Shown here: positions 1 through 50,199 of the stretch, piece after piece
Numbering within the stretch: the first letter of the stretch is position 1
How the letters are laid out: each line of letters starts with the position of its first letter
Assembly (NCBI GenBank): GCA_027624315.1
Contig: JAQBXX010000007.1
Span: 1 to 50,199 of the forward strand
Length of the DNA: 50,199 nt
Reading direction: 5' to 3'
From: Pseudomonadota bacterium
Lineage (GTDB): Bacteria > Pseudomonadota > Gammaproteobacteria > SURF-13
Notes under the pieces: generated by a model
Seen by the model: only the letters and a program-made list of their open reading frames with translations
Told to the model about the DNA's origin: nothing
The model's database searches: none
Made by a program: the position numbers and the translations under genes

Positions 1-66
1 ACTCTACCCCCACCCTGTCCCGCCCCCTAAACAAGGGGCGGGGACGCAGCGGGAAGTGTAGTCTTA
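1..66 (+). repeat. Composite intergenic repeat, copy A (GC-hairpin half, cut by window edge)
   Basis: This matches four other sites in the window (5489-5614, 6550-6681, 16099-16230, 36147-36273). The shared core is CTCTACCCCCACCCTGTCCC, followed by a palindrome of the form CCCGCCCC-loop-GGGGCGGG and a tail ending in GTGTAGYCTTA. Only the GC-rich half is visible here. The perfect 15-16 bp hairpin that precedes this core in the other copies would lie upstream of the window. It ends 37 bases before thiG, so it probably sits in the thiG leader or between thiG and an upstream gene. Confidence 0.8.
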
Positions 67-103
67 CTTGCTGACTTATGATTAATTCTGCTGAGATACT
101 GAT

Positions 104-916
104 ATGAGCGCGCTCCCGGACATCGCAGCCACCGCCAATCACGATCCGCTCATCATCGCGGGCGTTGAGTACCGCTCGCGCCTGCTGGTCGGCAGCGGCA
201 AATACCGCGACCTCGAAGAAACGCGGCGCGCGACGGAGGCGAGCGGCGCCGAGATCGTCACCGTCGCCTTGCGCCGCACCAACATCGGCCAGCATCCGAA
301 CGAACCGAGTCTACTCGACGTGCTGCCGCCGGATCGCTACACGATTCTGCCGAACACCGCAGGTTGTTACACCGCCGCCGACGCCATACGCACCTGCCGC
401 CTCGCGCGCGAACTGCTCGACGGCCGCACACTGGTGAAGCTTGAAGTGCTGGGCGACGAGAAGACGCTGTTTCCCGACATCACCGCCACGCTGGAAGCCG
501 CGGAAACGCTCGTCAAGGAAGGCTTCCAGGTGATGGTGTACACGACCGACGACCCGATCATCGCCAAACGGCTGGAAGAGCTGGGCTGTGTCGCGGTGAT
601 GCCGCTGGCGGCGCCCATCGGCTCCGGGCTCGGCATCCGCAATCCCTACAACATCCGTCTCATCATCGAAAACGCCAAGGTGCCGATACTGGTCGACGCC
701 GGCGTGGGCACCGCGTCGGACGCCGCGATTGCCATGGAGCTCGGCTGCGACGGCGTGCTCATGAACACCGCCATCGCGGCGGCAAAAAACCCCGCGCTCA
801 TGGCGAGCGCGATGAAAAAAGCGGTCGAGGCCGGGCGCGAGGCCTATCGGGCGGGGCGGATGCCGCGCAGGCTCTATGCAAGCGCATCGTCGCCCATCGA
901 AGGAACATTTTTCTAG
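104..916 (+). CDS. thiG: Thiazole synthase ThiG
   Basis: 270 aa, a usual length for ThiG. It builds the thiazole phosphate ring of thiamine from 1-deoxyxylulose 5-phosphate, dehydroglycine and the ThiS thiocarboxylate, in the cytosol. The sequence shows the family N-terminus with LLVGSGKY near residue 30, VTVALRR near 53 and NTAGC near 84. The Schiff-base lysine is K112 in LVKLEVLGD, and the phosphate-binding barrel end is [11 protein letters not shown] near 200 followed by GVLMNTAIA. The ATG at 104 has only a weak TGAGAT upstream but fits the family start. No thiS is visible; in many relatives it lies just upstream, which here is outside the window. trmB follows 82 bases later, an order seen in several Gammaproteobacteria. 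Confidence 0.97.
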
Positions 917-990
917 TGACAAGTAGCGAGTGGCTAGTGGCTAGGATTCAACTCTTTCTTCTCGCCACTCGTAACTCGTAACTCGCCACT
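917..990. repeat. Inverted-repeat spacer between thiG and trmB
   Basis: The gap contains GCGAGTGGCTAGTGGCTAGG, then a spacer, then CTCGCCACTCGTAACTCGTAACTCGCCACT. GAGTGGC pairs with GCCACTC, and the right arm holds a tandem TAACTCG TAACTCG. It resembles the CTAGCCCC-type spacer at 38388-38450 in layout (arm, loop, arm with short tandem units). It could act as a weak terminator or be a dispersed minisatellite. No U-tract follows, so I do not call it a terminator. Confidence 0.5.
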
Positions 991-998
991 GTATTTAA

Positions 999-1664
999 AT
1001 GAAACCCATCCGCAGCTTTGTGTTGCGTCAGGGGCGCATGACCGGCGCTCAACGTGCGGCGCTGAACCATCTATGGAATGACTACGGCGTCGATCTCGCC
1101 GCTGCGCCGCTCGATCTCGATACGCTATTCGGGCGCAGTGCGGCGCGCGTGCTGGAGATCGGCTTCGGCATGGGTGACGCGCTGGCGGAGATGGCGCGCG
1201 CGCATCCGGAGCAGGATTTTATCGGCATCGAGGTACACCGCCCCGGCGTCGGCAACCTGTTGCGCCTGCTGGCGGAGCAGCAGAGCAGCAACGTGCGCGT
1301 AATTTGTGCCGACGCGGTGGAAGTATTGAGTCGATACCTTCCCGACGCTGCGTTTGACGCCGTACATCTGTTCTTCCCTGACCCGTGGCCCAAACGCCGC
1401 CATCACAAGCGGCGCATCGTGCAGCCGCCTTTCGTTGCGCTGGTGGCCAAAAAACTCAAACTCGGCGGATGCTTTCATCTCTGCACCGACTGGGCGGAGT
1501 ACGCCGTGCAGATGCTGGAGGTGCTCGACGCCGCACCTGAATTTGCCAATGCCTGTCCCGCAGACCGCTATGCCGAGCGCGGCGCGCGGCCGCCTTCCAA
1601 GTTTGAGCGGCGTGCCACACGCGAAGGCCGCGACGTATGGGACTTGGTATTTCTCGTGACGTAA
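999..1664 (+). CDS. trmB: tRNA (guanine-N7)-methyltransferase TrmB
   Basis: 221 aa, a usual length for bacterial TrmB, which makes m7G46 in the tRNA variable loop using S-adenosylmethionine. The SAM motif VLEIGFGMGDAL is near residue 51. DFIGIEVH follows near 74, and the family signature FFPDPWPKRRHHKRR is near 125. The C-terminus keeps TKFERR-like and GRDVWDL segments. The ATG at 999 has no clear ribosome-binding site, but the protein start (MKPIRSFVLRQGR) fits the family. It is cytosolic. Linkage to thiG is conserved in related bacteria, and co-transcription is possible across the 82-base inverted-repeat spacer. Confidence 0.96.
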   Translation: MKPIRSFVLRQGRMTGAQRAALNHLWNDYGVDLAAAPLDLDTLFGRSAARVLEIGFGMGDALAEMARAHPEQDFIGIEVHRPGVGNLLRLLAEQQSSNVRVICADAVEVLSRYLPDAAFDAVHLFFPDPWPKRRHHKRRIVQPPFVALVAKKLKLGGCFHLCTDWAEYAVQMLEVLDAAPEFANACPADRYAERGARPPSKFERRATREGRDVWDLVFLVT

Positions 1665-1780
1665 AAGCACGGGCTGGCGTCAGAAAACAGGCCCTAATAT
1701 CATTTACAACAATAAGTTGCTGTGCTAACTTACAGAGGAATCTCACTTTTCCCCTATATCATCATTAAGGGAGCGCTCAT

Positions 1781-2503
1781 TTGCTTGCACTGCTCGGTCA
1801 AACGGCGCGGCTCAAGACGCTGAACGGCATCAGCGTCGCCCCTGCGGGCTTCAGCGTGGCGCGTGTGCGGCGCCGCAACGGCGCGCGCCCGGAGCTGGAG
1901 TCGTGCGTGTTCCGCCCGCTGGCCGAGGTTGATCCGGACAAGGCCTTGGCGAGCCTCGCGCGCGAGTACCGGCTCGGCAACGCGCCGTGCAGCGCGGTGA
2001 TGGAGGCGCAGTCCTACAGCCTGTTGCTGATCGAGGCCCCGGCGGTGCCGCCGGCCGAGCTTCAGGCCGCAGCCCGCTGGCGCATCAAGGATCTCATCGA
2101 TTTCCCGCCGGATCAGGCCGTGATCGACGTGTTCGACCTGCCCGCTCAGCCGCCGGGGCGACCCCGCACCATCTATGCCGTAGCCGCGCGCGCGGCCACG
2201 GTACAGGGCTACGCCGCGCAACTGCGCGGGGCGGGCCTGAAGCTCTCCGTGATCGACATCCCGGAGCTTGCGCTGCGCAATATCGCCGCCCTGCTGCCGG
2301 AAGACAGCCACGGTCTCGCCCTGCTGCATCTGGCCCAGCACGGCGGACACATCATCCTCACGCGCCAGTCCATGCTGTTTCTCACACGCAGCATCGAGAC
2401 CGGTACCGCAAGTCTCATGCGCCACCTGCCGCCTGAAGCACGACCACCTTCAACGGCACGGCCGCCCAGACCCTTACCGGGGCAACGACCTTCAGCGGCC
2501 TGA
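1781..2503 (+). pseudogene. mshI: MshI-like pilus biogenesis protein, 3' end lost and read into foreign frame
   Basis: The first ~218 residues resemble MshI/PilM-type actin-fold proteins of MSHA type IV pilus systems. Visible features are FSVARVRRR near 24, a region on inner-membrane recruitment with RWRIKDLIDFPPDQAVIDVFD near 99, YAVAARAATVQGY, and LSVIDIPELALRNI near 156. The TTG start at 1781 is chosen because AAGGGAG lies at 1767-1773 with 7-base spacing. After about base 2435 the reading frame runs out of frame through DNA that, in another frame, encodes a surface repeat protein, giving a meaningless Pro/Arg-rich tail. MshI proteins are usually nearer 300 aa, so the C-terminal third is missing. 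No mshJ-mshP genes follow. I treat it as a deletion remnant; an assembly join is the alternative. Confidence 0.7.
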
Positions 2504-3201
2504 CTATGAACAACGCGGACGGCCTCACCCTCGGCGACGACGTGACCGTCAGTGGCGTGCTTACTTTTACCAGCGGCAAAATCACCACCGGCACCGGCAC
2601 GACGCCACCCACCCCCTATCCAAAAATGCTGACGACCACAACCACCTGCGCTACCAGCGTTAGCGGCGCTGCGCAAACAACAGGTTGGGTGATAGGCAAT
2701 TTGAAGAAAAGTATTCCCGCCGGAGCGCCCACCTGCACTTTCGAAGTGGGCGACAGCAATTATTACTCGCAGATAGAGGTCGTTTTCGCCCCTGAAACAA
2801 CCGCCGGCAATATGACCGGAGCAGCGATGCCCCATTCTCCTGATGGCCACCCCAACATCAGCGGTACGGATATTAACCCGGCGCGCAACGTCAACCGCTT
2901 CTGGACGCTCAAGGATCCTACGGCGGTCTTTGCCAGCTACAGTGCCACCTTCAATTTCGACACGGACGATCTCGACGCCGGCACTGATCAGCTGGAGTTT
3001 GTCATCCGTCGCTACGACCCCCCTTACCCGGGAGCAGGCACCTGGAGCAACGTCACGGTGGACGAAGGAACCATCACCAGCACCAGCATAAAGGGCACGG
3101 GCATTACGGGCACAGGCGACTTTGCCATCGGCAACAGCACGGTGAGCGCCTTCCTGCGTGAACGCGAGTGGGTCTACCAGCGCGAGCTGTACTACCAGTA
3201 A
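2437..3201 (+). pseudogene. 3' fragment of a repeat-rich surface protein (possibly MshQ-like)
   Basis: The frame is open from just after a TGA at 2434 and encodes TTFNGTAAQTLTGATTFSGL-type repeats without any start signal. A first ATG comes only at 2506. The product is low in Lys and rich in Thr/Gly/Asn. It has beta-strand-like repeats (LTLGDDVTVSGVLTF, TSTSIKGTGITGTGDFAI) and ends in REREWVYQRELYYQ. This is the style of large outer-surface or adhesin-like proteins, including the last protein of MSHA loci (MshQ); that identification is inference. The 5' part is absent and the fragment is fused to the mshI remnant. It may still be translated from 2506 (231 aa), but no ribosome-binding site is evident and it has no signal peptide. 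Confidence 0.6.
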
Positions 3202-3281
3202 CACCCGGCTGCCCGCGCCTGCCGGTGCCCAGCATTCCGTGCTAATGTATTCTTCTTGGACCATTCTCGCGGAGGCGGCGC

Positions 3282-3857
3282 ATGATCGGCAAAAAGAATA
3301 TCGTGTTCGGGTTTATCTACCTCGTATTCACCGCCGCGCTGGGGCCGGTGATGATCGTGTATTACTCCGGCGATGTTGCTGTTGCCGAGGCGGCCAAACA
3401 GGAAAAGATGAGCGCGCTGCAAGTGGCGGCGGCGAACGACTTTGAGGTCGATCTCGAAAAGATGACGGCGGACCAGATTGGCAAGGCCAACACCGCTGCG
3501 CTGCTCGCGCTCTCCGCGCGCATGAACAGCCAGGCCCCGATCGATGCCATCAAGGGCGGGCCGCACACGCACGGCAATCTGGAGGCGCTGCTGAATATTG
3601 TCGTCGGTCTTGTGCTCGGATTTCTCGCCGTGCCGCTGCTGTTCAAGCAGATCATCAGCTGGGTGTTCATCGTCGGCGCGCTCGGCCACTCGGGCCTGCT
3701 CTATCTCGCGGTGGCGCTCGGCCTGCCGTGGGCGCAGGCGCTGCTGGCCAGCCCGGCGGGCTATGTCGGCCCGTCACTGATTCTGCTCGGCCTGTTGCTC
3801 GCCGGGATTGCGGCGGCGCTGGGCTTCAAGGACAGACTTGTCACCGACGGCGGTTGA
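3282..3857 (+). CDS. Inner-membrane protein of unknown function with HxHGN helix
   Basis: 191 aa with about four hydrophobic segments (residues ~8-28, ~100-122, ~126-148, ~158-180) and a hydrophilic Ala-rich stretch at 33-92. The ATG at 3282 is well supported by GGAGG ending 8 bases upstream. H95 and H97 (PHTHGNLEALLNIVVG) open the second hydrophobic helix. This arrangement resembles the HxH helix of the two mini subunit-I proteins at 20789 and 34965, where it matches the haem ligands of cbb3 subunit I. That likeness is weak and is my inference. There is no operon partner: a palindromic repeat follows before the next gene. Confidence 0.75.
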   Translation: MIGKKNIVFGFIYLVFTAALGPVMIVYYSGDVAVAEAAKQEKMSALQVAAANDFEVDLEKMTADQIGKANTAALLALSARMNSQAPIDAIKGGPHTHGNLEALLNIVVGLVLGFLAVPLLFKQIISWVFIVGALGHSGLLYLAVALGLPWAQALLASPAGYVGPSLILLGLLLAGIAAALGFKDRLVTDGG

Positions 3858-3866
3858 GATCACCCT

Positions 3867-3936
3867 GTAGGTCGGTTCAAGCCGAAGGCGGAACCGACAC
3901 TGTCCCGTCGGATCCGCTACGCTTGATCCGACCTAC
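3867..3936. repeat. GTAGGTCGG nested palindrome (dispersed REP-like repeat)
   Basis: GTAGGTCGG at 3867-3875 pairs with CCGACCTAC at 3928-3936. Inside are two smaller hairpins, GTCGGTTC...GAACCGAC and GTCGGATC...GATCCGAC. This general GTAGGTCGGnT...AnCCGACCTAC form recurs as an intergenic repeat in many Gammaproteobacteria (general knowledge). It separates two co-oriented membrane-protein genes and ends 15 bases before the second start codon, just 5' of its ribosome-binding site. Confidence 0.75.
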
Positions 3937-3951
3937 CCGGAGGACACGACG

Positions 3952-4686
3952 ATGCATCAGACGGTTGCTGCTGAACGCGGTGTAGCGTGGATTACGGAAG
4001 GCTGGCGCTTGTTCATGCGCAGGCCGGGCCTGCTGGTGGGCATGACGCTGATTACGCTGCTGATGTTCGCTGCGCTGAATCTGGTTCCGCTGCTGGGCGG
4101 CCTGGCCGCCTTGATTATGATTGTGGTGCTCATCGCCGGTATGTATAACACGCTCGAGCGCATGCAGCACGGTCAGGAGGTGGCGTTCGATGCCTTGTTC
4201 AGCGGGTTTCGCGAGCGCCTGCAGCCGCTGCTGATTCTGGGGCTGATACTGCTCGGCGCCGAGATTGTCATTGTTATCGCCATCGGCGTCGTGGTGAGCG
4301 GGACTGTCATCAGCGGCATGATGATGGGCGGCATCCTGTCTCACGGCGAGATGTCGCCCGCCGTGATGGCAAGTGTTATTCAAGGCGGTATCGTGGCCTT
4401 GATCCTCGTGTTGCTGCTGAGCCTGCCGCTGTTCATGGCCTACACCTTCGCCATCCCGCTGGTGTGCCTCTCCAATCGCGAGCCCGTGGCGGCGCTCAAG
4501 GCGAGCTTCTACGCCGTCGCGGCCAACTGGGCGCCGTTTCTGATCTTTGGATTGATTTATATCGTGCTCGCACTGCTCGCCACGATTCCTTTGGCGCTCG
4601 GCTGGCTGGTGTTGTTACCGCTGACCTTTGCCTCTGCCTACGTCGCGTATCGTGAGGTGTTTGCGGAAAACGCAGTGGCGAGTTAA
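3952..4686 (+). CDS. BPSS1780-family multi-pass membrane protein
   Basis: 244 aa with about six hydrophobic segments. It opens with GVAWITEGWRLFMRRPGLL, typical of the BPSS1780/DUF2189-like family, whose function is not established. A cytoplasmic loop with YNTLERMQHGQEVAFDALFSGF lies at ~63-84, and the C-terminus has LATIPLALGWLVLLPLTFASAYVAYREVF. GGAGG precedes the ATG at 3952 by 9 bases. The gene ends 4 bases inside the convergent comF gene. No catalytic motif is visible, so a structural or stress-envelope role cannot be told apart from transport. Confidence 0.8.
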   Translation: MHQTVAAERGVAWITEGWRLFMRRPGLLVGMTLITLLMFAALNLVPLLGGLAALIMIVVLIAGMYNTLERMQHGQEVAFDALFSGFRERLQPLLILGLILLGAEIVIVIAIGVVVSGTVISGMMMGGILSHGEMSPAVMASVIQGGIVALILVLLLSLPLFMAYTFAIPLVCLSNREPVAALKASFYAVAANWAPFLIFGLIYIVLALLATIPLALGWLVLLPLTFASAYVAYREVFAENAVAS

Positions 4687-5411
4687 CTGCGCAGCGCGGC
4701 GCGCGCCACTATCCACACGTCGATCTGCTCCACGCCGGACTTGCGCAGCGTGGCGGCGAACTCCTGCACCGTATGCCCGGTGGTCATCACGTCATCCACA
4801 ATCGCCACATGGCGCGCCTTGATCGGTCGTGTCACCCGGAACGCGCCTTTGATATTTTTGCGCCGCGCGGCGGCGGGCAGCAGGGATTGCACCGAGGTGT
4901 GGCGCATCCGCTCGCAGCTGCGATAGTCGAGCGGGATGTTGAGCGCGCGTGCAATCGGGCGCGCAATCTCCAGCGCCTGATTGAAGCCGCGCTCGCGCAG
5001 ACGCGCGCGATGCAACGGCACGGGAATGATGCGCTCCGGCCACGCCCGCAGGCGCTGCACAAGCTGCACGGCCATCAACTCGCCCAGCACGCGTGCCAGC
5101 GGCAGCCGGGCGTTGAACTTCAGGCGCTGAATCAGCTGATCCGCCGGTGGCGCGTAACGCAGCAGGCTGTGGCTGCGATCATAGTCCGGTGCCTGCTGCT
5201 GGCACGCGCCGCAGATCAAATCACCGTGGGTGGTGGCAGGCAGCGGCAGGGCACAACGCACGCAGGCGCTGGTGTTGTACGGAAGCTCCGTGCGGCACGC
5301 CGCACACAGGTCCTGCCCGTCGTCGCCCGTCTGGCCGCACAGCACACACACCGGCGGCATCAGCCAAGCATGAGTGTTTTTTAACCAGTTGTTGATAAAA
5401 TGCAGCGCCAT
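4683..5411 (-). CDS. comF: ComF family protein (zinc-ribbon plus phosphoribosyltransferase fold)
   Basis: 242 aa. The N-terminal zinc-ribbon cysteines are CVLCG, CAAC and CVRC with a further CGAC pair near residue 71. Family features follow: RLKFNARLPLARVL near 101, PVPLHRARLRERGFNQALEIA near 130, and the PRPP-binding loop VAIVDDVMTTGHTVQE near 203. ComF helps DNA uptake in naturally competent bacteria (single-strand import across the inner membrane); in many Gammaproteobacteria it simply neighbours the bio genes. The start at 5411 is only 3 bases from the -35 box of the opposing bioB promoter, so the two genes are divergent. The 3' end overlaps the convergent membrane-protein gene by 4 bases. 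Confidence 0.93.
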   Translation of the reverse strand: MALHFINNWLKNTHAWLMPPVCVLCGQTGDDGQDLCAACRTELPYNTSACVRCALPLPATTHGDLICGACQQQAPDYDRSHSLLRYAPPADQLIQRLKFNARLPLARVLGELMAVQLVQRLRAWPERIIPVPLHRARLRERGFNQALEIARPIARALNIPLDYRSCERMRHTSVQSLLPAAARRKNIKGAFRVTRPIKARHVAIVDDVMTTGHTVQEFAATLRKSGVEQIDVWIVARAALRS

Positions 5412-5414
5412 CGG

Positions 5415-5442
5415 TTGACAGTGCTCCGCAAGCGTTTATGAT
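5415..5442 (+). promoter_or_regulatory. Sigma-70-type promoter for the biotin operon
   Basis: TTGACA at 5415-5420 and TATGAT at 5437-5442 are separated by 16 bases, a near-consensus promoter pointing to bioB. Transcription would start near 5449, giving a leader of ~174 bases that contains composite repeat copy B. A partial BirA-like dyad (ATGCAAGCC and GGTTTACTT, 12 bases apart) overlaps the start region but is imperfect. Confidence 0.65.
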
Positions 5443-5488
5443 GCAAGCCGTATCCAAACTTGGTTTACTTATATGCCAGCAATTACAA

Positions 5489-5614
5489 CTACACCCTCCT
5501 ACACGTCCCCGCCCCTTATTCAGGGGGTGGGACAGGGTGGGGGTAGAGTAAACAGGGTGTTTACTCAGGAGACACCCATCAACAGTATATTCTTACTTCG
5601 TGTCTCCTGAGTAA
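5489..5614 (-). repeat. Composite intergenic repeat, copy B (reverse orientation, in bioB leader)
   Basis: On the plus strand the GC palindrome (5505-5533) and GTGGGGGTAGAGT core come first. A perfect 15-bp stem follows: TTACTCAGGAGACAC at 5561-5575 with GTGTCTCCTGAGTAA at 5600-5614, loop 24 bases. The stem ends 8 bases before the bioB ATG. GAGTAAAC and GTTTACTC (5547-5565 region) can form a second hairpin that shares bases with the main stem, so the two are mutually exclusive. Confidence 0.85.
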
Positions 5615-5622
5615 CAGCCCAC

Positions 5623-6552
5623 ATGCACAACAAAACAGACGCCGTTGAAGCACTGCTGAATCTGCCCTTCAACGACCTGCTCTACCGCGCGCAGTGCGTG
5701 CACCGCGAACACTTCGACGCCAACAGCGTGCAACTCTCCACGCTGCTGTCGATCAAGACCGGCGGCTGTCCGGAGGATTGCGGCTACTGTCCCCAGGCGG
5801 CGCGCTTTCACACCGGCGTGGAAAACGAGGACGTGCTGCCGCTGGCCACCGTGCTGGAGGCCGCGCGCGCGGCGCAGGCGAACGGCGCCACGCGCTTCTG
5901 CATGGGTGCCGCGTGGCGCGGCCCGAAAGAAAAAGACCTCGCGCCGGTGCTGGAGATGGTCAGGGCGGTGCGCGCGCTGGGGCTGGAGACCTGCGCCACG
6001 CTCGGCATGCTGCGCGCGGGGCAGGCCGAGCAGTTGCAGCAGGCGGGCCTCGATTACTACAACCACAATCTCGACACCGCGCCGGAGTTTTACGGCGCAA
6101 TCATTTCCACGCGCGATTATGAAGACCGCCTCGATACACTGGAGAAGGTACGCCACGCCGGCTTGCACGTCTGCTGCGGCGGCATCGTCGGCATGGGTGA
6201 GTCGCGCCGTGAACGCGCCGCGCTGATCGCGCAACTCGCCAGCCTCGACCCGCAGCCGGAGAGCGTGCCGATCAACAATCTGGTGCAGGTGGAAGGCACG
6301 CCGCTCTACGGCACGGAGGCACTCGACCCGCTCGAATTCGTGCGCACCATCGCCGCCGCGCGCATCACGCTGCCGCACAGCCGCATACGCCTGTCCGCCG
6401 GGCGCGAGCAGATGCCGGAGGCGGTACAGGCGCTGTGTTTTCTCGCCGGCGCCAATTCTATTTTCTACGGCGACAAGCTGCTCACCACCGGCAATCCCGA
6501 GACACAGCGCGACCGTGCGCTGCTTGAGAAACTGGGAATGTGTACGGCTTGA
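5623..6552 (+). CDS. bioB: Biotin synthase BioB
   Basis: 309 aa radical-SAM enzyme that inserts sulfur into dethiobiotin, the last step of biotin synthesis. The [4Fe-4S] cysteines C49, C53 and C56 are in [10 protein letters not shown]. The auxiliary [2Fe-2S] ligands C93, C124 and C184 are present at the same relative positions as in E. coli (shift of 4). GIVGMGES near 187 and RLSAGREQM near 256 are also conserved. The ATG at 5623 gives the normal start but lacks a Shine-Dalgarno sequence; a 15-bp hairpin ends 8 bases upstream and its right arm contains CTCCT. The stop codon TGA (6550-6552) is the first three bases of the hairpin of repeat copy C. It is first in the bioBFHCD operon. Confidence 0.98.
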
Positions 6553-6681
6553 ATCAGGCGACACCAAAGAAGAATGCACTGCTTATGGGGTGTCGCCTGA
6601 TTCAAAACCCTGTTAACTCTACCCCCACCCTGTCCCGCCCCCTAAACAAGGGGCGGGAACGTGGCGGAGAGTGTAGCCTTA
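6550..6681 (+). repeat. Composite intergenic repeat, copy C (between bioB and bioF)
   Basis: A perfect 16-bp stem, TGAATCAGGCGACACC (6550-6565) with GGTGTCGCCTGATTCA (6589-6604), begins on the bioB stop codon. The CTCTACCCCC core, the GC palindrome (about 6633-6658) and the GTGTAGCCTTA tail follow. The stem differs from copies B and D by GCG for GAG, matched by CGC for CTC in the other arm. Because bioF continues downstream, the stem could attenuate or protect the bioB message rather than end it. Confidence 0.88.
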
Positions 6682-6693
6682 AATAATGAGCCC

Positions 6694-7869
6694 ATGAGGA
6701 ATACAAACCTGCGCGCCGCACTCACGCGCCGCCGTGACACTCACCTCTACCGCACGCGGCGCGTCATTGAAAGCCCGCAAGGCCCGGAGGTCGTCATCGA
6801 CGGGCAACGCTATCTCAATTTTTGCAGCAACGATTATCTCGGCCTCGCCAACCATCCACAGGTGATCGAGGCCATGCAGCGCGGCGCGGCGCGTTACGGC
6901 GTGGGCAGCGGCGCGGCGCATTTGATCTGCGGACACAGCAGCGCGCACCATGCGCTCGAAAACGAACTCGCCGCCTTCACACAACGTCCGCGCGCGCTGT
7001 TATTTTCCACCGGCTACATGGCCAATCTCGGCGTGATGGGTGCACTCCTCGGCCACGGCGACACGGTGCTGCAAGACCGTCTCAATCACGCCTCGATCAT
7101 CGACGCGGCGCAGTTGTCCGGCGCGCGGCTGCAACGCTACCCGCACGGTGACGTGGCGGCGCTTGAAAAAAAACTCGCCGGCGGCAAGACCAAGACAGCA
7201 CTCATCGCCAGCGACGGCGTGTTCAGCATGGACGGCGACATCGCACCCGTGGCACAACTCGCGGCGTTGGCGCGCACATATAAAACCCTGCTCATGATTG
7301 ACGATGCGCACGGACTGGGCGTGCTCGGTACACACGGCGGCGGCACACTGGAGCATCTCGGCCTGGGTTTGGACGACGTGCCGGTGCTGATGGGCACGCT
7401 GGGCAAGGCCTTCGGTACCTTTGGCGCGTTCGTCGCGGGCAGCGAGGAACTCATCGAGACACTGATTCAGCAGGCGCGCAGCTATGTCTACACCACGGCA
7501 CTGCCGCCCGCGCTCGCCGAGGCGACGCGCGCCAGTCTCAAGCTGGTGCAAACCGAAGCTTGGCGGCGTGAGTGGCTACGTCAACTGATCGCGCGCTTCA
7601 CCCGCGGCGCCGCAGAGCTAAAGCTCCCGCTCATGCCGTCACCGACACCGATTCAGCCCTTACTCATCGGTGACAGCGCGCAGGCGCTTGCGCTGAGCGA
7701 AAAATTGTTCGCGCGCAACATCCTCGTGAACGCCATCCGGCCGCCGACCGTGCCGCAGGGACAGGCGCGGTTGCGCATCACGCTCTCGTGCGCGCACAGC
7801 GAGGCGCAGGTGGATCGCCTGCTGGCAACGTTGGCGGCGTGCCTGCCTGCCGCTCATGAACCTGTTTAG
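6694..7869 (+). CDS. bioF: 8-amino-7-oxononanoate synthase BioF
   Basis: 391 aa, PLP-dependent alpha-oxoamine synthase that condenses pimeloyl-ACP/CoA with L-alanine. The PLP lysine is K238 in [12 protein letters not shown]. Other family marks are [11 protein letters not shown] near 42, [10 protein letters not shown] near 71, DGVFSMDGD near 174 and [10 protein letters not shown] near 203. I start at ATG 6694. The in-frame GTG at 6661 would put the first codons inside repeat copy C, and the extra 11 residues are not family-like. No clear ribosome-binding site is seen. The gene overlaps bioH by 14 bases, which suggests translational coupling. Confidence 0.96.
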
Positions 7870-8623
7870 CGAAACGGCCGGGCATGGCCCCGACCTCGTG
7901 CTGCTGCACGGCTGGGGGCTGCACAGCGGCGTCTGGGATGAGACCGCCGCTGCGCTGGCGGAGAATTTCCGCGTCACGTGGATTGATTTGCCGGGCCATG
8001 GCCGCAGCCCATGGTTGTCTGGCCACTCTTCGCTGACCACGCTCACACAACAGTTGCTGGATTCCGCGCCACCGCACGCGATATGGCTGGGCTGGTCGCT
8101 GGGCGGCATCATCGCCCTGCAGCTTGCCGCGCAGCACCCTGAGCGGGTGAATAAATTGGTGCTGGTGGCGAGCACGCCGAAGTTTGTGAACGCGCCGGAC
8201 TGGGAACACGGCGTGGCGGCAGATACGCTGGATGAATTCGTGCGCGCGCTGGCGTCTGACTATCGCTCCTGCATCAAGCGCTTTCTCGCGCTCCAGCTGC
8301 GCGGCAGCGCACATGCCGCGCAGACCCTGCGCCGTCTCGACGCTATCGCGTTCCGGTATGGCGAACCCGACCGGCGCGCGCTCTCTGCCGGCCTTGAGCT
8401 GCTGCGTGACAGTGATCTGCGTAGCGAGTTAGGCGGCATCACCTGCCCCTCGCTGGTCATTGCGGGCGAACGCGATACGCTGACGCCACCGGACGCTCAG
8501 CGTTATCTCGCCGCCCATCTGCCGCAGGCGCATCTATCCGTCATCCCCAGGGCGGGGCATGCGCCCTTTCTCTCCCACGCGCCGGAATTTCTGCGCGCAC
8601 TCAATGAGAGTATGCAGCAATGA
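7856..8623 (+). CDS. bioH: Pimeloyl-ACP methyl ester carboxylesterase BioH
   Basis: 255 aa alpha/beta hydrolase that removes the methyl group from pimeloyl-ACP methyl ester, closing the BioC/BioH branch. The oxyanion motif [13 protein letters not shown] is near 15. The nucleophile S81 is in LGWSLGG, D207 in [10 protein letters not shown], and H235 in [11 protein letters not shown]. The length equals E. coli BioH. It overlaps bioF (14 bases) and bioC (4 bases, ATGA), so it is an integral operon member. In E. coli bioH is unlinked, so its place here supports the functional assignment. Confidence 0.96.
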
Positions 8624-9519
8624 GCATGCAAAACAATCGCTATCAATTAGACAAACGTCTACTGCAAAGCGCCTTCAATCGCGCGGCGCGCGGCTACGAC
8701 GATGCGGCGCTGTTACAGCGCGAGGTGGGTATGCGCATGCTGGAGCGCCTCGATCTCATGCGGCTCAACCCTGCGCTGATTGTCGATGCCGGCGCGGGCA
8801 CCGGCCTGCACACGCGTGCCCTTGCACGGCGCTACAAAAACGCCACTGTGCTTGCGCTCGACATCGCCGTGGACATGTTGCGCGAGGCGCAACGCCAGAC
8901 ACTGTTCTGGCATCGATGGTTTGACCGGCGACGACCCTTTGTCTGCGGCGACATCGATGCACTGCCGCTGCGCGATGCCTCCGTGGACATGATCTTTTCC
9001 AACCTCACGCTGCAATGGTGCAACGATCCCGACCGGACGCTGGGCGAATTGCGCCGCGTGCTCAAACCCGGCGGACTGCTGATGTTCTCCACCTTCGGCC
9101 CCGACACGCTGAAGGAACTGCGCGCAAGCTGGGCGCATGTCGATGAACACAATCACGTCAACGCCTTCCTCGACATGCATGACGTCGGCGACGCGCTGGT
9201 GCGCGCGCGCTTTGTCAGCCCGGTGATGGATGTCGAACGCTACACGCTCACCTATCCGGACGTCTACGCACTCATGCGCGATCTCAAGGCCATCGGCGCG
9301 CACAACGTCACCGCAGGCCGCGCCCATGGCCTCACCGGCAAGGGCCGCCTGCGCGCACTCAGCGAAGCCTATGACATTTGGCGCCAGGACGGCGTGTTAC
9401 CCGCAAGCTACGAGGTGGTATACGGACATGCCTGGGTAGCGGAGGACGATGGAGTGAAAAAATCCAGCGACGGCGCCATCAGGATTCCGCTCGCCAGTCT
9501 GCGCGGACGCAAAGCATGA
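8620..9519 (+). CDS. bioC: Malonyl-ACP O-methyltransferase BioC
   Basis: 299 aa SAM-dependent methyltransferase that primes pimeloyl synthesis by methylating malonyl-ACP. SAM motif I is VDAGAGTGLHTRALA near 51. LALDIAVDMLREA is near 75, CGDIDALPL near 107, and LQWCNDPDRTLGELRRVLKPGG near 127. The opening LQSAFNRAARGYDDAA is the BioC N-terminal signature. The start overlaps the bioH stop and its own stop overlaps bioD (ATGA both times). It is slightly longer than E. coli BioC (251 aa) because of a C-terminal extension after VVYGHAW. Confidence 0.95.
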   Translation: MSMQNNRYQLDKRLLQSAFNRAARGYDDAALLQREVGMRMLERLDLMRLNPALIVDAGAGTGLHTRALARRYKNATVLALDIAVDMLREAQRQTLFWHRWFDRRRPFVCGDIDALPLRDASVDMIFSNLTLQWCNDPDRTLGELRRVLKPGGLLMFSTFGPDTLKELRASWAHVDEHNHVNAFLDMHDVGDALVRARFVSPVMDVERYTLTYPDVYALMRDLKAIGAHNVTAGRAHGLTGKGRLRALSEAYDIWRQDGVLPASYEVVYGHAWVAEDDGVKKSSDGAIRIPLASLRGRKA

Positions 9520-10196
9520 CGCGCGGATTTTTTATTACCGGCACCGACACCGGCGTCGGCAAGACCCAGGTGGCGCTGGGCCTGCTCAGCGCATTCATCG
9601 CCACCGGTCAGCGCACGGCGGCGATGAAGCCGGTGGCGTCCGGCGTGATCGAAACGCCGGCAGGCCCGCGCAATGAAGACGCCCTGCTGTTACAGCGGCA
9701 GGCCTCGGTCGCGCTCGCCTATGACGTGGTCAATCCGTATCTGTTCGCCGCGCCCATCGCGCCGCACCTCGCCGCGCAGCGTGAAGGTCGGCGCATCGAG
9801 ATCGCGCACATCAAACAGGTGTTTGATGCCATCGCCGCGCAGGCGGAGTGTGTGATGGTGGAAGGCGTGGGCGGCTGGTGTGTACCGCTCAACGAGCACG
9901 AGACGAGCGCCGATCTTGCGGCGGCGCTGGGTTTGCCGGTGGTGCTGGTGGTGGGGATGCGGCTGGGGTGTCTGAATCACGCACTGCTCACCTGTGCCAG
10001 CATTGCACGTTATGGCGTGCCTCTCGCGGGATGGGTGGCGAATGTTATTACGCCGGAATTTGCGGAGCTTGAAGAGAATGTTGCGGCACTGGAAGAGCGC
10101 ATCCCTGCGCCGCTGCTCGGCGTGGTGCCCCACCTGCCCGTGCCGGATGCGCGCCAAGTGGGGCAGCGCTTGAACCTGGAAAAACTGCTGCGTTAG
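9516..10196 (+). CDS. bioD: Dethiobiotin synthetase BioD
   Basis: 226 aa ATP-dependent enzyme that closes the ureido ring of dethiobiotin. The P-loop is [12 protein letters not shown] with K16, then MKPVASG near 36, [13 protein letters not shown] near 113 and a VANVI segment near 181. The start at 9516 overlaps the bioC stop (ATGA). A longer in-frame version from 9378 would lie inside bioC and is not family-like. GGWCVPL replaces the usual GGxxVP form with a Cys, which is uncommon but still in the loop. It ends the operon and overlaps the convergent rpoH by 4 bases. Confidence 0.96.
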
Positions 10197-11053
10197 CCTG
10201 CCGCCGGGACGAGCGCGCGCTGCAATTTTTTCATCGCGTTGGTTTCCAGTTGCCGGATGCGCTCTGCGGACACCTGATAGCGGTCGGCCAGCTCATGCAA
10301 TGTGGTCTTGGCGTCGGTCAGCCAGCGCTGCTGCACGATATCGCGGCTGCGCTCGTCGAGTTTGGCGAGAGCTGCGTGCAGGCGTTCGCTGTGGTCCTCG
10401 TCCCAGTCGCTCTGCTCAAGCTGAGTGGACGGATCCATGCGCAGATCGGGCAGATACGCAGCAGGCGCAAACTGCGCCGCGCTGTCGTCATCGTCGGCGT
10501 GGGCATCGAAGGCGTAATCGTGGCCGCTCATGCGCGCCTCCATTTCGCGCACATCGCTGGCGCTCACGCCCAGATCCCTGGCGACGGCATTCACCTCGTC
10601 GTTGCTGAACCAGCCGAGGCGCTTCGACGCGCCGCGCAGGTTGAAAAACAGTTTGCGCTGCGCCTTGGTAGTGGCGACCTTGACGATGCGCCAGTTGCGC
10701 AGGATGAATTCGTGCATTTCGGCGCGTATCCAGTGCACGGCAAATGACACCAGACGCACGCCCATGCCCGGGTCAAAGCGCCGCACCGCCTTCATGAGGC
10801 CGATGTTGCCTTCCTGGATCAGGTCGGCCTGGGGCAGGCCGTAGCCGTTGTACCCGCGCGCGACGTAGATCACAAAGCACAGGTGCGCCAGCACCAGGCG
10901 GCGCGCGGCATCGAGGTCGTTGTCGCGCTGGTAGCGCACCGCAAGCGCGTGCTCCTCGCCCGCGCTCAACATGGGTACGCTGTAGGCGGCGCGGATATAG
11001 TGGTCGATGCTGCCGACCGGCACTGCCAGTTGCATTTCGGAATCCCTGGTCAT
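10193..11053 (-). CDS. rpoH: RNA polymerase heat-shock sigma factor RpoH (sigma-32)
   Basis: 286 aa. Region 2 is [20 protein letters not shown] followed by [19 protein letters not shown]; region 2.4 is [23 protein letters not shown]. The RpoH box QRKLFFNLR, which binds core and marks sigma-32, is near 133. Region 4 is the C-terminal helix-turn-helix [19 protein letters not shown]. It directs transcription of chaperone and protease genes. The position at the end of ftsY-ftsE-ftsX matches E. coli, except that a response-regulator gene is inserted before it. A 9-base perfect CIRCE half-site lies 34 bases upstream of the start codon. Confidence 0.97.
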
Positions 11054-11086
11054 GGACTTACCCCCCTGTCTAATACTGGTACCATT

Positions 11087-11112
11087 TTAGCACTCTGCAA
11101 TTTGAGCGCCAG
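11087..11112. promoter_or_regulatory. Half-perfect CIRCE-like dyad upstream of rpoH
   Basis: TTAGCACTC at 11087-11095 is a perfect CIRCE left half (HrcA operator TTAGCACTC-N9-GAGTGCTAA). The right half, GAGCGCCAG at 11104-11112, matches 6 of 9 and the spacer is 8, not 9. The site lies 34-59 bases 5' of the rpoH ATG. It may be chance, or a weak or decayed HrcA site. Confidence 0.3.
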
Positions 11113-11166
11113 ACCGGGTAAAAAGTTCAATCAGATAATGGGGTTGGCGCTGTGCTAGAGCGGGGG

Positions 11167-11838
11167 TCACACCCGCTCCTGTAACCGCCGCAGGGCTTGA
11201 TACTGCTGCCGGATGAGCAACAGGCTGCGCACCCGTGCCATGAACGGCCCGGCAACGATGGGTTTGGTCACAACATCATTGCTGCCGGCCTCCAGCACCT
11301 CGGCCAGCACCTGCCCGTCACTCTGGCCCGTGATCACCAGCACCGGCAGGGCCTGCGGCGAATAACGCAGTTCTGCGCGTATGGCACGCACCAGGTCGCC
11401 GCCGGTCATCTGGCCCGTAAGAAGGTAGTCCGTAAGTACGAGATCAAAGGGCGCCGCCGAGCGCAGTAGCTCCAGCGCCTGCTCGGCGTCGGGCATGTGC
11501 ACGACCCCCAGGCCATAATTTTGCAGCAGACTACAGATCACCCGCGCGCTGGTGGGGCTGTCTTCCACGTAGAGCACGCGCCCCTTCAGGCTGAAGTGGT
11601 GTTGCATCATTGCGGCGATGAACGGCGCCAGTGCGGGATATCCCCGCGCCTTGTCAAAATAGTCCGTCACCCCGACGGCAAATATAGCGCGCCGCGCAGC
11701 ACCCGTCGTGAGCGCCTCGGCGGCGGAGGCGCAGGCGGTGATCTTCGCACCCTCGATGCTGGTGCGCAGGCCACGCACGATCAGCGCGCGCGAAACGCTT
11801 GCGCTGTCCACCACCATGAGCTGAGACACGTCAGTCAT
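11167..11838 (-). CDS. Response regulator: truncated first receiver plus complete second receiver
   Basis: 223 aa from ATG 11838. An upstream in-frame start at 11922 would run into ftsX and adds unlike residues. The first receiver keeps its beginning (LMVVDSASVSRALIVRGL) and its end (FAVGVTDYFDKARGY). It jumps from AAEALTTG straight to the end segment, so the strand carrying the phospho-aspartate is missing. The second receiver is complete: VLYVEDSPTSARVI near 94, phospho-acceptor D in DLVLTDYLLTGQMTGGDLV, LVITGQSD, and the conserved lysine in NDVVTKPI. No output domain is present. It is inserted between ftsX (22-base gap) and rpoH. Partner kinase and role are unknown. Confidence 0.85.
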   Translation of the reverse strand: MTDVSQLMVVDSASVSRALIVRGLRTSIEGAKITACASAAEALTTGAARRAIFAVGVTDYFDKARGYPALAPFIAAMMQHHFSLKGRVLYVEDSPTSARVICSLLQNYGLGVVHMPDAEQALELLRSAAPFDLVLTDYLLTGQMTGGDLVRAIRAELRYSPQALPVLVITGQSDGQVLAEVLEAGSNDVVTKPIVAGPFMARVRSLLLIRQQYQALRRLQERV

Positions 11839-11860
11839 ATGGATTCCATCGTCTGAGCTA

Positions 11861-12913
11861 TCAGGCCGGCTCGATATTCGCCAAATGCCGCCCCACGGAC
11901 AGCCACGCACCCAGCAGGCCAAGTATGGCGCCTGCGGAGACCAGCAACAGTGTAAGCGTGAAACTCAGGCCGCTCAAACTGAAATCGCTTTGATAAAGCG
12001 CGGCGAGCCGCTGCACCGGCCCGTTCAGCAGCCTGAGCGCGAGACTCACCATAACCCAGGCGCACACGCCGCCCAGGGCGCCGTACCACATGCCGCTGTA
12101 TAAAAACGGACGCCGGATGAAGGCGTCGCTGGCGCCGATGAGTTTGCTGACCTCAATTTCATCGCTGCGGCCTTGCACCGCAAGCCGCAGCGTATTGCCC
12201 ACGATGAACAGAACCGCCGCCGCGAGCAACAGCGCAAGCAGTTGCACGGCGCGTTCGATCACGGCCATGATCGCGCGCAGACGCTTGAGCCACTGCTCGT
12301 CAAACTCGGCCAGATCCACCTCGGGCAGCGCGCGCACCTTTGCCAGCAACCGCCCCGAGTATTCCTGCGCCATACCATCATGTTCCGGCGCCAGATGCAG
12401 CACCAACACCGCAGGCAGCGGATTTTCATCGAGCGCATCAAGCGCCGCGCCAAGACCGGAGAGACGGCGGAATTCCTCCAGCGCCTCGGTACGCGAAATG
12501 GCGCTCACCCCGGTCAGCGCGGGCCACGCGCGCAAGCGCACCGCCAGCGTCCGCGCCGCCTCGTCGCTGACCTCGTGCTTGAGAAACAGCGTGATCTGGG
12601 CGCCGCCCTTCCATCCCGCGCTCACCTGCTGCGCATGCTCCAGCACCAGATACAGCGCCGTCGGCAGCGCGAGCGCAATCCCGATCACGGCAGCGGTCAT
12701 CAGTGTCGCCGCCGGTGCGCGCCACAACTGGCCGAGGCTGTAAGTAAACGCCTGCGCATGCTGTGCTATGTAGGCCCTGAGCGACAGTGAAGCAGCGCTG
12801 CGCCGGGCCGTGGGCGCGCGCGTGGCCGCTGCTCGCGTCACCACGGGAGCGGGGCCGGAAGTGCGGCTGCGCGGTGTCGCGCCACTGCGGCGGCGTTTGA
12901 AAAACGAGATCAT
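11861..12913 (-). CDS. ftsX: Cell-division ABC permease FtsX
   Basis: 350 aa. A basic cytoplasmic N-terminus (~50 residues) precedes TM1 (ATLMTAAVIGIALALPTALYL). An extracytoplasmic domain at ~105-215 (ITLFLKHEVSDEAARTLAVRL) follows, then three TM segments: LLALLLAAAVLFIVGNTLRL, YSGMWYGALGGVCAWVMVSLA and TLLLVSAGAILGLLGAWLSV. FtsX with FtsE links ATP hydrolysis at the septum to activation of peptidoglycan amidases via EnvC. Its ATG overlaps the ftsE stop (ATGA). The Ser/Arg/Ala-rich N-terminus is longer than in E. coli. Confidence 0.95.
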   Translation of the reverse strand: MISFFKRRRSGATPRSRTSGPAPVVTRAAATRAPTARRSAASLSLRAYIAQHAQAFTYSLGQLWRAPAATLMTAAVIGIALALPTALYLVLEHAQQVSAGWKGGAQITLFLKHEVSDEAARTLAVRLRAWPALTGVSAISRTEALEEFRRLSGLGAALDALDENPLPAVLVLHLAPEHDGMAQEYSGRLLAKVRALPEVDLAEFDEQWLKRLRAIMAVIERAVQLLALLLAAAVLFIVGNTLRLAVQGRSDEIEVSKLIGASDAFIRRPFLYSGMWYGALGGVCAWVMVSLALRLLNGPVQRLAALYQSDFSLSGLSFTLTLLLVSAGAILGLLGAWLSVGRHLANIEPA

Positions 12914-13578
12914 GGTGTCGGGCTGTCCGCCACCAGTTGGCCGTCCTTCAGGGTGAGGGTGCGGTGCGGCAGGTGGCGGATCAACTCAAGGTCGTGCGTG
13001 GCCACCAGCACGCTCACACCGAACTGGTTGAACTCCTGAAACAGCGCCATGACCTCGCGCGACAATTCCGGATCGAGATTTCCGGTCGGTTCGTCGGCCA
13101 GCAGCAGCGGCGGCTTGTGCACCACGGCGCGCGCGATGCCGACGCGCTGCTGCTCGCCGCCGGAGAGCGTCACCGGGTAGGCGCGCTCCTTGCTGAGCAG
13201 GCCGACCTTGTCGAGCGCCGCATGCACGCGGCGCTCGGTGTCGTCACGGCTGAGACCCGCGATCACCAGCGGCAACGCAACGTTGTCAAACACCGTGCGG
13301 TCGTGCAGCAGCTTGTGATTCTGGAATACCATGCCGATACTGCGCCGCAGTTTGGGCAGGCCGCGCCGAGTAATGCCGGAGAGACTCTGACCGTTCACCG
13401 CGATCTGGCCGAAGCTGGCGTGCTCAAGCAGCGCGATAAGACGCAGTACCGTGCTTTTACCCGCGCCGGAATGACCGGTAAGGTAGGCCATCTCGCCGCG
13501 CGCAAGCTCGAAGCTCACCTCGCGCAGCGCCTCGAATCCGCCGGGGTGGCGCTTGGAGACGTGATTAAAGAGGATCAT
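12910..13578 (-). CDS. ftsE: Cell-division ABC ATPase FtsE
   Basis: 222 aa, the E. coli length. Walker A is [13 protein letters not shown] near 36, the ABC signature [14 protein letters not shown] near 137, Walker [13 protein letters not shown] near 159, and the switch histidine is in VATHDLEL. It opens [14 protein letters not shown], a family start, so ATG 13578 is preferred over an upstream in-frame codon at 13617. That codon would fall within the AAGACGC repeat region. It is co-transcribed with ftsX (4-base overlap) and probably with ftsY across a 102-base spacer that contains a palindromic repeat. Confidence 0.96.
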
Positions 13579-13589
13579 TACGTATAAAA

Positions 13590-13675
13590 ACTCAACGCCA
13601 AGACGCCAAGACGCCAAGACGCAAAATTATTATACCTGCGTCCTTTGCGACTTTGCGTCTTTGCGTTGGGCTGTT
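13590..13675. repeat. AAGACGC tandem/inverted repeat between ftsY and ftsE
   Basis: Three AACGCCAAGAC/GCCAAGAC units run into AAGACGCAAAAT. After TTATTATACCTG the complementary form GCGTCCTTTGCGACTTTGCG and TCTTTGCGTT follows. The whole is a large imperfect inverted repeat made of 8-9 base units. Elements of this AACGCCAAGACGCAAAG type recur in intergenic DNA of many bacteria (general knowledge). It lies inside the ftsYEX operon, so a transcript would carry a long hairpin. Confidence 0.75.
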
Positions 13676-13680
13676 CTTAA

Positions 13681-14649
13681 TCATCCACTTTGCTCAAATA
13701 ATGCTTCTACAAATTCCGCCACATTGAATTCACGCAAATCGTCTATGCCCTCGCCGATGCCGATGTAGCGTATCGGCACCCCGAGTTTTTTTGCGATGGC
13801 GAAGATGATGCCGCCCTTTGCGGTGCCGTCGAGCTTGGTCAGCGTGATGCCGGTGAGCCCCACCGCCTGATGAAATTGCAGCGCCTGCGCCAGCGCATTC
13901 TGTCCCATGCCTGCATCCACCACCAGCATCACCTCGTGCGGCGCGGAAGGCTCCGCCTTGGCGATGACGCGCTTGACCTTCTTCAACTCCTCCATCAGGT
14001 TGGCCTGCGTGTGCAGGCGCCCGGAGGTATCGGCGATCAGCACATCTACATTGCGTGCGCGCGCCGCCTGCACCGCATCGAAAATCACCGCGGCGGAATC
14101 CGCGCCTGCATGCTGCGAAATCACCGGCACCTGGTTGCGCTCGCCCCAAACCTGCAACTGCTCCACTGCGGCGGCGCGAAACGTGTCACCGGCGGCGAGC
14201 ATCACGCTGCGGCCGTCACGCTGCAATTGTCGCGCGAGTTTACCGATGGTGGTGGTCTTGCCCGCGCCGTTGACCCCCACCATGAGCAGGACAAAGGGCT
14301 TGGTGTCGCGCGCAATCACCAGCGGGCGGCTGCACGGCTGCAGGATGGCCAGCAGCTCTGCGCGCAACGCGCCGGACAGGGTGGCCGCATCGCTCAGCTC
14401 ACGCCGCCCGAGACGCACACTGATGGCCGCAAGCACGTCCTGCGTCGCCTCCACACCGACGTCCGCGGACAACAGGCGCGCCTCCAGGGTCTCCAGCAGG
14501 TCAGCGTCATCGGCACGCAAGCCGCGCAGCCAGCCAGTGAGGCCACCACGCGTGCGCTGCAGCGCATCCCCCAGACGTGCGAACATTCCGCCGTCAGTGT
14601 CAGCCGCCGTATCAGATTTTTTGAAACCGAACAGGGATTGCAGTGTCAT
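13681..14649 (-). CDS. ftsY: Signal recognition particle receptor FtsY
   Basis: 322 aa. The NG GTPase core shows G1 GVNGAGKTTTIGKLA near 110, the insertion-box DTFRAAAVEQL near 140, G3 DTSGRLHTQ near 193, G4 TKLDGTAKGG near 260, and GIGEGIDDLREF near 296. It docks SRP-ribosome complexes at the inner membrane. The acidic A domain of E. coli FtsY is almost absent; only ~20 residues precede the N domain, as in many other bacteria. It heads the ftsY-ftsE-ftsX operon and is divergent from the M16 peptidase genes. Confidence 0.97.
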   Translation of the reverse strand: MTLQSLFGFKKSDTAADTDGGMFARLGDALQRTRGGLTGWLRGLRADDADLLETLEARLLSADVGVEATQDVLAAISVRLGRRELSDAATLSGALRAELLAILQPCSRPLVIARDTKPFVLLMVGVNGAGKTTTIGKLARQLQRDGRSVMLAAGDTFRAAAVEQLQVWGERNQVPVISQHAGADSAAVIFDAVQAARARNVDVLIADTSGRLHTQANLMEELKKVKRVIAKAEPSAPHEVMLVVDAGMGQNALAQALQFHQAVGLTGITLTKLDGTAKGGIIFAIAKKLGVPIRYIGIGEGIDDLREFNVAEFVEALFEQSG

Positions 14650-14707
14650 AGCTGTGGCTTCTACTATTGCGCTATCCTATCACTCATAGTCTTGGAACAA
14701 GGATGAC

Positions 14708-16102
14708 ATGATGCACAAGTATATCGCAGTCGGCCTGTGCCTGTGGGCCGCCGCATTCAGCATTTACGCGCAAGACACCCCGCCCGCCACCCACGAATAT
14801 CGCCTCAGCAACGGCCTCAAGCTCATCGTGCGGGAAGATCACCGCGCGCCGGTGGTGGTGTCGCAGGTCTGGTACAAGGTGGGTTCCAGTTACGAAGACA
14901 GTGGCACCACCGGTATCTCGCACGTGCTCGAACACATGATGTTCAAGGGTACACGCAAACACGGGCCGAACGAATTCTCTCGTATCATCGCGCAAAACGG
15001 CGGGCGCGAAAATGCCTTCACCGGGCGCGATTACACCGCCTATTTTCAGCAACTGGAAAAAGGCCGTCTCGCGGTGAGCTTTGAACTCGAGGCCGACCGC
15101 ATGCGCAACCTCCGGCTCAAGCAAGAAGAGTTCGCGAAGGAGGTCCGCGTGGTGATGGAGGAGCGCAGAATGCGCACCGACGACGACCCGGAAGCGCTGA
15201 CCGCCGAACAATTCACCGCGGTCGCCTTTCACAACAACCCCTACCGTATTCCGGTGATCGGCTGGATGGGCGACCTGGAAAATCTGCGCGTGACAGATCT
15301 TCAGGCCTGGTATAAAACCTGGTATGCGCCGAACAATGCGACGCTGGTGGTTGTGGGCGACGTGCAACCGGATGCGGTATTCAAACTTGCCGGGAAATAT
15401 TTCGGTGCGCTGAAACCCGCGCCACTCCCCACCCTCAAGCCACACATCGAAGCTGAACAGATGGGCACGCGCCGCATCACGGTGAAGGCTCCTGCGGAAT
15501 TGCCCTATCTCCTCATGGGCTATCCCGCACCGGTGCTGAAATCGTCAAGCGCCAGCGATTCCTGGGAACCGTATGCGCTGGAAATGCTGTCGGCGCTGCT
15601 CTCCGGCGGCGACAGCGCGCGGCTTGCCAGGCATCTGGTGCGCGGCCAGAAAATCGCGGCCAACGCCAGCGCCGGCTACAACCTCACTGCGCGCCTGCCC
15701 GACATGTTCATGATTGACGGCACGCCTGCCCAGGGGCGCACCATCGACGAACTGGAGCAGGCGCTGCGCGGCGAGATCAAGCGCCTGCAGGATGAGCCGG
15801 TGAGCGAGGCTGAGCTTGCGCGCATCAAGACCCAGGTGGTGGCGAATGAAATCTATCAGCGCGACTCCATCTTCGCGCAGGCGATGCAGATCGGCACGCT
15901 GGAAACCGTCGGCCTCGACTGGCGCCTGATGGACAGCTACGTGGAAAAGATCACTGCGGTGACGGCAGAGCAGGTGCAGCAGGTGGCGCGCAAATATCTC
16001 ATCGACGACCGCCTGACGGTCGCCGTGCTCGAGCCCTTGCCCATCGATCCCAACAAGCCGCGCGCCGCAGCGGCGGGCGCTGGAGGCCACAATGTCCGTT
16101 AA
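14708..16102 (+). CDS. Periplasmic M16-family zinc peptidase (catalytic subunit)
   Basis: 464 aa. An N-terminal signal peptide (MMHKYIAVGLCLWAAAFSIYAQD) indicates export to the periplasm. The inverted zinc motif HxxEH is H72-E75-H76 in SHVLEHMMFKGT, and the third ligand is expected at E152 in MEERRMRTDDDP. The GRENAFTGRDYTAYFQ segment that follows is typical of active M16B members. It is followed by a second M16 gene without the zinc motif, and such pairs usually act as a heterodimer on unfolded peptides. The stop codon TAA at 16100-16102 lies within the left arm of the hairpin of repeat copy D. Confidence 0.92.
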   Translation: MMHKYIAVGLCLWAAAFSIYAQDTPPATHEYRLSNGLKLIVREDHRAPVVVSQVWYKVGSSYEDSGTTGISHVLEHMMFKGTRKHGPNEFSRIIAQNGGRENAFTGRDYTAYFQQLEKGRLAVSFELEADRMRNLRLKQEEFAKEVRVVMEERRMRTDDDPEALTAEQFTAVAFHNNPYRIPVIGWMGDLENLRVTDLQAWYKTWYAPNNATLVVVGDVQPDAVFKLAGKYFGALKPAPLPTLKPHIEAEQMGTRRITVKAPAELPYLLMGYPAPVLKSSSASDSWEPYALEMLSALLSGGDSARLARHLVRGQKIAANASAGYNLTARLPDMFMIDGTPAQGRTIDELEQALRGEIKRLQDEPVSEAELARIKTQVVANEIYQRDSIFAQAMQIGTLETVGLDWRLMDSYVEKITAVTAEQVQQVARKYLIDDRLTVAVLEPLPIDPNKPRAAAAGAGGHNVR

Positions 16103-16230
16103 GCAGGAGACACCAAGTAAGGAAACATCGCTGTCGGGGTGTCTCCTGCTTAAAAACCCCGTTAACTCTACCCCCACCCTGTCCCGCCCCCTCAACAGGG
16201 GGCGGGGACGTGTACGATGGAGCAGCCTTA
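16099..16230 (+). repeat. Composite intergenic repeat, copy D (between the two M16 genes)
   Basis: The perfect 16-bp stem TTAAGCAGGAGACACC (16099-16114) with GGTGTCTCCTGCTTAA (16138-16153) contains the stop codon of the upstream gene. It is followed by GTTAACTCTACCCCC (from 16161), the palindrome GTCCCGCCCCC-TCAACA-GGGGGCGGGGAC and a tail AGCAGCCTTA ending at 16230. The downstream M16 gene starts 11 bases later. Confidence 0.88.
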
Positions 16231-16241
16231 ATAGTCAACTC

Positions 16242-17585
16242 ATGATTAAACATAGACTCCTGTTTGCCGTTCTCCTGTTGCTGTTCAATGCGACGGCATT
16301 CGCCGCGCCCGCGATTCAACACTGGGAGACAAAAAACGGCGCACGCGTGTACTTCGTGCCGGCGCCGGAATTGCCGATGGTGGACGTACGCGTTGCCTTT
16401 GACGCCGGCAGCGCGCGCGACGGCGACACGCCTGGGCTCGCCGCACTCACCAGCAATCTGCTGAGTGACGGCGCCGAAGTGCACACCGGCACCGGTGCGG
16501 GAGAACTCAACGCGGACGAGATCGCGGATCGCTTCGCCGGTCTCGGCGCACACTTCGGCGCCGGCGCTGGTCGCGACATGACCAGCGTGAGCCTGCGCAG
16601 TCTGAGCCGGCCCGATGTATTACAGCCCGCGCTCGACACCGCGGCCGCGCTGGTGCAACGGCCCAGCTTCCCCGCGACGGGATTTGAGCGCGAGCGCGAC
16701 CGCACCCGCGTTGCGTTGCGCGCGCAGGAACAGTCGCCGGGCGACATCGCCGGCAAGGCGTTCTACCAAGCCGTGTACGGCGCACACCCTTACGGCACCG
16801 AACCCGCAGGCACCGAGGCGAGCCTGAACAGGCTCACGCGCGACGACCTGGTCGCGTTTCATAAACGCTATTACGCTGGGCGCAATGCGATCATCGCCGT
16901 CGTGGGTGCGCTGTCTCGCAACGAGGCCGCAGCCGTCGCGGAAACCATCATCGGAGGCCTGCCCGCAGGTGCAGCGGCTACGGCACTGCCCAAGGTGGGC
17001 GATCTCGCTAGCGCGCAGATGATACAAATCAAACATCCCTCGGCGCAGACGCATGTGCTCCTGGGCCAGCCGGGTTTAAGCCGTATCGACCCCGATTATT
17101 TCCCGCTGCTGGTCGGCAATCACATCCTCGGCGGCAGCGGGCTGGTGTCACGCCTGACCGACGAGGTGCGTGAGAAGCGTGGCTTGTCGTACAGTGCCTA
17201 CAGTTATTTCCTGCCGCTGCGCGAACCGGGTCCGTTTACACTCGGCCTGCAAACGCGCAACGAACAGACCGGACAGGCGCTCAAGGTATTGCGCGACACC
17301 TTGCAGACGTTCACCGAGCACGGGCCGAGCGCGCAGGAACTCAAGGCAGCAAAACAGAATATTACCGGCGGATTTGCATTGCGCATCGACAGCAACAGCA
17401 AGCTGATCGAATACCTCGCACTGATCGGCTTTTATAATCTGCCGCTCGGCTTTCTCGACACCTACTCCAGACACGTGGAAAAGATCACGCTTGAGCAAGT
17501 CCGCGCCGCCTTCAGGCGGCGCATAAATCCGGAACAGATGGTGACGGTGGTGGTGGGTGGCGGCGCCGCTGCGTCACAAGACTAA
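16242..17585 (+). CDS. M16-family peptidase-like protein without zinc motif (partner subunit)
   Basis: 447 aa with signal peptide MIKHRLLFAVLLLLFNATAFAA. At the place of HxxEH it reads LAALTSNLLSDGA, so it cannot bind zinc. It keeps the C-terminal substrate-binding Arg/Tyr segment (SRLTDEVREKRGLSYSAYSYF near 300), the usual pattern for the non-catalytic subunit of an M16 pair. I start at ATG 16242. A longer frame from 16092 would read through repeat copy D and lose the signal peptide position. The 3' end overlaps rsmD by 29 bases. Confidence 0.9.
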   Translation: MIKHRLLFAVLLLLFNATAFAAPAIQHWETKNGARVYFVPAPELPMVDVRVAFDAGSARDGDTPGLAALTSNLLSDGAEVHTGTGAGELNADEIADRFAGLGAHFGAGAGRDMTSVSLRSLSRPDVLQPALDTAAALVQRPSFPATGFERERDRTRVALRAQEQSPGDIAGKAFYQAVYGAHPYGTEPAGTEASLNRLTRDDLVAFHKRYYAGRNAIIAVVGALSRNEAAAVAETIIGGLPAGAAATALPKVGDLASAQMIQIKHPSAQTHVLLGQPGLSRIDPDYFPLLVGNHILGGSGLVSRLTDEVREKRGLSYSAYSYFLPLREPGPFTLGLQTRNEQTGQALKVLRDTLQTFTEHGPSAQELKAAKQNITGGFALRIDSNSKLIEYLALIGFYNLPLGFLDTYSRHVEKITLEQVRAAFRRRINPEQMVTVVVGGGAAASQD

Positions 17586-18144
17586 ACCGCGCAGCGTCAA
17601 CCGCCTGCGCATCATCGGCGGCGAGTGGCGCGGCCGCCGTTTGAGTTTTCCGGACATCGCAGGTTTACGCCCCACGCCCGACCGTGTACGCGAAACACTG
17701 TTCAACTGGCTCGCGCCCATGATCGAGGGCACGCGCTGCCTCGATCTCTTCGCCGGCAGCGGCGCGCTCGGACTCGAGGCCTTGTCGCGCGGCGCAGCGA
17801 GCGTGGTGATGGTGGATAGCGATGCAACAGTGATCGCGCACCTGCACCAACACGTCGCCGCGCTGCACGCGAGTGGCGCGCAGGTAATGGACGCGGACGC
17901 ACTGCACTATCTGCAACATCCTCCCGGCGCAGGTTTCGACATCGTCTTTCTCGATCCGCCGTTCCGGCAAAATCTGGTCGTGCCTTGCTGTGAACTGCTG
18001 GAACGTGGCGGCTGGCTTAACCCTGGCGCGCGCATTTATATCGAGACGGAAAGTGATCAGCCATTATCCGGTCTGCCGCACAATTGGCACATCACCCGCA
18101 GCAAAAAATCGGGGCAGGTCAGTTATCATCTGGCACAGCGTTAA
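17557..18144 (+). CDS. rsmD: 16S rRNA (guanine966-N2)-methyltransferase RsmD
   Basis: 195 aa from a GTG at 17557. The family N-terminus LRIIGGEWRGRRLSFPD is followed by LRPTPDRVRETLFNWL near 37. SAM motif I is CLDLFAGSGALGLEALSRGA near 60 and the catalytic motif FLDPPF is near 131. It methylates G966 of 16S rRNA during 30S assembly. The start overlaps the M16 gene by 29 bases and no Shine-Dalgarno is evident; a start a few codons further in is possible. Linkage rsmD-coaD is widely conserved. Confidence 0.95.
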   Translation: MAAPLRHKTKPRSVNRLRIIGGEWRGRRLSFPDIAGLRPTPDRVRETLFNWLAPMIEGTRCLDLFAGSGALGLEALSRGAASVVMVDSDATVIAHLHQHVAALHASGAQVMDADALHYLQHPPGAGFDIVFLDPPFRQNLVVPCCELLERGGWLNPGARIYIETESDQPLSGLPHNWHITRSKKSGQVSYHLAQR

Positions 18145-18217
18145 ACATTAGCGGCAACCCCATTGCGCTGAGCTTGGTGTCTGCGCTGCAGGGCGTTATG
18201 ATAAGCTGTTGCAATAA

Positions 18218-18715
<498 letters not shown>

Positions 18716-19062
18716 TTCTTCGTATCTTTGCGCCACAGCATCCCGCGCTCGCATATCCGGCGGATCTTGTGTATACTGCGCGCAGTACCAGTGCATTACA
18801 TATACGCGTTTCTGATCTCTCTCCGGTTTTTGCCGCAGGCTTCCTGATTAGCGACGTACCAAGGAACCTGGCGGTTAGCCCCAGCCACAGCGGCACCCGC
18901 CCCTAACAGTTTACGCCCAGATATGCGGGTGACGGCGACGTCTTTTTGGTTTTGAAGACGCGCGTCGTGTGCTTGCGCATGCTTCCATCAGTGCAATCTG
19001 CTGTTAAGAATTCGGTTTATTTATTTTAAATCCGCACGTGGACTGCGGATGAGGATACTATT
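18716..19062 (+). other. Long non-coding leader upstream of rhlE
   Basis: 347 bases without a convincing gene. A TATACT at 18772-18777 could be a -10 box, but the -35 region is poor. Visible structure includes GACGTCTT...AAGACG around 18950 and a perfect 7-bp stem ATCCGCA (19030-19036) with TGCGGAT (19044-19050). The stem directly abuts the GAGG ribosome-binding site of rhlE. An AT-rich box TTCGGTTTATTTATTTTAAA lies just before. RNA helicase genes often have long, temperature- or self-regulated leaders, so this could be one; that is inference. Confidence 0.45.
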
Positions 19063-20391
19063 TTGCCATTTCAAACATTAAATCTTGATTCAAAGCTGCT
19101 GCGCGCCATCGAGGCCAGCGGCTACACCATTCCCACAGAGATTCAGAGCCAGGCGATTCCGGTGGCCCTGTCAGGCCGTGACTTGATGGCCTCGGCGCAG
19201 ACCGGCACCGGCAAGACGGCGGCCTTCGTTCTGCCCGCCCTGCAGCGCCTGCTCACGCCGACTCAGCGCAAGGGCCGTGGCCCGCGCGTGCTGGTTCTGA
19301 CACCTACCCGCGAACTTGCGGCGCAGGTGCTGGAGGCCGTCAAGCGCTACGGCAAGTTTGTGCAACTGCGCATGGGCGCCATCGTCGGCGGCGCGCCCTA
19401 TCCCGCGCAGGAACGCATGCTGCGTGAAAATCTGGACATTCTGGTCGCAACCCCCGGCCGTCTGATCGACCACATGGAGCGTGGCCGCGTGGATTTCTCG
19501 CGCATCGAGTTGCTGATACTGGACGAGGCGGATCGCATGCTGGACATGGGCTTTATCGAGCCCGTGGAGCAAATCAGCAAAGCCACGCCGGCGGATCGTC
19601 AGACGTTGCTGTTTTCCGCCACCTTGGAAGGCAAGGTGTTCGGGCTGGCTCAGCGGCTGCTGAAAGACCCGGCCCGCATCCAGGTGGCGCGCGCGCAGGA
19701 GCAGCATGCCCTGATCACGCAGCGCATGCACCAGGCGGACGACATCCGCCACAAACGCCGCATTCTGGACCACATCCTGTGCACCAAGGAGCTCAACCAG
19801 GCCATCGTCTTCACCGCCACCAAACGCTCGGCGGAAGAGCTGGCTCACTCGCTGGCGGCCGACGGCCACGCCTGCGCCGCGTTGCATGGCGACATGCAGC
19901 AGGGCGCGCGCAACCGTACCGTGCAGCGGCTAAGACTGGGCTCGGTCAAGGTGCTGGTGGCCACTGATGTCGCCGCCCGCGGTCTGGACATCAAGGGCGT
20001 GAGCCACGTCATCAACTTCGACCTGCCCATGGTGGCCGAGGATTACGTGCACCGCATCGGCCGTACCGGCCGCGCCGGGGCCTTTGGCACCGCTGCGTCA
20101 CTGGTGGGTCCGCAGGACTGGGGCAAGCTCGCGGGTATTGAGCGCCTCACGGGCAACCGGCTGGAGCGGCAGGTGCTGCCCGGCCTTGAGCCCAGCGTGC
20201 CGGAATCCAGGGCGTCACGGCCCGGTCCGCAACGCGGTCAGGGCAGGGGTCAAAAGCCTGCCGCCGGCAAGGGCGGCGGCTTTAAGCCGGGTTTCGCCAA
20301 GGGGCGCGGCAACAAGACCGGCCATCACTTCAAGAGCGCCTCCGGGCGCCCTGATGGCCGTCGCAGCGGCAATGACCGGGCCCGTGCCTGA
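19063..20391 (+). CDS. rhlE: DEAD-box ATP-dependent RNA helicase RhlE
   Basis: 442 aa from TTG 19063; GAGGAT at 19051-19056 gives good spacing. Motifs in order are Q-motif ([12 protein letters not shown]), Walker [12 protein letters not shown] near 46, PTREL near 83, GG, TPGRL near 132, DEAD ([14 protein letters not shown]) near 152, SAT (LLFSATLEG) near 183, [11 protein letters not shown] near 307 and [10 protein letters not shown] near 331. A basic Gly/Lys/Arg-rich tail after ~370 is typical for RNA binding. It acts in ribosome assembly and RNA turnover. It ends in a strong hairpin terminator 30 bases downstream and appears monocistronic. Confidence 0.95.
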
Positions 20392-20420
20392 TACTTCAGG
20401 CGCGGGTTGTTGATGGCACG

Positions 20421-20448
20421 AAAAACGGGGCGCAAGCCCCGTTTTTTT
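20421..20448 (+). terminator. Rho-independent terminator of rhlE
   Basis: AAAAACGGGGC, loop GCAA, GCCCCGTTTTTTT: a strong GC stem with an A-tract before it and a run of seven T after it, 30 bases past the rhlE stop. Because of its symmetry it may work on both strands. Confidence 0.93.
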
Positions 20449-20564
20449 ATGGGTGTGAATCAGGGGGCTGGCGGTACGACTTGCCCGGAAAGGCGCCGGG
20501 CGGCTATACTAGCGCACGCTGCACGCAAGAACCATGGCCGAATATCAGACCTCAGGAGACCCTT

Positions 20565-20663
20565 ATGTCAGCCACACTGCTCATCCCCATCGTCATTTTC
20601 ATCGGCGGCATTCTGGTCGCTATTGCGCTCACCAATATTGCGCTGCGCAATCTCGCCAAGTAA
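20565..20663 (+). CDS. 32-residue single-pass membrane peptide
   Basis: MSATLLIPIVIFIGGILVAI then ALTNIALRNLAK: one transmembrane helix with a short basic C-terminus. AGGAG lies 7 bases before the ATG, which supports real translation. It precedes the mini subunit-I gene by 125 bases on the same strand. Small hydrophobic peptides of this size often belong to oxidase or dehydrogenase complexes, but no family is recognised. Confidence 0.6.
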   Translation: MSATLLIPIVIFIGGILVAIALTNIALRNLAK

Positions 20664-20788
20664 TAGCCGGCCTTGTGCACAGGGGTACAGATTTCCGCAC
20701 CCCTGTGTTGTCGTTGCCGCCCCGCCGCCTGATTCCGGACGGGGTTCTGTCTCAACGGGCGCAAGCCCTATAACCGGTTCCGCAGTCC

Positions 20789-21298
20789 ATGCCCACTCCA
20801 CGCCACCCACTCATCAAGTTCGTCATGATGTCGACCACGTTTTTCTTCGTGGGCACGGTGCATGGCGTATTGCAGGTCACGCATCCGATCCGCGCCTGGC
20901 TCGACTCCATCGGCAGCCCTTATGGCGGCCCGGGACGCATGATCGACCCGCTCGCGCATGCGCATATCAACATGGTCGGCGGCGTGGTGCTGCTCGTCAT
21001 GGCCGTGAGCTATTACCTGTTGCCGATCCTCACCCAGCGCCCGCTGTATTCGCAGCGCCTGGTGGGGCACACCTTCTGGTGGATCACGCTCGGCGTGACC
21101 GGCTTTTACTCCACCCTGCTCACATTCGGCATCTGGGAAGGCCACCTGTTGCTCACCCATCCCGCCGCCATAGCGGATGTACACCGCTACTACTCCCCGA
21201 TCATCGCAACGGTTTCCACCGCGATGGGTATCGGCTTCTGGTGTTACTTCGCCAACATCTTCCTCACCCTGAGAAACTTTTACAAAACACGCGGATGA
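20789..21298 (+). CDS. Mini haem-copper oxidase subunit-I-like protein (half-length)
   Basis: 169 aa with four hydrophobic helices. AHAHINMVGGVVLLVMAVSYYLLP (H57, H59) matches the helix that carries the two haem ligands of cbb3 subunit I (HxH), followed by PLYSQRLVGHTFWW like the LYSLKLxNxHFW segment after it. H25 in FVGTVHGVLQ could be a further axial ligand. CuB histidines and the active-site tyrosine are absent, so it cannot be an oxidase alone. A similar protein is at 34965-35501. It overlaps the next gene by ATGA. I infer a b-haem membrane protein, possibly for electron transfer or oxidase assembly. Confidence 0.75.
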   Translation: MPTPRHPLIKFVMMSTTFFFVGTVHGVLQVTHPIRAWLDSIGSPYGGPGRMIDPLAHAHINMVGGVVLLVMAVSYYLLPILTQRPLYSQRLVGHTFWWITLGVTGFYSTLLTFGIWEGHLLLTHPAAIADVHRYYSPIIATVSTAMGIGFWCYFANIFLTLRNFYKTRG

Positions 21299-21813
21299 GA
21301 CTGGAGTGCGGCTGCCCCGCCAGCTTTCCCGGCTGGCATCAGCAGGACATCGGCCTCGGCGGTGAACTGGTGCATGAGGTGCCGGCGCCGATGTTTCTGC
21401 ACATGCCCATCGGCTACGAACTGCGCGCGGAACGCCAGCGCCAGACGCTGGAGCGGCTCCACCTCCAGGAACGCTGGCCGGGACTGGTGCTGATTCGCAC
21501 AGGACTGCTGCGGGGAAAACTTCTGCGCCTGCTGGAACCGGCTATCTCGCCTGCGCATGGACTCACGTATCTTCCCGCACCGTTGCAGGTGCGCGGTTTT
21601 CTGCATCACGGCAGCATCGCGGACATTTCACGCAGCGTAAAACAGATGCAGAGCGAGCTCGTAAATCTGGGCCGCAGGCCGCTGGAATTGTACCTCAGCC
21701 ACCTCACCTGCCCGCACTGCGCATCCGAGCGCGGCGGCGATAAAATCCTGTTGCTGCGTCACTGGGTGGAGAGCCCGGCGCTACAGAAACGTATCGCGGC
21801 GCGACCCATTTGA
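21295..21813 (+). CDS. Hypothetical cytosolic protein with Cys pair, coupled to mini subunit-I gene
   Basis: 172 aa from ATG 21295, which overlaps the preceding stop (ATGA), so it is translationally coupled. There is no membrane segment. Cysteines are CGCP at residues 5-8 and CPHC near 142 followed by ASERGGDKILLLRHW, a possible metal or redox site. The rest is Leu/Arg-rich (RLLEPAISPAHGLTYLPAPL). I do not recognise the family. Its coupling to a haem-type membrane protein makes an accessory or assembly role plausible. Confidence 0.65.
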   Translation: MRLECGCPASFPGWHQQDIGLGGELVHEVPAPMFLHMPIGYELRAERQRQTLERLHLQERWPGLVLIRTGLLRGKLLRLLEPAISPAHGLTYLPAPLQVRGFLHHGSIADISRSVKQMQSELVNLGRRPLELYLSHLTCPHCASERGGDKILLLRHWVESPALQKRIAARPI

Positions 21814-21817
21814 TTTC

Positions 21818-21945
21818 GCACCGCGCGATATAAAACCGCGCGGGCGACCAAAGGGGGAGAGCGTAGCGAGGGGGCCCTGCACTTCTCCCTTTTGGAAACC
21901 CCAAGGCTTTGAGCCCGCAGCAAACTGCGGGGTATGAATTATAAA
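21818..21945 (+). repeat. Dispersed intergenic repeat, copy 1 (CTTTGGAAACCCCAAGGCTTTGA type)
   Basis: It shares with 28991-29195 the left block CCGCGCGGGCGACCAAAGGGG and the right block CTGCACTTCTCCC-TTTGGAAACC-CCAAGGCTTTGA, then CCGCAGC-A-CTGCGGG and an AT-rich end. The middle is shorter here by about 80 bases. It sits exactly in the convergent gap between the 172-aa protein and the FixH-like lipoprotein. Its reverse strand gives a spurious reading frame with KALGFPKGRSA, which is not a gene. Confidence 0.8.
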
Positions 21946-21954
21946 ACCTCTCTG

Positions 21955-22326
21955 CTAATGCAACGGAAACATCAGTACCGTTTCCTCCCCGGCACGCTTT
22001 ACCCGCACCTGCAATGTTTGCGGCACAGCACCCACTGCAATGGCGCGGCGATATATGCCGGTGCGGCCGTCCTGAATCGATTGCGTCCACGGCTCGCTCT
22101 CGTGCATGCGGATGAACACCAGCAGATCATGCCCCGCCCCGCCTGTCGTGCGCGTCGCCGAGACGAGAAACTCGTTCATGCCGACGACCACTGGCGCGGG
22201 ACGTGTTTCTACCCCGACGACGACATCTTGCCACTCCTGCGTTGGCAGCCGCGACCGCTCCGCGCCGCAGGCGAACAGCAGCACGCACAACACGGCGGCG
22301 ATGCCATAGCGAGAGGTATCAGTCAT
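21955..22326 (-). CDS. FixH/YtkA-like lipoprotein of the oxidase cluster
   Basis: 123 aa from ATG 22326. The signal ends in a lipobox (VLLFAC, C20-21 region), so it is lipid-anchored in the periplasm. The mature part PAPVVVGMNEFLVSATRTTG, with GIYRRAIAVG and LQVRVKRAGEE, has the beta-sandwich layout of FixH/CcoH or YtkA domains, which assist copper or cbb3 oxidase assembly. The likeness is modest. It overlaps the upstream 141-aa gene by 8 bases, at the end of the minus-strand series that includes ccoG. Confidence 0.65.
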   Translation of the reverse strand: MTDTSRYGIAAVLCVLLFACGAERSRLPTQEWQDVVVGVETRPAPVVVGMNEFLVSATRTTGGAGHDLLVFIRMHESEPWTQSIQDGRTGIYRRAIAVGAVPQTLQVRVKRAGEETVLMFPLH

Positions 22327-22744
22327 CGCGCTGGCTCTTGTCAGTATGCTCGTTTTTATTTTTTTCCTTATCGCTGTCCAGCCGGCCGCCGCGCTCCGTG
22401 CCATACAGATTGACCATGTAGTAGACAAACGTAAACCCCAGCACAATCCACACCAATGCCGCCGCAAAGCCCCAATCAAACCACGCGCGCTCATACCCGG
22501 GGCGGTCACCCCAGAACGGAAAGCTCAGACCCACAGCGATCAGCGTCACCACCACCACCACGGCGATAAACCAGTACGGTACCTTGCGCTGTGACTCCGG
22601 AATTTTTTCCACCAGCTCCCAGTCTTCCAGGCCGCGCCTGGTGCGCCGCTCCTCGTCGCTCGCATAGCCGAAGTGGTCGGGCGACTCCTCGCCCCAGGGC
22701 GGGGGTTTGTCGCCTGCGGCAGGTGTCTTGTTCGTGTCGCTCAT
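22319..22744 (-). CDS. Two-helix membrane protein with FPxWGxRP motif
   Basis: 141 aa from ATG 22744. It has a charged N-terminus (~45 residues), helix one (PYWFIAVVVVVTLIAVGL), then FPFWGDRPGYERAWFDWGF, helix two (ALVWIVLGFTFVYYMVNLYG) and a Lys/Asp-rich tail. The pattern helix-FP(F/L)WG(D/Q)RP-...-WxDxG-helix is shared with the 229-aa protein at 30014-30703 in the CcoP position. The two are probably paralogues. No haem or metal motif is seen. It overlaps ccoG by 4 bases. Confidence 0.72.
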   Translation of the reverse strand: MSDTNKTPAAGDKPPPWGEESPDHFGYASDEERRTRRGLEDWELVEKIPESQRKVPYWFIAVVVVVTLIAVGLSFPFWGDRPGYERAWFDWGFAAALVWIVLGFTFVYYMVNLYGTERGGRLDSDKEKNKNEHTDKSQRDD

Positions 22745-24087
22745 GGAGTACCTCCTGCATAATGCTGCACGCGATAACGTGTGTGCCAACCGTTGCTCGA
22801 CTCCGCCTGCACCATCAGGGTGTAGAGTCCCCGCGGCAGATCATTGATGTGCAGCATCAGGCTCTGACGCCCGGCAGTGCTGAACACGGCCTCGCGCGCG
22901 GAAAGCCGGTAGCGATCCGCGGCCAAACCGCTTACGCTCACCTTGAGCAGGTCGGGACGATACAACTTGTTGGACAGCTCGATGCGGTAATCGTGTATCG
23001 CCGCCCCATGGGCGATGTCGGCACGGTACACTGAAAGGTGATGGGGCTGATAGTGTACGATGCCCCAGCCGAACATCACGAGGCCGATCACAGTCACCGG
23101 CGCCACCCAGACGATGCGGCCCCTCAGTGTGCCCAGATTATTTTTCAGCCGTGCACCCGCGCCCAGCATACGGCCCACGGACAGCGGCAACTTGCGTTCG
23201 CCGAGTTCAAAAAACAGCAGGCCGGACTCATTCTTGGGAAATTGCAGCGAGTCGCACGCGCTGACGCACAAGCCGCAATTGATGCAACTGTCGAAGGTGG
23301 TGGTGTTGCGCGGGTCGATGTCCACCGGACACACCGTGACGCAGTAATTGCACGCGGCGCATTGTTCGCCGCGTGTGGCGTCATAGGCGATATGCAGCGT
23401 GTGGCGCGTCTTGAACGAATGCTGCCACACGCGGTAGATGCACATGAAGCGGCAGAAGAAATGACGCACCACCGCGACATCGACGAATACGATGAGCACG
23501 AATATGGTGTAAATCCAGTACAGCGATGGTGCAAGACGCATGTCATGCCGAAACGTAATGAACGACCACACCACCTCCGGCGGATAAAAATAAAACAGCG
23601 GGATGAGCGCAAGCCCCATGGATGCCGCGAGAAACAAACCGCCGAGCAGCGCCCAGCTCATCCATTTTTGCTTGCCTGCCGAGACACGTAACGCTACGCC
23701 CTCAAGACTCACCTCGGCACGCCGGCCGAGAAATTTCTTCGTCATGCGGTCAGCCCACTCGGACAATGTATTCTGCGGGCACGACCAGCCGCAAAAGGCG
23801 GTGCCGAGCGTGGAGTAGGTGATGATCAGCGCGCTCGCCAGCGCCAGCCAGAAGCCCGCCATCAGCGCAAAGTCGGAAAACCAGATTTGACGCCCGAGCA
23901 CCACGAAGGTCGCCGCTGCCGGGTCGATGCGCAACAGCCCGCTCACCGGAATCAGCACGGCGAGCACCAGCGTGCCGAGCTGCACCGCACGCCGCCGGCG
24001 CTGTAGCACCGCACCGCTCGATACTGCGTGGCCGGTCTCCACCGTCACCTTGATACGGCTTAGGGCCTCTTTAGCACCTGTACTCAT
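22741..24087 (-). CDS. ccoG: cbb3 oxidase accessory protein CcoG (FixG/RdxA-type ferredoxin)
   Basis: 448 aa from ATG 24087. Membrane segments flank AFCGWSCPQNT near 98. Two [4Fe-4S] motifs follow: CAACNYCVTVCPVDID near 250 and CINCGLCVSACDSLQFP near 273. A last TM helix near 330 precedes the FixG C-terminal Ig-like domain (ELSNKLYRPDLLKVSVSGL). CcoG reduces Cu2+ for copper delivery during cbb3 oxidase maturation at the inner membrane. In usual loci it lies in ccoGHIS; here a P-type ATPase CcoI is not visible. Its neighbours downstream overlap by 4 bases. Confidence 0.93.
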   Translation of the reverse strand: MSTGAKEALSRIKVTVETGHAVSSGAVLQRRRRAVQLGTLVLAVLIPVSGLLRIDPAAATFVVLGRQIWFSDFALMAGFWLALASALIITYSTLGTAFCGWSCPQNTLSEWADRMTKKFLGRRAEVSLEGVALRVSAGKQKWMSWALLGGLFLAASMGLALIPLFYFYPPEVVWSFITFRHDMRLAPSLYWIYTIFVLIVFVDVAVVRHFFCRFMCIYRVWQHSFKTRHTLHIAYDATRGEQCAACNYCVTVCPVDIDPRNTTTFDSCINCGLCVSACDSLQFPKNESGLLFFELGERKLPLSVGRMLGAGARLKNNLGTLRGRIVWVAPVTVIGLVMFGWGIVHYQPHHLSVYRADIAHGAAIHDYRIELSNKLYRPDLLKVSVSGLAADRYRLSAREAVFSTAGRQSLMLHINDLPRGLYTLMVQAESSNGWHTRYRVQHYAGGTP

Positions 24088-24169
24088 GGCATCAATTTTA
24101 ACATAGGAGTGTGGTTGCGACGGGCGCAGGCCTGCCCACCCGGTTCGACAAGATTGTGTGCGTGAAGTG

Positions 24170-26806
24170 CTATTTCCCGGCGCGCAGCTCACGGTCAAGC
24201 GGGGCAGCGGCGGCAAAGCGCGCGCGCAGGCGTTTGGCCTCGTCGGCATCGCCCGCCGCCTGCTCCAGATGCCACAGAGCGCGTAGCGCCTCGGCGTGAT
24301 CGGGCCGCACCGCGAGCACCCTCTGCAACGCCATGCGTTTATCCATACCTTGTTTCAACGCTTGCGGCAGAGTGGCGAACATGGCGTCCGCCAGCGCAAA
24401 ACCGATCCAGCGGTCGCGCGGATTCGCCTCATGGGCCAGGCGCAACAGCCGCGCGTCTTCGCCCTCGCCCTGTAAACTCATGCGCCAGCCGCGCAGCGCA
24501 AGTTCGGTGGCGACGTAGGCACGCTCGAAAGCCGCGCGGTCTGCCTCCGCCACCTGTAATTCCCGCGCCGCCTGCTCCAGGCCTGGCCGCGCCGCCAACA
24601 TCCGGTCGAGCAGCGTGACCAGATGCGCGCCGCCGCCGTAGCGCGCGCGCGGCAGGCGGAACTCAATGCGCGGCGCCCACTCTTCCTGCAGCGGCACCGC
24701 ACGCGGCGCGATGGCACCCCAGTAACGTCCGAGCCAAGTCCACGGCCCTTCACCCCCGGTGGCCAGCTCCTGCACGCCTGCGGCCAGCCGGTTTAGATTC
24801 GCCAGCACAGCGGGCGCACCGGAGACATGGTTCTGCGGGCCCACCAGCGCAAGATGCAGCCCGTCGACAAACAGCACCGCGCCCGGGAACACATGACGAA
24901 AACTCTCCAGTACGGTGTCCAGCGCATCCGGATCGAACTGGTTGAGCGCAATCCATTGCACGAACAGGCCGCCGGGTGCGAGACGCGCACGCGCACGCTC
25001 AAACTGTTGCACCGACAGCAGCGCGCTGTGGCCGGCGAGGTCGGGGTGGAACAGGTCGCCGATGATGACATCATAGTGCGCGGGGTTTGCGCGCAGAAAG
25101 CGCCGCGCATCGTCGCGCGTTACGCGCATGGTGGCGAGCACGCCGCCGTTCACCGGCGCAAACCAGTCGCGCGCAGCAATGATGGCGCCTTGCGACAATT
25201 CCACGGCCGTGCGATCAAGATCAGGATACGGCAGCGAACCGGCGGCGGAGATGCCGGTGCCCAACCCCAGAAACAACACCGAATGCGGCGCTGGGTGCAA
25301 CAGCAGCGGCAGGCGCGCCTGATTTTCCTGCACCGCGACGGCGGCCTGGTCGCTGGCGGCCTCCATGCGCTGCAGGTCGGTAAGCAGCACGCGCTGTCCA
25401 TCGGCGCGCTCAATCACGTGCGTGATGGCGATGGCATCTTCGTGCCGGGAAAGATCGCGTGTATCGGCCTGCGCCATCGGCAACAGGCGTGCCACCGGCG
25501 GCAACTCGCGCACCGGAAACATCAGCACCCCCAGACCCAGCACGCTCGCGGCCACCACGGCGTAACGCGCACGCGGCGCATCGGCCCAGACCCAGCCGCA
25601 GACGAGCAACAACAGTGCCGCAACGCATACCGTGCCCGGTGCGCCGAGCTGTGGCAGCAGTATCACACCGGCCATGATCGCACCGAGCATCGCACCGAGC
25701 GAGTTCACTCCGTAGAGCCAGAGGCCGCTGTGCGTGCCCTGCGCGTAGCGCTGGCTGAGCAGCGGCAGCCAGGCGCCGAGCGCGAGCGTCACCGGTAACG
25801 TGATGAGCATCAGCACCAGCGACTGCGCAATGATCGCGCCCGCCAGACTGTCGAACTGCGCCTGCTCCGCCCAGGCCGACAGCCACGGCAACCACCACAG
25901 ACTGAGCACGGCAAACACGCTCGCACACAGCGGCAGCACACTGAACCAGACCGCGCCCTTCATGCGTCGCGCCAGCAGACTGCCCGCGCCGATGCCGAAC
26001 AGAAACACCGCGAGCAGCACGGCGAGCACATATTCGGTGCGCAGCAACACCATGCCGTATAAACGCGTCCAGCCAATCTCCAGCATCAGCGCGCCCGCGC
26101 CAATACCGGCGTAGGCCCAGAGCGAGAGCGCCGGGGGGCGGTGCACGGAGACTTCTGCGGCCTCATCTGATGTACGCGGTACGATACTGGCGAGCAACAG
26201 CGCCGCAATCCCCACGGCGAGGCCCGCGCCTGCCATCCAGTACAACGCCGCCGTCCAGCCCAGCAGCGGCAACAGCCACAGCGGCAGCAGCGCGCCCAGT
26301 GCCGCGCCGCAGGTGTTCAACCCGTAGAGCACGCCCAGCGACAACTGGGCCGCGCGCGCCGCCTTGAGCGCCAGCGCAAACCCCACGCCCATCACAATCG
26401 CAGGCAGCATCAGCAACAGCAGCGCCGCCACACCTTGCAGCGCGTACCAAGCCGTCAGGCCGGTATGCGGCGCAAGTGCATTCAGCATGGTCTCCTGCGC
26501 CCGCAGCAAGGAAGGTGATGCGAAGGCATAGGCCGCCAGGCCGAGCTCCAGCAGGGCGAACACCGCCAGCGGAGCGCGCGTATGCCGGCTCACGCGCATG
26601 CCCCACAGGCTGCCCACACCCAGCCCGCCCATGAAGGCGGCCGTCACCGCCACCACGCCGAAGATGCTCACACCGAACTGCAGCGCGAGCACGCGCGCCC
26701 ACAGTACTTCGTAGGCCAGGCTGGTGAGTCCCGAGAGTGCGTAAATCAGGGCCAATAACAGCGCCGGCATCTGCGCCGACGCACGGGCCGGTATCATCAG
26801 ACGCAT
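24170..26806 (-). CDS. Fused MFS-like membrane domain and spermidine-synthase-like domain
   Basis: 878 aa from ATG 26806; other in-frame ATGs at 26797 and 26770 are possible. Residues ~10-440 are hydrophobic, about 12 or more helices, opening ALIYALSGLTSLAYEVLWARVL as in this fusion family. At ~515-690 is a Rossmann domain (LFLGLGTGISAAGSLPYPDLDRTAVELS, VIIGDLFHPDLAG, LAPGGLFVQW) like spermidine synthase. The C-terminus (~770-870) is helical and TPR-like. The real substrate of such fusions is unknown, and polyamine synthesis should not be assumed. It lies inside the minus-strand oxidase series, 82 bases upstream of ccoG. Confidence 0.85.
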   Translation of the reverse strand: MRLMIPARASAQMPALLLALIYALSGLTSLAYEVLWARVLALQFGVSIFGVVAVTAAFMGGLGVGSLWGMRVSRHTRAPLAVFALLELGLAAYAFASPSLLRAQETMLNALAPHTGLTAWYALQGVAALLLLMLPAIVMGVGFALALKAARAAQLSLGVLYGLNTCGAALGALLPLWLLPLLGWTAALYWMAGAGLAVGIAALLLASIVPRTSDEAAEVSVHRPPALSLWAYAGIGAGALMLEIGWTRLYGMVLLRTEYVLAVLLAVFLFGIGAGSLLARRMKGAVWFSVLPLCASVFAVLSLWWLPWLSAWAEQAQFDSLAGAIIAQSLVLMLITLPVTLALGAWLPLLSQRYAQGTHSGLWLYGVNSLGAMLGAIMAGVILLPQLGAPGTVCVAALLLLVCGWVWADAPRARYAVVAASVLGLGVLMFPVRELPPVARLLPMAQADTRDLSRHEDAIAITHVIERADGQRVLLTDLQRMEAASDQAAVAVQENQARLPLLLHPAPHSVLFLGLGTGISAAGSLPYPDLDRTAVELSQGAIIAARDWFAPVNGGVLATMRVTRDDARRFLRANPAHYDVIIGDLFHPDLAGHSALLSVQQFERARARLAPGGLFVQWIALNQFDPDALDTVLESFRHVFPGAVLFVDGLHLALVGPQNHVSGAPAVLANLNRLAAGVQELATGGEGPWTWLGRYWGAIAPRAVPLQEEWAPRIEFRLPRARYGGGAHLVTLLDRMLAARPGLEQAARELQVAEADRAAFERAYVATELALRGWRMSLQGEGEDARLLRLAHEANPRDRWIGFALADAMFATLPQALKQGMDKRMALQRVLAVRPDHAEALRALWHLEQAAGDADEAKRLRARFAAAAPLDRELRAGK

Positions 26807-26819
26807 GAGGAACAAAATG

Positions 26820-27191
26820 TCAGAATGGATAGAACCAGACGATGGCCACGATCGCATGAATGATCGCGAGCGTGAAACTGAATCCTGCAGAGATCATGTG
26901 CGCCACAAATACCGGCTTGCCGTACACCGCCATCGCGATACCGAGACCCACAGTGGTGGCAATGCCGATCAACAGCGCAACGCCCATGATGAACAGGACT
27001 TGGTGCCTTTCCTTCTGCACGATGGCCTCAGGGACGCGACTTTTTTCCGCCTCTGCGCTGATAAATCCTTGCATCACCTGCTCGCCGCTGCTGGGGGCGA
27101 TGGCGCTCACGCTTGGCCCCGCGAACAGACACAGCGCGAGACCTACACAACGCGCAACATCAGCGCGGCTCATCATCCCGCCCTGGCTCAT
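26820..27191 (-). CDS. Small membrane protein with signal peptide and intramembrane histidines
   Basis: 123 aa. An N-terminal signal-like helix ends near PSVSA. A periplasmic stretch (VMQGFISAEAEKSRVPEAIVQKERHQ) is followed by three hydrophobic segments including VFVAHMISAG and FTLAIIHAIVAIVWFYPF. The histidines within membrane helices could bind haem, but this is speculation. Starts at 27176 or 27173 are also possible. It overlaps the preceding 79-aa gene by 32 bases. Confidence 0.65.
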   Translation of the reverse strand: MSQGGMMSRADVARCVGLALCLFAGPSVSAIAPSSGEQVMQGFISAEAEKSRVPEAIVQKERHQVLFIMGVALLIGIATTVGLGIAMAVYGKPVFVAHMISAGFSFTLAIIHAIVAIVWFYPF

Positions 27192-27399
27192 CCTTTTGCC
27201 GTGCGGCGCGGCGCCAATATATCCACATCAGCACGGCAAACGGCGCCAACACCAGCGGCGCCAGCACCAGAAAAATGTACCATATCGTGTCGATGGTGAC
27301 GTGCAGATAGCGATAGCTGTCCACCGCGTGGGCCTGTAGCGGCAACATGCACACCGCCAGCGCAAGGGCCAAGATCAAGGCTTTAATATGTTTACTCAT
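27160..27399 (-). CDS. 79-residue membrane protein with cleavable signal
   Basis: Signal peptide MSKHIKALILALALAVCMLP then QAHAVDSYRYLHVTIDT, one TM helix (YIFLVLAPLVLAPFAVLMWIYW) and a charged tail RRAARQKDEPGRDDEPR. Its ATG overlaps the SUMF1-type gene by 4 bases, so it is coupled. The layout of a short exported segment plus a helix suggests a small structural or assembly subunit. No family is recognised. Confidence 0.7.
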   Translation of the reverse strand: MSKHIKALILALALAVCMLPLQAHAVDSYRYLHVTIDTIWYIFLVLAPLVLAPFAVLMWIYWRRAARQKDEPGRDDEPR

Positions 27400-28469
27400 G
27401 GTGTGGTGCCTGTGGTTTCTTCCACATCCTGCGCGCAGCGGAAGCCGAAGAAATCCGAGGCATAATAAGGCAGCGAATAATTGCGGTGGTAGGTGGCGGT
27501 GGAAAAAGGATCACTCTTCCATGAACCACCGCGCATGGCCTTATAGGTCTTGTCGTTGGTGACCAAATCCACCACCTTCAGGCTGCGATTTTCCGCAGAA
27601 GAAACCACGCCGCCTTTCCCTTTGAATAAATCCGCCGGGGCATCGCTGCCCGGATACGGCTGCAAATCACTCGCCGTCCACTCGCTTACATTGCCTGCCA
27701 TGTCCATCACGCCATACGGGCTGGCACCTTGCGGATATTGCGTCACCGGCGTGGTGTTACCCACATTGTAATAGGTATTGAGCCGGCTCACGTCCATCAC
27801 TTCGCCCCATGGCCAGCGCCTGCCGTCGGTGCCGCGTGCGGCCTTCTCCCACTCCGCTTCGGTGGGCAAACGCTTGCTCGCCCACTTGGCATATCTTGCG
27901 GCGTCATGCCACGAGACCAGCGTCACCGGGTGCAGCTCCTGGCCATTGGGAATCTTGCCGCCGCCCCAGCTCGGCGGCGGATGATGTCCTGAGGCCACCA
28001 CGAAGCGGGCGTATTGGGCGTTGGTCACGGGGTATTTGTCAATGCGGTAGGCCGGCAGCGTCACCTTGTGCCGGGGGTGATTCTGCACGTCGGCGCGCGC
28101 GCTGTCGGTACCCATGATGAAATCACCCGCCGGAATCAGGATTACGGTACTCAACTCGCGCCACTGTTGCGGCGTAAGCAGCTCTTCCACTTCCAGCGGT
28201 TTGTAGAGATTGGTCACCCTTTCGACCTCCCCCGCAATACGCACCGCCTCTTCGCCTGCTGCGCGGATGCGTGATTTTTCATTGCCGAGATCGTAGGTGG
28301 CCTTGCTGCGCATTTCCTCCATACGGTTCGCGCCGAGCTGGATCACGTGCACGCTGCCGCCAATCATCGCCAGCGCGACGCACATCACGATGGTAGCGAC
28401 CAGATAGCGTTTGCGTTTGGCGCGCTCTGCACTGTTCAGCGCGTGGTGGCGTTGCGGTTCGACCTTCAT
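27396..28469 (-). CDS. Membrane-anchored SUMF1/FGE-fold protein lacking catalytic cysteines
   Basis: 357 aa. An N-terminal TM anchor (~22-44) is followed by a helical linker and then a SUMF1 (formylglycine-generating-enzyme) domain at ~107-347. That domain shows ILIPAGDFIMGTDSARAD, YRIDKYPVTNAQYARFV, VSWHDAARYAKWASKRLPTEAEWEKAARG, GVMDMAGNVSEWTAS and MRGGSWKSDP...GFRCA. True FGEs use a Cys pair four residues apart after GGSW; here the segment has none, so formylglycine formation is unlikely. SUMF1-fold proteins also occur beside nitrite reductase (NirV) and in ergothioneine synthesis. Its setting between cytochrome and membrane genes points to oxidase assembly (inference). Confidence 0.88.
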   Translation of the reverse strand: MKVEPQRHHALNSAERAKRKRYLVATIVMCVALAMIGGSVHVIQLGANRMEEMRSKATYDLGNEKSRIRAAGEEAVRIAGEVERVTNLYKPLEVEELLTPQQWRELSTVILIPAGDFIMGTDSARADVQNHPRHKVTLPAYRIDKYPVTNAQYARFVVASGHHPPPSWGGGKIPNGQELHPVTLVSWHDAARYAKWASKRLPTEAEWEKAARGTDGRRWPWGEVMDVSRLNTYYNVGNTTPVTQYPQGASPYGVMDMAGNVSEWTASDLQPYPGSDAPADLFKGKGGVVSSAENRSLKVVDLVTNDKTYKAMRGGSWKSDPFSTATYHRNYSLPYYASDFFGFRCAQDVEETTGTTP

Positions 28470-28478
28470 GACGACCGC

Positions 28479-28979
28479 CTAGCGGGCTGCCTGGGGCCGG
28501 TAATCCTTTCCGGTGAGTTTTTCATACTCGGCCTTGCGCGTTTCTTCCAGATACCAGTCCTGCACCTTGAGGCCCGCCATATAGGCGGCCAGCACGCGCC
28601 GCTCGTGCTCCGGCAGGTGTGCATAAGACGGCATGCGGTACTGTTGCTTCAGGCGCGAGGGCAGTATCGACTGCGGATCGGGGGCGGAGAAGTAATTGTA
28701 AAACCACGTCTCGTCGCGCAACGAGCCGATACCATCCAGCGCCGGGGCCGGTACCGACTCGAGCATGTTGCGCATGGTCCAGAGTGTGTGGCAGTTCTTG
28801 CAGTTCAGTTGGCGGTAAAGATCAGACCCCGCGCGCGTGATCTCAGGTGTTGCGGTGCTATAGAAGGGAATGCCGGGATCGGGCTCCTGCTGCGTGCCGA
28901 GTTGCCAGAGCGTCTTGCCCACGGCCCACAGGGCAATGGCCGCAATGAGGCCCCATATCCATTTTTCACCTGTACGCAC
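28479..28979 (-). CDS. Membrane-anchored monohaem cytochrome c
   Basis: 166 aa. N-terminal anchor helix WIWGLIAAIALWAVGKTLW, then a haem motif CKNCH (C60, C63, H64). LDGIGSLRDETWFYNYFSAPDP follows, and the likely axial Met is in YRMPSYAHLPEHERRVLAAY. The fold is that of small class-I cytochromes like the CcoO or CcoP haem arms. It follows the SUMF1-type gene's upstream side with a 9-base gap, so both are co-transcribed. It could supply electrons that the haem-less CcoP-position protein cannot. Confidence 0.88.
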   Translation of the reverse strand: MRTGEKWIWGLIAAIALWAVGKTLWQLGTQQEPDPGIPFYSTATPEITRAGSDLYRQLNCKNCHTLWTMRNMLESVPAPALDGIGSLRDETWFYNYFSAPDPQSILPSRLKQQYRMPSYAHLPEHERRVLAAYMAGLKVQDWYLEETRKAEYEKLTGKDYRPQAAR

Positions 28980-28990
28980 GGGGCGGGCGA

Positions 28991-29195
28991 ATCAATTTGA
29001 TTTCACACTGCGCGGCATGAACCCGCGCGGGCGACCAAAGGGGGCGAGATGTGCAACATCGAGCGGGCGGACATGGATGTTCGCCCTGGACTTGTACGCG
29101 AAGCAGGATGCGCAAGCGTACAAGGCTGCACTTCTCCCCTTTGGAAACCCCAAGGCTTTGAACCCGCAGCGAGCTGCGGGATATAAATTAATCAC
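28991..29195 (+). repeat. Dispersed intergenic repeat, copy 2 (longer form)
   Basis: Same outer blocks and orientation as 21818-21945. An extra ~80 bases contain GCGGACATGGATGTTCGCC, a near-palindrome around CATGGATG, and a CTTGTACGC...GCGTACAAG inverted pair. The reverse strand makes an open frame of 67 codons with KALGFPKGRSAALYACAS and HLAPFGRPRG. Such frames recur with this repeat in many genomes and are not genes. It splits the minus-strand series between the CcoS-like and cytochrome genes. Confidence 0.82.
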
Positions 29196-29215
29196 GATTG
29201 GTGTCGTGCAGGGCG

Positions 29216-29473
29216 TTAGCTGTGCTTGTGTTCCTTGAGCAGTTCTTCGCGGCGCTTGATCTGCCGCGCCAGCACTTCCCTGCTCTTGGCGTATTCCGCC
29301 GGATCCATGCGCTCCTCGTCACTTTCGTTGAACATCACGTACTTGATGTCTTCATCGAACTGTTCATTGCGCATCGCCCAGCGGATGCCGAACGCCACCG
29401 CCACCAGAATCAGCGCGCCCACCACCAGCCAGAGATAGATCGTCCAGCCGTCAACCAACATATCTGCATTCAT
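29216..29473 (-). CDS. CcoS-like small membrane protein
   Basis: 85 aa. One TM helix (YLWLVVGALILVAVAFGI) is followed by RWAMRNEQFDEDIKYVMFNE, matching the CcoS pattern helix-W-x(2-3)-(R/S)xxQFDD. CcoS is needed for cofactor insertion in cbb3 oxidase. The C-terminal charged extension (REVLARQIKRREELLKEHKHS) is longer than in usual CcoS. AGGAG precedes the ATG by 6-7 bases. Its presence in this series supports the cbb3-type assignment. Confidence 0.72.
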   Translation of the reverse strand: MNADMLVDGWTIYLWLVVGALILVAVAFGIRWAMRNEQFDEDIKYVMFNESDEERMDPAEYAKSREVLARQIKRREELLKEHKHS

Positions 29474-29482
29474 AACTCGCTC

Positions 29483-29797
29483 CTAAAGAAGGTAACCGCC
29501 CAGCAGTTGCAGCGCGCCCAGTATGACCGCCACTACGATGCCGAGAAAAATCCAGGCAAACAGCCACTTTTCACCGCGCTTCAATCCTTTGGCATGCTTG
29601 CCTGCCATAAATCCCATCACAATGCTGGCAAAGAAGATGATGGTCAGCAGCATGAAAAAGAATACGCCGATGCTGAACTGCTGGCTATAGATGCTATCCA
29701 CCCCGTGATCGTCGGCCACCGGATCCTGCACTTGCAGCGCAATATGACCGGCTGGTGCAGTGGTGTCTGTGTGCTGCATTGGGCTGAGGCTGGACAC
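29483..29797 (-). CDS. 104-residue two-helix membrane protein, possibly leaderless
   Basis: It reads from a GTG at 29797 (alternative ATG 29779). Helices are FSIGVFFFMLLTIIFFASIVMGFM and WLFAWIFLGIVVAVILGALQLL, joined by AGKHAKGLKRGEK. The N-terminus is exported and His/Asp-rich (QHTDTT, DDHGVDS). A perfect TATAAT lies 7 bases before the GTG and no ribosome-binding site is visible, so a leaderless message is possible. It is the first gene after the terminator of the CcoNO unit. Family not recognised. Confidence 0.68.
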   Translation of the reverse strand: MSSLSPMQHTDTTAPAGHIALQVQDPVADDHGVDSIYSQQFSIGVFFFMLLTIIFFASIVMGFMAGKHAKGLKRGEKWLFAWIFLGIVVAVILGALQLLGGYLL

Positions 29798-29804
29798 GGA
29801 ATGT

Positions 29805-29810
29805 ATTATA
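29805..29810 (-). promoter_or_regulatory. Perfect -10 box TATAAT for the downstream accessory unit
   Basis: On the minus strand TATAAT is followed after 7 bases by the GTG at 29797, so transcription would begin at or next to the start codon. The expected -35 region is poor (no TTGACA-like hexamer at 16-18 bases), so an activator may be needed. Confidence 0.45.
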
Positions 29811-29822
29811 CGCGCTATTGCT

Positions 29823-29858
29823 CAAAACGACGATGCCGCTCGTTAGAGCGGCATCGTC
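29823..29858 (-). terminator. Terminator after the CcoNO-like unit
   Basis: On the minus strand a perfect 13-bp stem, GACGATGCCGCTC / GAGCGGCATCGTC with a 4-base loop, is followed by GTTTTG. It lies 34 bases past the CcoQ-like gene and before the TATAAT of the next unit, so it separates two transcripts. Confidence 0.75.
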
Positions 29859-29891
29859 TCACATCGGCAAGTACCGGCGAATCGCCGCCCG

Positions 29892-30017
29892 CTACTTCTT
29901 CTTTTTGTAGAGATTGGGTGCGTAGCGGTCAACGATAAAGTTGTACAGCACCGGCACCAGCAAAGCTACCAATGTTACTCCGGCCAGAACCAGCGGCGGG
30001 TTGTCGATATCTATCAT
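29892..30017 (-). CDS. CcoQ-like 41-residue membrane peptide
   Basis: MIDIDNPPLVLAGVTLVALL then VPVLYNFIVDRYAPNLYKKKK: a single helix with a basic tail. GAGGAGAG stands 4 bases before the ATG, and the start overlaps the upstream stop by ATGA, so translation is well supported. The position right after the CcoP-position gene and the size match CcoQ, a short stabilising subunit of cbb3 oxidases. Sequence likeness alone would not prove it. Confidence 0.72.
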   Translation of the reverse strand: MIDIDNPPLVLAGVTLVALLVPVLYNFIVDRYAPNLYKKKK

Positions 30018-30703
30018 GCTACTCTCCTCTTTTGGCCATGCACGCTCAGTTCGGCAATCTCGGCGTCGCTCAGCATACGCTCATTGCCGTGGCGCGGCTG
30101 TACGGTGTTGGGGGGCAGGCGCTTCACCACGATCATCACCGCGAAACAGAAATAGATCACGTAGAAGATATCGATAGTGTAGCCTATATCCCACCACGGT
30201 TGCTGCCGCACCTGGGTACCGTCAGCGCGCAGATTGCCTTCGAAATTGGCCAGCACCACCTTGTTGCCTACTACAGTGTAGTCATCCAGCACCACACCTT
30301 GCGCCTTGAGCGCCTCTATCTGGGGCCGGATGGTACGCAGATCATCCATGCTGATGGGGTGATTGATGTGTGGCGTGGCATATTTTGAGCCACTTTCACT
30401 CGCCTTCTTCACCATATAGTCCATTTGTGCAGCGTCGTTCGGCAGCGCCTGCACCTCCGGGCTGTCCATCGTTGCCACAAACTCTTCGTAGATGGCGGCG
30501 GTGGGACGCTGGCCCCATAACGGGAAGGTAATAAGATAGGCAGATATGATCGTCAGCACCAGCAAATAAACGACCGGCTGCGGCAGGCGGTTATTGTTTT
30601 CCATAATTCCGCCCATGCTCTCCGCTTCCCATACTTCCATGGCGGTCTTGTTTTGCTCATCACTGGTCAATGTACGCAGTGGATTATCAAATCTCCAAGT
30701 CAT
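30014..30703 (-). CDS. CcoP-position membrane protein without haem motifs
   Basis: 229 aa; GGAGGAG precedes the ATG. NNRLPQPVVYLLVLTIISAYL at ~37-57 resembles the NNPLPRWW-helix start of CcoP. It is followed by FPLWGQRP, a ~100-residue exported domain (MDDLRTIRPQIEALKAQGVVL, NKVVLANFEGNLRADGTQVRQQPWWDIGY), a second helix (IDIFYVIYFCFAVMIVV) and a cytoplasmic tail. There is no CXXCH at all, whereas CcoP carries two haems c. It shares the FPxWGxRP/WxDxG pattern with the 141-aa protein at 22319. I infer a structural replacement for CcoP. Confidence 0.75.
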   Translation of the reverse strand: MTWRFDNPLRTLTSDEQNKTAMEVWEAESMGGIMENNNRLPQPVVYLLVLTIISAYLITFPLWGQRPTAAIYEEFVATMDSPEVQALPNDAAQMDYMVKKASESGSKYATPHINHPISMDDLRTIRPQIEALKAQGVVLDDYTVVGNKVVLANFEGNLRADGTQVRQQPWWDIGYTIDIFYVIYFCFAVMIVVKRLPPNTVQPRHGNERMLSDAEIAELSVHGQKRRVA

Positions 30704-30716
30704 GACACTCCTCCTA

Positions 30717-31667
30717 CTACTTCAGGTTCAAGACGAAGTCTATGAGATAGCGAATCTCACTATCGCTACGGTAGTTCGGCACCTCGGGCGGCGTGACGCG
30801 CTCGCCGTTGCGGTACTCGACGAACTCCTTGCGCCAGGCGGCGTAATCGATCTGGTCGCCATTGGCGTCGGTTTTGCCCCACAGATAATCAAAGCGCGGC
30901 ATGATCGAGTGCGGCTGCACCAGGCGCGGATTGAAAAAGTGCATCATCATCCACTCTTTCGATGAGTTGCGTGAACCCACGTGCAGCAGATCGGGCGCCT
31001 TGCGATCCGAGCCGAACGTGGTCGGTGACTCGCCATTGAAGTCGCCCAGGTAGGGCGGTGCGCCGAAATACTGGAAGTCCTGCGTCTGCTCGGGCAGCAG
31101 GGTGTGGCACCACCAGCAGCCCTCACGCACGAAGATGGTCTTGCCCGCACCTGCATGGCTCGTGTTGGCATCACCAGCGACCTTCAGTACGGCATCCGGG
31201 CTCCATCCGCGTGTCGCGCTGACATTTTCGATATACGGATAGGCCTTGCCGTTGTGCTCGCCGCTGCGCACCAGGAACACCGCACCCTGCGCCTCACTGG
31301 CCTCGTTGATCTTGCCCTGCTCCACGCTCAGCACGTCAGAGCCCGCACCCAGCACCTTGGGGTGCAGAATACCGCTCGGAAAGCGCGCGTTGGCAGGGAA
31401 CACGTAGGCATGCACCGGCTCCATCACGGCGTCCGTCTGCGGATCCTGCTTTAGCAGAACCTTGAGCGGTTTGTTGGCGCCGGTCAGGAACATATCATCC
31501 GGGTTCCAGCCGCTGTTGAAGCCGTAGGTCAACTGCTTCTCCAGGGCAAGCGCCGTGGAACCGACGGAGAAGATGTTAAAGCTCGGCACCACCAGCGTGA
31601 TGAACATGGACAAGCTGAGTGCTGCGCCGAACATCACGGCGCCGATTCGATATTCTCTAAAAGCCAC
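30717..31667 (-). CDS. ccoO: cbb3-type oxidase monohaem subunit CcoO with large insert
   Basis: 316 aa from GTG 31667 with AGGGAG upstream. The N-terminal anchor is VMFGAALSLSMFITLVVPSF. The haem motif is CWWCH (C184, C187, H188) in FVREGCWWCHTLLPEQ, followed by family marks APPYLGDFNGE, FGSDRKAPDLLHVGSR, FNPRLVQPHSIMPRFDYL (axial Met) and YLIDFVLNLK. In ordinary CcoO (~200 aa) the haem site comes soon after the anchor. Here ~120 extra residues (about 45-170), including HAYVFPANARFPSGILHPKV and a Trp/Asp-rich part, lie between. The inserted domain is unrecognised. It is 12 bases from the next gene and 27 from ccoN. Confidence 0.88.
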   Translation of the reverse strand: MAFREYRIGAVMFGAALSLSMFITLVVPSFNIFSVGSTALALEKQLTYGFNSGWNPDDMFLTGANKPLKVLLKQDPQTDAVMEPVHAYVFPANARFPSGILHPKVLGAGSDVLSVEQGKINEASEAQGAVFLVRSGEHNGKAYPYIENVSATRGWSPDAVLKVAGDANTSHAGAGKTIFVREGCWWCHTLLPEQTQDFQYFGAPPYLGDFNGESPTTFGSDRKAPDLLHVGSRNSSKEWMMMHFFNPRLVQPHSIMPRFDYLWGKTDANGDQIDYAAWRKEFVEYRNGERVTPPEVPNYRSDSEIRYLIDFVLNLK

Positions 31668-31694
31668 GTTAAGCTCCCTTAAATTTCTACAGAA

Positions 31695-33104
31695 TTAACG
31701 CTCGTAGGCCAGTTCATGCACCATGCGGCCCGCAGGTACCGGGGTACCTTCACGCGCAGTCATGTACATGTTGTACAGCCACACGCAGTTGCCGAGGAAC
31801 ACCAGTGTGCCACCGAACCAGCGCGCGATCATGTACGGATGCTCCGCCACCACGATGTCGATGTACGGCACTTCGTAAATCTTGCCCGCGCCCTGAATCA
31901 GGCCGGCGATGGTCATGGCGATCCAGTAGATCGAGAAACCGATGAGCAGCATCCAGAAGTGGAAGTTGGCAAGCGCCAGGGAGTAGAGCTTGCGCTTCAT
32001 GAGCACTTGCAGGCCGTAGTACACGGCGGCGACCTCAATGAAGGTAGAGAAGCCGAGCAGCGCGAGATGTGCATGCGCCACGATCCAGCCGGTGCCGTGA
32101 ATGTACCAGTTGATGGAACGGGTCTGCTGGAAGCCGCCCTGCATGTTGAGCGGGATGGCGAGCAGCACGCCGGTCACGGTGAAGCGTATCTCGATGTTCT
32201 CCACGAACATGTTCCACTTGCCCTGCAAGGTGAGCAGGATGTTGGACACGAAGGCAATCGCAGGCACCAGAATCAGCACACCTTCCACCGAGGCGAAGGA
32301 CTTCAGCCACTCCGGCAGCGGCGCGGACATCAGGTGATGCGCGGCGGGCGTGGAGTAGAAGATCACGATGGACCAGAAGTGCAGGTGACCGATGCGGTGC
32401 GAATACAGCGGGTTGCCGGTGATCTTGGGGATGGTGTAGTAGGCAATGGCCGCGGCCACCGGGGTAATCCACAGGCCCAGGATGTTGTGCGCATTCCACC
32501 AGGTGAGATAGGCCTCGGTCAGGCCGGTGAGATGGAAGTACTCCGGCAGGTTGCCCACCAGCAGCACGATCAAAAGCATGAAGATCGAGGCAGCGAAGAA
32601 CCAGTTGGTAGTGTAGATGCCCTGGGTGCGGCGCTTGGCAATGGTCATCCATACATTGAGCGCCACCGGGATCAGCACACCGAACAGAAGGATCAGGTCG
32701 ATGGGGTAGATGAAGTCGGAATATTCACGCCCGGAGGTCATCCCCATCCACAGCGTGAACAGGCCGACCGCGAGGCCGATATTCCAGTTCATGCAGCTCC
32801 ACACGCCGAGCTTCTCCGACCACAGCTTGGTGTTGCCGAGCGCGGGGGTGATGTACATCATGGCTGCGGCGAAGGCCATGGAAATCCAGCCGAAGATCAC
32901 CGCCATCACGTGCACCTGGCGCATCTTGCCGAAGGCGAAGAACTCAAAGCCGGTGACCCAATCAGGAAACGCGAGTTTGGCGGCATTAAACGAACCGAGA
33001 CCGGTACCGATAATGAACCAGACAATGGCCGAGAAGGAGAAAAAGATCGAGGCGGTTCCTGGCGGGATGTCCTCGTTCTTGCCCATCAAATATTTCATCA
33101 ACAT
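31695..33104 (-). CDS. ccoN: cbb3-type (C-family) haem-copper oxidase subunit I CcoN, divergent
   Basis: 469 aa, twelve helices. Ligands sit at canonical spacing: low-spin haem H65 (RQVHVMAVIFGW), CuB H206 (TWWNAHN), helix-VII Tyr Y250, CuB H256-H257 (AAHHL), and haem ligands H344/H346 (IVAHAHLALLGF). H206-Y250-H256 equals the P. stutzeri 207-251-257 spacing, which supports an O2 reductase, not a NO reductase. The conserved helix-IX Glu (P. stutzeri E323, 22 residues before the first haem His) is Gln (Q322) here. GREYSD replaces the usual GREYAE. It works with CcoO at the inner membrane to reduce O2 with cytochrome c electrons. Confidence 0.93.
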   Translation of the reverse strand: MLMKYLMGKNEDIPPGTASIFFSFSAIVWFIIGTGLGSFNAAKLAFPDWVTGFEFFAFGKMRQVHVMAVIFGWISMAFAAAMMYITPALGNTKLWSEKLGVWSCMNWNIGLAVGLFTLWMGMTSGREYSDFIYPIDLILLFGVLIPVALNVWMTIAKRRTQGIYTTNWFFAASIFMLLIVLLVGNLPEYFHLTGLTEAYLTWWNAHNILGLWITPVAAAIAYYTIPKITGNPLYSHRIGHLHFWSIVIFYSTPAAHHLMSAPLPEWLKSFASVEGVLILVPAIAFVSNILLTLQGKWNMFVENIEIRFTVTGVLLAIPLNMQGGFQQTRSINWYIHGTGWIVAHAHLALLGFSTFIEVAAVYYGLQVLMKRKLYSLALANFHFWMLLIGFSIYWIAMTIAGLIQGAGKIYEVPYIDIVVAEHPYMIARWFGGTLVFLGNCVWLYNMYMTAREGTPVPAGRMVHELAYER

Positions 33105-33165
33105 GCGAGCTGCCTCAAATTATATTTCAGAAATCTTTATAGTGTAATGCGGCGTGGCAGAGGCC

Positions 33166-33324
33166 TTAGGCCTTCTTCTTGCCGGGCGCTGGGCAGCAGG
33201 GCGTTACCAGCCCGCGATTACCCACCTTGCCGCACACCATGCAGGGAATCATCAGGTACCAAGCGAGCCACATGCTGGAGAAGGCGGCGAGCATGCTGAA
33301 TACGGCGGCTATTTTAGCTAACAT
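33166..33324 (-). CDS. 52-residue Cys-rich membrane-anchored peptide
   Basis: One helix (AVFSMLAAFSSMWLAWYLMI) followed by PCMVCGKVGNRGLVTPCCPA and a Lys tail. CxxC plus CC about ten residues apart could bind a metal such as Zn or Cu, or an iron-sulfur centre. GGGAGC lies 9 bases before the ATG. It lies 61 bases upstream of ccoN on the same strand, so it is likely co-transcribed. No family recognised; a role in copper delivery to CcoN is a guess. Confidence 0.65.
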   Translation of the reverse strand: MLAKIAAVFSMLAAFSSMWLAWYLMIPCMVCGKVGNRGLVTPCCPAPGKKKA

Positions 33325-33395
33325 CGTGTGTGCTCCCAAAATTTGCAGCGAGAATTGGCTGTATAATCGTGACAGTGAACGGCCTATTGAACAGC

Positions 33396-33689
33396 TTAAT
33401 GGCCACCGCCCTCTTGAATTTTTGACATCTTATCATGGCCATAAAGGGCCGACAATAATATCCAGATGAAGGCGACGCCAAACACCAGCATGGTCCATGT
33501 CATAAAGCCATTGAAGTAGATCGGGTTATATGACTGCACACCCCAGCCGCCCCACTCTGCAAAATTACCACGGCCCAGATTGGCCATGAGGTAAATGCCG
33601 AATACGCTGCCGTTACCCATCCCCACCACCATGCCTACCACGAGGCTCAGTATGAGGGACTTCCTCACCATGCTGACTTGCTTTGCCAT
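33396..33689 (-). CDS. 97-residue two-helix membrane protein upstream of ccoN
   Basis: Read from ATG 33689 with GGAG just upstream (a GTG at 33701 is also in frame). Helix one is SLILSLVVGMVVGMGNGSVFGIYLM. An exported loop, NLGRGNFAEWGGWGVQSYNP, is rich in Gly, Trp and Tyr. Helix two is MTWTMLVFGVAFIWILLSALYG, and the tail ends HDKMSKIQEGGGH. It is probably the first gene of the ccoN transcript; an AT-rich divergent promoter region lies at ~33700-33800. Unknown family. Confidence 0.7.
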   Translation of the reverse strand: MAKQVSMVRKSLILSLVVGMVVGMGNGSVFGIYLMANLGRGNFAEWGGWGVQSYNPIYFNGFMTWTMLVFGVAFIWILLSALYGHDKMSKIQEGGGH

Positions 33690-33804
33690 CCCAGTCTCCA
33701 CGCTAAAAAATAAGTCTGTTTAACGGTCGCCTACCCACCCCGCAACCGCAGTTTATATTTATACTTAATTTACCCCAGGTGATAGGACAATTTCAACTCT
33801 TACG

Positions 33805-34002
33805 ATGAAAGAACTTTTACTTTACGGTCTTGCCGCCATGGGCGGCCTGGTGGTTCTTGGATATTCAGTGCATATGTTTATCGGTGGATTAGTGAGCCCC
33901 GACACCGAGCGCAGCGTGATCGTGATCGTCTGCCTGATCGGCGCGGCCTGCCTCGCTTATATGGGCTGGGATATCGTCAAACGCCGCCGCAGAAGCCTAT
34001 AA
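33805..34002 (+). CDS. 65-residue two-helix membrane protein on the opposite strand
   Basis: MKELLLYGLAAMGGLVVLGY then SVHMFIGGLVSPDTERSVIV, with two helices (5-28 and 38-54) and a basic end KRRRRSL, giving a probable cytoplasmic tail. It is the only plus-strand gene between 22 and 37.5 kb. It diverges from the ccoN unit across ~115 bases of AT-rich DNA that may hold both promoters. The ribosome-binding site is weak. Family unknown; a CcoS/CcoQ-size accessory peptide is possible. Confidence 0.6.
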   Translation: MKELLLYGLAAMGGLVVLGYSVHMFIGGLVSPDTERSVIVIVCLIGAACLAYMGWDIVKRRRRSL

Positions 34003-34008
34003 GGGCCG

Positions 34009-34458
34009 CTATTTGTATGGCTGCAACGCCAGCACGGCCTCATGGTAAACCTTTTCATCGGAGAACTGCCCACGATGAAAAACGTGCTGCTGCGGGCGCC
34101 CCAGCATGTCTTTGCCGGACAGCCCGAACGACTTGCCCTGCGTGTCAATGTAAAAGCGCACGTCATTCACCAGATGGATGCGCTCACCGTTACGCAGCTC
34201 GAGACGCACCTGCCCGGAATGGATTTCGAGCGCCACCGGCGCCGCAGGCAACAGCATGAGGCGGGTTTTGAGGATGCGGCTGGCGCCGGCGATGAAGAAA
34301 AACGAGGCCATGAAAAACAGCACGTAGGCCGCCCCCTGATTGGCGCCGTACCAGAGCTTGACGGCGAGCAGGCCAAGCACACCCACGGTGGGCACGTAGA
34401 GCAGCAGATCCCACACCAGGCCGGCACGATCCTGCTGCAACACGTAACGCGTGCTCAT
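34009..34458 (-). CDS. Membrane protein with PH-like cytoplasmic domain
   Basis: 149 aa. Two helices (LLLYVPTVGVLGLLAVKLWYG and AAYVLFFMASFFFIAGASRI) are followed by ~80 residues of alternating strands (VALEIHSGQVRLELRNGERI, DVRFYIDTQGKSFGL, KDMLGRPQQHVFH). This layout is like short bacterial PH-domain membrane proteins. Its ATG overlaps the upstream lipoprotein gene by 4 bases, so it is coupled to it. Function unknown. Confidence 0.68.
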   Translation of the reverse strand: MSTRYVLQQDRAGLVWDLLLYVPTVGVLGLLAVKLWYGANQGAAYVLFFMASFFFIAGASRILKTRLMLLPAAPVALEIHSGQVRLELRNGERIHLVNDVRFYIDTQGKSFGLSGKDMLGRPQQHVFHRGQFSDEKVYHEAVLALQPYK

Positions 34459-34964
34459 GGTTGCGCCACCTGCGGGGCAGGCACGAGCAGCGGGGCGAGC
34501 GCCCCCTCCAGCTCACCGAACAGCACGCGCCCGGACTGCACGTAACGCACTGTGCCCTGCGTATCGACGAGGTAGGTCCACGGGTCGCCCATCACGCCGA
34601 AGGCCTTGAAGGCCTGCGGGTTCTGGTATTGGTCGAGGTGCAGAAACAAGACACGGTCTCCATATTTGTTGATCATCGCCTTCAACATCTGCAACTGCTG
34701 ATCGCACGGCGTGCAGTGCCCGGGCGTGGCGAAGGCCAGCACCAGAGGCTTGCCGGTTTTAAGCGCCTGGTCTATCGAATACTGGTACATGCGCGCGTCG
34801 GGGTGGCGGTAGGTAGTGATCTTGCCGAAGTCGCCGCCGACATCGGCCAGCGTCTTGGTCACCACCGCCGGTGCCTGCATGCCCACCTTGGTGCGCGAGC
34901 CGGTGTCACAGGCACCGAGCATCAGGGTGAGGATCACGCCAGTGATTATGTATAGCTTACGCAT
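34455..34964 (-). CDS. Thioredoxin-fold lipoprotein (SCO/TlpA-like)
   Basis: 169 aa. The lipobox LMLGAC (C19) marks a periplasmic lipoprotein. The redox motif CTPC (C84, C87) sits in LAFATPGHCTPCDQQ, and the thioredoxin cis-Pro region is probably DPWTYLVDTQGTVRYV. Such proteins reduce cytochrome c apo-cysteines or move copper to the CuB site. The Cys pair is CxPC as in TlpA/ResA, not the CxxxC of SCO proteins, so apocytochrome or copper-site reduction is more likely. The start directly abuts the stop of the mini subunit-I gene. Confidence 0.82.
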   Translation of the reverse strand: MRKLYIITGVILTLMLGACDTGSRTKVGMQAPAVVTKTLADVGGDFGKITTYRHPDARMYQYSIDQALKTGKPLVLAFATPGHCTPCDQQLQMLKAMINKYGDRVLFLHLDQYQNPQAFKAFGVMGDPWTYLVDTQGTVRYVQSGRVLFGELEGALAPLLVPAPQVAQP

Positions 34965-35501
34965 TTATTTATCGAAACGCCAACTGGTGCGGAACAGGTT
35001 GTAGGCCCAAATGATGTTGGACAGCAACACCAGACTGCCAAACAGGCCCACGCTGATCATGAACGGGCGCACGATTTTATTCACCTCGTCGATGTCCATG
35101 GTTTCGCTGGCCAGCCCGCCCAGGCTGCCCGCCAGCACAAACGACGCCACCATGCCGAGCAGACCGAAGTTGTGTATCCAGAAATGGACATTGACCAGGC
35201 GCAGGCTGTAGATATTGCGCCGCACCACACGCGGGACGATATAATACGCCGCCGCGAAGATCGCCATCTCCACCCAACCCAGCAGATTGATGTGACCGTG
35301 CCCGAGCATGATGAGGTGCGCGTGCGGCCGCTGGTTGATGAAGGCGCGCAGGTCGGGCAGCATGCCGACGATCACGCCCCATGAAAATCCGATGATGCTG
35401 TAAATCACACAGGCCGTCACAAACCACAAGATGTAACGCCGGTATTGAATATCCTGTCCGAACTCCTCACTCACGCTGCGCTCCTTGCTGTATTGCTGCA
35501 T
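34965..35501 (-). CDS. Mini haem-copper oxidase subunit-I-like protein, second copy
   Basis: 178 aa from ATG 35501 (a GTG at 35537 is also in frame). There are four helices. GHGHINLLGWVEMAIFAAAYY (H68, H70) aligns with the haem-ligand helix of cbb3 subunit I. RNIYSLRLVNVHFWIHNFGLLG then follows exactly as LYSLKLVNWHFW does there, and the end IIWAYNLFRTSW resembles the CcoN C-terminus. CuB ligands and the catalytic Tyr are absent. It overlaps the upstream cytochrome gene by 35 bases. It is related in layout to the protein at 20789. I infer a b-haem-binding partner of the oxidase. Confidence 0.8.
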   Translation of the reverse strand: MQQYSKERSVSEEFGQDIQYRRYILWFVTACVIYSIIGFSWGVIVGMLPDLRAFINQRPHAHLIMLGHGHINLLGWVEMAIFAAAYYIVPRVVRRNIYSLRLVNVHFWIHNFGLLGMVASFVLAGSLGGLASETMDIDEVNKIVRPFMISVGLFGSLVLLSNIIWAYNLFRTSWRFDK

Positions 35502-36075
35502 CTGCGTGTGCCGATTTTTGGCGCCTCTCTGCGGCACCGGCCTTCCACGGCTCAGGTGCCCAGAAATTTGCCATGCCCTGCACGAAACCAGAATTGGCGG
35601 CCTCTTTGGGCGGCACGCGCGACATGGCGGAGCCTTGTTCGGCCTTGAGTTCGGACAGGAACACGGCGATGTCGTGCAGGGTGGCCGGGGGCAGTGCGCT
35701 TATCCGGGCCGCCTCCTTGGGCGCAGCGCCATGATCTACCGTGGCCGTCTCGTACACCGCTTCCGGATTTTTCAGAAAGTCCTCCAGCCATTCACGGCTG
35801 CGGCGCGAGCCGATGCCATCGAGCGAGATGCCGTGATTGGTGCCGTTACGCATGGCGCGGTGGCAGGCGGTGCAGCCGGCCTCACGAAACAATTTAGAGC
35901 CGCGCTGGCCTGCGACACCAAGATCGAATGACGAGCGCGCTGCGAACATCGGCTCCGACATATGGGCACGCACCACCTCCATGACCACCAGGCCGACGAG
36001 TGCGAGCACCAGGAATGCGCCAAACACGGCAAACAGCACCTTTTCGCCGGGCTTGAGTGATTGCTTGCGTTGCAT
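35467..36075 (-). CDS. Membrane-anchored monohaem cytochrome c
   Basis: 202 aa. The N-terminal anchor is VLFAVFGAFLVLALVGLVVMEVV and the haem motif is CTACH (C68, C71, H72). FLKNPEAVYETA and LPPATLHDIAVFLSEL follow, a class-I cytochrome c layout in which the axial Met is not obvious. The C-terminal ~50 residues (MANFWAPEPWKAGAAERRQK) are an unusual extension. It is translated upstream of the mini subunit-I gene with a 35-base overlap, suggesting a b/c haem pair acting together. Confidence 0.85.
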   Translation of the reverse strand: MQRKQSLKPGEKVLFAVFGAFLVLALVGLVVMEVVRAHMSEPMFAARSSFDLGVAGQRGSKLFREAGCTACHRAMRNGTNHGISLDGIGSRRSREWLEDFLKNPEAVYETATVDHGAAPKEAARISALPPATLHDIAVFLSELKAEQGSAMSRVPPKEAANSGFVQGMANFWAPEPWKAGAAERRQKSAHADAAIQQGAQRE

Positions 36076-36146
36076 CGATGTCTACCGCAGAAAATAACTT
36101 GAGTTAACTTGTAAAGATACTGATTGAACCCAACAAAGAAAACCAC

Positions 36147-36273
36147 GCTTGCCGCCACATCCCCGCCCCCTGTTTAGGGGGCGGGACAGGGTGGGGGTAG
36201 AGTAAACAGGGTGTTTACTCAGGAGTCACACCACTAAAGTAATGTAGCCTTACATTAGTGACTCCTGAGTAAA
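36147..36273 (-). repeat. Composite intergenic repeat, copy E (reverse orientation)
   Basis: The GC palindrome ATCCCCGCCCCC-TGTTTA-GGGGGCGGGA lies at about 36159-36186, and the GTGGGGGTAGAGT core next. Then comes a perfect 16-bp stem, TTTACTCAGGAGTCAC (36214-36229) with GTGACTCCTGAGTAAA (36258-36273). Compared with copy B, GAGAC has become GAGTC and the other arm has changed to match (GACTC for GTCTC). The loop contains GTAAGGCTACATTAC, which can also fold. On the minus strand it lies downstream of the cytochrome c4 gene. Confidence 0.88.
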
Positions 36274-36293
36274 GGGCGGTGAACCCGCCCTTT
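36271..36293 (-). terminator. Terminator of the cytochrome c4 gene
   Basis: AAAGGGCGG (36271-36279) and CCGCCCTTT (36285-36293) form a 9-bp stem with a 5-base loop. On the minus strand the stem ends in TTTACTC, a short T-run. It lies 32 bases past the cytochrome stop and touches the hairpin of repeat copy E. Confidence 0.65.
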
Positions 36294-36324
36294 ATGGGAC
36301 AACTATTAGGCCAGCCAAGTTCGG

Positions 36325-37128
36325 TCAGTGTGCCGACGCCCCTGCTGCCGCAGGCTGCAACTGGTGCGGCTCGCGTGAGTTGCCGCCGGAAACAGCCGGC
36401 GCGCTGGTGAGGTAGGCGGCGACATTGTAGATGTCCTCATCCTTCATCTTGCCCGCCACGGCGCGCATCGCGCCTAGCGGATCGTTGGCGCGGCTGCCAT
36501 CCTTCCATTTCCTCAGCTGATTCACCAGATAGACGTAACGCTGTCCGCCGATGGTAGGGAAAACCGGCAGGGCACCACGGCCATTGTACTGATGGCAACT
36601 ACTGCATGCGGGCACGCCCTGCTCCGGAATGCCATAGAGTACGATGCCCTTGCCGAGGTGACGCTCGCCCACCGGTACGGTACCCGCAGCCTTGACCTCT
36701 TCCAGGTTAGAGGCGGCAGCGAGGGCGCCCTGATGCTGGCTGGACTCGTAGGCGGAGATGTCCGCCTTGTCCTGATCGGAGAGGGCCTTGGCGACGCCAT
36801 TCATCACACCCATGGTGGTGTCAGTGCGGTGGTCGGTAGCAAATTCGTACAACTGCTTTCTGAGATAGACAAAGCCTTGCCCGGCCAGGCGCGGGGTGCC
36901 CATGTTGTCATCACCCAAACCTGTCTCGCCGTGGCAGGACATGCAAGGCGGGGCCTCGCCCTTGCCTTCGTTGAAAATCTTCTTGCCAGCCTCTATGTTG
37001 CCTACCAGCTTGAGCACACCGGTGGGCATCGGCTGAGGCGTAGGTGCTGCGGCTTGATCTTCCGCCAATACAGGTGTTACCCCACACAGCGACAGCGCCA
37101 CAAATAATGCTGCAAGAAACCGACGCAT
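36325..37128 (-). CDS. Periplasmic dihaem cytochrome c4
   Basis: 267 aa from ATG 37128 with GGGAGGA upstream. The signal peptide MRRFLAALFVALSLCGVTPVL ends in AEDQ. Two haem sites are CMSCH (C62, C65, H66) and CSSCH (C175, C178, H179), each followed by the c4 pattern (GTPRLAGQGFVYLRKQLYEF and FPTIGGQRYVYLVNQLRKWKDGSR). Cytochrome c4 is the common electron donor of cbb3 oxidases. It begins the cytochrome part of the locus and ends in its own terminator, so it is probably transcribed alone at high level. Confidence 0.93.
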   Translation of the reverse strand: MRRFLAALFVALSLCGVTPVLAEDQAAAPTPQPMPTGVLKLVGNIEAGKKIFNEGKGEAPPCMSCHGETGLGDDNMGTPRLAGQGFVYLRKQLYEFATDHRTDTTMGVMNGVAKALSDQDKADISAYESSQHQGALAAASNLEEVKAAGTVPVGERHLGKGIVLYGIPEQGVPACSSCHQYNGRGALPVFPTIGGQRYVYLVNQLRKWKDGSRANDPLGAMRAVAGKMKDEDIYNVAAYLTSAPAVSGGNSREPHQLQPAAAGASAH

Positions 37129-37294
37129 ATAAACTATCCTCCCAATTTTTAAGACAAGATTATTATTTGGACACTCGCGCCCCACACCACCGCACCTTCG
37201 CACCTTCGCACCACCTGCACGCGCCGCCAGTTATGGGGCACCCGATCCGTGGTGTGCGAGGCTACCCGGCGTGCCGGCGCAAGCGCCTGGCAAT

Positions 37295-37438
37295 TCAGGA
37301 TTTATTTTTGGTCGCCGACTTGAACGCGACGACGAGTATCGTCAACACCACAGCCAGAATAATACCGTACATTGCGAGCACATCACCCGTGCTGTACTCG
37401 ACTGAGTCTTTGGCCAAATTTACCGATAAGTCAAACAA
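37295..37438 (-). CDS. 47-residue single-helix membrane peptide
   Basis: From TTG 37438, preceded by GGAGGTG with 4-base spacing. It reads FDLSVNLAKDSVEYSTGDVL then a helix MYGIILAVVLTILVVAFKSA and a Lys-rich end. The strong ribosome-binding site decides the TTG start; a longer reading from 37480 is less likely. It lies 166 bases upstream of the cytochrome c4 gene on the same strand. It could be a small oxidase-associated subunit; family unknown. Confidence 0.6.
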   Translation of the reverse strand: MFDLSVNLAKDSVEYSTGDVLAMYGIILAVVLTILVVAFKSATKNKS

Positions 37439-37611
37439 GCTACACCTCCGTTGCCCAGTAATGCTTTCGTGCCAGTTCAAAACCTCGTAAAATTATGCCA
37501 CGAGATATTCACCCCCGCAAGCAGGCCGTAGCACTGATTACGGGTTCGCGTCCGAAAGCTGTGCCCGTGCGCGGGAACGGTCGCCGCCCCAGGCCCGCTG
37601 GAAATAAACCT

Positions 37612-38376
37612 ATGGATGTTAAAGGCCTTGTCGTCGTCATCATTCTTTGCATCTTCGCCGACCTGCTCTTTTATGTGGTGGTAATGAAGGGGTTGATGGT
37701 AAAAAGCATCCGTGGCAAGAGCCATGCCGATGAGATGCGCGACCGGCCCGTGCGCGAGGATGGGCCGGCCTTTTCCGCCCGGTTGCGCCATCGCGACCCG
37801 GAGCCGCGGCTGTCAGCGGTCAGTAGCCTGCACGGCAATCTGGCGCACGCGCTGCCGGACTCGGCCCTCATCATGCGGCGCGAACTTGGCCACCTCAGCC
37901 TGGAGGACGTGCGTTTCATCGCGCCGCGCGACCTTCAGGTGGGCGAGCCGGCGCGGCTGGAGCTGGTGCTGACACAGAACATCGTTGCACCCATTACCCG
38001 CGCCCTCAACCAAGGCCACGCCAAGGTGACCACGCTCAAGATCGGCGCACACCTTGGCGCGCGGCTTTCCGGTGACGGCTTCAGCGTCACGCCGCTCGCC
38101 GCCGCCGAACAGGGCCTGGCCAACCCTGACATGCAATGGGCCTGGGAGATTGTGCCGCTCAAGGCCGGCAGCCGCTCGCTCGCGCTTGATCTTGACCTGT
38201 CCCTCAAGATTCCGAGCAGCGAAGAGACACTCCACTTTAGCTGGCCGGAATGCCATGTGCAGATCGAGCCCAATGCCTACTTCGTGCTCAAGACCTTTTT
38301 GCAGCGCCACTGGAGAGGCTCACTCGCGGGGACTGCTGCGCTCGCGGCGGGCCTGTATGTCTGGCTGCGCGGGTGA
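37612..38376 (+). CDS. Hypothetical protein anchored at both ends
   Basis: 254 aa from ATG 37612; an in-frame start at 37495 would add 39 polar residues and no ribosome-binding site is clear for either. Helix one is KGLVVVIILCIFADLLFYVVV. A ~170-residue domain of alternating strands follows (LEDVRFIAPRDLQVGEPARLEL, HLGARLSGDGFSVTPL, QWAWEIVPLKAGSRSLALDL). The end carries a helix (LAGTAALAAGLYVWL). The middle part has the look of a beta-sandwich such as the BatD or CARDB type, but this is not certain. It bounds the respiratory region on its right. Confidence 0.6.
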   Translation: MDVKGLVVVIILCIFADLLFYVVVMKGLMVKSIRGKSHADEMRDRPVREDGPAFSARLRHRDPEPRLSAVSSLHGNLAHALPDSALIMRRELGHLSLEDVRFIAPRDLQVGEPARLELVLTQNIVAPITRALNQGHAKVTTLKIGAHLGARLSGDGFSVTPLAAAEQGLANPDMQWAWEIVPLKAGSRSLALDLDLSLKIPSSEETLHFSWPECHVQIEPNAYFVLKTFLQRHWRGSLAGTAALAAGLYVWLRG

Positions 38377-38387
38377 TTACCCTGTTG

Positions 38388-38450
38388 CGAGTGAAGGGTA
38401 AGACGTAAGATGCTGCTTCGCCTTACCCCTAGCCCCTAGTCTCTAGCCCC
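38388..38450. repeat. CTAGCCCCTAG-type spacer with inverted arms
   Basis: GGGTAAGACG pairs with CGCCTTACCC across GTAAGATGCTGCTT. The right part continues as short tandem units (TAGCCCCTAGTCTCTAGCCCC). It lies just 5' of recQ. The layout parallels the spacer at 917-990. Confidence 0.55.
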
Positions 38451-38457
38451 TGACTTT

Positions 38458-40605
<2,148 letters not shown>

Positions 40606-40677
40606 GGTGCTCCCTACACCCTAAAAAGCTGCTAAAATTAAAATATCTGTTTGCTCGACCAAGCGAGGATCCATCTT

Positions 40678-40869
40678 ATGAGACAAGTCGTCATTGCCCC
40701 CGGAGAAGATGGTTACTGGGTCGCAGAATGCCCCAGCCTGCCCGGTTGTATCAGTCAGGGCCGCACCCGTGAAGACGCCATCGCGCACATCAAAGAAGCC
40801 ATTGAAGGCTATATCGCCACGCTTGATCTGCCGAGGGCTGGCTGGCCGGGCCGGACCCGGCCTGACTAA
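40678..40869 (+). pseudogene. hicB: HicB-type antitoxin, orphan, C-terminus degraded
   Basis: 63 aa from ATG 40678 with GAGGAT upstream. MRQVVIAPGEDGYWVAECPS then LPGCISQGRTREDAIAHIKEA and IEGYIATLD is the HicB partial-RNase-H fold with the substrate-loop. The ordinary ending after this point is replaced by LPRAGWPGRTRPD, and no HicA toxin is found on either side. It is probably a leftover of a HicAB module, or a stand-alone HicB-like protein. The next 111 bases up to hemW hold nothing I can name. Confidence 0.7.
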
Positions 40870-40980
40870 CACCGGGCACCCAATGGCGTCTGGCACTGCT
40901 GGCGCATGGTTACCTGATTCTGCCGCTGTCTGTTTCCAAACGCAATAAATCCATGTCCCAGGGCAGCAGGCGCTGCGCGC

Positions 40981-42165
40981 TTATGGGCCTCGCGGTGCCG
41001 GGCTCGGCGTACTGGGCGGCAAAAACAGTGCGGTCAAATCGTTGAGGTAAAGTTGCCCTTGCGCGGTAGGACACACTCCTTGCGCACTTCTTTCGATCAA
41101 GCCGCGTTCCTCGGCCTGTTTTAATGGCTGCTCGATAACAGAAAGCGGCAGGCCAGTGTGCTCGGTAAATAAACTCAACGCAAAGCCTTCGGTGAGGCGT
41201 AGCGCGTTCAGCATGAACTCAAACGCGGCATCGGCGGGCGCAAGCAGGCTCTCTTCACCAATGCGATCGGGTGTCTCTGACTTTTCCATATAGTCGCGCG
41301 GCTGTTTGAGTTTCCACAGGCGCGTGATGGTTTGCTGTTGCGCGTCGGTGATCTTGCCGTGTGCGCCTGCGCCTATGCCTAAGTAATCGCCGAACTGCCA
41401 GTAGTTGAGATTGTGTTTGCACTGCGCGCCTTTGCGCGCGTAGGCCGAGACTTCGTAGTGCTGAAAGCCACGCTCGGCCATCCGCTCCTGGGCGCGCTCC
41501 TGCATCGCGGCCATGACGTCTTCTTCCGGCAACTGCGGCGGCTGATGATAAAACAGGGTGTTGGGTTCGAGGGTCAGCTGATAATACGAGAGGTGCGCGG
41601 GCTCCAGCGCCAGCGCGGTGGCGATGTCGCCCGCGGCCTGCTTGAGTGTCTGCTCTGGCAGGCCGAACATCAAATCGAGATTGAAGCTCTCAAAGCCTGC
41701 ATCATGCGCGGCCTCCGCCGCGCGCAACGCCTCGCTGCGCCCGTGGATGCGCCCCAGGCGCTTGAGACTGTCGTCATCAAAACTCTGCACGCCGATGGAC
41801 AAGCGATTGATGCCGAGCGCGCGGAATTCGCGGAATTTCTCATATTCGGAACTGCCGGGGTTCGCCTCCAGCGTGATCTCGGCCTGCGGCAAAAGGCGCA
41901 GCCGCGCGCGCACCGCACACAGCAGGCGGTCGAGCGCCTCGGGTGAAAACAGGCTCGGCGTGCCGCCGCCGATGAACACGGAGACCACGGGCCGCCCCCA
42001 GATGCGCGGCAGATCCTGCTCCAGATCGTTCACCAGCGCGTCAACGTAGGCGCGCTCCTGCACCTCGCCTTCGTGCGAATTGAAGTCGCAGTACGGGCAT
42101 TTGCGCGCACACCACGGCAGATGAATATATAAAGACAGCGGCGGCAGGGTGGTGAAACGGAACAT
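40981..42165 (-). CDS. hemW: HemW-type radical-SAM protein (haem chaperone)
   Basis: 394 aa from ATG 42165, 7 bases after the rdgB stop. The radical-SAM cysteines CARKCPYC are near 19, followed by IGGGTPSLF near 67, LEANPGS near 95, RLSIGVQSFDD near 116 and LDLMFGLPEQT near 162. It has the HemW HNLNYWQFGDYLGIGAGAHG segment near 252 and lacks the HemN start. HemW binds haem and inserts it in membrane oxidases. A link with the large oxidase region in this genome is reasonable but indirect. rdgB-hemW linkage is common. Confidence 0.95.
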   Translation of the reverse strand: MFRFTTLPPLSLYIHLPWCARKCPYCDFNSHEGEVQERAYVDALVNDLEQDLPRIWGRPVVSVFIGGGTPSLFSPEALDRLLCAVRARLRLLPQAEITLEANPGSSEYEKFREFRALGINRLSIGVQSFDDDSLKRLGRIHGRSEALRAAEAAHDAGFESFNLDLMFGLPEQTLKQAAGDIATALALEPAHLSYYQLTLEPNTLFYHQPPQLPEEDVMAAMQERAQERMAERGFQHYEVSAYARKGAQCKHNLNYWQFGDYLGIGAGAHGKITDAQQQTITRLWKLKQPRDYMEKSETPDRIGEESLLAPADAAFEFMLNALRLTEGFALSLFTEHTGLPLSVIEQPLKQAEERGLIERSAQGVCPTAQGQLYLNDLTALFLPPSTPSPAPRGP

Positions 42166-42172
42166 TTTCGAC

Positions 42173-42763
42173 TCAGGCAGTGGCAATCTCCGCCAGCAGT
42201 TTGCGCAGCGCCTTGCCGCGATGGCTCAGCTGGTTTTTCACTGCCGCGGGCAGCTCGGCGGAGGAGCAGCGGTGCGTCGGCACAAAAAACACCGGGTCGT
42301 AGCCGAAGCCGCCTTCGCCCTGCGGCGCGTTCAGGATGCGCCCTTCCCAGGTGCCCTGGGCGATGATGGGCATGGGATCGAGCGCATGCCGCAGATACAC
42401 CATGACGCACTGGAAACGCGCGCGGCGCAGGTGCTCGGGCGTGTCCCTGAGTTCGTGCAGCAGCTTGTCCACATTTTCGCGGTCGCTCGCGGCGGGGTCG
42501 GCGTAGCGCGCCGAGTGGATGCCCGGCGCACCGTTCAGCGCGTCTACTTCCAGCCCGGAGTCGTCGGCCAGCGCGGGTAGGCCGGCGTGGCGTGCGGCGT
42601 GGCGCGCCTTGAGGATGGCGTTTTCGACAAAGCTCAGGCCGGACTCTTCCACCTCGCGGATATCGAAGTCGGACTGCGGTATGAACTCGAAGGCGTCGCC
42701 CGCGAGCGCCTGTATCTCGCGCAGTTTGCCCAGGTTGCCGCTGGCCAGTACGACGCGCTGCAT
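42173..42763 (-). CDS. rdgB: XTP/dITP pyrophosphatase RdgB
   Basis: 196 aa, the family length. It hydrolyses non-canonical purine triphosphates. Signatures are ASGNLGKLREIQAL near 7, ESGLSFVENAILKARHAA near 41, ADDSGLEVDAL near 66 and GFGYDPVFFVP near 151, ending with SHRGKALRKL. Its ATG overlaps the rph stop by one base (TAATG). Confidence 0.96.
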   Translation of the reverse strand: MQRVVLASGNLGKLREIQALAGDAFEFIPQSDFDIREVEESGLSFVENAILKARHAARHAGLPALADDSGLEVDALNGAPGIHSARYADPAASDRENVDKLLHELRDTPEHLRRARFQCVMVYLRHALDPMPIIAQGTWEGRILNAPQGEGGFGYDPVFFVPTHRCSSAELPAAVKNQLSHRGKALRKLLAEIATA

Positions 42764-43482
42764 TATTTAACGCCCAGCGCCGCCTTCTGTTTTGCGAGCA
42801 GGTCGGTGATGCCGCCGCGCGCGAGGTCGATCATGGCGGTGAGTTCATCCATGCGGAACGCGTGGCCCTCGGCGGTGCCCTGCAATTCGATGAAATGACC
42901 GGCGTCGTTCATCACCACGTTCATGTCGGTCTCGGCCTCCGAGTCTTCGATATAGTCGAGGTCGAGCACCGGCTGGCCCTGATAAATGCCCACCGACACC
43001 GACGCGACGCAGCCGTGTATCGGGCTGCGGCTGATGACTTTTTGTTTACGCAGGTGTTCGATCGCGTCCACCAGCGCGACGTAGCCGCCGGTGATCGAGG
43101 CGGTGCGCGTGCCGCCGTCGGCCTGGATCACGTCGCAGTCGATGGTGAGCGTGCGCTCCCCCAGCGCCGTGAGATCGACCACCGTGCGCAGCGAGCGTCC
43201 GATCAGGCGCTGTATCTCCTGCGTGCGTCCGGCCTGCTTGCCGCGCGCCGCTTCGCGATCCATGCGCTTGCCGGTGGAGCGTGGCAGCATGCCGTATTCG
43301 GCCGTTACCCAGCCCTGTCCCTTGCCCTTGAGAAACTGCGGCACGCGCTCTTCCACGCTCACGTTGCACAGCACGCGCGTGTCGCCGAACTCCACCAGCA
43401 CCGAGCCCTCGGCGTGCTTGGTATAACGGCGGGTGAGCTTGATGGTGCGCAGCTCGGAGGCTGCGCGTCCGCTGGGACGCAT
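42763..43482 (-). CDS. rph: Ribonuclease PH
   Basis: 239 aa from ATG 43482; a longer frame from 43578 would be atypical. Motifs are [34 protein letters not shown], the phosphate-binding [22 protein letters not shown] region (near 72), [21 protein letters not shown] near 115 and [15 protein letters not shown] near 175. It trims tRNA 3' ends by phosphorolysis as a hexamer. It is co-transcribed with rdgB and hemW, and divergent from yicC. Confidence 0.96.
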
Positions 43483-43616
43483 GGGAATCCTTGGCTTCAG
43501 TTGGAAGGCGCGTAGCCTAGCACACTTGGCGGGTGCTTTGCTGCCGCCGTACTGTTGCACAATGCCTGCAACGCCCATAGTATGTGTGCGATTACTTTGG
43601 CAGGAATCCGCGCACC

Positions 43617-44489
43617 GTGATACGCAGCATGACCGCCTTTGCGCGGCAACAACAACATACCGAGTGGGGAACGCTGAGCTGGGAGTTGCGCTCGGTCAAC
43701 CACCGCTATCTGGAAATTTCCCTGCGCCTGCCGGAAGAGCTGCGCGCGCTCGAGGGCGCGGTGCGCGAGCATACCGGCACGCACGTTGCGCGCGGCAAGC
43801 TCGACTGCAACCTGCGCCTGCAAACGGACGCGGCCACGGCTGCCGCCAGCGGCCTGCACATCAACCGCGCGCTGGCGGAGACACTCACACGCGCCTGCCG
43901 CGAGGTGGAAGGTCTGCTGGAGCACCCCGCGCCGCTCAACGTGCTCGACATCCTGCGCTGGCCCGGCGTGGTGGAGACGCCGCTGGTGAATCAGGAACAG
44001 CTTGCGGCGCATGCGCTGGCCCTACTCGATCTTGCGCTCGCCGAGCTTGTCGCCACGCGCGAGCGCGAGGGCGCGCGGCTCGAAACGCTGATCGTGGAGC
44101 GCTGCCAGACCATGCAGGCGCGCGTCGCCGAGGTGCGCAAGCAGCTGCCATACATTCACGCGCGGATGCGCGTGAAGCTCACCGAACGCGTGATCGAACT
44201 CAAGGCCGGGTTCGACCCCGCGCGCATGGAGCAGGAGATGCTCCTGCTGCTGCAAAAGATCGACGTGGACGAAGAGCTCGCGCGGCTGGAGGCGCATCTC
44301 GACGAGGTGCTGCGCGTGCTCGCCGCGAAGGCGCCCGCCGGACGGCGGCTCGACTTCCTGATGCAGGAGCTGAACCGCGAGGCGAACACGCTCGGCTCCA
44401 AGGCGGCGGACGTGGCAACCGCGCGCGCGGCCATCGACCTCAAGGTGCTGATCGAACAGGTGCGCGAGCAAATCCAGAACATCGAATGA
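43617..44489 (+). CDS. yicC: YicC-family endoribonuclease
   Basis: 290 aa from GTG 43617, giving the conserved opening (V)[32 protein letters not shown] is near 24. The C-terminal DUF1732 is [26 protein letters not shown], then [21 protein letters not shown]. YicC proteins act as RNases on small RNAs. Long Glu/Arg-rich helices dominate the middle. Its stop overlaps the gmk start (ATGA), a conserved linkage. Confidence 0.94.
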
Positions 44490-45142
44490 AGACCCGGCAA
44501 CCACTCAACCTCGCGCGCGGCACGCTCTACATCATCGCCGCACCCTCCGGCGGCGGCAAATCGAGCCTGGCGCAGGCGCTGCTGGAATCCATGCCCGGCG
44601 TACAGATGTCGGTCTCCTACACCACGCGTGCGCGCCGCCACGGCGAAGTGGGCAGCGTGAATTACTATTTCATCAGTCCGGCGCAATTTGAAAAGATGTG
44701 CGCCGCGGGTGAATTTCTCGAACACGCCACCGTGTTCGGCAACCGCTACGGCACCGGACGCGGATGGGTGGAAGAGCGCTTGAGCCATGGCATTGATGTC
44801 ATCCTCGTCATCGACTGGCAAGGCGCGCGCGCCATACGTCATCTGTTACCGGAATCAGTGTCTATTTTCCTGCTGCCGCCCTCACATGACGCGCTCGAAC
44901 AGCGTCTGCACGCGCGCGCCCAGGACAACGCCGAAGTCATCGCCCAGCGCATGCGCGAAGCAGTAGAGCAGATCAGCCACTGCGACGAATTCGACTATCT
45001 GGTGTTGAACGACGACTTCTCCGCCGCGCTGGCGGATGTGCAGGCGATTGTCCGCGCCCACCGGCTGCGGCGCGAGGCCCAGGCCGCGCGTCTGAAGCAA
45101 TTACTTGAGGATTTGCTGGCGCCGGGGCCGCGCGTTAAGTAA
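44486..45142 (+). CDS. gmk: Guanylate kinase
   Basis: 218 aa from ATG 44486. P-loop IIAAPSGGGKSSLAQAL near 15, then VSYTTRARRHGEVGSVNYYFIS near 42, GEFLEHATVFGNRYGT near 75, and VILVIDWQGARAIRHL near 103. It makes GDP from GMP and supplies the (p)ppGpp precursor pool. rpoZ and spoT follow, as in E. coli. Confidence 0.97.
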   Translation: MKTRQPLNLARGTLYIIAAPSGGGKSSLAQALLESMPGVQMSVSYTTRARRHGEVGSVNYYFISPAQFEKMCAAGEFLEHATVFGNRYGTGRGWVEERLSHGIDVILVIDWQGARAIRHLLPESVSIFLLPPSHDALEQRLHARAQDNAEVIAQRMREAVEQISHCDEFDYLVLNDDFSAALADVQAIVRAHRLRREAQAARLKQLLEDLLAPGPRVK

Positions 45143-45178
45143 AATTGAGCCGACCTCACCATATGAAAGAGCAAGCCA

Positions 45179-45457
45179 ATGGCACGTGTCACCGTAGAAG
45201 ATTGTCTGGCAAATGTAGATAACCGCTTTCAACTGGTGCTGGTAGCGAGTAAACGCGCGCGCCAGCTCGCCACCGGCGCGCAGGCGCATGTGGCGTGGGA
45301 AAACGACAAGGCCACCGTAGTGGCGCTGCGCGAGATCGCCCTCGGCCATATCGGCCGCAGCATCCTGGACCGGGAACCCGCACCCCTGCCGCCCGCTGAA
45401 CCCGTCGCCGCAGTCGCCGCCGATGCGGCGCCTGAAGAGCCAACCCCCGAGGTTTAA
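45179..45457 (+). CDS. rpoZ: RNA polymerase omega subunit
   Basis: 92 aa. [20 protein letters not shown] then [13 protein letters not shown] and [15 protein letters not shown] is the omega fold that wraps the beta' C-terminus and forms part of a ppGpp site. The Pro/Ala-rich C-terminal tail is unordered. It sits between gmk and spoT, which matches its ppGpp role. Confidence 0.97.
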
Positions 45458-45501
45458 GCCTGTGGCCCCAGCGGCCGCACTGCTCCGGGGTACACTGTAA
45501 T

Positions 45502-47625
45502 ATGTACCTCATCGACGATCTGACCACGCTGCTCGAGACCTACCTCAAGCCCAAGCAGGTAGCCGAGATCCGTCGCGCCTACGAGTTCGGCGCCCAGGCC
45601 CATGAGGGCCAGAAGCGCCTCTCCGGCGAACCCTACATTTATCATCCGCTCGCCGTCGCGCGCATCCTGGCCGAGATGCGCATGGACCACCACAGCATCC
45701 TCGCCGCGCTGCTGCACGACGTGATCGAGGACACCGCCACCGCCAAGGAACAGATCGCGCACGAATTCGGCACCGAGGTCGCGGAGCTGGTGGACGGCGT
45801 GAGCAAGCTCACCCAGATCCAGTTCGAAAGCCGCGCCGAGGAGCAGGCGGAAAATTTCCGCAAGATGCTGCTCGCCATGGTGCGCGACATCCGCGTCATT
45901 CTGGTGAAGCTCGCCGACCGCCTGCACAACATGCGTACGCTCGGCGCGATGCCGCCGGAGAAGCGCCGCCGCATCGCGCGTGAAACGCTGGAGATCTACG
46001 CCCCCATCGCCAACCGCCTCGGCATGAACCAGCTGCGTGTCGAGCTCGAAGACCTGGGGTTCGCCACGCTCTATCCGATGCGTCACCGCATTCTTGTGGA
46101 AGCGGTGAAGAAGGCACGCGGCAACCGCAAGGAGATCGTGCGCAAGATCGAAAACGCGATCAAGCGCCGGCTGCGCGAGGAAAAACTTTCCGGCGAGGTG
46201 GTGGGGCGCGAAAAACACATCTACAGCGTGTACCGCAAGATGCTGCAAAAGCACCTGTCCTTTTCCGAGGTCACCGATGTCTACGCCTTCCGCATCGTCG
46301 TGGAGTCGGTGGACGCCTGCTACCGCGTGCTGGGCGCCGTGCACAATCTCTACAAGCCGCTGCCGGGCAAGTTCAAGGATTACATCGCCATCCCCAAGGC
46401 CAACGGCTACCAGTCGCTGCACACCGCGCTGTTCGGGCCGTTCGGCGTGCCGATCGAGGTGCAGATCCGCACCCAGGACATGGATCGCATCTCCGAGGCC
46501 GGCATCGCCGCGCACTGGTTGTACAAGGCGGGTGACAGCACGGGCGGCAGCGCACAGCAGCGCGCGCACGACTGGCTGCGCGGCCTGCTCGAAATGCAGA
46601 TGAACGCGGGCAACTCGCTCGAATTCCTGGAGAGCGTGAAGATCGACCTGTTCCCGGACGAGGTCTACGTGTTCACGCCCAAGGGCAAGATCATGGAACT
46701 GCCGCGCGGCGCGACCGCGGTGGACTTCGCCTACGCGGTGCACACCGATGTCGGCAACACCTGCGTCGCGGCCAAGATCGACCGTCGCCTGGCACCCCTC
46801 TCCACGCCGCTGGCGAACGGCCAGTACGTGGAAATCGTCACCGCCAAACAGGCGCGGCCCAATCCGGCGTGGCTCAACTTCGTGGTCACCGCGAAGGCGC
46901 GCAGCACCATCCGCCATTTTCTGAAAAATCTCAAACACGACGAATCCGTCGATCTTGGCCGCCGCCTGCTGAATCAGGCGCTGGCGACGTTTGCGCGCAA
47001 GCTGGCGGAAGTGCCGCCGGTGCGCATCAAAACCCTGCTGCACGAACTCAAACTCAAATCGCTGGACGACCTGCTGGGTGATATCGGACTCGGCAACCGC
47101 CCTGCGCTGCTGGTCGCGCGTCATCTTGTGCCACCCGCGGAGAGCGGTGCCGGGGCGGAGCCGGTGGCAGCGGCGGAGGGCCAGCCGCTCGCGATCAGGG
47201 GCACCGAAGGCATGGTGGTGGCCTACGCCAGGTGTTGCCGCCCGATCCCGGGCGACCGCATTCTCGGCTACGTGAGCGCGGGGCGCGGCGTCGTCATCCA
47301 TGCCGAGTCGTGCAAGAACGTGACGATTTTCCGCAAGCATCCGGAAAAGTGGATCGAGGTGGAATGGGCGCCGGGCGTCGTGGGCGAATTCGCGGTGGAC
47401 ATCCGCGTCGAGGTGGCAAATCAGCGCGGCGCGCTCGCCACACTGGCGGCGGCCATTGCGGAGCGCGGCGCGAACATTGAAAATGTCGGCATCGAGGAAC
47501 ACGACGGCATGTACACCGCCATCAACTTCACCATCGCGGTGCACGACCGCGTCCACCTCGCGCGCATCATGCGCCGCCTGCGCGCCGTGCCGATAGTAGT
47601 GCGCATTGCGCGCGTCAGAGGATGA
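45502..47625 (+). CDS. spoT: Bifunctional (p)ppGpp synthetase/hydrolase SpoT
   Basis: 707 aa. The HD hydrolase domain covers ~25-180 ([24 protein letters not shown]). The synthetase domain covers ~235-350 ([49 protein letters not shown]-type). TGS is at ~385-445 ([25 protein letters not shown]), then a helical and Cys-containing part ([11 protein letters not shown]), and ACT at ~630-705. The HD motif is intact, so hydrolysis is expected. The stop overlaps the first possible ridA start. Confidence 0.97.
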
Positions 47626-47627
47626 CC

Positions 47628-48014
47628 ATGAAAAAAATTATTATTACCACCGCGAACGCGCCCAAGGCCATCGGCACCTATTCGCAGGCGGTGCGCGTGG
47701 GTGATACCGTGTATCTCTCCGGCCAGATTCCGCTCGTGCCGCACAGCATGGAGCTGGTGCAGGGCGACATGAGCGCGGAGATCACGCAGGTGTTCGACAA
47801 TCTCAAGGCGGTGGCCGAGGCGGCGGGCGGCAATCTCGGCCACATCGTCAAGCTCAATGTCTATCTCACCGACCTCGCACACTTTCCGCTGGTGAACGAG
47901 ATCATGGCGCGCTACTTTTCAGAGCCTTACCCGGCACGCGCGGCGGTCGGCGTCGCCGCGCTGCCGCGAGGCGCGCGCGTCGAGATGGACGGCGTCATGG
48001 ACCTCAGCGGCTAG
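47628..48014 (+). CDS. ridA: RidA family reactive-intermediate deaminase
   Basis: 128 aa from ATG 47628, chosen because AGAGG lies 6 bases upstream; ATG 47622, which overlaps the spoT stop, gives two more residues. [75 protein letters not shown]: the catalytic Arg is in the ARAAVGV stretch. It removes 2-aminoacrylate and similar imines. It replaces the trmH found between spoT and recG in E. coli. Confidence 0.96.
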
Positions 48015-48066
48015 CACCCTGCAACTCCCTACGCTCGACAATACTCCCGTCACACGCATCAAGGGC

Positions 48067-50121
48067 GTGGGGCCACGTCTCGCCGAGCGGCTGGCGCGGC
48101 TCGACATCCGCACCGTGCAGGATTTACTGTTCCATCTGCCGCTGCGTTATCAGGATCGCACCCGCATCACACCCATCGGCGCGCTGCGCCCCGGCATCGA
48201 GGCGGTGATCGAGGGCGAGGTACAACTCACACAAGTCCAGTTTGCCCACCGGGGTATTAAGCGGCGCATGCTGCTCTCACAGCTCCACGACGGCACCGGC
48301 GGCATCACGCTGCGATTTTTTCATTTCAATGCCGCGCAACAATCGACACTTGCGCGCGGCGTGCGCGTGCGCTGTTTCGGCGAGGTGCGTTTCGGCAAGG
48401 CGGGACTGGAGATGGTGCATCCCGAATATCGCCTCGTGTCGGAGAACTCCGTCACCACAGTGGAAGAAAGTCTCACACCCATTTATCCCACGACAGCGGG
48501 CTTGCACCAGCAAGGCATTAGACCGCTCACGCAGCGCGCGCTTGGGCTATTGCACAACCACCCGGACACGCTGCGTGAGTGGTTGCCCGACGCTGTGCTT
48601 GCGCGCCTGCACTACCCTACGCTGCGCGAGGCCGTGGCGTACGTACACTACCCGCCGCCCGATGCGCCGCTCGAACTGATCGAGCAGGGCGCACATCCGG
48701 CGCAGCGCAGGCTCGCATTCGAGGAATTGCTCGCGCATCACCTGAGCCTGCGCCTGCTGCGCCAGCGCGTGCAACGGCATGCGGCGCCGGAACTTGAAGC
48801 ACGCGGCAAACTCATGGCCGCGCTGCTCGCGGCGCTTCCGTTCAACCTCACGCGCGCGCAACAGCGCGTGATCGGCGAAATCCGCCGCGACCTCGCGCAC
48901 GCGACGCCCATGCTGCGTCTGGTGCAAGGCGATGTCGGCTCCGGCAAGACGCTGGTCGCCGCGTGCGCGGCGCTGCACGCCATTGAGTCCGGCCATCAAG
49001 TGGCGCTCATGGCGCCGACCGAGCTGCTCGCCGAGCAGCATCTCGCCACAACACGCGCCTGGTTCGCGCCGCTCAAGCTCGAGGTCGCGCTGCTCACCGG
49101 CAAGATCAAAGGCAAGGCACGCGCGGAAATTCTCACGCACATCGCCTCCGGCCAGTGCGCGCTCGTCATCGGCACACACGCCCTGTTTCAGGAAGACGTG
49201 AACTTTGCGCGGCTCGGACTGGTCGTCATCGACGAGCAGCATCGCTTCGGCGTGCATCAGCGCCTCGCGCTGCGCACCAAGGGTTTTAATCACGGCCTCT
49301 ATCCGCATCAACTCATCATGACCGCCACGCCCATCCCGCGCACGCTCGCCATGGTGGGCTATGCCGACCTCGACAGTTCGGTGATAGACGAATTGCCGCC
49401 CGGACGCACGCCGGTGGAAACGGTGGTAGTCGCCGACACGCGCCGTGGCGACGTCGTCGAGCGCGTGCATACCGCCTGCCGCGCGGGACGGCAGGCCTAC
49501 TGGGTGTGCACGCTCATCGAAGAATCCGAAACCTTGCAGTGTCAAGCCGCCATCGACACCGCCGCGCAACTGACCGCCGCGTTGCCCGAGTTACGCGTGG
49601 CGCTGATACACGGACGCATGAAGGCAAAAGAAAAAGAGCACGCCATGCGCAGATTCAAACAAGGAGAAGTTGATTTACTCGTCGCCACCACCGTCATCGA
49701 AGTCGGCGTGGACGTGCCCAACGCGAGCCTGATGATTGTCGAAAACGCCGAACGGCTGGGGCTGGCGCAGCTACACCAGTTGCGCGGACGCGTAGGGCGC
49801 GGCGCAACGGCGAGCCACTGCGTGCTCATGTACCACGCGCCGCTTTCACAATACGCCAAGGCGCGCCTTAATGCGCTGCGCGCAACCAACGACGGCTTCG
49901 AGATCGCACGCAAAGACCTGGAACTGCGCGGCCCCGGTGAAGTGCTCGGCACCCGCCAGGCCGGCCTGCTGCAACTGCACATCGCCGATCTCGCGCGCGA
50001 TCAGCATTTATTGCCGGAGATTGAGCAGACCGCTACGCTGTTACTCAATAACCATCCCGATCATGTACCACCCTTGATCCGCCGCTGGCTGGGTGTGGGT
50101 GCGCAGTATGGGGAGGTGTAG
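48067..50121 (+). CDS. recG: ATP-dependent DNA helicase RecG (5' end uncertain)
   Basis: At least 684 aa from GTG 48067. Wedge/OB domain at ~1-190 (LLFHLPLRYQDRT), Walker A LVQGDVGSGKTLVA near 288, DEQH (VIDEQHRFGVHQR) near 388, TATPIPRTL near 419, and the C-terminal helicase ATTVIEVGVDVPNASLM with the TRG motif (GRVGRGATASHCVL). It rewinds stalled replication forks. The usual RecG opening PVTxIKGVGPRLAERL starts before 48067; PVTRIKGVGPRL is encoded in frame from ~48046, but no ATG, GTG or TTG precedes it there, so a CTG (48019) or a sequence error is possible. The C-terminus is complete. Confidence 0.95.
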   Translation: MGPRLAERLARLDIRTVQDLLFHLPLRYQDRTRITPIGALRPGIEAVIEGEVQLTQVQFAHRGIKRRMLLSQLHDGTGGITLRFFHFNAAQQSTLARGVRVRCFGEVRFGKAGLEMVHPEYRLVSENSVTTVEESLTPIYPTTAGLHQQGIRPLTQRALGLLHNHPDTLREWLPDAVLARLHYPTLREAVAYVHYPPPDAPLELIEQGAHPAQRRLAFEELLAHHLSLRLLRQRVQRHAAPELEARGKLMAALLAALPFNLTRAQQRVIGEIRRDLAHATPMLRLVQGDVGSGKTLVAACAALHAIESGHQVALMAPTELLAEQHLATTRAWFAPLKLEVALLTGKIKGKARAEILTHIASGQCALVIGTHALFQEDVNFARLGLVVIDEQHRFGVHQRLALRTKGFNHGLYPHQLIMTATPIPRTLAMVGYADLDSSVIDELPPGRTPVETVVVADTRRGDVVERVHTACRAGRQAYWVCTLIEESETLQCQAAIDTAAQLTAALPELRVALIHGRMKAKEKEHAMRRFKQGEVDLLVATTVIEVGVDVPNASLMIVENAERLGLAQLHQLRGRVGRGATASHCVLMYHAPLSQYAKARLNALRATNDGFEIARKDLELRGPGEVLGTRQAGLLQLHIADLARDQHLLPEIEQTATLLLNNHPDHVPPLIRRWLGVGAQYGEV

Positions 50122-50133
50122 CTGCTCTTATAG

Positions 50134-50199
50134 TGGACCCCGAATTTAAGACAGTAGATTAAGCTGTAGTCCGAAGCGAGAAGGAATCGGGCGATGAGC
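50134..50199 (+). mobile_element. Left edge of an IS3-type insertion sequence (cut by window end)
   Basis: TGGACCCCGAATTTAAGACA is the type of terminal inverted repeat found in IS3-family elements. After ~40 bases, AAGGA (50181-50185) precedes ATGAGC at 50194 by 8 bases, the expected place for the first transposase frame. The rest is outside the window, so the element cannot be named. It starts 12 bases after recG. Confidence 0.6.

Follow-up and report, generated by a model that had tools for sequence, protein, structure and literature searches.

The intergenic repeat that occurs five times in the window analysed here (the whole stretch of 50,199 bp) appears to represent an undescribed family of gene-less MITEs of about 150 bp, and this part of our interpretation is well supported by sequence comparison. 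The explanation as a whole, namely a non-autonomous MITE family in which the two arms of a terminal hairpin are kept matched by DNA template switching, we consider probable, though with considerable reserve. While MITEs as a class are already known, a family with a self-matching terminal hairpin and a triplex-type core appears to be undescribed. Presumably, the element relied for its movement on a cut-and-paste (DDE) transposase acting in trans, which would since have been lost from the genome under study, and based on the TA target, the IS630/Tc1-mariner group would be the obvious candidate for its source. Short-range template switching during replication would then recopy one arm from the other, so that the arms stay matched. 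More speculatively, a triplex or G-quadruplex formed by the core might stall the polymerase and thus lead to frequent switches between the adjacent arms.

The window represents one whole contig (C6) of a gammaproteobacterial assembly of 1.43 Mb in 53 contigs (G000). A search of this assembly for the core CTCTACCCCCACCCTGTCCC with up to three mismatches resulted in 58 matches and in none for a backwards control pattern; this number is a lower bound, since contigs break inside copies (C4:7, C6:2 in the window itself, C14:15, C48:40, and the ends of C25, C36, and C45). Among six genomes of one family (same order), the element was present in five, and a slightly different pattern revealed 56 copies in G000, 60 in the sister genome G002 (MAG JAURVQ01), 41 in G004, 5 in G001, and 2 in G003; the search of related genomes advised in the original prediction has thus yielded copies in four relatives. 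In the wider class (369 genomes), the element is rare and was found outside the family only in G027, with a single copy whose arms are close to those of the family, and in G210, G321, and G362, which display the same order of parts, nearly the same core, and TTACT/AGTAA-like ends with unrelated arm sequences. The long stem is kept in only two of 12 distant copies in G321, so the hairpin is not kept everywhere. Plasmid, phage, and viral contig records revealed no match to the element, comparison of the window with Rfam covariance models at gathering score resulted in no hits, and no description of the repeat was found in the open-access literature, in which the exact core sequence matched solely an unrelated immunology paper.

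In regard to the age of the copies, the closest pairs share up to 99% identity in G004 (some 98–99%), 97% in G002, and no more than 92% in G000. In addition, variants that share one internal insert are present at several sites. The near-identical copies in G004 and these shared-insert variants indicate that the element spread as a unit. Together with the lower identity in G000, they suggest that the family spread recently in the relatives and is probably quiet in G000.

Table 1. Coordinates of the element copies and related features; positions refer to the window unless a contig of G000 is given.
Feature	Position	Strand	Remarks
Copy 4 (element noted first)	16100..16248	+	Whole element from left TA to right TA, 149 bp
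Copy 4, hairpin 1, 5' arm	16099..16114	+	TTAAGCAGGAGACACC; outer half of left terminal inverted repeat
Copy 4, hairpin 1, 3' arm	16138..16153	+	GGTGTCTCCTGCTTAA; G002 orthologue has ..CCTGAGTAA
Copy 4, core capable of triplex/G-quadruplex	16171..16206	+	CCCCCACCC-TGT-CCCGCCCCC-loop-GGGGGCGGG; G-rich on minus strand
Copy 4, right terminal inverted repeat	16220..16248	+	Includes ATG at 16242
Copy 3	6551..6700	+	Arms 6549-6565 / 6589-6605; GA on both sides (left GA-ATCAGG, right GAG-GA)
Copy 2	5466..5614	-	Arms 5596-5614 / 5556-5575
Copy 5	36118..36271	-	Arms 36258-36273 / 36214-36229
Copy 1	1..84	+	Cut by contig start; reduced to the core, the GC palindrome, and the right terminal repeat
Element-free site	11846..11867	-	Orthologous G002 site holds copy L145
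Four Y1 (RAYT-type) genes (L059, L060, L061, L062)	G000 C38, C41, C28, C3		No element copies within 1.5 kb on each side

Alignment of 52 and later of 144 copies led to a roughly 150-bp consensus, TTACTCAGGAGTCACAAAGTAAGGCTACA..loop..GTGACTCCTGAGTAA-AAACCCTGTTTA-CTCTACCCCCACCCTGTCCCGCCCCC-TAAACA-GGGGGCGGGGACG-TAGCGGGAA-GTGTAGTCTTACTTACTGACTTATGAGTAA, which begins with a TA at the base of the stem and ends with another TA about 149–154 bp further. Its last 29 bases are the inverse of the first 29, resulting in imperfect terminal inverted repeats of about 29 bp, with TTACTCAGGAGTCACAAAGTAAGGCTACA as the left end and the inverse of TTACTCATAAGTCAGTAAGTAAGACTACA as the right end (the inverted form is also given as TTACTCATAAGTCAGTAAGTAAGACTACAC), and one degenerate pattern, TTACTNANNNGNNANNNAGTAAGNCNACAC, detects both ends, the right ones in the orientation opposite to the left ones. 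In addition, the outer 15–16 bp of the left end recur in inverse form further inside, so that this terminus forms a hairpin (hairpin 1). The ends of copy 4 were defined from the 144-copy alignment and from the empty sites of other copies (Table 1). All five copies proposed for the window in the original prediction were recovered in place, but the true element is longer: the right boundary had been set about 20 bases short of the true right end, the tail repeats the left end in inverted form, and the described AAGTAAG loop and GTGTAGCCTTA tail, though present, are the inner halves of the two terminal inverted repeats. In copy 4, the ATG inside the right terminal repeat is the probable start codon of the downstream gene for an M16 peptidase, and a reading frame (16092-16248) crosses the entire copy in frame with this gene. 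Copy 3 harbors an ATG at the same place (..CCCATGAGGA).

Comparison of the flanks of the G000 copies with about 1 Mb of G002 showed that many of the sites are empty in the sister genome. The ends could be delimited from the cleanest of these pairs. The empty site GGTGATAGCATTA (TGA-TA-GCATTA) corresponds to the filled site GGTGA-TA-CTCAGG...ATCAG-TA-GCATTA (L035/L150), and AAACATAACCTTT (AAACA-TA-ACCTTT) corresponds to AAACA-TA-CTTGAGG...TTCG-TA-ACCTTT (L039/L239), while L051/L149 forms a further clean filled/empty pair with TA as the target. For L108/L032 and L018/L244, CA and TC, respectively, were found in the empty site and flanking the element on both sides. Among 140 copies, TA was the end dinucleotide in 92 cases on the left and in 105 on the right, and the left and right dinucleotides agreed in 83 copies compared to 70.7 after permutation (0 of 5000). 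Copies with a non-TA left end carried the same dinucleotide at the right in 7 of 48 cases, compared to 2.2 (p 0.0018). Overall, the target comprises 2 bp and is duplicated, with TA preferred and CA, TC, and GA also seen, apart from sites with unlike ends (CA left and TA right in L040 and L050), so that the duplication is not seen everywhere. These filled and empty sites with their duplicated 2-bp target classify the repeat as a MITE and not as a REP/RAYT element.

Neither a search for the element ends in six carrier genomes nor a two-end search in the 369 class genomes identified an autonomous transposon with these ends. An IS630-type gene (PF13358) is absent from four of five family genomes, and the sole PF13358 gene, located in G004, was rejected as a partner because its ends do not match. 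The combination of a strict TA target and an IS630-type transposase with the same ends, as for an IS630/Tc1-mariner derivative, was not found.

Analysis of hairpin 1 in 156 copies from six genomes resulted in a mean stem score of 14.6 compared to 5.6 when the same stretch was shuffled. A score of at least 11 was reached by 130 of the 156 copies, but by no shuffle and only two flanks. The perfect pairing described initially therefore stands only in part: the stems are not due to chance, but all 12 in-element positions are paired in 81 of 140 copies only, and some copies have lost the 5' arm. Among the 126 copies in register, whose arms depart from the consensus at 11.9% and 10.4% of sites, 3.6% of the cells of the 12 in-element pairs are unpaired, compared to 20.7% expected for independent arms. 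Of the 402 cells in which the left arm is off consensus, 190 have a complementary base in the 3' arm, while permuted 3' arms gave 39 (at most 59). Pairing dropped from 0.865 in register to 0.17–0.29 when the partner was slid by 1–3 positions. Two-sided changes were identified at all 16 pairs, with 43 further pair types, and the effect is present in G000, G002, and G004, each taken alone. The right terminal repeat is of the same origin but takes no part in the hairpin, and its agreement with the left arm is weak (63 of 299 cells vs. 45 expected). The matched arm changes first noticed in the window are thus a genome-wide feature of the family, and the result named in the original prediction as refuting it, copies across the genome that lack covariation, was not obtained. 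In single copies, the stem appears to reach into the host flank, which statistically is confined to 3–4 bases at the terminus.

Orthologous copies in G000 and G002 displayed several such changes at one and the same site. Copy 4 (L010) and its G002 counterpart L145 have the unusual 5' arm TTAAGCAGG in common, while the 3' arm is the family-typical, mispaired CCTGAGTAA in L145 and CCTGCTTAA in L010, so that two adjacent bases (AG->CT in the 3' arm) restore pairing. For L047/L109, 8 nt were lost from the 5' arm and the 3' arm matches the new junction, former flank included, and for L058/L138, the two copies differ at both members of several pairs, and each stem is perfect. These three cases would be compatible with single multi-base events, the direction of which is deduced from the consensus and not from a rooted tree. 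The loop of copy 5 has 28 nt compared to 5 nt in its G002 orthologue, with intact arms, and several other orthologous stems revealed no change. At L041/L134 and L079/L260, different variants were found at the same site; here, ectopic conversion between copies may contribute, which could also mimic part of the pattern. Template switching is known to cause multi-base compensatory changes and has been described for RNA genes (PMC8794818). Based on the multi-base block changes at orthologous sites and the lack of a wobble bias among the mismatches (11 G·T vs. 13 A·C, i.e., small numbers), arm-to-arm copying in DNA is favoured as the best, though not the only, reading of the covariation. The original prediction had left the choice between a maintained structure and arm-to-arm copying, and our data lean to the latter.

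On the minus strand, the core reads C9-loop-G9-ACA-G9, which is the geometry of the E. coli BoxC/PIT/TM_ECO intrastrand triplex. When each stem was permitted one departure and the first loop 3–8 nt, the geometry C9 - N3-6 - G9 - N3 - G9 was detected in 134 of 144 copies, and a G-quadruplex motif formed by the same G runs was detected in 140 of 144. Judged by these motifs, the core could fold as an intrastrand triplex or a G-quadruplex. PIT elements are reported to block DNA polymerase in vitro and have no known effect in vivo (PMC4666352). Apart from the core geometry, BoxC/PIT/TM_ECO (PMC4666352) and our element share a GTCCC..GGGAC foot, but they differ in sequence (CCCCCACCCTGTCCCGCCCCC in our element vs. 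CCCTCACCCTAACCCTCTCCC), and next to the motif, the E. coli BoxC loci inspected lack a comparable left hairpin and comparable terminal repeats. As stated originally, a named family that combines the two modules was not found, though the second module alone does match the BoxC/PIT (TM_ECO) geometry.

Changing stems that remain perfect are usually taken as proof of a functional RNA. For hairpin 1, this would imply that it is transcribed with its neighbours, that the stability of the mRNA is raised or lowered by the stem, as has been suggested for ERIC, and that selection on the RNA keeps the stem by stepwise compensation, which we regard as unlikely. The strong covariation of the arms would be explained in this way, and both strands fold stably. 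Furthermore, the copies are located tightly between genes (medians of 22 and 5 bp to the adjacent ORFs), and downstream genes are slightly more often oriented like the element (75 of 121). However, G·T is not favoured over A·C among the mismatches, so that neither strand reveals the expected wobble tolerance, orthologues differ by blocks of several bases, the orientation to neighbouring genes is mixed (44/31/30/16), and the window lacks any Rfam match. The same signal appears here to arise from DNA copying, as suggested by the missing wobble bias and the block changes that restore pairing, so that covariation alone is unsafe evidence for RNA function.

We attach a similarly low probability to the possibility that the transposase or a host factor recognises the left end by its shape, a DNA hairpin or cruciform, rather than by its sequence, and that the stem is maintained for this reason, in which case only paired elements would move and the copies would be recent movers. 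In line with this, the arms vary widely in otherwise intact copies, with 29 distinct perfect arms among them, while the blocks TTACT (outer) and AGTAAG (inner) remain constant, and the same layout with unrelated arms was found in G210, G321, and G362. This explanation leaves the paired changes after insertion at orthologous sites (L058/L138 and L010/L145) unexplained, however, and with at most 92% identity, even the closest copies in G000 would be old copies that nevertheless have perfect stems. Equally doubtful is a coupled system composed of a replication-stalling core and a re-templated terminal hairpin, in which the left end would drift and even absorb host flank, yet stay perfect, and in which the transposase would read the hairpin.

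Far less plausible is that the apparent covariation merely reflects common descent within a few subfamilies that differ in their stems. Such subfamilies do exist (AGTCAC, AGACAC, and AAGAAAC stems), but when every 3' arm was exchanged for one drawn from the five copies closest in core and tail, only 69 complementary cells (at most 86 in 2000 trials) were obtained compared to the 190 observed, and paired changes also separate orthologous copies at one site. Least credible of all is a REP/BIME or REPIN moved by a RAYT (Y1) transposase, to which the element had originally been likened and with which it shares dispersed intergenic palindromes in about 60 copies and a genome with RAYT-type genes (PMC2817692, PMC3116915), since none of the four Y1 genes that match NCBIfam REP_Tyr_transpos (one above cut-off) has an element copy within 1.5 kb, although REPs invariably flank their rayt genes (PMC2817692), and since the element has terminal inverted repeats and a 2-bp target duplication and lacks a GT(A/G)G head directly before a perfect GC-rich palindrome, CTAC/GTAG adjoining the C-rich third strand instead.

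Compared to known systems, the MITE family proposed here resembles the bacterial MITEs Correia/NEMIS, ERIC (RU-1), and RUP (reviewed in PMC2229807), which are likewise gene-less and intergenic, about 100–200 bp in size, and present in tens of copies, and which also display terminal inverted repeats, TA ends, target duplication, and stable stem-loops. No shared sequence was identified with these families, and the GC-rich triplex core sets the present element apart, as does the asymmetric terminal hairpin with copy-specific arms, of which no description was found for them. QMITE2 of Coxiella (PMC5896051) is a gammaproteobacterial MITE of 150–190 bp with a palindrome module as well, but according to its description, it differs by variable direct repeats of 7–11 nt compared to 2 bp here and by a GTAG REP module in place of the triplex core. 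In regard to the arms, template switching and quasi-palindrome correction (PMC8794818, PMC7202029) also match two inverted arms at once by multi-base changes. While these processes are known from rRNA genes and reporter loci, they would, if our reading is right, act here on dozens of dispersed copies at the terminus of an element. The family is thus a natural case set for how perfect hairpins are kept, and its dozens of independent loci with orthologues in a sister genome offer material to measure single-step compensatory change.

Some copies carried additional sequence within the core. An insert of about 80 bases with three palindromes (TTTTGCGC..GCGCAAAAGTCCAGGGTGCACATCCCTGTGCACCCGTTCGGCAGCTTCGCTGCC) was identified in L153, L154, L155, and L158 of G004 and in L165 of G001, and based on its presence at several sites, it seems to spread as cargo. 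A shorter insert of about 22 bases like CCCGTTCAAGCCGGGGGCAGGCT, located between CCCCCACCC and CTGTCCC, is common to two species (L162 and L163 in G002 and L168 in G000, C2:1-2100). The window also harbors a second repeat family at 21808-21941 and 28995-29190, which displays several short palindromes and is flanked by ATTTGATTTC..GCGCGGGCGACCAAAGGGGG and CTGCACTTCTCCC.TTTGGAAACCCCAAGGCTTTGA.CCCGCAGC. Its copy at 28995-29190 is longer by about 60 bases, which contain additional perfect hairpins (e.g., CTTGTACGC/GCGTACAAG), and it is this extra part that the core insert of about 80 bases resembles.

Follow-up and report, generated by a model that had tools for sequence, protein, structure and literature searches.

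What occupies the place of CcoP in a cbb3-like oxidase when the gene that follows ccoO encodes a protein with no haem motif, and by which route could electrons then reach the enzyme? In canonical cbb3 oxidases, electrons pass from CcoP to CcoO and from there to haem b. The second question extends to electrons from Fe(II) or nitrite in Gallionellaceae, Nitrotoga, Ferrovum and Zetaproteobacteria, whose oxidase the accessible text of the papers concerned annotates simply as cbb3. The window, that is, the whole stretch of 50,199 nucleotides of DNA analysed here, carries an oxidase island that bears on both questions. The reading favoured here, which is judged probable with some reserve, is that the protein encoded after ccoO (P1) is related to the CcoP anchor, lacks haem and fills the place of CcoP in a divergent cbb3-like (C-family) oxidase composed of CcoN, CcoO and P1, that electrons would enter CcoO from membrane-anchored monohaem cytochromes, and that a paralogue of P1, referred to as P2, would help in assembly or copper loading. 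The genes of the island are the following:

20789..21298, plus strand: half-size COX1-family protein A (COX1 match)
21955..22326, minus strand: lipoprotein-like protein of 123 aa, after P2; conserved with the ccoG-P2 block
22319..22744, minus strand: P2, 141 aa, two-helix paralogue without the inserted domain of P1; shares 4 bases at its start with the stop of ccoG
22741..24249, minus strand: polyferredoxin ORF resembling ccoG, probably starting at about 24087; also adjoins P2 in other genomes
24170..26857, minus strand: long protein with a spermine-synthase domain (domain match)
27396..28469, minus strand: FGE-sulfatase-domain protein (domain match)
28479..28979, minus strand: monohaem cytochrome c with a membrane anchor; may donate electrons to CcoO
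29216..29473, minus strand: CcoS/FixS-like maturation protein (FixS 21.1 bits, below the 23.1 cut-off)
29483..29797, minus strand: small membrane protein, conserved in the island
29892..30017, minus strand: single-helix protein of 41 aa; its start overlaps the P1 stop
30014..30703, minus strand: P1, 229 aa, open ORF directly 3' of ccoO; haem-free protein in the CcoP position
30717..31667, minus strand: monohaem subunit resembling CcoO, with some 140 residues more than in genome G040
31695..33104, minus strand: ccoN-like catalytic subunit of a divergent lineage; retains all six His and the Tyr of TM VII, with Q for P. stutzeri E323
34965..35537, minus strand: half-size COX1-family protein B (COX1 match)
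35467..36075, minus strand: membrane-anchored monohaem cytochrome c, paralogue of 28479-28979 (E 2e-35)
36325..37203, minus strand: dihaem cytochrome c (two CXXCH)

P1 and its paralogue beside ccoG

An earlier note on this DNA had claimed that the protein encoded after ccoO starts like CcoP yet lacks CXXCH, and both points are borne out: P1 contains the CcoP-like stretch ENNNRLPQPVVYLL and no CXXCH, and neither CXXCH nor the looser C-x2-4-CH is present in any of 87 homologues (87 and, below, 85 are counts of P1 loci and not of independent genomes, some genomes being represented twice). In an AlphaFold model (pLDDT 75), P1 consists of an amphipathic helix (residues 15-27), a first, FixP_N-like transmembrane helix (TM1, 42-62), an alpha/beta domain (about 69-151) that is predicted to be periplasmic, and a second transmembrane helix (TM2, 173-193). 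Foldseek returned no match to this fold at E<=0.001, the best Z in a VIA comparison was 4.2, among unrelated proteins, and no PDB chain related to P1 by sequence was found.

P2 also lacks CXXCH, and its AlphaFold model, which is poor (pLDDT 65), places helices at residues 57-77 and 91-115. The proposal that the two proteins share a succession of helix, FP(F/L)WG(D/Q)RP, WxDxG and helix stands: pairwise BLASTP aligns them at E 6e-6, and profile-profile comparison at E 9e-7 over the first helix, a match that is by itself not overwhelming, given that, in the same type of comparison, P2 set against its reversed profile reached 2.6e-6 and a control pair of other island proteins 4.6e-6. Removal of the insert from P1 brings the profile-profile value to 3.3e-10 over 72 columns (usable rows: 80 of 84 for P1 and 41 of 41 for P2, the P2 alignment being built without L027 and L060, which lie on the same contigs as L019 and L021), while the C-terminal halves alone match at 1.2e-4, with reversed and unrelated controls at 0.01 or worse. 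The C-terminal and insert-free matches therefore indicate that P1 has the architecture of P2 plus a periplasmic insert of roughly 90-100 residues. In the window's genome, P1 and P2 are each other's best secondary match (E 0.002 and 3e-4). The two copies had been placed at the two ends of the island, which holds for P2, near one end of a syntenic block that runs from about 20.8 to 37.2 kb, and not for P1, which lies in its interior. A second, shorter P2 paralogue of 116 aa is encoded elsewhere (L238:6523-6873, G057:C10), away from any recognised island gene.

The genomic setting of P2 suggests what it may do. Among the matches listed, ccoG is present in 53 of the 80 loci of named genomes chosen by CcoN, and P2 follows ccoG within 400 bases in all 39 listed loci that are testable, namely those with at least 330 bases beyond ccoG. 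G173 and G280, which belong to one family, have ccoG, P2, the lipoprotein and half-size HCO A together in a block separate from ccoNO-P1. This attachment to ccoG rather than to the oxidase genes makes an assembly partner or accessory beside CcoG the more likely role for P2, ahead of that of a second structural subunit. The contrary possibility, that P1 and P2 are both structural in the mature oxidase, which would then hold a duplicated two-helix subunit instead of CcoP, is unlikely; it draws on the paralogy of the two proteins, on their co-occurrence in 33 of the 33 genomes with P1 among 369 of the class, and on the presence of P2 on the same island in most loci, but has to contend with the constancy of the ccoG-P2 pair, which leaves ccoNO together, and with the weak direct similarity of P2 to CcoP (hhalign E 0.0048, probability 7%). 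Against FixP_N, 2 of 40 P2 members give a match (best E 0.04), and the link runs only via P1 and a protein of G040 described below. Since most of the loci observed combine the ccoG-P2 block with the oxidase genes, the linkage to ccoG is compatible with a structural P2 as well. The earlier idea of a duplicated structural subunit that replaces CcoP survives in part: the paralogy holds, and P1 lies at the CcoP site as the sole FixP_N protein; a structural role for both is not supported, P2 being tied to ccoG and barely CcoP-like.

According to the favoured reading, with P2 as an assembly factor, P2 would have kept the short two-helix form and aid assembly or copper loading. Searches of the six genomes from the window's family, and of G026 and G027, found no FixH, and P2 could hold CcoG near CcoN/CcoO in replacement of this missing FixH/CcoH. 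Two candidates for FixH itself were rejected, P2 on its profile score (hhalign E 0.012, probability 3.5%, with a FixH alignment that leaves out L248), and the lipoprotein encoded after P2 for want of profile support.

Probable kinship of P1 with the CcoP anchor

In hhalign comparisons with 22 CcoP proteins (the alignment leaves out L121, which has an internal stop), the P1 family matches CcoP N-termini at E 8e-8 (probability 94.5, 77 columns), and the motif upstream of the helix is in register between the two profiles. The suggested kinship of P1 with the N-terminus of CcoP is upheld by this value, which takes its place beside those for P1 with P2 and, far weaker, P2 with CcoP. Among Pfam families, FixP_N ranks first for P1, with matches at E<=0.1 in 45 of 85 proteins and a best E of 2.4e-5. 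For the P1 of the window, the score is 23.5 bits in a protein scan (cut-off 24.9) and 27.2 bits in a genome scan, and no other FixP_N protein occurs in that genome; a six-frame scan of the six genomes from the window's family places P1 above the cut-off and gives no other FixP_N hit. P1 of G014, G026, G027 and G041 gives no FixP_N match at 1e-3, and against TIGR00782, the curated full-length CcoP model, P1 reaches 13.4 bits, below the cut-off of 179.95. The link between P1 and CcoP covers some 35 to 77 columns, most of them in a single transmembrane helix, and its margin is about 30-fold and not astronomic, because the two control pairs described above came as close as they did.

These features bear on a further alternative, in which P1 has no kinship with CcoP and is a two-helix subunit or an assembly factor, the likeness of its first helix to FixP_N (NNxLPxP plus a hydrophobic helix) having arisen by convergence. 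Such an origin, which we regard as rather improbable, would sit well with the shortness of the match, with per-sequence Pfam scores near or below the cut-off and with control profiles that reach 2.6e-6, but less well with a profile match of 8e-8 whose motif is in register upstream of the helix, with the lack of any other FixP_N protein in the genome, and with a protein of G040 that passes the FixP_N cut-off at the CcoP position.

The cluster of G040 is a reduced one, with a CcoN that is 61% identical and a CcoO of 173 aa without the added sequence, and its CcoP position is occupied by one two-helix protein of 114 aa (FixP_N 26.2 bits against a cut-off of 24.9), which matches P1 (8.9e-9) and, over both helices, P2 (3e-10). 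G040, in which no P2 was found, encodes two canonical CcoP as well. Its reduced-cluster CcoO lacks about 140 columns, and the inserts of CcoO and P1 appear together, a correlation that amounts to one evolutionary contrast (G040 against the rest). The simplest history would be one in which a short haem-free CcoP-anchor protein was duplicated, one copy gaining a periplasmic domain to become P1 and the other moving beside ccoG to become P2; change in the reverse direction is possible.

The oxidase core and its distribution

A scan of named genomes by CcoN alone gave 176 matches, of which the 80 loci listed include Gallionella, Sideroxydans, Ca. Nitrotoga, Ferrovum/Ferrovaceae, one Mariprofundaceae MAG and many gammaproteobacterial MAGs. 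Among the matches listed, P1 is present in 79 of these 80 loci, the exception being a locus that breaks off inside ccoO, some 0.8 kb past ccoN. Of 369 class genomes, 30 have both a CcoN of this type and P1, 2 have the CcoN without P1 (one with the G040 form, the other divided at a short contig), 3 have P1 without the CcoN, and 334 have neither; another class of the phylum also carries most of the island. The observation of a haem-free protein in the CcoP position is sound, and it is broader than one sequence could show.

The catalytic subunit with which P1 travels is itself divergent. CcoN reaches 234 bits against TIGR00780, the canonical ccoN model, whose cut-off is 583, and in a tree calculated without can_L166 and can_L169 and without an NOR outgroup, the island CcoN forms its own branch (support 100/98), adjoining G040 and apart from the canonical and CcoS-fused forms. 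When 24 island sequences are aligned with 20 canonical ones, 24/24 island rows have the six His ligands of haem and CuB and the Tyr of TM VII, while the position of P. stutzeri E323 (residue 322 here) holds Q in 24/24 island and E in 20/20 canonical proteins. CcoN is 72-97% identical across families, and CcoO has one CXXCH in 88 of 89 cases. In the window's genome, the island CcoN is the only ccoN, and together with half-size proteins A and B, whose alignments fall in the final third of the COX1 model (roughly positions 300-428), it makes up the whole COX1 family; no hit to cytochrome bd was obtained. The island oxidase is therefore the sole recognised O2 reductase of this genome, if the assembly, given as 100% complete, is indeed so. 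A NO reductase, considered in view of the divergence of CcoN, was rejected on account of the TM VII Tyr and the full set of ligands. That the locus is more generally a degraded or specialised non-oxidase, such as a NO reductase or a sensor, with P1 a leftover, is hardly credible, since the low TIGR00780 score and the Q in place of a conserved E are outweighed by invariant residues typical of O2 reductases, by conservation of CcoN across families and by a genome with no other COX1-family oxidase or cytochrome bd hit.

The FGE-sulfatase-domain and spermine-synthase-domain proteins are conserved members of the oxidase island. An intergenic repeat is present in two copies within it, at 21808-21941 and 28995-29190, with blocks of 65 and 54 nt that are 91% and 87% identical.

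Electron entry and comparison with known systems

If P1 is a haem-free anchor relative, as favoured here, it would pack against CcoN as the helix of CcoP does, and its periplasmic domain might cover CcoO and provide a docking face. Electrons could pass from a soluble dihaem cytochrome to one or both of the membrane monohaem cytochromes (28479-28979 and 35467-36075), and from these directly to the haem of CcoO; given such direct entry, the two haems of CcoP would be dispensable. One of the two monohaem cytochromes has a single CXXCH in 85 of 85 cases. The first of them matches domain 2 of CcoP at 1e-8 and domain 1 of Cyc1 at 2.6e-8; these cytochromes had been considered as split-off haem domains of CcoP and, Cyc1 being resembled nearly as well, are not clearly CcoP pieces. 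The dihaem cytochrome of the island is possibly the Cyc1 of the iron-oxidiser papers, to judge by its two CXXCH and its position. A more far-reaching proposal, to be taken as speculative, is that of a separate class of C-family oxidases in which the function of CcoP is split between a haem-free anchor, P1, whose new periplasmic domain is matched to an enlarged CcoO, and two paralogous membrane cytochromes that act as interchangeable inputs, with the two half-size COX1 proteins as extra haem-b subunits, the whole forming a large complex for high-potential donors such as Fe(II) or nitrite.

Another divergent form of cbb3 is found in G030 and G031 (loci L196 and L197), with a CcoN that bears an N-terminal extension (of CcoS-like appearance in L196), CcoO and a monohaem CcoP-like protein, which in G030 scores at the FixP_N cut-off. 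It resembles the island oxidase in its divergent CcoN and in the Q at the E323 site (2/2), and differs in that the third subunit keeps a CXXCH. The division of cbb3 into proximal and distal forms reportedly derives from the tree of Ducluzeau 2008. In the accessible text on Sideroxydans and Zetaproteobacteria, both forms are described (PMC8788666, PMC7029218), with different subunit compositions and a homologue of Cyc1 linked to a cbb3 cluster (PMC8788666), while that on Nitrotoga gives the oxidase simply as cbb3 (PMC6050957). In Ca. Tenderia electrophaga, the cyc1 region is reported as syntenic with Mariprofundus, a polyferredoxin and three hypothetical genes lie in syntenic regions, and complex IV-2 is highly expressed (PMC5371394); this oxidase-like region is likely the same island, with hypothetical proteins that carry no subunit assignment in the text accessible to us.

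A close precedent is Ferrovum JA12, where only subunits I and II of cbb3 were found and the co-localised cytochromes FERRO_02610 or FERRO_02510 were proposed to substitute for subunit III (PMC4725956). As in the island, subunit III is missing and c-type cytochromes lie nearby, and Ferrovum and Ferrovaceae loci carry P1; the spacing of FERRO_02570, 02560 and 02510 fits the island, from which we infer that P1 is 02550. The accessible parts of that paper, unlike the present analysis, make no mention of a haem-free CcoP-anchor relative or of a paralogue on the side of ccoG, and no description of either protein was found in the literature searched, a search that most subscription papers and all supplements fell outside. 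The absence of subunit III and its substitution by nearby cytochromes are thus already in print, and it is the haem-free protein and its paralogue that appear to be undescribed.

With CcoP/FixP, subunit III of cbb3, P1 shares the first helix with its N-N-x-L-P-x-P entry and the place after ccoO, whereas it differs in the lack of a haem motif, in its second transmembrane helix and in a haem-free periplasmic domain. Judged on sequence, P1 is outside the definition of CcoP, which requires haem, but would be a relative of its anchor in CcoP's place. If CcoP is replaced by a haem-free protein in this manner, the route of electron entry differs from that of canonical cbb3, the missing subunit III gains an identity, and P1 becomes a sharp marker of this class of oxidases.
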